This document shows, in pieces, positions 1-26,197 of a stretch of 26,197 bases of DNA (positions are counted from its first letter, which is position 1; every line of letters begins with the position of its first letter). Both the position numbers and the translations under genes were made by a program. The DNA is from a virus, in the IMG/VR virus record IMGVR_UViG_3300017783_000174, positions 1 through 26,197 of that record. One strand, written 5' to 3'. The notes below the pieces were generated by a model. That model was not told where the DNA came from. It was given only the letters and a program-made list of their open reading frames with translations, and searched no databases.

Positions 1-3000
1 CTTCCATTGTGACGTCAGTTCTTTTTGTTTGAGTAAACTTACCAGCAGCCGTAGCTCCTTCTGCAAATGAGGCTCTACCTCCTTTGTCATATAGTAAACC
101 TAACTTCGTGTTAGCGATACCAGTAGCCTCACCACTTCTAGTTTCTCCTTCTGGTAAAACATCTTTAACGAACATGTCGTTGTACGATCCATCTTCGTTT
201 ACTATTTTAGTATATAAAAACTGTTGTACCGCTTTTCTTTGCTTAGCGTTTAAATCTTGATTTGCTATTATTCTTTTAGGATCAACACCTATTTGTTTAG
301 CAACAGCTTCTAAAACACCATAAAGCGCGCCAGTAGGTTTAACGTCAGATGCTTTGGTAGGTTTTTTCATCTTACCGTTTTTATCTACTTTAGCAGCATC
401 AACCAATAAGTTTTTAACACCTTTATATGTTAATCCTTTTAGATTAACCTTGTCTTTACCTTTTTGTATCTTGTCAACTCTACTATCTACTTCGTTCTTA
501 GTATCAGTTAATTCTAGTTGATCTAACACTGGCACGGGTCCGTTTACATAAGCATCTTTTCTACCAAGACTTAAGTCTTCGTTTTCAAACGCTTCCATTT
601 CAGTGGATCTATCCGCTTCTAATATGTCAGCTAACGTACCAGCCTCTCCAACTTGTTTATCTAACGATGTTTGTTCAGCGATACCTTCTTTTACATATTC
701 AGCCATAACATCACCTTTAGCTCTATATATAATAGATTTACCAGCTCCACCAGACACGCCTGTTAACCAACCAAATAAACTATCGTTTTTATCTAAACTA
801 TAATTAGTAGCATATCTCTCTGCTATTTTATCTTTTACTTTTCTAGTGAAATCTTTTAACGCTGCTGAATCTAAACCTTTAGCTAACATACCGTGATGAA
901 TTAAACCATCTAGAAGCTTACTATCAACGATCTTCATATAAGCGTCGGTATAATCATTGGAGTTTTCAAACTCAGCGTGATTTTTAAACTTAGGAGAACC
1001 ATCTTCGTTTTTAACGAAACCATCTATATCAGATCTTAAGTCTGGATTAGATTTCATGTTTAAATCTACGGCTTTAGAAAACGCAGTTTGATCAGCCCTT
1101 TCTTGCATACTTCTAGCATTGTCAACTAATTTTCCAGTAGCACCTTGAGCTGTTAACCTAGCTATAGCTCTACTTGGTTTATTGTCTCTAACTGACTTAT
1201 GATAATCTATCATAAAGTTTTTAACATCTTGTGGTGTGTCAAACTTTATTTTAGCCATATTACCAAGGTTATTTTGAGCAAACCTTCTAAATATACCCTT
1301 GACTTTATTTAAACCTTTTTCAGTTATCTCAATATCATTGTCCAACATTAACTCAGAACCAATAGCAAACATTTCCTCTCCTCTTCCTTCTCCCTCCGTA
1401 TATTGACCAGCTCTACGGTTAAATATAGCCATTCCCCTGTCTGTGAATGTCGCGTTTGCATCGTTTTGAAAAACATCTATAAGAGCAGCTCCCATCGCTG
1501 ACTGTGCAGCGGGATCTTTTTTCAAAGTATTATAAAAAGCAGCGTGTATGAACTCGTGAGCAGCGGTATTAAACATACCATCCTTAATTGATGTTTCTTT
1601 GTTTACAAGTAATTCGTAACTAGTAACCTTACCATTAGCATCAAAAACAGGTCTCATAGCACCGTAATTACTAGCGTTACCCTCAAACATGTTTAGTTTG
1701 TTTCTATGCTTCTTATTGTCTGATCTAGAATCGTCAAGCATTTTTTGTAAAGCAGGTATGTCAGCGGGGTCTGTGTTAGGATCGTTTATAGCCTGGTTCA
1801 AACCTGCCCTCATAGCATCATTCTCCATTATGTCATTAGCTAGCCCATCTGGATCTGTACTAATCTGCTCTTGAAACAAATCACTTGAATTTATTTCTTT
1901 AATATCCACACGTGGTCCACCTTGCTCTTCTACTAAAGCAGCTTGACCTCTTAGCCAATCCATTCTTTGTTGATAGCTATTTTCTACGTCTTGTGGTGGA
2001 TACTTATTTATTATCTCGTTTTTCCTAGCTTGGTTTTCGTTAACCTTATCTTGTAATCTCTGTATTTCCTCAGCTTTCTGATCTGGACTTAGAGAATCAT
2101 CAGCCATTATCATCTCAGCTCTTTCTCTATTTAACCTATTAGCATTTTCAATTTTAATAAGTTCAGCTTTCTCGCTATCTTCCATAACGTCAACTCTCTT
2201 AACGTCTTGTTCTATTAACTTGTTGCTTTCTAATATTAAATCAGATATTTCATTTAGATAGGCTTGTCTATTCTCTAGTGTAGTGTTAGGATCTTGAGCC
2301 ATCCTCTCTAATTTGTTTATTCTAGCAGAATTAGATGATACCTTTTGATTTGTATCCATTGATTTAAACGGAGCTGTCATTGCTCTATATAAACCAGGAA
2401 CCTTCATGGTACCACTAATAAGAAGACCACTAACAAATGATTCCGCAACACCATCAAAGATACCAACATCATCCCCCGCTACGGCTTTACTCCAGAAATT
2501 TTCATTCATAGTAGCTATAGCCTCTGATCCACCTTCTTCAAGGAAATCTTTACCTACAAGCGCTAAGTTATCCATAGTCCAAACCTCTCTTTTTAAGAAA
2601 TTTTTAAACCCAAGTTTAGCCGCTGGGTTACCCATAACCCCTTTCATATTCTTCATTTGACCAAGAGTAATTCTTTCAGATAAAGTTTCACCCAAAGCAC
2701 TAGCCATCGCTGTTGAATACATTTGAAGATTGGTATATTTTTTACCATACATGTCCATATCACGTCTCATGCCTCCTATTTTACCACCAAAGCTAGATCC
2801 AAATATTAAACCCTCAGCGAGTGTAACTTCTCCAAGTGCTCCCAAAGTACCCATAGCAGTTCCACCTGTAGCATACATCATAGCTAGAAGAGGTAGTTGC
2901 TGTGCGACTTGTGTTCCTGCCCACAAACCAGCGTCTGCAAAAGTTTCTATATCTCCCATTGCCATTGGTTCTGCTATAGAGTTTCTCATTTCTTCTTGAA

Positions 3001-4906
3001 AGTTAAACAAATCGTTTTTCATCTTTGATCTATGATCTATAAATCTAGGATTGTCCTCGCTCTCAGGTTTGGTTGAGTCAAAGTAAGGGTTTTCGTGTTT
3101 ACCTTCTGTTGCTAATGCTCCTTGGGACGCCAAGGCTCCGGTTACCGGGTTAACCATAGACGCTGTTGTAATAATGCCCTTCATTATTGGATGAATTTCA
3201 TTCTCGTCTATATAGTCATATAGTGCTACGTATGGATTAAAAGAATAAGCAAACTCTTCAAGATTTGCTCCTATATCAATAGCAGCGTTTGCAAGCGTGA
3301 CACCTAAAATAGTACCAGCTTGATAGTTTCTACCAATAGCTTTGAAGTAAATTGCTAAATCTTTTTCCTCAAGCTGTAGTGCTTTTTGGTTTTTGATTAG
3401 AGTACCAGCTGCGCTTTGAAGTCCTTTTCTATCAGCTATAAGAGCACTATAAGTATCACTATCTGTTTGTAGTTCTTTTCTAAGTTTAGCTATTTTAGCG
3501 TTAGCTTTATCAACCTGCTCTTGAGTAGTATATTCTTGGCTAGATATCTCCTTCATATCAGCCATTATTCTATCTCTATTTTTAGTTAACTTACTTAAAT
3601 CTTTATCTATTTTAATGACACTCCCATCAAGAACATTAAACTCTTTAACGAAACGCTCATCATCCCCCTTTAATTCCTCTAATCTTTCTTCTGCTAACTC
3701 TTCTAATATCTTCTGTTGTTCTCCTTTAGTAAAAATACCACCCTCAAAATCCTCAACAAGTTTGCTTACATTTTGACTTATTGAAGCGGCGTGACTTTCT
3801 TCGGTCATTGCCTCTAACACCTTTTTTCTAACTTGTGGATCTTTATCTTCAAACGCACTTACTCTAGCGTTAATCTTGTCTTGATGATTTTTTATTACCT
3901 CTTCGTATCCTTTTGTTCCCTCTAAACCTTCTTCTTCCATAACCTCGTTAATGGCTATTTCCAATTTAGCTTTTTTCTCTTTGTTCTTTATATTAGCAAC
4001 CCATTGGAAATCTTCCTTGTCAGTCTCTGGTTGCCATATATTTGTTAATCCACTGGTGTTATACTCCATGTCTGTAGCGTTGAGCTCAGTAGAATCATTA
4101 TCATTAAAATTAAACGCGGGAAATAAAGGTGTAACTCCATCCGCTTGAAACTGCATACTTGTTTTACCTAACTTATGATTAAAATAAACACCACCACCGC
4201 CAGTAGGCGCTTCCTGCCAAACCCAATCTGGATTATTTTGATATTTACTTACGCTAGTGTTTTCTGCATCTATATTTCTTTCTTTTTCTTGATCAAAGTC
4301 ATTTACTAGATCATATCTATCTAAAACTTGTTGATCGTTCATTAAGTTTTGATGTGTCTGGTCTTTAGTAACAGATACTTCTTCTATACTTTGTTTTAAC
4401 GGACTCACCTTATCATAAGTAACTCTTTCTTGCATCCAAGCGGTCATAGCGGTAGCGGATTCATCGTTACCATTTACATCGAATGGTTCACTTCTCTCTC
4501 CAGAGCCAACAATCTCTTCCCCATATCTATTTACTTGAGGTGGACCTATTATAACAATATTATTAGTACCAAAGCCTTGCTGTTCGAACTTAAACCCATA
4601 CCTATTATACATGGCAAGATCGTCTTGTGCTTTCTCTTCTGTTTTATCAGTTATATCAGTTGTTACTGGAGGTAGGTTTATAGGTCCATCCGTAGAATCG
4701 TCCGCCCCAGTAGATGCCCCATCTTCTCCTTCCACAGTGACATCCTCCTGTGGTGAATCCCCCTTTACTTCTTCAGGTTCTGCTGGGAAGTCTTCTTGGG
4801 TCGCTGGTTTATTTAAAGCGTTATAACGTTTTATTACAGCAGCAATATTTTCTTCAGTTTCTCCAGAGTTAACCATACTCTGAACTATATCTCTTAATTC
4901 TGCCAT
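1..4906 (-). CDS. Giant internal virion protein with HEFIH metallopeptidase motif (partial, C-terminus missing)
   Basis: An open frame of at least 1635 codons from ATG at 4906 (MAELRDIVQSMV, A/T-rich leader) that runs off the left edge with no stop. Residues 30-110 are acidic, low-complexity. About 430-490 is a likely coiled coil. Around 524-550, 574-599 and 653-710 lie Gly/Ala-rich hydrophobic stretches (QQLPLLAMMYATGG, AEGLIFGSSFGGKIGG) that could insert into a membrane. Long E/K/Q/R helices follow (about 860-955). At H1117-E-F-I-H1121 there is a zinc-metallopeptidase HExxH motif, with a candidate third ligand at E1177/E1178 in GEEMFA. The layout (long helices, hydrophobic middle, enzymatic domain) and the place as third and largest gene of the trio match ejected core proteins such as T7 gp16, but with a peptidase rather than a transglycosylase. 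It also resembles polyvalent proteins that phages inject with their DNA. Substrate unknown. Confidence 0.75.
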   Translation of the reverse strand, partial: MAELRDIVQSMVNSGETEENIAAVIKRYNALNKPATQEDFPAEPEEVKGDSPQEDVTVEGEDGASTGADDSTDGPINLPPVTTDITDKTEEKAQDDLAMYNRYGFKFEQQGFGTNNIVIIGPPQVNRYGEEIVGSGERSEPFDVNGNDESATAMTAWMQERVTYDKVSPLKQSIEEVSVTKDQTHQNLMNDQQVLDRYDLVNDFDQEKERNIDAENTSVSKYQNNPDWVWQEAPTGGGGVYFNHKLGKTSMQFQADGVTPLFPAFNFNDNDSTELNATDMEYNTSGLTNIWQPETDKEDFQWVANIKNKEKKAKLEIAINEVMEEEGLEGTKGYEEVIKNHQDKINARVSAFEDKDPQVRKKVLEAMTEESHAASISQNVSKLVEDFEGGIFTKGEQQKILEELAEERLEELKGDDERFVKEFNVLDGSVIKIDKDLSKLTKNRDRIMADMKEISSQEYTTQEQVDKANAKIAKLRKELQTDSDTYSALIADRKGLQSAAGTLIKNQKALQLEEKDLAIYFKAIGRNYQAGTILGVTLANAAIDIGANLEEFAYSFNPYVALYDYIDENEIHPIMKGIITTASMVNPVTGALASQGALATEGKHENPYFDSTKPESEDNPRFIDHRSKMKNDLFNFQEEMRNSIAEPMAMGDIETFADAGLWAGTQVAQQLPLLAMMYATGGTAMGTLGALGEVTLAEGLIFGSSFGGKIGGMRRDMDMYGKKYTNLQMYSTAMASALGETLSERITLGQMKNMKGVMGNPAAKLGFKNFLKREVWTMDNLALVGKDFLEEGGSEAIATMNENFWSKAVAGDDVGIFDGVAESFVSGLLISGTMKVPGLYRAMTAPFKSMDTNQKVSSNSARINKLERMAQDPNTTLENRQAYLNEISDLILESNKLIEQDVKRVDVMEDSEKAELIKIENANRLNRERAEMIMADDSLSPDQKAEEIQRLQDKVNENQARKNEIINKYPPQDVENSYQQRMDWLRGQAALVEEQGGPRVDIKEINSSDLFQEQISTDPDGLANDIMENDAMRAGLNQAINDPNTDPADIPALQKMLDDSRSDNKKHRNKLNMFEGNASNYGAMRPVFDANGKVTSYELLVNKETSIKDGMFNTAAHEFIHAAFYNTLKKDPAAQSAMGAALIDVFQNDANATFTDRGMAIFNRRAGQYTEGEGRGEEMFAIGSELMLDNDIEITEKGLNKVKGIFRRFAQNNLGNMAKIKFDTPQDVKNFMIDYHKSVRDNKPSRAIARLTAQGATGKLVDNARSMQERADQTAFSKAVDLNMKSNPDLRSDIDGFVKNEDGSPKFKNHAEFENSNDYTDAYMKIVDSKLLDGLIHHGMLAKGLDSAALKDFTRKVKDKIAERYATNYSLDKNDSLFGWLTGVSGGAGKSIIYRAKGDVMAEYVKEGIAEQTSLDKQVGEAGTLADILEADRSTEMEAFENEDLSLGRKDAYVNGPVPVLDQLELTDTKNEVDSRVDKIQKGKDKVNLKGLTYKGVKNLLVDAAKVDKNGKMKKPTKASDVKPTGALYGVLEAVAKQIGVDPKRIIANQDLNAKQRKAVQQFLYTKIVNEDGSYNDMFVKDVLPEGETRSGEATGIANTKLGLLYDKGGRASFAEGATAAGKFTQTKRTDVTME
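1515..1560 (-). other. HExxH zinc-binding motif
   Basis: The coding strand reads AAHEFIHAAFYNTL around residues 1115-1128 of the giant protein, the usual small-hydrophobic HExxH zinc-binding helix (the two His and the Glu). The candidate third ligand is in GEEMFA, about 56 residues downstream (positions 1361-1381), as in gluzincin-type peptidases. Frame continuity to both the start and the window edge was checked by hand. Confidence 0.75.
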
Positions 4907-4909
4907 ATA

Positions 4910-6325
4910 TTATGAATGTTTTTTAATTAACGCGTCAATATCAGCATCTGCACTAACATTTGCTTTCTTATTAGCCGCATTAGCTATGTAAGTAGATACA
5001 GATTCCATTTGCCCAGTTTGAGGATTTAAAATCTGCCCTTTAGGGTCGACACCTATTTTATTAGCTATAGCTTCTATGGACATACCCTCGTATTGTTTAA
5101 GGTTTGCTGGATCATCTAATGCTGTTAATTTTTTTAATGTTTCAGCTCTATTAGCAGCTTCTTTGTCATTAGGGTTGAAATCATCTAAACCAAGTATGTT
5201 GTTTTCTTTCTTATCTTTGTTGTAATCTTTGTTAGGTTCACCCACTATGTTCTTTAATCCTCTAGCGGCATATATATCTGTTAATATACCATGAGTTATT
5301 TCAAGATCTTTTACATTCATAACATTGTTAATCAACTCATCTTTAAACTCTTGAGGTATCTCGTCATCTGTAACACCGTTTTTACCATCTTTGTCAAGAT
5401 AAGCATATTCTGGTTTTGTTAAATCAATACCTAAAGAATCGTATGTTTTAAGGTCACTTTCCATAAGATCTATTAAATAACCCTCAACATCTAAATCGTG
5501 TTGTTCAGCAGGGTTACCATGTAACCAATCTCTTATAGCTTTGTTATCTCTTGGTATTATCTCTCCGATTTTTCTTTTCATTTCACCCTGAGTTGGTATT
5601 TGCCTAGTACCATCAATAATACCTTGTTTTATCTCCCCCTCTAAATCTATATACTTGTTACCGTTAACGGTTTCTTTTAAAATAACTTTGTCTTGCAAAT
5701 CTTGGAGAGAGTATGTTTGAAGTTCTGTTATTGGCTCACCATTTTCATCAACCTCTCCAGTATCCATATCCCACTCGTAATACATTTTACCATCTTTATA
5801 TACTGTTCTTTTAGAATCGTTTGCTAAAAAGTTTTCCATAACGTCTACATCCTCTCTACTCATAGCATCTGTACTTACAGGCATGTTGCCGTTCTCATCT
5901 TTCTGCCAACTATCAACAAACGTTTTAAGATTATCTGCATCACCAGCGTGTCTATCTTTTATCTTGTTAAGCTCTAACATTAAATCTTGTTGACACTTAG
6001 TATCTTTAGCGTCTATACACTCATACATTCTATATCTTAAGTCTTCAACTTCACTCTGCGCTTGATTAAAAGATTCTTGAGGTAACTGAGAAATGGTTTC
6101 TGATAAATTAGTAAACTCTTGGGATATTTTATCTCCAGCCGCGTTTCTTTCTTCTTTAAGTTTTTTAGCTTCGGCTTTTTTCTCTTCAGCCATCGCTGAG
6201 CCGAATGTATTGATCTGCTTGCCAATACCAGTAAGTATATCAGCCGCACCTGTATCCAACTTATCAGGACCCATCTGTTGTCCCATTTTGTAAAAATTAC
6301 CACTACCCGCTGTGTTTTCTGCCAT
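4910..6325 (-). CDS. Putative internal virion protein, 471 aa
   Basis: The middle gene of the internal-protein trio. N-terminal residues 1-45 are Gly-rich and mildly hydrophobic (GAADILTGIGKQINTFGSAM), then comes a Lys/Glu coiled-coil stretch (about 46-65) and helical segments to about 140 with two Cys (MYECIDAKDTKCQQ). The centre has charged helical and turn segments. At about 309-320, DKDGKNGVTDDE resembles an EF-hand loop, with one displaced Gly. The C-terminus has a repeat-like motif, IANKIGVDPKG, that recurs in the next gene. There is no signal peptide. The 17-nt gap before the start is A/T-rich. Proposed as a core/ejection protein from gene order, size and composition; it could instead be a scaffold or an uncharacterised virion protein. 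Confidence 0.6.
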   Translation of the reverse strand: MAENTAGSGNFYKMGQQMGPDKLDTGAADILTGIGKQINTFGSAMAEEKKAEAKKLKEERNAAGDKISQEFTNLSETISQLPQESFNQAQSEVEDLRYRMYECIDAKDTKCQQDLMLELNKIKDRHAGDADNLKTFVDSWQKDENGNMPVSTDAMSREDVDVMENFLANDSKRTVYKDGKMYYEWDMDTGEVDENGEPITELQTYSLQDLQDKVILKETVNGNKYIDLEGEIKQGIIDGTRQIPTQGEMKRKIGEIIPRDNKAIRDWLHGNPAEQHDLDVEGYLIDLMESDLKTYDSLGIDLTKPEYAYLDKDGKNGVTDDEIPQEFKDELINNVMNVKDLEITHGILTDIYAARGLKNIVGEPNKDYNKDKKENNILGLDDFNPNDKEAANRAETLKKLTALDDPANLKQYEGMSIEAIANKIGVDPKGQILNPQTGQMESVSTYIANAANKKANVSADADIDALIKKHS

Positions 6326-6342
6326 GTTTATATGTTTTTAAA

Positions 6343-6954
6343 TTATCCTCCAAGACCACTACCTAAAAGCGAGCTACCAATTCCAGCTACAGCATCTCCT
6401 TTAGCTTGCTGAGCAGCATCTTTAGCGGCTCCAGCAGCCTGAGCTTCACCAGCTGACATGTTCATTAAATTCGATGTTTTATCGTACTGTAGTTGTCTAG
6501 ACTTATCAGCACCAGCTATTTTAGCATCTTGTATTTTAGAAGCTTCTGTTGCCGCAGCTTTTTGATTAGCAGCTTCTTGATCACCAATCATCGCTCCAGC
6601 TTTAGCCGCGTCTTCAGAACCTTGGTTGGCCATTTGTTGTGCTAGTGCAGCTATACCAGAACCACCAGCAGCGCCTTTCAAACTATCCATAACGTTAGCT
6701 CTACTTTGAGCAGATTTTTGAGACTGAAGTTCCATACCTTTTTGGTTAATAGTAAGGTCCTCCATTTTGTTCTCCATGTCTTTATTTAGATTAGAAGTGT
6801 CTAAAGCTTCGTATTGCTTTTTCTTAGCATCCATTTCTGCTTTTGCTTTCTTCTGGGCTTTAGCTGCTTCTTTTTTAGCTTTATTAGCAGCACTCATTTT
6901 CATGACACCACCAACAACTCCTACAACCGCTCCCGCTGCCATTATAAAACTCAT
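6343..6954 (-). CDS. Putative internal virion protein, small Ala/Gly-rich
   Basis: A 203-aa protein rich in Ala, Lys, Gln and Gly. Residues 2-20 (FIMAAGAVVGVVGGVM) are a Gly-patterned hydrophobic stretch. A long helical, probably coiled-coil region follows (ANKAKKEAAKAQKKAKAEMDAKKKQYEAL and onward), then Ala/Gln/Gly segments ending SSLLGSGLGG. This pattern, a hydrophobic glycine-zipper start followed by long helices, is that of the smallest of the three internal core/ejection proteins of podoviruses (gp14 of T7 by position and style). It is also the first of three genes of rising size, as in T7 gp14-gp15-gp16. The start is one base past the cupin stop. Function inferred from composition and order, not from detectable homology. 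Confidence 0.62.
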   Translation of the reverse strand: MSFIMAAGAVVGVVGGVMKMSAANKAKKEAAKAQKKAKAEMDAKKKQYEALDTSNLNKDMENKMEDLTINQKGMELQSQKSAQSRANVMDSLKGAAGGSGIAALAQQMANQGSEDAAKAGAMIGDQEAANQKAAATEASKIQDAKIAGADKSRQLQYDKTSNLMNMSAGEAQAAGAAKDAAQQAKGDAVAGIGSSLLGSGLGG

Positions 6955-6955
6955 A

Positions 6956-7558
6956 TTACTCTTGTTTTAAATTAATTTCTTTTAGTATTTCCAATGCATC
7001 ACAACCAGGCGGTAGATCCTCGTACTTAGTACAAACAACTTCTTCTTCAACGTCTTCAATTGTAGTACTCTCTGTGGCATGTACTGTTATAAATATACAC
7101 TCTTCATGTGTATATATTGCTCTCTTTGTACCTGGTTTTGTAACTCCTTGATAAGGAGCTTTTATATTCTGTATTCCTTCTTCTGTTAAGATAGACATCT
7201 CACCTTTCATTAAAAAGAAAGGATGTTCTTTCTTGTGTATCTTTGTGACAATAAGCTCGTGAGCTGGATTATATATTTCCCTAATATAACAACCACCAGC
7301 GAAAGTATGTTTAACAGGGTTTGCTTTATGCATTACTTCTCCAGTGGTTCCTTGCACGCTTATTATAGCCTCTTCTAATTCCGTTATTTTTTCTCTAAAC
7401 TCTTTTCTTTGTCTTATTTCTAAACCTATCTCCCACGCTTCATCAAAATTAAAAGAATGTTTTAAACCTAACATTTCTGTTACTTGAACAAACTGAACCC
7501 TGCTTTCTTCTTTTGTTAAAGGGTTATTTTCAACCTGTTTATTTATTTCTTTGTCCAT
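6956..7558 (-). CDS. Cupin-like phage protein
   Basis: A 200-aa protein. Residues 1-65 are charged and helical (EEIRQRKEFREKITELEEAI type). Residues about 83-162 form a single cupin-like beta-barrel: KIHKKEHPFFLMKGEMSILTEEG (about 106-128, first cupin motif, with H108, H112 and E120 as candidate ligands) and GVTKPGTKRAIYTHEECIFITVHAT (about 138-162, second motif, with PxG and H151/H160). The spacing in motif 1 differs from the classic HxH, so metal binding is uncertain. I recall a family of phage cupin-like proteins with KIHKxxH...SKG and KPGTKR..Y motifs near structural or tail genes in many podo- and siphovirus genomes. Here it lies between tail-type genes and the internal-protein genes. 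An enzymatic role is not supported; a structural or sugar-binding role is possible. Confidence 0.72.
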   Translation of the reverse strand: MDKEINKQVENNPLTKEESRVQFVQVTEMLGLKHSFNFDEAWEIGLEIRQRKEFREKITELEEAIISVQGTTGEVMHKANPVKHTFAGGCYIREIYNPAHELIVTKIHKKEHPFFLMKGEMSILTEEGIQNIKAPYQGVTKPGTKRAIYTHEECIFITVHATESTTIEDVEEEVVCTKYEDLPPGCDALEILKEINLKQE

Positions 7559-7604
7559 GATTATATTTAATTAAATTTACTAATATAGTCACAGTTTTTG
7601 CTGT
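7559..7604 (-). other. 46-nt A/T-rich intergenic gap
   Basis: One of the longest gaps here outside the hairpin regions. It contains a weak 4-bp palindrome (7591-7604, ACAG...CTGT) and a TTTAATTAAA stretch next to the cupin start. I see no convincing terminator, and no promoter that matches the Bacteroidota TTTG/TAnnTTTG pattern. Confidence 0.4.
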
Positions 7605-7961
7605 TTATTTACTACTATCAAAGTAATCAGCACTAATTTGAAATATCTCTGCTTTGCTTTGAGAGTTGTTTCTTATAGTTAGTTCAGCGTAGTAACCAAG
7701 CAAACTAGACATGTTAGCTTTATTGTCTTTTGAAAATAATATAAAATCTGACGCCGATGGCCACGAAGAGCTTGTTAAATTGGTATTACATGTTATTTGA
7801 TTTAACGCATTATCAACAATTGTTATAACTCCAATCGTAACAATACTAGAAGAGTTGATAGTAAACGAAGAACTTGTTGCTGTTGGGACGTAATAAGCCA
7901 CGTCTCCAACCTGTGCAGAAACGTTTATGTCGTTTGAAAATGTAAGTGTTATTGATGCCAT
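7605..7961 (-). CDS. Small beta-rich structural protein, 118 aa
   Basis: A single-domain protein starting MASITLTFSNDINVSAQVGDVAYYVPT, which I recall as a frequently seen small protein in tail regions of uncultured marine phages, with no named function. The sequence is strands separated by short polar turns (SSFTINSSSIVTIGVITIV, NQITCNTNL, DFILFSKDNKANMSSLLGYYAELTIRNN), ending in a short helix or strand (AEIFQISADYFDSSK). One Cys is present. The size and fold prediction suit a fibre, decoration or baseplate-type component. It starts one base after the 350-aa gene. A 46-nt A/T-rich gap separates it from the next gene. Confidence 0.65.
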   Translation of the reverse strand: MASITLTFSNDINVSAQVGDVAYYVPTATSSSFTINSSSIVTIGVITIVDNALNQITCNTNLTSSSWPSASDFILFSKDNKANMSSLLGYYAELTIRNNSQSKAEIFQISADYFDSSK

Positions 7962-7962
7962 A

Positions 7963-9015
7963 TTATGTTATTGTAAAAAAATCAAAAGGTTGGAATAATA
8001 TATCTCCGTCTCTTTTAGAAGACTTACCTATAGTTATTGTTCCAGTAATAGTTCCAACGCTACCACTAACAGAAGCTATTAGATCTGCACTTTTAATCAC
8101 CACGTCATCATTCGCAACGTTTATGTTTTCTGTGCTTACCGTTGAGTTTTTAAGTGACATACCACCTCTTAAGGCAATTGTTGTTATAGTTATAGGAATT
8201 TTACCATCATTAATACTTCCGCTGTCTAAGGTGTCACCAGGCGCGTGAGTTTTTGTAGTTATATTTTTGTAAGCAAACCCTTTGTCGTTATCAAATCTAA
8301 AAGTGATTGTTGGGTTTACGAGTTGGTTTGTTACCCAAGGATTGTCTTCTGTTGGTAGAGATATATCATAGGTTGTAGATCCAATATTAGCGAAAAAAGT
8401 ATTGTAAGTTGTTTCAGCTTCTTGTGATGGAAAGTTTAAAAGTAAACTTCCTGAATCTGCCGTGCTTTCAAGATCGTTATACCCACTTTGAAACTCTTCC
8501 TCTTCCCAATTGTACCATTTAGAATTAGTTACATCTTTAACTACAATTTTAAAAGCAGCATCATTATCTCCAAGCACTTTAATATTAATAGATCTTCCAC
8601 CACTACCAATGCAATTATCCTCACTAATAGAGTAAGACAACTCTCCGCTGGTTGCGTTTTCAAAAACTCTAGGTTTATTCCAAATCTTAGAGCTAGCGGA
8701 TAATACGTTGATATTATTTGTAGATGGTACTGGAATTTTTTTGACAGTATAATTAATTGTAGCTGTTGTTACGGGTACGTTAACGTTAGGTCTAGGTGTT
8801 AATCCTGAAACATCCTGCTCGGTAATAATTGTTGTTATACTATTAATAGTTGTACCAGACTCCTCCTCAGCATCGGCAATAAAAACGGATGTAGCGGGTG
8901 CTCTAGGACCTTTGGTGGTGGGTTTAGTTTCTTCCTTAGTAGGAAGTATTTTTGTTACACGCCCATATTTGTCTTTGACATATATTGGTTTAATTTCTTT
9001 CTTTTCATCCGCCAT
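7963..9015 (-). CDS. Beta-rich putative tail/appendage protein, 350 aa
   Basis: Begins MADEKKEIKPIYVKDKYGRV, followed by a Lys/Thr/Pro-rich linker (about 20-45) that likely leaves the N-terminus free to dock on another virion part. The rest (about 50-350) is Thr/Ser/Ile/Asn-rich with regular hydrophobic alternation (TTATINYTVKKIPV, GRSINIKVLGDNDAAFKIVVKDV, GKIPITITTIALRGG, VGTITGTITIGKSS), strongly beta in character and like repeated Ig-like or fibre modules. One Cys only. There is no signal peptide or membrane segment. The start is one base past the previous stop and the stop is one base from the next start, so it is probably translated with its neighbours. I do not recognise a named family. 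Tail fibre or capsid decoration are both possible from position and composition. Confidence 0.62.
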   Translation of the reverse strand: MADEKKEIKPIYVKDKYGRVTKILPTKEETKPTTKGPRAPATSVFIADAEEESGTTINSITTIITEQDVSGLTPRPNVNVPVTTATINYTVKKIPVPSTNNINVLSASSKIWNKPRVFENATSGELSYSISEDNCIGSGGRSINIKVLGDNDAAFKIVVKDVTNSKWYNWEEEEFQSGYNDLESTADSGSLLLNFPSQEAETTYNTFFANIGSTTYDISLPTEDNPWVTNQLVNPTITFRFDNDKGFAYKNITTKTHAPGDTLDSGSINDGKIPITITTIALRGGMSLKNSTVSTENINVANDDVVIKSADLIASVSGSVGTITGTITIGKSSKRDGDILFQPFDFFTIT

Positions 9016-9016
9016 G

Positions 9017-9778
9017 TTAAATTGTTTTAGTAATTTTAAAAGTTGTGGACGTTATTTTTCCAGAGTCATCCTTTACTATAATAGCACTGGAAGAGTAGTC
9101 ACTAGTGTTAACACTTAGGGTTGGTGTCGACACAAACTCGTAGCCATCTTTTATTTCAACTGTATACTCAACTATTTTGCGATCTTCAACCTTGTCATCA
9201 CCCTCAGGTAAGTCTCCGCTTATAGTCTCGCTACCACTACTTCCATTTTCAACTAAAACATCTTCATAACTTTCCGCTATTTTAGTTGTTAGTTCAACAC
9301 CTTCTGACTCTGGGGCACTAAACCTAAAATGCACAGGTTCGCTAAAAAGTCTAGCACATCCTTCTATAGGGATGTTCATGTTAACATTACCACTTGGCAT
9401 CACAAAGACAGGTCCAGTTATACCATGCGTAGTGCTAGGATGTAAAAAAATTGTAAACTTTATTCTTGTACTATTTATTTGCTCAAAAACAACTCCGTTT
9501 ACACCGAAAGGTAAACCTAAATGAGAACCGTCGTCTTCACGTGTTTTGTAACCAGTAGATTGAGCTACAGGTGTTGGTTGTGTGTTTGGTATGTCAAAAT
9601 ACGAAACATCTACAATGTATCCAGGGTTAGCATCTATATACCAAACTATATCTCCGTCAAGCACAGAGCCAGGGGTGTTTATGGTAGCCATATCACCTTC
9701 TAGTTGGTTTGTTTGAAACCCCGTGCAACCAACACTGTCACCGTTTACTATTTCTCTTGTTATTGTAAAATTAGGCAT
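9017..9778 (-). CDS. Beta-rich putative tail/appendage protein, 253 aa
   Basis: A secreted-looking but signal-less, beta-rich protein directly after the giant tail gene. I set the start at 9778 (MPNFTITREIVNG). The longer reading from 9817 adds LKYYYYLIKRYI, overlaps the end of the tail gene and looks like translated leader; the chosen start has the A/T-only leader seen elsewhere and leaves 14 nt after the previous stop. Composition is T/S/V/G/D-rich with alternating strands (DGDIVWYIDANPGYIVDVSYF, RIKFTIFLHP, YTVEIKDGYEFVSTPTL), suggesting two or more Ig-like or beta-sandwich modules. The acidic linker GSSGSETISGDLPEGDDKVED (about 185-205) separates the last module. I do not recognise the family. 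Its place between the tail tip and the next beta-rich gene suggests a tail fibre or tail accessory protein. Confidence 0.65.
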   Translation of the reverse strand: MPNFTITREIVNGDSVGCTGFQTNQLEGDMATINTPGSVLDGDIVWYIDANPGYIVDVSYFDIPNTQPTPVAQSTGYKTREDDGSHLGLPFGVNGVVFEQINSTRIKFTIFLHPSTTHGITGPVFVMPSGNVNMNIPIEGCARLFSEPVHFRFSAPESEGVELTTKIAESYEDVLVENGSSGSETISGDLPEGDDKVEDRKIVEYTVEIKDGYEFVSTPTLSVNTSDYSSSAIIVKDDSGKITSTTFKITKTI

Positions 9779-9792
9779 AATATATCGTTTAA

Positions 9793-12700
9793 TTAAATAG
9801 TAGTAATACTTGAGCACGTATTACACGTGGGGCAAGATGTTCCAATAGAATAAAACCCAGGTGTAAACACATCAGTGCAACATTGTTTATTGGTTTCTAA
9901 ATATCTACCACCACCTCTATCATCCATCATTGTGTAAACATCCTCAATACTTTGTGTCTGTGAGTCAAGTGCTGGGCTAAATACAGGGTTGCCCGCATTA
10001 TCTTGAAACGAATTAAGCGCGTCAACAGCCGCGTTCCAATTACTCGGATACACTGGACTAAAAGTACCAATCCCAATTGCTGACATTGAAGTACCACTAA
10101 CACCATTAATTATAGAAGTAACTTCTCGATGTCCAGATGAGGTTGTTGAAGGAATACTTGTTATAATGTGCTCCATACCGGGTGAAACCCCCCATTCTAC
10201 GTGAGTTAAATTACTCCACGCTTCTATGACATTGTTAGGATATTCAACGCCAACCTTCACTCTTATTAAAATTTTAGTTATCCTTTCATATATAGGGTTA
10301 CCAATAGCGCTTACATCACGTTGAACCCAAGAATTACTACTTTGAACATGCTCTCCTTGCATACCAAAGTCTTGGTGAGATACCAACATTTCACTTGGCC
10401 TGTAAGTTTCCTGAGGATAGTCAACGTACCAAGATGTACAAGTGCCGCAACCAAACACATTACCTCCACCACAAGGGAAAGATCCTATAGGATCTTCAAC
10501 CGACATTTGCCCCCACCATTCACAACCATTAGCGTCTATAAAGCCCGCTTCATAAGTGCCTTCTCCTAAACCACCCCACCACAAACTCACTGTGTTACCA
10601 GAGTAAGTTATATCAGGGGTTTCCCAGTCGGTATACGTAGGTGTTGGTTGTAACACTGTAATTGGTGCAACTACGTTGCTTTGCGAAAACCCAAAGCCAC
10701 CATCAGTAGCTCCAGCTGAAGAAGTAGTGGTACTTTGTCCGCTTCCACTTGGATCTGTCATAACTAAAGTTTCAACACAGCATTTATCTTTTAAAAACCC
10801 ACAGTCATTTCCATTGTCACAATCACAAGAGTAATAACACGATCCATCATCTACATTCGCGTTGGCATTATAATTTACAGCTGTAGTATCCGTACAACCT
10901 GGCCTGCTTTCTATGCAATTCTCGGGATCATCAACTGTAGCATTAGGATTATAATTAAGAGCGTTAGGATCCATACAACCAACAACAGCGCACGATCCAT
11001 CATCTACAGTAGCGTTTGGATTGTAATTTGAAGCGCTAGGATCCATACAGCCATATACAGATCCACATGTAGCTAAAGGTTCTATAGTTAAACATAGTTC
11101 ACGCGGCTTATCTTCACCGCCTCTATCTTCAGATACCTCAGCTGCCATTCCAATTCCTTGTACTGAAAATTCGATTTCATCTAAATTGCTTAAGCTAGTT
11201 GAACTACCTTTTATATAACTAAACCACTTCCCTTCTTTTTCTTTAAACTCTAATTGACCAGTATCTTGTAGATCTGTAATTATATTATCAACATACCAAC
11301 CGTTCTTAGAGTTTAGATTGAAATACTCTTTATCATCTTTTCTCGATGTAATCCTAGCTTGCGTGCCCTCGTAATTAAGTGTTGCAAAACTTTTAACACT
11401 AGATGGGTTGTCATTAAACAACACTGTTAAACTAGAGTCATACTGTACACCATAAAAATAATTTCTAACCTCGTTATAATGATGTCTATACATGTGCCCG
11501 TTTTTAAACGTGTAGTAATTGTTATTTATACTAAGACCATTTTCTGGTATAAAAGATTTAAAAGAAATCCAACCCTTACTGTTTTCACTAAAGCTAAGTG
11601 TTTTTGAAAATGATATTAAATTACTACTACTCTCGAAACCGTTGTACGATCCTTCTTTAGCATGAATAATCTCATCACCCCTACCATCACCCTTGTCATC
11701 ATCACAACCACAGCCATTAACCTCTTCGTTAATAATATCATCATCTGGTTCGTTGTCTGGAATTTTTGGCTCTATTTTACCCGTTATAGTTATATTGTAT
11801 AAACTTTTCTTTTGATCAAATGAACCACATATTTTTGTTGTATGAGGGTTTAGGTGGTCATTAAACCAATCTTTCATACCATAGTCAGATATATTTGTAA
11901 TACCATCGTTAGATAGTCTTAAAACGGCTCCTCTTGATCTGTCGGCAAAGTATAATCTACCAGCTAAGTCTACAGCGCATGATTCAGGATTTGTAGATAT
12001 ACCATACTTAGTAGCAAAAGGTTGATCTGATCCTAAAAAGTTAGATGATACAGCTACGTTTGATTTGCCATCAGCATTAAACAAAGCATTTTTATCAGCT
12101 AATACTTTCATACACTTATCCTCATGTAGTACAACTATGTTAGAATCTCTTGTATGTAGCTTTTGAATACTGCCATACGAAGGGTTCATATCTTTAGTTA
12201 TCTTTTCTGCCGCTATAAATTGGTTCAAATTATTGACACCACTAGTAGAGTTGTATATACCAGAGTGTATTAAACCTGTTTTTCTTCTTTCCTCCTTGTA
12301 AGGCGTTGCCATAACAGTAGAAGCTTTAACACCGTTGGTAATTGTTTTCTGATTATAGTCATCACGTATTCTATCAGACTCTATCCCATTACCAAAAGCA
12401 TAAGCATTATGCCAAGCCAGTGTTACTGGTTGGTTGTGTGGAGCGTCAGAATATACGTTAGGAACCACTGGTGGAACAGGTATACTTCTTATTTGTATTA
12501 CGTTTGACGTATAAGGAAACACAGTACCACCTGCGTATTTGTGGATAGCGTGTGTCCTGAGACCATCTTGTCTTAAGAATACAAATCTAAATCCAGCGCT
12601 AGGCACAGTAACACTATTGCTTAATGTAGCTGTATTACCACTCCAACTTATAATAGTTGTGTTAGCTGGGAATGGTGGTCCGTAATCACCCATAACAATA

Positions 12701-15700
12701 GATCCGTAAGGGGCAAACTGTTCATTTGTTTTGTAATCAACTCTTATCGGTAGTGCTGGAGAAGCTTCATAATATATATCCATACCAACATCCTCCTTAG
12801 GCTCTGTCTCCCAAACAGCAGGGTTTTTAGAACTCCAATCGCTATCTTCATCTTCAATTGGCTCAACTATTTCTATATAATGATATTTTGAAGCGTGCTG
12901 TCTCCACCTACAAGTTTGTGTTCTTCCATCTATAAAATCACCATCATTTCTAGTCATACCACTACTGCTACTTTGCAAAATAGTCATACCAGAACTTCCA
13001 CCACCATAACCAGGCGGTGTTGGTACTCTCATGGTTCTGGAGCCTGAATTTCTTCTTGGATCATTAATATTCACTCTCCAATGCTCGTGCTTATGTCTAC
13101 CTCCCCAATAACCTAATTCTTGAACACCAGGTGTTTTAGTTGCGGCCTTACCTCCTAGTGGGTGGTATTTTTCAGTAGACTGAGGATCTGGCAAAGCAAC
13201 ACCAGGCATGTCAGCTCTTTCAAAGTCAATTCTCCACCTCCACTTGTTATTACCAGAAGGGCCCCAATTATAAACAGATCCATCTCCATCTGATTTTTCA
13301 TGGAAACAGTGGTGTGCACCATAACGAGCACAATCAGGTGAAAGACCATCTCCGTTAGGATTTGTTCCATAACTATTTTTAACAGTATATACTATCCCTT
13401 CTTCATCCTCCCTAAATCTAAAATTAGTACCCGCTGTTTTAAGCAACGCCATAAAGTCTTTATCATCTTGTGAGTACCACTTGTAAATACCTGATGTTAT
13501 ATAACCAATATCCATGGATCCTTGAGGAACTCCACCAGCACCGTGAACTCCTAAACCTCTAGTACAACCAGTTTTACAATTATCACTCAAGCACTCTCTA
13601 TCAGGATCGCAGTTATAACCATTGGAGGCTTTTGCACCTCTAACGTACATGGCGTCAAAATGAAAACGCCCACCGCTATTTCGCGTCCACCTTTGTGTAG
13701 AGTTCATCCCAGCACAAGTGGCACCCCAACCCGCACCATCTTTAAACCCGTTCATAGCTGTTTTAAAAAACAACTCATTATCACTACAACTCAAGCCAGC
13801 GCAATCCTCACCATCACAATTACCACTAGCACCACTAAGTAAATCCCCCTCATTGTTAACACCACATCTTTCCCAATTTGTTTCACCACTTGCGCCAGAG
13901 ATTTTGTAACCTTTACCCTTTGGCATATTGAAGTATCCAATTTTAGCAGCACTAGTAACCCTGTACTCTGGCTCAGCTGACGTCAATAAGTTATCTATTA
14001 AAACTAAGTCCTTATATATTTTTACAAAGAATCTTCCTTCAAATTCTTTTTTATTCTCTACTTTTCTATCCGCAAATTCTATCTTTACACCAGCAACTCT
14101 ACCAGCATAAGTACCATCAGTAGAAGTAAAAGCCATGTCTGGCCCAAATGGTTTGTCTGATTTAAACTCTTGTCCGCCTGCAGTTGTACCACCTTTCATA
14201 TTTGAAACTTGATACCAATCTGATTTTACGTTAACTGTTCTCGCTCTCATCCAAAGAGTACCAGCATGTATTTTACCCATTAAATCCGTGCCTCCCTCAG
14301 GGCTACCAGCTCCTAAAACATCATCATAACCACTAATAGCTCCATCAAACCGTATTTTATCATAATCTTCTAGCGGAAACCCAATAGTAGACGAGCCAAT
14401 TGTACCTGTGACTTGACCTAATGATTTAGTATTTGTTTTAATAAAATCTGGTGCTTCATTTTCTATAGCTAATATTTTGTATCTTGCTGGATCAGTAACT
14501 GGTTCGTGAGAATCGTGTTTCTTTTTTAATATTATAAAAGTTTCTCCATCTACTTTATTTCTATCAGCACTAGCAAATGACAACCATATATTACCATCTT
14601 CAGCATCATACCAACGATCCATAGCCATGTTGTAAAACTCATTTGACGTTTCTTTTACAAACAACTTGTAATAATAAGCAAATGTTGGTGCATTTGAACC
14701 TATATCAACTCTAAGTTTATTTATTGTGCTAGAGTTTTTAACATCTATAGTTAAACTACCAGTACCTTTTTTACCAGCTAACACCGGTGTTTCCCTCCCG
14801 TACTCATCACCATATACAACCCCAACTTGATATGTACGTAAAGATCTACAAGTTTTAACTGGTGAAGCAAAGCCTTCTAAATTATCCTCACCGTTTAAAG
14901 GGTTTTGTGATGTACCTTCAGGAGCGTTTAGTGGAGCGTCAAGAGCAAAAAGATTAACGTTAATAATTGGCTTTATTTCATTGTCAGCCCAAGGGTGTGT
15001 TACATCAAAGTTTTGCACATAATTACCGTAAACTAATCTATTGCTAGTTATTTCTTGTGCTAGCGCTTTTCTTGGAACGTTATCCCATGGTCTCAATAAT
15101 TGGTTTGAAGGAACCGTAGCGTTTATTAATTCTGAAGTAACCTCGTACTCACCTCTAAACCTACTAGTAAACCAAGAAGGTAAAGCTGGTGATGATGGGT
15201 GGTTAAGCGGATCTGGCCACAGTTTTTCACCCTCAAGTGACCAACCATCTGTCATTTTAATAGACTCTACAGTATATATGTTTGGGGAGCTTTCGTCTTT
15301 ATAAAGTAAATCAACTTGAACTACATCTTGAGGTCTTTCAGAGTCTTCTGTAATATAATCAGCTATTTTTAATTGTCTCAACCTGTTTGTCATACCTAGA
15401 TTAAAACCTTTTTTAGGAAGATAATCATATTCTCCAGGTAAAAAAGCTAACTCAGAAAAAGGTGAATAAGTTGAAAACTCACCATCTTCATATTTATATC
15501 TATAAGCAAATCGAACAAATTTAAACTCAAACATTGGTTTCTTTTCTTCCAACCTTAATCTCCACACTTTTTGCTCTTCATCAATAGATTCTCTATCTAT
15601 AGATTGTATTGTTAATTCATAGCCACTGTTATTTGGTACAGTGCCTGGTACTGATGTAACTGTAGCTCTAACGTCGTGTTCCGTAAATCCCTCAGCACTG

Positions 15701-16932
15701 TTGGCATCATCTTCATCAGCATAGTCTTGGTTCATTAATATCATGTCACCAATTTTCCAGTGTACGGCGTCGTCCAACGTAAAACCACTCATGGTATCAC
15801 CTGGGTTTTTAACAGGATTTGTTGTTCCACCAAAATTTACCACAAAAGAATTACCTGACGCCGATGGAGGGCCAGAAATACCAGACGAAGGATTTGAGTT
15901 TGTTTTAGAGAATGTTTGAGCATCTCTATCATCCTCGTGTTTAGACATTATTAACCTTGGAGGAGTTCTAGGACCTTTTTTAATTACCGTTACATTTTCT
16001 TCTGCGACATACCAAACGTTATCAATACTTCTTTTTTTAACTCTAAGTTCATGATGTGAGTCAGGTGTTATACATAATCTAGTGTGCCAATCAGCGTTAT
16101 CACCGTTAAATGTCAAAAGAGGATCCGGTAGTTCAGTAGTACCACCAGTACCACTTATAGATCTTGTTATGTTTATTTTCTTTGGCTCAGTATCATTGTC
16201 TGTCCAAAACAACATATCATCAATTATATTGATACCTGTTATATATTTATCTTTTTGATCACACTTACTACTATCGTAACATGCGTAACTAAAATTTAAA
16301 ATTCGCTTAGATGTACATTGTAATAACGTAGAACTTGGAACTGAAGTTGTATTGTAATCGACATCGTCACTGTATATGTTTATAGTATTTGGAGGAGTGC
16401 CCTGCGAGATGACTTCTGTTATTTGTGAGTCGTTGGAGTATATAACTTGACTACCACCAGCAAAGCCGTTAATGATCATTTCTTTTCTAACAACACTAAG
16501 TGTTGGTGACGATAACGCTATAGATATATCTCTACTAGTTGAAGTGCCTGTTGTTTTTAGATGAACTCTATATATATCAACAAACACATATTTAAAGCTT
16601 TCAGTTTTTACGTCATACTCTATAATATAATCTTTCCAAACACCTTCAGTATTAGAGCTAATGGTTTGGTCATAACGAGGGCCAGCAACTAGATAATATA
16701 TTTTATCTTCTTTATTATGAGCAATACTACCCACACACGTACTACCAACAGGCACCATACCCGCTGACATTAAAACATTTCCTAATAAACTTTGCGCCGA
16801 TCCAACGTCAGAATCGTCTGATGATGATATTTGAACGTTTAAAGCGTCTCTATATTCTCCAGTAGGAACGACACGCTCGTCCATGTCTTTGTTCATTTTA
16901 CTCTTAGAGAATCCTTTATTTAATTGCGGCAT
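9793..16932 (-). CDS. Giant tail stabilization / muzzle-type protein with host-like Cys-rich C-terminus
   Basis: A 2379-aa protein, the largest complete gene here. The N-terminus (MPQLNKGFSKSKMNKDMDERVVPTGEYRDALN) is one I recall from proteins called stabilization or muzzle proteins in marine and crAss-like phages, which close the short tail. The core contains YKYEDGEFSTYSPFSELAF (about 475-495) and, at about 1788-1815, the conserved SFIPENG...YYTFKNG region followed by FNDNPSSVKSFATLNYEGTQARI. Inside the core are atypical insertions: about 1019-1125, with nine Cys, and about 1722-1757, an acidic loop with NGCGCDDD and RGD. Beyond about 1960 the protein changes character: three GCxD...NYN..A..DD..C repeats (1961-2032), a Ser/Thr/Gly linker, an SprB-like segment (about 2095-2150, GTYEAGFIDANGCEW), and a Cys-rich end (SCPTCNTCSS). 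The N-terminal part likely builds the tail and the C-terminal part is a candidate receptor-contact region. The start is fixed by the conserved N-terminus. Confidence 0.82.
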   Translation of the reverse strand: MPQLNKGFSKSKMNKDMDERVVPTGEYRDALNVQISSSDDSDVGSAQSLLGNVLMSAGMVPVGSTCVGSIAHNKEDKIYYLVAGPRYDQTISSNTEGVWKDYIIEYDVKTESFKYVFVDIYRVHLKTTGTSTSRDISIALSSPTLSVVRKEMIINGFAGGSQVIYSNDSQITEVISQGTPPNTINIYSDDVDYNTTSVPSSTLLQCTSKRILNFSYACYDSSKCDQKDKYITGINIIDDMLFWTDNDTEPKKINITRSISGTGGTTELPDPLLTFNGDNADWHTRLCITPDSHHELRVKKRSIDNVWYVAEENVTVIKKGPRTPPRLIMSKHEDDRDAQTFSKTNSNPSSGISGPPSASGNSFVVNFGGTTNPVKNPGDTMSGFTLDDAVHWKIGDMILMNQDYADEDDANSAEGFTEHDVRATVTSVPGTVPNNSGYELTIQSIDRESIDEEQKVWRLRLEEKKPMFEFKFVRFAYRYKYEDGEFSTYSPFSELAFLPGEYDYLPKKGFNLGMTNRLRQLKIADYITEDSERPQDVVQVDLLYKDESSPNIYTVESIKMTDGWSLEGEKLWPDPLNHPSSPALPSWFTSRFRGEYEVTSELINATVPSNQLLRPWDNVPRKALAQEITSNRLVYGNYVQNFDVTHPWADNEIKPIINVNLFALDAPLNAPEGTSQNPLNGEDNLEGFASPVKTCRSLRTYQVGVVYGDEYGRETPVLAGKKGTGSLTIDVKNSSTINKLRVDIGSNAPTFAYYYKLFVKETSNEFYNMAMDRWYDAEDGNIWLSFASADRNKVDGETFIILKKKHDSHEPVTDPARYKILAIENEAPDFIKTNTKSLGQVTGTIGSSTIGFPLEDYDKIRFDGAISGYDDVLGAGSPEGGTDLMGKIHAGTLWMRARTVNVKSDWYQVSNMKGGTTAGGQEFKSDKPFGPDMAFTSTDGTYAGRVAGVKIEFADRKVENKKEFEGRFFVKIYKDLVLIDNLLTSAEPEYRVTSAAKIGYFNMPKGKGYKISGASGETNWERCGVNNEGDLLSGASGNCDGEDCAGLSCSDNELFFKTAMNGFKDGAGWGATCAGMNSTQRWTRNSGGRFHFDAMYVRGAKASNGYNCDPDRECLSDNCKTGCTRGLGVHGAGGVPQGSMDIGYITSGIYKWYSQDDKDFMALLKTAGTNFRFREDEEGIVYTVKNSYGTNPNGDGLSPDCARYGAHHCFHEKSDGDGSVYNWGPSGNNKWRWRIDFERADMPGVALPDPQSTEKYHPLGGKAATKTPGVQELGYWGGRHKHEHWRVNINDPRRNSGSRTMRVPTPPGYGGGSSGMTILQSSSSGMTRNDGDFIDGRTQTCRWRQHASKYHYIEIVEPIEDEDSDWSSKNPAVWETEPKEDVGMDIYYEASPALPIRVDYKTNEQFAPYGSIVMGDYGPPFPANTTIISWSGNTATLSNSVTVPSAGFRFVFLRQDGLRTHAIHKYAGGTVFPYTSNVIQIRSIPVPPVVPNVYSDAPHNQPVTLAWHNAYAFGNGIESDRIRDDYNQKTITNGVKASTVMATPYKEERRKTGLIHSGIYNSTSGVNNLNQFIAAEKITKDMNPSYGSIQKLHTRDSNIVVLHEDKCMKVLADKNALFNADGKSNVAVSSNFLGSDQPFATKYGISTNPESCAVDLAGRLYFADRSRGAVLRLSNDGITNISDYGMKDWFNDHLNPHTTKICGSFDQKKSLYNITITGKIEPKIPDNEPDDDIINEEVNGCGCDDDKGDGRGDEIIHAKEGSYNGFESSSNLISFSKTLSFSENSKGWISFKSFIPENGLSINNNYYTFKNGHMYRHHYNEVRNYFYGVQYDSSLTVLFNDNPSSVKSFATLNYEGTQARITSRKDDKEYFNLNSKNGWYVDNIITDLQDTGQLEFKEKEGKWFSYIKGSSTSLSNLDEIEFSVQGIGMAAEVSEDRGGEDKPRELCLTIEPLATCGSVYGCMDPSASNYNPNATVDDGSCAVVGCMDPNALNYNPNATVDDPENCIESRPGCTDTTAVNYNANANVDDGSCYYSCDCDNGNDCGFLKDKCCVETLVMTDPSGSGQSTTTSSAGATDGGFGFSQSNVVAPITVLQPTPTYTDWETPDITYSGNTVSLWWGGLGEGTYEAGFIDANGCEWWGQMSVEDPIGSFPCGGGNVFGCGTCTSWYVDYPQETYRPSEMLVSHQDFGMQGEHVQSSNSWVQRDVSAIGNPIYERITKILIRVKVGVEYPNNVIEAWSNLTHVEWGVSPGMEHIITSIPSTTSSGHREVTSIINGVSGTSMSAIGIGTFSPVYPSNWNAAVDALNSFQDNAGNPVFSPALDSQTQSIEDVYTMMDDRGGGRYLETNKQCCTDVFTPGFYSIGTSCPTCNTCSSITTI
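10839..11052 (-). repeat. Three tandem Cys/Asn/Asp repeats in the tail protein
   Basis: Residues 1961-1981, 1985-2006 and 2012-2032 of the tail protein share the pattern GC(M/T)D..A.NYN.NA.VDD...C, at 21-22 residues per unit with 3-5 residue spacers. Each has one Cys near the start and one at the end, fitting one disulfide per unit, and an Asn/Asp-rich centre that could bind calcium. The DNA copies are also similar. Such repeats are frequent in secreted proteins of marine Bacteroidota, as I recall. Confidence 0.8.
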
Positions 16933-16935
16933 ATT

Positions 16936-17823
16936 CTAGTGTTTAATCCATTTAGATTTACCCCTTAGTATCTGGGTAATCTCCTCTAATTTTATACTTG
17001 ATAATCTTATCTTAGCGTTTCTAACAGCAGCAGACCTTTCTTTTTTATATGTGGCAACAATATTACGATCCGTGTTAGCTCTTGTGTTTAATATTGCCCA
17101 AGCTATATGTCTATACATTGCTTCCTCAGCAAACTTATGCACCATCATTTCCTCGTCTTTAGCAACGCCATCACTTATGTATTGTATAATCACAGTTTTT
17201 CCAGCTAAATTAGAGTCAAAATATATTTTTCCATTTTTACAATTGATCCAAAAACAACCGTTAATATTAGCGTGCTGAGGATCAAGTCCATATCTTTGAC
17301 CAAGATTTGTCTCGTAAGTAGTATCATCGTTATTAATACTGGTGTTTCCAGAGTTAACGCTTTGAGCGTTAGCCCAGGTTGTAGAGTCTTCTACTATTGG
17401 ATCTATTGTTTTTCCTTTATTAGTAACAATTATTTCGCCGTCATCGTCCTGCTCGTAAGAAACAGGATCTTTTGGACAAGTATTGCATTGTTTGATTACG
17501 TGACATTTTCCACTAGAGTCTACCCAAGAAATTTTTACGTAATTTACATAGTCATGTGGTAATGGTAGTTGTAAGCTTGGTGGAATTTCTAATTCTAATG
17601 TTTTACAAGATCTAAATGTATCATAGGTTAATTCTTGTAATCCTCGTAAAGCGTGAAATCTAATATCTGCTCTAGATATTTTTGATATAACTTTATCCTC
17701 ACCTACATAGGCTACTCTAAAATTATTAATAATATCTGTTATTGATATAAATTGATAACCACCTAGTGTCTCTAAACTTGGGTTAGAGTAGTAATTACCA
17801 AGATTGCCGTTGTATAATCCCAT
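16936..17823 (-). CDS. Tail tubular / ring-type connector protein
   Basis: A 295-aa protein directly before the giant tail protein. N-terminal residues 25-75 (FISITDIINNFRVAYVGEDKV, then HALRGLQELTYDTF) form the helical part usual in gp11-like (tail tubular protein A) adaptors. Residues 76-115 are a beta segment ending in KCHVIKQCNTC, with three closely spaced Cys. The segment RYGLDPQHANINGCFWI...GKIYFDSNLAGKTVIIQYISDG (about 178-219) is one I recall as a hallmark of tail-tube/ring proteins in uncultured marine phages, with strands around a conserved Asn-Gly turn. The C-terminal 70 residues are helical and basic (HKFAEEAMYRHIAWAIL, KKERSAAVRNAKIRL), probably wrapping on the neighbouring ring. 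It starts 3 nt after the previous stop and ends 3 nt before the next start. The role is inferred from position and family recall. Confidence 0.72.
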   Translation of the reverse strand: MGLYNGNLGNYYSNPSLETLGGYQFISITDIINNFRVAYVGEDKVISKISRADIRFHALRGLQELTYDTFRSCKTLELEIPPSLQLPLPHDYVNYVKISWVDSSGKCHVIKQCNTCPKDPVSYEQDDDGEIIVTNKGKTIDPIVEDSTTWANAQSVNSGNTSINNDDTTYETNLGQRYGLDPQHANINGCFWINCKNGKIYFDSNLAGKTVIIQYISDGVAKDEEMMVHKFAEEAMYRHIAWAILNTRANTDRNIVATYKKERSAAVRNAKIRLSSIKLEEITQILRGKSKWIKH

Positions 17824-17826
17824 GTG

Positions 17827-18516
17827 TTATTGTTTTTCTTGTGTTTTCTGTGCTGTTGATTGTTGGTCAGCGTAAGTACCTAACCCTGGTTTTGCTATTA
17901 CTATACCAGCTAAAGATAATATTTTGTAAACCAACTCTGTCTCTTCGCTTGCGTGCAGTTCAAAATTTACCGTATTTACATTTGGATTGTATAGTGCTTT
18001 TTCATTAACCACCACGTATGTCCATTCAGGAGTTTTAGGTTTTCTAATGTAATTGCAAGACACAGCACTTACAGCTGGATATGTTCTAATCACATCAAAC
18101 TCTACTCTCACGTAAGCCGGGAAAGAACTTGATGGTTTAGCTAATGGAGATAAGTTTAAGTACAATACTTCTTCTTCTGTTAACTGCTCTAGCTCTATCC
18201 CTTGGTTTGGATGGTAAACCATACCTAATCTATATAGCCTTGTTGGTAAAACACCTTTAGCGCCCGTCATAGCTATTGTTGATATTTCTTTAAATATAGA
18301 TATTTTCTCATCTAACATTTCATCAACATTAGAAAACTCTGTAGAATTTTTTAGATTTCTATCAGCTTGGTTTTGATCATAAAAATACTGTTCAAATATT
18401 TCCATTTGAGCTTGGTCTGCTAGTAAATTGAATTCTTGAGGAGTTATATATCCTCTTTGTTCTTTATTAGCTAAAACTAAAACTTTTTGATATACATCAT
18501 CTATACTTATTGCCAT
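17827..18516 (-). CDS. Head-tail connector / ring-type structural protein
   Basis: A 229-aa protein, probably part of the ring stack joining portal and tail. The N-terminus (DDVYQKVLVLANKEQRGYITPQEFNLLADQAQMEIFEQYFYD, residues about 6-47) is a helical segment I recall as strongly conserved in structural proteins of marine podo-like and crAss-like phages. The middle is beta-rich (LYRLGMVYH, VRVEFDVIRTYP, CNYIRKPKTPEW). The last 50 residues contain a helix (ETELVYKILSLAGIVI) and a Gln/Thr/Lys-rich flexible tail. Two such proteins follow each other here, this and the next, as in the adaptor/nozzle pairs of podoviruses. Start chosen at MAISIDD, 3 nt after the previous stop. Position and family recall support a connector; the exact ring cannot be assigned. 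Confidence 0.7.
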   Translation of the reverse strand: MAISIDDVYQKVLVLANKEQRGYITPQEFNLLADQAQMEIFEQYFYDQNQADRNLKNSTEFSNVDEMLDEKISIFKEISTIAMTGAKGVLPTRLYRLGMVYHPNQGIELEQLTEEEVLYLNLSPLAKPSSSFPAYVRVEFDVIRTYPAVSAVSCNYIRKPKTPEWTYVVVNEKALYNPNVNTVNFELHASEETELVYKILSLAGIVIAKPGLGTYADQQSTAQKTQEKQ

Positions 18517-18519
18517 TTG

Positions 18520-18684
18520 TTATTTTTTATATGGGAACATTTCGTTTAAACTGTTTTTTCTTTTATTGCAACCGCAATCTTTTTTACCTCTAGCTTTGTT
18601 AACAGTATCAACAATTTTTTTTATTCCCGTTGCTTTTGTAAATTTTTCTATTGAGTCTCCTAAGCCTTTTGATTTTTCTGTCAT
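18520..18684 (-). CDS. 54-aa conserved small protein with CGC motif
   Basis: A small basic protein beginning MTEKSKGLGDSIEKF. The longer reading from an ATG at 18726 is unlikely, because that ATG and the next codons form the arm of the UUCG hairpin and would add unrelated residues. The ATG at 18684 has the A/T-rich leader (AATTTAATTAT) seen at other starts here. Residues 1-33 are predicted helical and Lys-rich. Residues 34-54 hold KKDCGCNKRKNSLNEMFPYKK. The closely spaced CGC pair with flanking basic residues suggests a metal- or disulfide-capable turn or a nucleic-acid contact. I recall similar CGC...LN..FPY C-termini in small proteins of uncultured marine phages, without known function. It sits between the capsid and connector genes, so a minor virion or assembly role is plausible. 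The next stop-start spacing is 3 nt. Confidence 0.72.
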   Translation of the reverse strand: MTEKSKGLGDSIEKFTKATGIKKIVDTVNKARGKKDCGCNKRKNSLNEMFPYKK

Positions 18685-18702
18685 ATAATTAAATTTTAAT
18701 AA

Positions 18703-18726
18703 ATGGTTGCCCCGAAGGACAACCAT
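18703..18726 (-). terminator. UUCG-tetraloop hairpin between the 283-aa and 54-aa genes
   Basis: Minus-strand ATGGTTGTCC, loop TTCG, GGGCAACCAT forms a 10-bp stem with one G-U pair, closed by the very stable C(UUCG)G tetraloop. It starts 9 nt after the 283-aa stop codon. The sequence after it (TTATTAAAATTT) is only moderately T-rich, so it may be a weak terminator, a processing site or an mRNA 3'-end stabiliser. Confidence 0.65.
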
Positions 18727-18735
18727 ATTATTTTG

Positions 18736-19587
18736 TTATTGATTTAATCTTTTCTCTATATTAGAGTAGATTTCCATACCTTCATCAGTTTTAAACCAAT
18801 GTGCTAAAGCGGTATATGGATGTTCGTCAAATGGTATCACCATTAACTTTCTCCCGTTGCTACCCCACATAAAGTTTCTTTGATCAGAAGATAATCTTAA
18901 TATACCATCTTCAACAGCTCTGATACCAAAGTTTCTTAGCATTACGTTTTCATCGTCCGCTAGCTCTAAGAATAGTTTAGGATTGTTACGGGCAAATATA
19001 AGTAAATCTCTTTTAAGTTCTTTAGAACTCAACTTAGATACCTCAGATCCTTTTTCTACACGCATAATAGCTTCAGCCATATCGATATCGATATTTTTAG
19101 CGGCAACTAAAGCATCAACTTGTAATTCTAAAACATCTATCTCTTCAGCTGCAACAGCAGCAGGTTTCCATTCTTCGTATAACACTCCTTTTGCAGGGTG
19201 GTATAGTGATAATAGTTTTTGTAAAGTTACTTTGTTTCTAGGCACGTGAAGGCTTCCGCTTCTAAAAACTATATGCTCTAACCTTTGATCACCTTTCATT
19301 TCCTCTACAAAAACTGTTTTTTGATTTGAAGTGTATTTCAACTCTCTTTCATAACCTTTTTCTTCGTCAAACCAGTATATATCTGCGGATTTAATAGATC
19401 TTGATAACGGTTTTTGATAGTTTTTTAAAAGATATAATCTGTCTTTAATTTCCCACTCATTTGCAGGTTTTAATCTTTCTCTAGCTTTTGGTTCTTCAGC
19501 TACAGGTTCTTCAAAAAACTCTGTAACTACTTCTTCCATTGTTTCAATTTGAGGTTCTACCTCAACTTTCTTTGTTTTCTTTGCCAT
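18736..19587 (-). CDS. Capsid-adjacent conserved virion protein, function unknown
   Basis: A 283-aa protein downstream of the capsid gene. The first 35 residues are very acidic with a Lys patch (MAKKTKKVEVEPQ). A compact domain follows: NEWEIKDRLYLLKNY (about 43-57), a basic/aromatic strand region through about 120, a helical region rich in A/E/L (about 140-200: AEAIMRVEKGSEVSKL, KRDLLIFARNNPKLFLEL), and a C-terminal PFDEHPYTALAHWFKTDEGMEI segment (about 255-273). I recall this architecture as common beside capsid genes in uncultured marine and crAss-like phages, usually unnamed. It has no signal peptide or membrane segment. A minor head or neck protein is likely from position. It is the only gene here bracketed by hairpins on both sides, so its expression may be set separately from capsid and tail genes. 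Confidence 0.7.
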   Translation of the reverse strand: MAKKTKKVEVEPQIETMEEVVTEFFEEPVAEEPKARERLKPANEWEIKDRLYLLKNYQKPLSRSIKSADIYWFDEEKGYERELKYTSNQKTVFVEEMKGDQRLEHIVFRSGSLHVPRNKVTLQKLLSLYHPAKGVLYEEWKPAAVAAEEIDVLELQVDALVAAKNIDIDMAEAIMRVEKGSEVSKLSSKELKRDLLIFARNNPKLFLELADDENVMLRNFGIRAVEDGILRLSSDQRNFMWGSNGRKLMVIPFDEHPYTALAHWFKTDEGMEIYSNIEKRLNQ

Positions 19588-19612
19588 AATATAATATAAT
19601 ATAAATTAATAA
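19588..19612 (-). promoter_or_regulatory. A/T-only leader of the 283-aa gene
   Basis: The sequence before this start is only A and T and ends TTATATTATATTATGGCA (with the ATG), identical over at least 17 nt to the end of the scaffold leader. It follows directly on the T-rich tail of the capsid hairpin. It is a likely Shine-Dalgarno-free ribosome loading region. A promoter within it cannot be excluded. Confidence 0.45.
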
Positions 19613-19616
19613 AATA

Positions 19617-19648
19617 AAAGGGACTGGGAAATTAATCCCAGTCTCTTT
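19617..19648 (-). terminator. Stem-loop with T-rich tail after the capsid gene
   Basis: On the minus strand AAAGAGACTGGG and CCCAGTCCCTTT pair as a 12-bp stem with one A-C mismatch around an 8-nt loop (ATTAATTT), followed by TTTTATTTTATT. It begins 12 nt after the capsid stop. The shape is that of a Rho-independent terminator, probably partial since the genes downstream belong to the same module. It could also stabilise the capsid mRNA 3' end. Confidence 0.75.
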
Positions 19649-19660
19649 AAATATAAATGC

Positions 19661-21205
19661 TTATTTCATTAACATGAAATTGTTAGCACCTTGAGTAATT
19701 AAACATCTTTCAGTTAACATGTGAATCTCCATTGCATCTAAAGCAGATGTAGTAGCTCCAACAGAACCAGTAACCCATGTTTTCATCTTTCTGTCATCAG
19801 CTTGAGAAGCTCTATAACGAACGTGTAAGAAAGGTCTCTTAAGATTCTTTCCTAACATTTGGTCATAAACAGTTGAAGTTCCAGCAGGAATCATAACCCC
19901 TCTAATAGCGTTAGAACCAGCAGCAGCATTGATACCACCTCTTGTTGCTAAGTCATTTAAGTATCTGAAGTCAGACTTGTAAAAGTCATAAGAACCTCTT
20001 CTGAAACCAGAGAATCCTAAGTTTAATGCCATATCTTCTTCGTTGTCAAATACCCCGTAAGAAGTACCTCCAGCTCCGTAAGAATTCATAGAAGCTAACA
20101 TGTCGTCCATTGCTAACGAAGTAGCTCTGTTTACAAACATCATGTTTTCTTCAATAGCACCTTGCTTGTCAAACTCAGCTAAGATAGCGTCAAACTCAGC
20201 TAAATCAGTTGCAGCGTTAACACCAGTAATACCAGAAGTAACATTACCTCTTGTTTCAATAGCGTCAAATAAACCTTGAGTACCAGTAACATCACCTGTG
20301 TTAGAACCATAAATATGGTCATCAGTTAAATCCGCATTAGCATTTAAACCACCATATAAACTTGCAGCAGCAGTAGCAAATGCAGGACCACCAAGCTTAG
20401 CTTCTAACATAGCCATTTCTAAGTAATCAGTGAAACGAGCTCTTGTGTCAGCTTCAGCTTTTAAATACCATAAGTAACCTGATTGACCTTCCTCAGCAGC
20501 TATTTCAACCCAACCAATTCTAGATGCATCAGAACCTGATACTTCGTAGTAATCTTTCATTATGATTGGTTTGTTAGAGAACGATTTAAACTGTGGTTGA
20601 TTAGCACCTCTTGAATCAGCACCATCATACGTGTCTCCTTTTTTGAATTCAGAACCATAAACTAATATAGTTAATGAATCAGCAGTAGAACCAGCAGCAT
20701 CATCTGTAATAGAAGCAGCTAATAAGTTACCAAATCCATAAGGAGCAACGTTAATAGTAGCAGCAGGAGTTGTTCTGTCAACAGAAACAACAACAGCTTT
20801 ACAAGTAGCACCGTTAGTTGAGCACGCGATAAGAACAGTGTCGTTAACTCTAATAGCGTGGTTAGTTCCAACATCATTTCCGTCGATGTCATTTTCAATT
20901 TCAATAATACCACCTGTAGCAGCATCATCATCTGTACATTTACCTGTATAAGATAAGTGTAATCTACCTTGCTCAGACCAAACAACTTGATCAGCAGTCA
21001 TAGATTCTTCAGCTCCAACTTGCGAAAGGAAACCAGAAATAGTCCTAGGACCATAAATTTCAGCTTCTTTTTCCATTAGATCTGGTAAGTACTGTTGCGC
21101 CCAGCCTTGTCCAGCTGTAGACGCTAAGTCTAAGTAGTTTGTTGATAATGCAGACTGACCAGTAGCTGGTTGTACATTCAACAAAGTTCCATTAGTAATT
21201 GCCAT
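19661..21205 (-). CDS. Major capsid protein
   Basis: A 514-aa protein expected to form the icosahedral shell. It follows TerL, portal and scaffold, and has the length and composition (rich in A, G, T, S, D; low in Lys and Cys) of an HK97-fold coat protein. The stretch around residues 50-83 (IYGPRTISGFLSQVGAEES, then TADQVVWSEQGRLH) is one I recall as a signature of capsid proteins in marine uncultured and crAss-related phages. The C-terminal part (AIRGVMIPAGTSTVYDQM, about 440-460, then the KRPFLHVRYRASQADDRKM region) is also typical. The start is fixed by the short A-rich leader and the MAITNGTLL N-terminus. Codon use is more G/C-rich and more regular than in neighbouring genes, as expected for the most abundant virion protein. 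A hairpin with a T-rich tail lies directly after the stop. Confidence 0.88.
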   Translation of the reverse strand: MAITNGTLLNVQPATGQSALSTNYLDLASTAGQGWAQQYLPDLMEKEAEIYGPRTISGFLSQVGAEESMTADQVVWSEQGRLHLSYTGKCTDDDAATGGIIEIENDIDGNDVGTNHAIRVNDTVLIACSTNGATCKAVVVSVDRTTPAATINVAPYGFGNLLAASITDDAAGSTADSLTILVYGSEFKKGDTYDGADSRGANQPQFKSFSNKPIIMKDYYEVSGSDASRIGWVEIAAEEGQSGYLWYLKAEADTRARFTDYLEMAMLEAKLGGPAFATAAASLYGGLNANADLTDDHIYGSNTGDVTGTQGLFDAIETRGNVTSGITGVNAATDLAEFDAILAEFDKQGAIEENMMFVNRATSLAMDDMLASMNSYGAGGTSYGVFDNEEDMALNLGFSGFRRGSYDFYKSDFRYLNDLATRGGINAAAGSNAIRGVMIPAGTSTVYDQMLGKNLKRPFLHVRYRASQADDRKMKTWVTGSVGATTSALDAMEIHMLTERCLITQGANNFMLMK

Positions 21206-21225
21206 AATTTTTAATTTTTAATTTG
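21206..21225 (-). promoter_or_regulatory. A/T-rich leader with AATTAAA repeats before the capsid gene
   Basis: The 20 nt separating the scaffold stop and the capsid ATG read CAAATTAAAAATTAAAAATT on the coding strand, two AATTAAA units followed by AATT. It lacks a Shine-Dalgarno. An A-rich, unstructured leader would suit a very highly translated gene in a Bacteroidota host. Its function is inferred only. Confidence 0.45.
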
Positions 21226-22404
21226 TTATTTTTTGTTTTTAATTTTAAATTTGAAGTCAGCGGTATTTTCACCTAAAGCTCTTACGGTTATACCACCAGC
21301 ACTAACAGTACCATGTGATTGTCTAGGACTCATATCTATGTTTTTAGCATTTTCAACACTATTTTTCATAGCATCAGCCTGACCTTGTTCGTAAAAGTGT
21401 TTAGCAATAGCATCAGCATTCATTGCTGTGTAAAGTGATTTGTGGTAACCTTGGGCATCTGACATTTCATTATTTTCATTCAAGAACTTCTTGACAAAAT
21501 TATTAATATCTACCTGAGTATCCTTAACCGCTCCAGCATTGTTTACATTGTATCTAAATTTCTTATCTCCGACCTCATATTCAAAACCTTTGAATTTGTC
21601 GTTAAAAACCTGCTCGGTTTTATTTAAGAAAGTAGATTTTTGTTTATTTGCTACCTCTTCGTTACCCGCTTTTTCCTTGTTGTATCTATTAAAGAAATCA
21701 ATAGCTTTTTGTTGGTCGTCAGTTAATTTAGACCCAGCTTTAATTTCTTCATAGTATTTGGATTTACTCTCTTCCAATTGAGATTTAGCGTTTGCAACTT
21801 GCTCTTTTAACGCTAGTTTTTTTCTACGTATTTCTCTATCGTCGTCTACATCTTCGTCAAATGAGAATTGATCTTCCAAAAGGAAGTTAATTTCTTCTGC
21901 GTTTAAATGAGGTTTAGTTTGCTTATAGTGCTCATACAATATATCTTGATTGTCCATCTCACTGTAATCCCTATTAAGCTTAACGTAGTCATTTAAATCA
22001 CCACCGGTCTCATCCATAAAGTCAACTAATTTCTGGATGTTCTCTGGTAAAGGCTCGCCAGTCTCCATAGACTCTTTTATAGCTTCAGCAGCTTCAGTAG
22101 CTACCTCTTCAACTTCTTCTACAGTTTCGTTAGTGATTTCCTCTACTACCGGCGCATCTTGTTTTTCCACTTCTTGTGCTTCAGCCTCAGGTTTAACCTC
22201 TTCGACTGATTTTTCTTCTGGTGGATTGTTTAAATCAACCTTTGTAACTGTTGGTTCAACAGCTTCGGCTGGTTTCTTCATTTTAGCTGCAACCTTAGTA
22301 ACATTACCTTTTGTTTCGTTACCGTCTGGTTGTTTTGCTTCTTTTTTCTTTACTTTAATTTTGCCAGTTTCGCTATCAGCGATTGGCTCTTCTTTTTCTG
22401 CCAT
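21226..22404 (-). CDS. Probable capsid scaffolding protein
   Basis: A 392-aa, strongly acidic, hydrophilic protein between the portal and the major capsid protein, the standard position for a scaffold that guides procapsid assembly and is then removed. Residues 1-115 are low-complexity E/V/A/K and likely disordered. A helical region begins at about 121 (ENIQKLVDFMDETGGDLNDY) and passes through FSFDEDVDDDREIRRKK (about 180-196) into a predicted coiled coil to about 225. The C-terminus is basic (FKFKIKNKK), fitting the scaffold habit of binding coat protein through a short charged C-terminal helix. I recall closely similar proteins next to the capsid gene in uncultured marine phage genomes. No protease gene or protease motif is visible in this module, so scaffold removal by exit or by an enzyme outside the window are both open. 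The role is inferred from position and composition. Confidence 0.72.
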   Translation of the reverse strand: MAEKEEPIADSETGKIKVKKKEAKQPDGNETKGNVTKVAAKMKKPAEAVEPTVTKVDLNNPPEEKSVEEVKPEAEAQEVEKQDAPVVEEITNETVEEVEEVATEAAEAIKESMETGEPLPENIQKLVDFMDETGGDLNDYVKLNRDYSEMDNQDILYEHYKQTKPHLNAEEINFLLEDQFSFDEDVDDDREIRRKKLALKEQVANAKSQLEESKSKYYEEIKAGSKLTDDQQKAIDFFNRYNKEKAGNEEVANKQKSTFLNKTEQVFNDKFKGFEYEVGDKKFRYNVNNAGAVKDTQVDINNFVKKFLNENNEMSDAQGYHKSLYTAMNADAIAKHFYEQGQADAMKNSVENAKNIDMSPRQSHGTVSAGGITVRALGENTADFKFKIKNKK

Positions 22405-22430
22405 AATATAATATAATAATAGTTAATAAT
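22405..22430 (-). promoter_or_regulatory. A/T-only translation leader of the scaffold gene
   Basis: The 26 nt between the portal stop and the scaffold start contain almost no G or C and end in TTATATTATATTATGGCA (including the ATG). The same string precedes the 283-aa gene. There is no purine-rich Shine-Dalgarno. This is the unstructured AT-rich leader usual for Bacteroidota genes and their phages. A promoter role is not shown. Confidence 0.5.
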
Positions 22431-22431
22431 T

Positions 22432-24846
22432 TTACTTAGGACCAAATCCACCTAAACCAAATTCGCCACTCATTATATCATTACCTGAGGACTCAAACTT
22501 TTTAGGTGGTTTCTTGTTTAATCTTTGATCAATAAGCTCACTTTGTTGTGATGCTTGCATTTTTGTTCTTTCGTCTTTACGATCTTCTTTTCTTGTGTCT
22601 TTCATATCAACCTCCTTCATGTTCATTTCTTGAAGTTTTACGTTGATTTCAAACTCCATTTGCATGAGTTCCTTTTTAATCTCAGACTCCATTTGCATTT
22701 GCTGAGTTTTGTTTTGTGATTTAACATTTTCTAACTCGATATTTAAAGCGTGAGCTGCTTGAGCTTTTTGAGTTTCTGCTTCCGCAGCCGCCTTTGAAGC
22801 TTCTGCTTGAGACTTACCTTGAGCCTCTGTCATCTCAAGTTCTTGTTTTTGCTTTAACTCTGCTTTTTTCTTTCTAGTAATCTTAAGCATTTGATTAGCT
22901 AGCTTAATATTTCTAATATTTCTTAAATCAATTGCATCTTCTAAATCTATTGATCCTTGTTGTATAGATGTTTGTATGTTGTTTTCTAACATTTGTTTCT
23001 CTTCATCATCTGGTGCTAACTCTAAAAATATACCAAAATCGTATAAGTGTAACTCTGCCATCTCTTTTAATGTAGCGACATTGTGAACACCTATAGATTG
23101 TATGAAAGCGTCTTTTGTTGGAGAATATTCTAGTATGTCAGATATTCTTAAAGATAATGATTCAGCAACTTCTGCTGTTAAGAACATACCACTTTGTAAG
23201 ATATGTCTTGTTGCTACATTTGAGTTTGCTGCAGCCATTTTTTGTATACCGACTAATGATTTAGCGTCTGGCGTAGAAGCGTCTCTAGCCTCGTTTAAAC
23301 CAGTCGTATCTCTAATCATTTGTAAATAGTAGTTGTAAGTACTGATTAACCCCGCCATTTTATTAGCAGCGGCACTGCTATTAGATATTTCTTGTATAGG
23401 TGTTTTACCAGCGTTTTGGTCACCGTCTTGAGTTAATGATCTACCGATAACAGAACCCGTTTGGAAGTACATATTTAAAGCTTCTTGTGGATTGTAATTA
23501 GTACCATTACCTAAGTCGATCTCTGCTAAACCATCAGCATCTAAATAAACACCATCAGGAACCATTCTAGACAATACCTGTTGAAGTTTTAAATGAGTTA
23601 GTTGTATCATGTCAGCGAATCCAGTTATTCTGCTTACAAGTGATTCTATTCGCCCCTCGTACATTCTTGGTGCACAGATAGCGTAGTTCATTTTAACTTT
23701 AGTATAATCACTTTTAGGGCGCATCATATTTCTTGCCATCTCCCATTTAAGTAATTTATCAGTACCAAGGATTAATGCTCCTTCATATAAACACTCAACG
23801 GCTCTTTGTAGTTTAGAGAACTTAAAGTCTACGTCCGCAGGTGGGTTAAAGTTATCGTCCTTCTTTATTATTTTAGCAGAACCACTAGCTGTTTCCTTAA
23901 CTTTATAAACTTCATTCATATAAGTTTTATAGTTAAAGTATAGTACCTGAATTTTGTTATTATCGTTATCACGGTTTCTACGACCCATATCTGCGTAGCT
24001 ACTATTTTTCTTAGATATACCTTCTAAATCCTCGTGCTCTAAGTGTGGAAACTCTTTAACTAACTCGTTAATTGGAATTTCTTTTACCTCACCAACATAG
24101 TATATGTCTTCAAAATATGGTGATTCTGTATGCGAATAAACTAAGTTAGCTGGATCAACATAGTCTATAACCACCCCTTCAGACGTGTTAAAAGAAGTTT
24201 TTACAGCTCCAATGCCTAGTATTGTTAAATCTTGGTAGAACCTTCTTTTTATTAAATCGTAGTTATTACCTTTAAACAAGACGCTTAAAGCCGCTTCCTC
24301 AGCTAGCTCAACCGCTTGCTTATAGTTCAATTGCATGTGTAGTTCTAATTCTTCTTCTGAGTCTGGAAGTTTTTCTGGTGGAGTTGTTGATAGATCAATG
24401 TTTAACGATTGTTTAGTTTGAGCATCAAAATCTTTAAGCTTCATGTCCTTAAGTAAACTCTCCATATAATCAGTACGCTTGCTTACTCCAGCCTGATCTT
24501 GCGAGTATGCCTTTATATCATATAGTTTTTCTGCGATTCCGTTAACAACTATGTCAACAAACTTTGGGATAATTGGAACTGGTTTCCAATCTAAGTTTAG
24601 ATACGATAAATCACCATTTATAGATAATTCATCTTTATATTTTTGGATGGACTGCTCGCCTCTAGCGTATAATCTTAAATTGTGAAAATTGTTTAATCCT
24701 TTATTATACCTACTACCATTAGAGCTGTTGTCAAACCACTCTCGTTCAATAGCACGAGCAACCTTTAAACCGTATTCATAACTAATTTTCTCAGCATCAC
24801 CAACTACTTGGCTAGGAAAGAAATTATTTGTAGTTCGTCTATTCAT
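22432..24846 (-). CDS. Portal protein
   Basis: An 804-aa protein directly after TerL, predicted to form the twelve-fold ring at the capsid vertex through which DNA enters and leaves. The N-terminal half has portal-like content: an early amphipathic segment, the DWKPVPIIPKFVDIVVNGIAEKLYDI region around residue 90, and the IDYVDPANLVYSHTESPYFEDIYY region typical of the wing/clip part. Length and order are like the large portals of P22 and crAss-like phages rather than the 400-550 aa portals of many siphoviruses. Residues about 655-775 are almost entirely E/K/Q/M/A and should form a very long helix, matching the barrel that projects into the capsid in P22-type portals. The end is a flexible Gly-rich tail (GEFGLGGFGPK). 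There is no Shine-Dalgarno; the start sits one base past the TerL stop. Assigned by position, length and remembered family resemblance. Confidence 0.88.
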   Translation of the reverse strand: MNRRTTNNFFPSQVVGDAEKISYEYGLKVARAIEREWFDNSSNGSRYNKGLNNFHNLRLYARGEQSIQKYKDELSINGDLSYLNLDWKPVPIIPKFVDIVVNGIAEKLYDIKAYSQDQAGVSKRTDYMESLLKDMKLKDFDAQTKQSLNIDLSTTPPEKLPDSEEELELHMQLNYKQAVELAEEAALSVLFKGNNYDLIKRRFYQDLTILGIGAVKTSFNTSEGVVIDYVDPANLVYSHTESPYFEDIYYVGEVKEIPINELVKEFPHLEHEDLEGISKKNSSYADMGRRNRDNDNNKIQVLYFNYKTYMNEVYKVKETASGSAKIIKKDDNFNPPADVDFKFSKLQRAVECLYEGALILGTDKLLKWEMARNMMRPKSDYTKVKMNYAICAPRMYEGRIESLVSRITGFADMIQLTHLKLQQVLSRMVPDGVYLDADGLAEIDLGNGTNYNPQEALNMYFQTGSVIGRSLTQDGDQNAGKTPIQEISNSSAAANKMAGLISTYNYYLQMIRDTTGLNEARDASTPDAKSLVGIQKMAAANSNVATRHILQSGMFLTAEVAESLSLRISDILEYSPTKDAFIQSIGVHNVATLKEMAELHLYDFGIFLELAPDDEEKQMLENNIQTSIQQGSIDLEDAIDLRNIRNIKLANQMLKITRKKKAELKQKQELEMTEAQGKSQAEASKAAAEAETQKAQAAHALNIELENVKSQNKTQQMQMESEIKKELMQMEFEINVKLQEMNMKEVDMKDTRKEDRKDERTKMQASQQSELIDQRLNKKPPKKFESSGNDIMSGEFGLGGFGPK

Positions 24847-24847
24847 C

Positions 24848-26197
24848 TTATTTTTTAATTATTTTAGACATACCCCCAGTATTTGAATATTTTGAAATAT
24901 GTATACTTAACGGTTGTTTTTCTATCTTAGCATTTGGCGCATACAAGTGCCTGTTGTTAGCCATAATAGCTAAACCAGAACTTATCGATGCATCATGCTT
25001 TGTTCTTTTGTTTATGTCGAATTTACTCCAATCATTTAATAACTCGTTGAAATATAAGTCACCATGACTACCATCTTGTTTTATACCAACGTGATCTTGA
25101 ATATACATCTCGATTGCAGCGGCGTGAGCTTGTTTTATATCTTCTGAAGAGTTAGGCATACCACCCACCTCTTTTTCTGCAACAGACAATTTGTTCCATA
25201 TCTTATCAGGTCTGTTCATGCTAAAACCTCTATATCCTCTTCGTCTCAGATAATACAATAGACGAGGTTTATTGTTTTCCGCAAGTATAGGCATCCCGTA
25301 AAATACTAAAGCCATTAGAACGTCCTCAAAGAATATTTCAGCTGTTGGTGGTCTTGACAAGTATTCTAAAAAGAAACTGTTAGCCGGAGCGTCTTCCATG
25401 CTAAACCTAGTTAAACCGTGTAAAGCTCCTTTTGATCCCTGTCCATCTACCGTCCCTGATATATCGTAACTATCGCAACCAAAAGCGCCCATGTGCTCGT
25501 TACCCGGATATTTGATACCGTTTTTAAGTATTACTCTGTTTTGTAGTTGTTGAGGTGGAACCCAACTAACTTTAAATCTACCTTTTGGATCTGGATAAAA
25601 TATAACTTGAGAATCTTTAATTCCACTCACCCACTGAAAATTACCTTGAGTAATTCCTAATGTTCTAGACATCTCTTCATTGTAATCTATCTGCTCGTAT
25701 ATTTTAATTAAATTAAATATACTTCCTTTAGTCTCATCCCTAAACGCGTGCTCAGTTGTTCTTGGGAACTGACGGTAAAACTCATTCAAAGCGTCTTGGT
25801 CATCTTTTAAACCATCAACCTCGTTTTGCCAGCTATCTATTACGCCTAAATCTATTAATTCACCGTCTGGTGTGAGTCTGTCGATATCAGGAGTAGTAAA
25901 GACTGGAATTCCATACTCATCAATAAATCCTTCATAGTTCCACTCCATTGGGATAAACAGAGAGTATAAGCCAGACTTTGTCTGACCATTTCTATTTCTT
26001 TTTGCGACATCTGAGGCATTGTATAGTTTTTTAAAGTTTTCTCCACCTTTATCTAAAGCATTTGAAGTACTACCCATCATACATTTACCAATAATCCTAC
26101 TACCTAATCGTAAGCATGTTTTTGTAACCCTCCAGTTGTTTAAAATATTATCGGGTCTCTCCCATTTACCAGACTCATCATGAACTAATAGCGCTAA
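24848..26197 (-). CDS. terL: Terminase large subunit (partial, N-terminus missing)
   Basis: This is the DNA-packaging motor: an ATPase plus nuclease that docks on the portal, pumps the genome into the procapsid and cuts the concatemer. The open frame runs in from the right edge, so 449 C-terminal residues are present. The first internal ATG pair, at 26080, is not the true start, because the conserved sequence continues in frame to the edge. The edge residues LALLVHDESGKW look like the Walker B strand with its DE pair. About 30 residues later MMGSTSNA fits the ATPase coupling motif. The RNase H-like nuclease domain follows. Its candidate acidic residues are GCDSYDISG (25454-25480), the Glu of ILAENNK (about 25270-25290) and the Asp of HDASISSGLA (about 24965-24998), in the usual D...E...D order. 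Walker A lies outside the window. The stop is one base before the portal start, suggesting translational coupling. Family assignment is strong; headful versus site-specific packaging cannot be decided here. Confidence 0.9.
   Translation of the reverse strand, partial: LALLVHDESGKWERPDNILNNWRVTKTCLRLGSRIIGKCMMGSTSNALDKGGENFKKLYNASDVAKRNRNGQTKSGLYSLFIPMEWNYEGFIDEYGIPVFTTPDIDRLTPDGELIDLGVIDSWQNEVDGLKDDQDALNEFYRQFPRTTEHAFRDETKGSIFNLIKIYEQIDYNEEMSRTLGITQGNFQWVSGIKDSQVIFYPDPKGRFKVSWVPPQQLQNRVILKNGIKYPGNEHMGAFGCDSYDISGTVDGQGSKGALHGLTRFSMEDAPANSFFLEYLSRPPTAEIFFEDVLMALVFYGMPILAENNKPRLLYYLRRRGYRGFSMNRPDKIWNKLSVAEKEVGGMPNSSEDIKQAHAAAIEMYIQDHVGIKQDGSHGDLYFNELLNDWSKFDINKRTKHDASISSGLAIMANNRHLYAPNAKIEKQPLSIHISKYSNTGGMSKIIKK

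Follow-up and report, generated by a model that had tools for sequence, protein, structure and literature searches.

A zincin-like metallopeptidase domain in a giant, likely ejected protein of an Elemovirus-related podovirus

Gene order and the slot of the giant protein

The window analyzed here is a single IMG/VR virus fragment of 26197 bases, in which the main genes all lie on the minus strand. The terminase end is followed by the portal gene (phrog_6547), genes for a 392-aa protein, a structural protein (phrog_13704) and other virion proteins, a gene for a 2379-aa protein, and finally a trio encoding 203 aa, 471 aa and a giant protein (Table 1). As the first-pass annotation had described, the last of these is an open-ended protein of more than 1635 aa: its ORF (2..4906, minus strand, 1635 aa readable) exits the window at the left end. 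The internal trio proposed in that annotation is likewise present, in the same order as in relatives.

Table 1. Features of the giant gene and of its two neighbors in the window
Feature	Position	Strand	Basis or remark
Giant protein gene, first 1635 codons, open-ended	2..4906	-	3' half outside window
S3 module, residues 664-959, partly Gly/Ala-rich	2030..2917	-	Profile
Metallopeptidase-like domain, residues 1053-1266	1109..1750	-	Conservation, profile, model
HEFIH, residues 1117-1121; predicted zinc ligands H1117 and H1121, predicted general base E1118	1544..1558	-	
E1178, predicted third zinc ligand	1373..1375	-	Conservation
E1185, acidic residue 7 after E1178	1352..1354	-	D or E in 48/50
S5, conserved region after the domain, residues 1269-1634	5..1102	-	Profile
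471-aa protein, second of trio; place of N4 gp51 / T7 gp15	4910..6325	-	Position only
203-aa protein, first of trio; place of N4 gp52 / T7 gp14	6343..6954	-	

The relatives of the portal are Caudoviricetes MW202828 (50%), Maribacter phage Panino (46%) and the Flavobacterium elemo phages (42%), followed by Cellulophaga phi38:1 (37%) and phi13:2 (29%). The virus is a podovirus related to Elemovirus and Callevirus. Given these portal relatives, its host is probably a member of the Bacteroidota; the named relatives of this short-tailed virus family infect Flavobacteriia. When the host was sought through genome contigs, the matches were only to phage-like contigs in unrelated MAG bins, and therefore no host was assigned from them.

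In the elemo phages, MW202828, Panino, phi38:1 and phi13:2, a giant protein of 1691 to 3859 aa is encoded 3' of the same structural-gene block, and complete giants of the IMG/VR relatives (L111-L123, L014-L021) measure about 3042-3978 aa. The slot protein is annotated as structural in phi38:1 and elemo; the papers on phi38:1 virions make no mention of gp101, its slot protein. Only one part of the window giant, the S3 module, is matched by profile also in the giants of Elemovirus, Panino, phi38:1 and phi13:2, with 236 bits in the window protein and 38-72 bits in the named phages. Since S3 is found even in these phages, the giant slot is homologous among them. The region that follows the metallopeptidase-like domain, S5, scores 370 bits in the window protein, and its profile matched 45 of 61 giants.

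The first-pass annotation had also placed Gly/Ala-rich hydrophobic stretches upstream of the motif. The enrichment in Gly and Ala is present in mild form (25% G+A at residues 524-600 and 33% at 655-720; the protein as a whole has 17%). Hydropathy is mild too: the Kyte-Doolittle mean stays at or below 1.35 in every 19-residue window, and the readable giant thus lacks a classical transmembrane segment. The S3 module may possibly interact with membranes.

As for the other two members of the trio, the 203-aa protein has a hydrophobic N-terminus followed by an Ala/Gln-rich helix, and the 471-aa protein had no sequence match in phage records or IMG/VR. Some members of the 203-aa family (L005, L007, L008, L009) end in SDRRxKxxI...GVMSDEVPxxAV, which we take to resemble the intramolecular chaperone (Peptidase_S74) motif; that motif is usual in tail spikes, and here it stands in a putative internal protein. 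Elsewhere in the window, a 118-aa protein (7605-7961) and the 2379-aa protein (9793-16932) match different parts of the same PHROGs, 38031 and 18548, which suggests that they are pieces of one ancestral protein, now two genes.

Conservation and predicted fold of the HExxH domain

Direct sequence searches of phage records and IMG/VR with the window giant returned no relative, and the family was opened through its 203-aa neighbor. That neighbor gave nine loci, and its alignment (A3) extended this to at least 535, from which 80 were retained. At each locus, the giant was taken as the largest ORF downstream of the 203-aa neighbor, and those with at least 1500 readable residues (61 in all) form the counted set. 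An HExxH motif occurs in 58 of the 61 giants, exactly one in 57, compared with 0.9 expected from residue shuffling; these 58 share ancestry and hence are not independent, but their domains have a median pairwise identity of 18%. The motif is absent from the three giants of Panino, phi38:1 and phi13:2.

In the window protein, the HEFIH and GEEMFA motifs reported by the first-pass annotation are found at residues 1117-1121 and 1176-1181, respectively. Of the two glutamates in the latter, E1177 and E1178, it is E1178, 57 residues after H1121 and so close to the stated distance of about 56, that is conserved: 59 of 60 domains keep it, including all 50 in the domain alignment A4, while E1177 is kept in 40 of 60. 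The spacing from the first His to this Glu ranges from 51 to 112 residues (median 61), and 48 of the 50 domains in A4 carry D or E seven residues further on. Because the 50 sequences of A4 were chosen by HExxH, the invariance of that motif within A4 holds by construction and is uninformative.

A profile in which the four catalytic columns were masked, built with half of the family held out, recovered 26-28 of 30 held-out domains at E<1e-3, and nearly all of these matches span the HExxH. In addition, the first profile, made from nine sequences, matched the elemo giant, which was not among its members, at E=3e-7. The A4 profile found no match in phi38:1, phi13:2, Gundel_1, Panino or N4. When homologues were checked for loss of the predicted catalytic residues, these residues were seen to vanish only along with the whole domain. 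Separately, the MW202828 giant (L021) carries two HExxH domains; HEFGH occurs at 1621 and again at 2506 of its open frame, and the family profile matches either copy at an E of about 2e-17. The elemo giant (L020) has a DUF3293 domain at 1323-1392 (E 1e-12), about 150 residues upstream of its metallopeptidase domain; in the giant of a Flavobacterium elemoA phage (QMP84709), the motif reads HEIFH.

In a first AF2 model (260 aa, pLDDT 70), a helical N-terminus predominated, and the only matches were to helical bundles. With A4 as input, AF2 reached a pLDDT of 87.3 and a pTM of 0.80 and predicted a helix (2-24), two strands (31-37 and 43-50), a helix (63-77), further helices and a helix at 124-137. 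The HExxH (H66-H70 of the model) lies on helix 63-77, and E127 of the model, equivalent to E1178, on helix 124-137. This layout is close to the polyvalent MPTase core of PMC5512222, but has two main strands versus the three described there. Foldseek with the second AF2 model gave no match to solved structures at E<=0.001, a result that by the tool's own note does not establish a new fold, and VIA placed collagenase 8jt1 at Z 2.9 over 106 residues, which is within noise.

No Pfam, PHROGs or NCBIfam model and no PDB sequence search names the domain. Weak Pfam matches include the HExxH peptidases DUF6782, M78, M13, M35, BSP and DUF5700, and may reflect the motif alone. Since Pfam does not detect even the HExxH domain of N4, its silence is uninformative about membership among the MPTases. 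We classify the domain as zincin-like, of the HExxH...E (gluzincin) type, with all predicted catalytic residues present (H1117, E1118, H1121 and E1178). This metallopeptidase domain is real and conserved, and it is probably active. Altogether, conservation, a fold predicted with confidence and the homology of the slot give good support to the proposal that the likely ejected giant contains a zincin-type domain.

Module order and comparison with known phage proteins

Residues 313-1635 of the window giant match the complete giants L111-L114 at E values of 1e-220 to 1e-232. Segment profiles in the relatives give a constant module order: S3, the metallopeptidase, S5, a variable stretch, a HAD-type domain, 700 conserved residues, and Cys/His knuckles that match DUF5763 at the C-terminus. 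The HAD-type domain has the motifs DxDxT, LTARP and DDA..N and matches the polynucleotide kinase phrog_415 (E 7e-5). In all 52 giants where HExxH and this cargo can both be read, the HExxH comes first, and in 33 of 33 it has S3 on one side and the cargo on the other. The giants of Panino, phi38:1 and phi13:2, in which the metallopeptidase is missing, also lack the cargo and S5 and are short, and elemo and MW202828 have the domain without recognizable HAD cargo. To judge from the nearest relatives, the cargo of the window giant itself would lie beyond the window end.

We also observed that the C-terminal ~900 residues (2070-3042 of L111 and their equivalents) are far better conserved than the rest; in L111, they comprise the HAD motifs, the stretch of about 700 aa and the terminal Cys/His knuckles. 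In six of 50 HAD-bearing giants (L019, L115, L116, L120, L123 and probably L016), a P-loop kinase of the AAA_33/Zeta_toxin family (GGAGSGKS) is nested in the HAD domain about 34 residues after motif I, before the LTARP and DDA motifs (2206-2545 in L019, 2556-2895 in L115). T4 Pnkp differs from this nested arrangement in that its kinase and phosphatase stand in tandem. Neither the C-terminal cargo (A7) nor the HAD-kinase part of L019 found a match when searched against the PDB.

The giant resembles T7 gp16, which carries a transglycosylase, in being the last and largest of three internal proteins. The part of the window giant that can be read showed no match to a lysozyme or transglycosylase family. 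The first-pass annotation had drawn its comparison with the third core protein of T7-like phages; the last-of-three place is indeed shared, but T7 alone is too limited a reference. An HExxH domain is already present in N4 gp50 (vRNAP), which is third among the ejection proteins of schitoviruses (PMC12633501; PMC5512222), and for this reason a protease in this slot is of an already known kind.

The parallel with N4 extends to the slot, as the 203-aa, 471-aa and giant proteins correspond in place to gp52, gp51 and gp50. For these N4 proteins, the proposed structures are a channel in the outer membrane, a tunnel through the periplasm and a giant anchored in the membrane, respectively (PMC12633501). 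The gene order from portal to giant is similar, and gp50, a giant of 3500 aa, has one HExxH, a membrane-inserting N-terminal part and a large, mostly helical C-terminus (PMC12633501). In contrast to the giants studied here, the HExxH of gp50 (C1 subdomain) lies at 2228, after the RNA polymerase. The vRNAP domains PF21894, PF21769, PF21867 and PF21624, found in N4, occur in none of the 13 complete giants at E<=0.01, and no N4-type virion RNA polymerase was found in them. Aligned by hhalign with the N4-type HExxH domain, our domain scored prob 50 (P 1.7e-4) with ten schitovirus sequences and prob 6 with N4 alone, a weak profile similarity that is mostly the motif. Although a comparable domain occupies the corresponding place in N4, we do not file ours as an N4-family member.

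Polyvalent-protein MPTases have been described in 12 clades (Iyer et al. 2017; PMC5512222). Like these, as in P1 DdrB (PMC5512222), our domain has an HExxH helix and a later Glu helix with an insert of variable length between them, and it sits in a large phage protein of several domains, among them unrelated enzymatic ones. Specifically, the relatives combine a metallopeptidase, a HAD domain and sometimes a P-loop kinase in one polypeptide, of which the window itself holds the protease part only. The main text of PMC5512222 does not mention polynucleotide kinase or phosphatase cargo. What is new is a zincin branch invisible to Pfam, nearly universal in the Elemovirus-related group and upstream of HAD-phosphatase-like cargo; overall, it adds a new branch to the zincin theme known from polyvalent proteins, in an arrangement that is likewise new.

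Proposed self-processing and alternative roles

The slot, together with the structural annotation in phi38:1 and elemo, points to probable delivery of the giant into the host with the DNA. We favor, with about even confidence, the reading that the giant is a probably packaged and ejected polyvalent protein whose zincin-like domain most likely cuts its own chain. By analogy with N4, the trio would be stored in the head and then ejected, and the upstream module of the giant would stay at the membrane. The protease would cut the chain and free the cargo from the N-terminal part; this cut could precede packaging, as has been suggested for P1 DdrB, or follow ejection (PMC5512222). In the relatives, the freed cargo would consist of the HAD-phosphatase-like domain, sometimes with the nested P-loop kinase, and the conserved 700-aa C-terminus. 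Self-processing is ranked first because the domain is always upstream of the cargo and is absent where the cargo is absent, in the three short giants. There is also a precedent in P1 DdrB, which is processed before packaging; its own MPTase is the proposed processing enzyme (PMC5512222). Against self-cleavage, N4 vRNAP has an HExxH domain and yet is packaged uncut (PMC5512222). We further count against it that no solved structure matched, that elemo and MW202828 have the domain without HAD cargo, and that the cargo of the window giant lies outside the window.

The main rival, which we consider a good deal less likely, casts the domain as an injected protease effector whose target would be a host protein (of defense, envelope or cytoplasm), cleaved early in infection. 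Early delivery fits such a role, conflict systems are known to include zincin effectors, and the role is allowed by Iyer et al. (PMC5512222). The domain also diverges fast around its active-site residues, as might be expected if the target varies. However, its near-universal place upstream of the cargo suits processing better than an optional effector. Improbable, in our estimation, is a more specific form of release, in which the giant would be a preloaded, protease-released nucleic acid repair package with a HAD 3'-phosphatase and sometimes a nested 5'-kinase. If this were true, a polynucleotide kinase/phosphatase would act as soon as infection begins, for instance to counter defenses that cut tRNA or DNA.

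Slightly less probable again is that the fold and metal are kept for a structural or regulatory role, or for other HExxH chemistry, without proteolysis. N4 vRNAP is unprocessed (PMC5512222), its C-terminal domain is autoinhibitory and inhibits transcription (PMC12633501), and HExxH is present in other enzymes as well; nevertheless, the third-ligand Glu and the acidic residue at +7 are kept in nearly all domains, and the motif, general base included, in 58 of 61 giants. We give still less weight to the suggestion that the domain matures other virion proteins, such as the 203-aa and 471-aa proteins, in the head: the giant is encoded directly after their genes and is probably packaged with them, but phi38:1, phi13:2 and Panino keep the slot order without a protease. 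Finally, HExxH is short enough to arise by chance in a long protein, an explanation made hardly credible by its presence in 58 of 61 slot-mates versus 0.9 expected and by the masked-profile cross-validation.

The presence of zincin domains in ejected phage proteins was predicted in 2017, with processing of the carrier protein or attack on the host as the proposed roles. In the Elemovirus-related group, such a domain is near-universal and has a constant place upstream of enzymatic cargo, and the slot proteins of phi38:1, phi13:2 and Panino (1691-1990 aa; gp101 in phi38:1, gp127 in phi13:2) share the module of window residues 664-959 without the metallopeptidase and without the HAD cargo. Since natural relatives lack both protease and cargo, a clean comparison is possible, and cultured phages exist on both sides: the Flavobacterium elemo phages with the domain and Cellulophaga phi38:1 without it.
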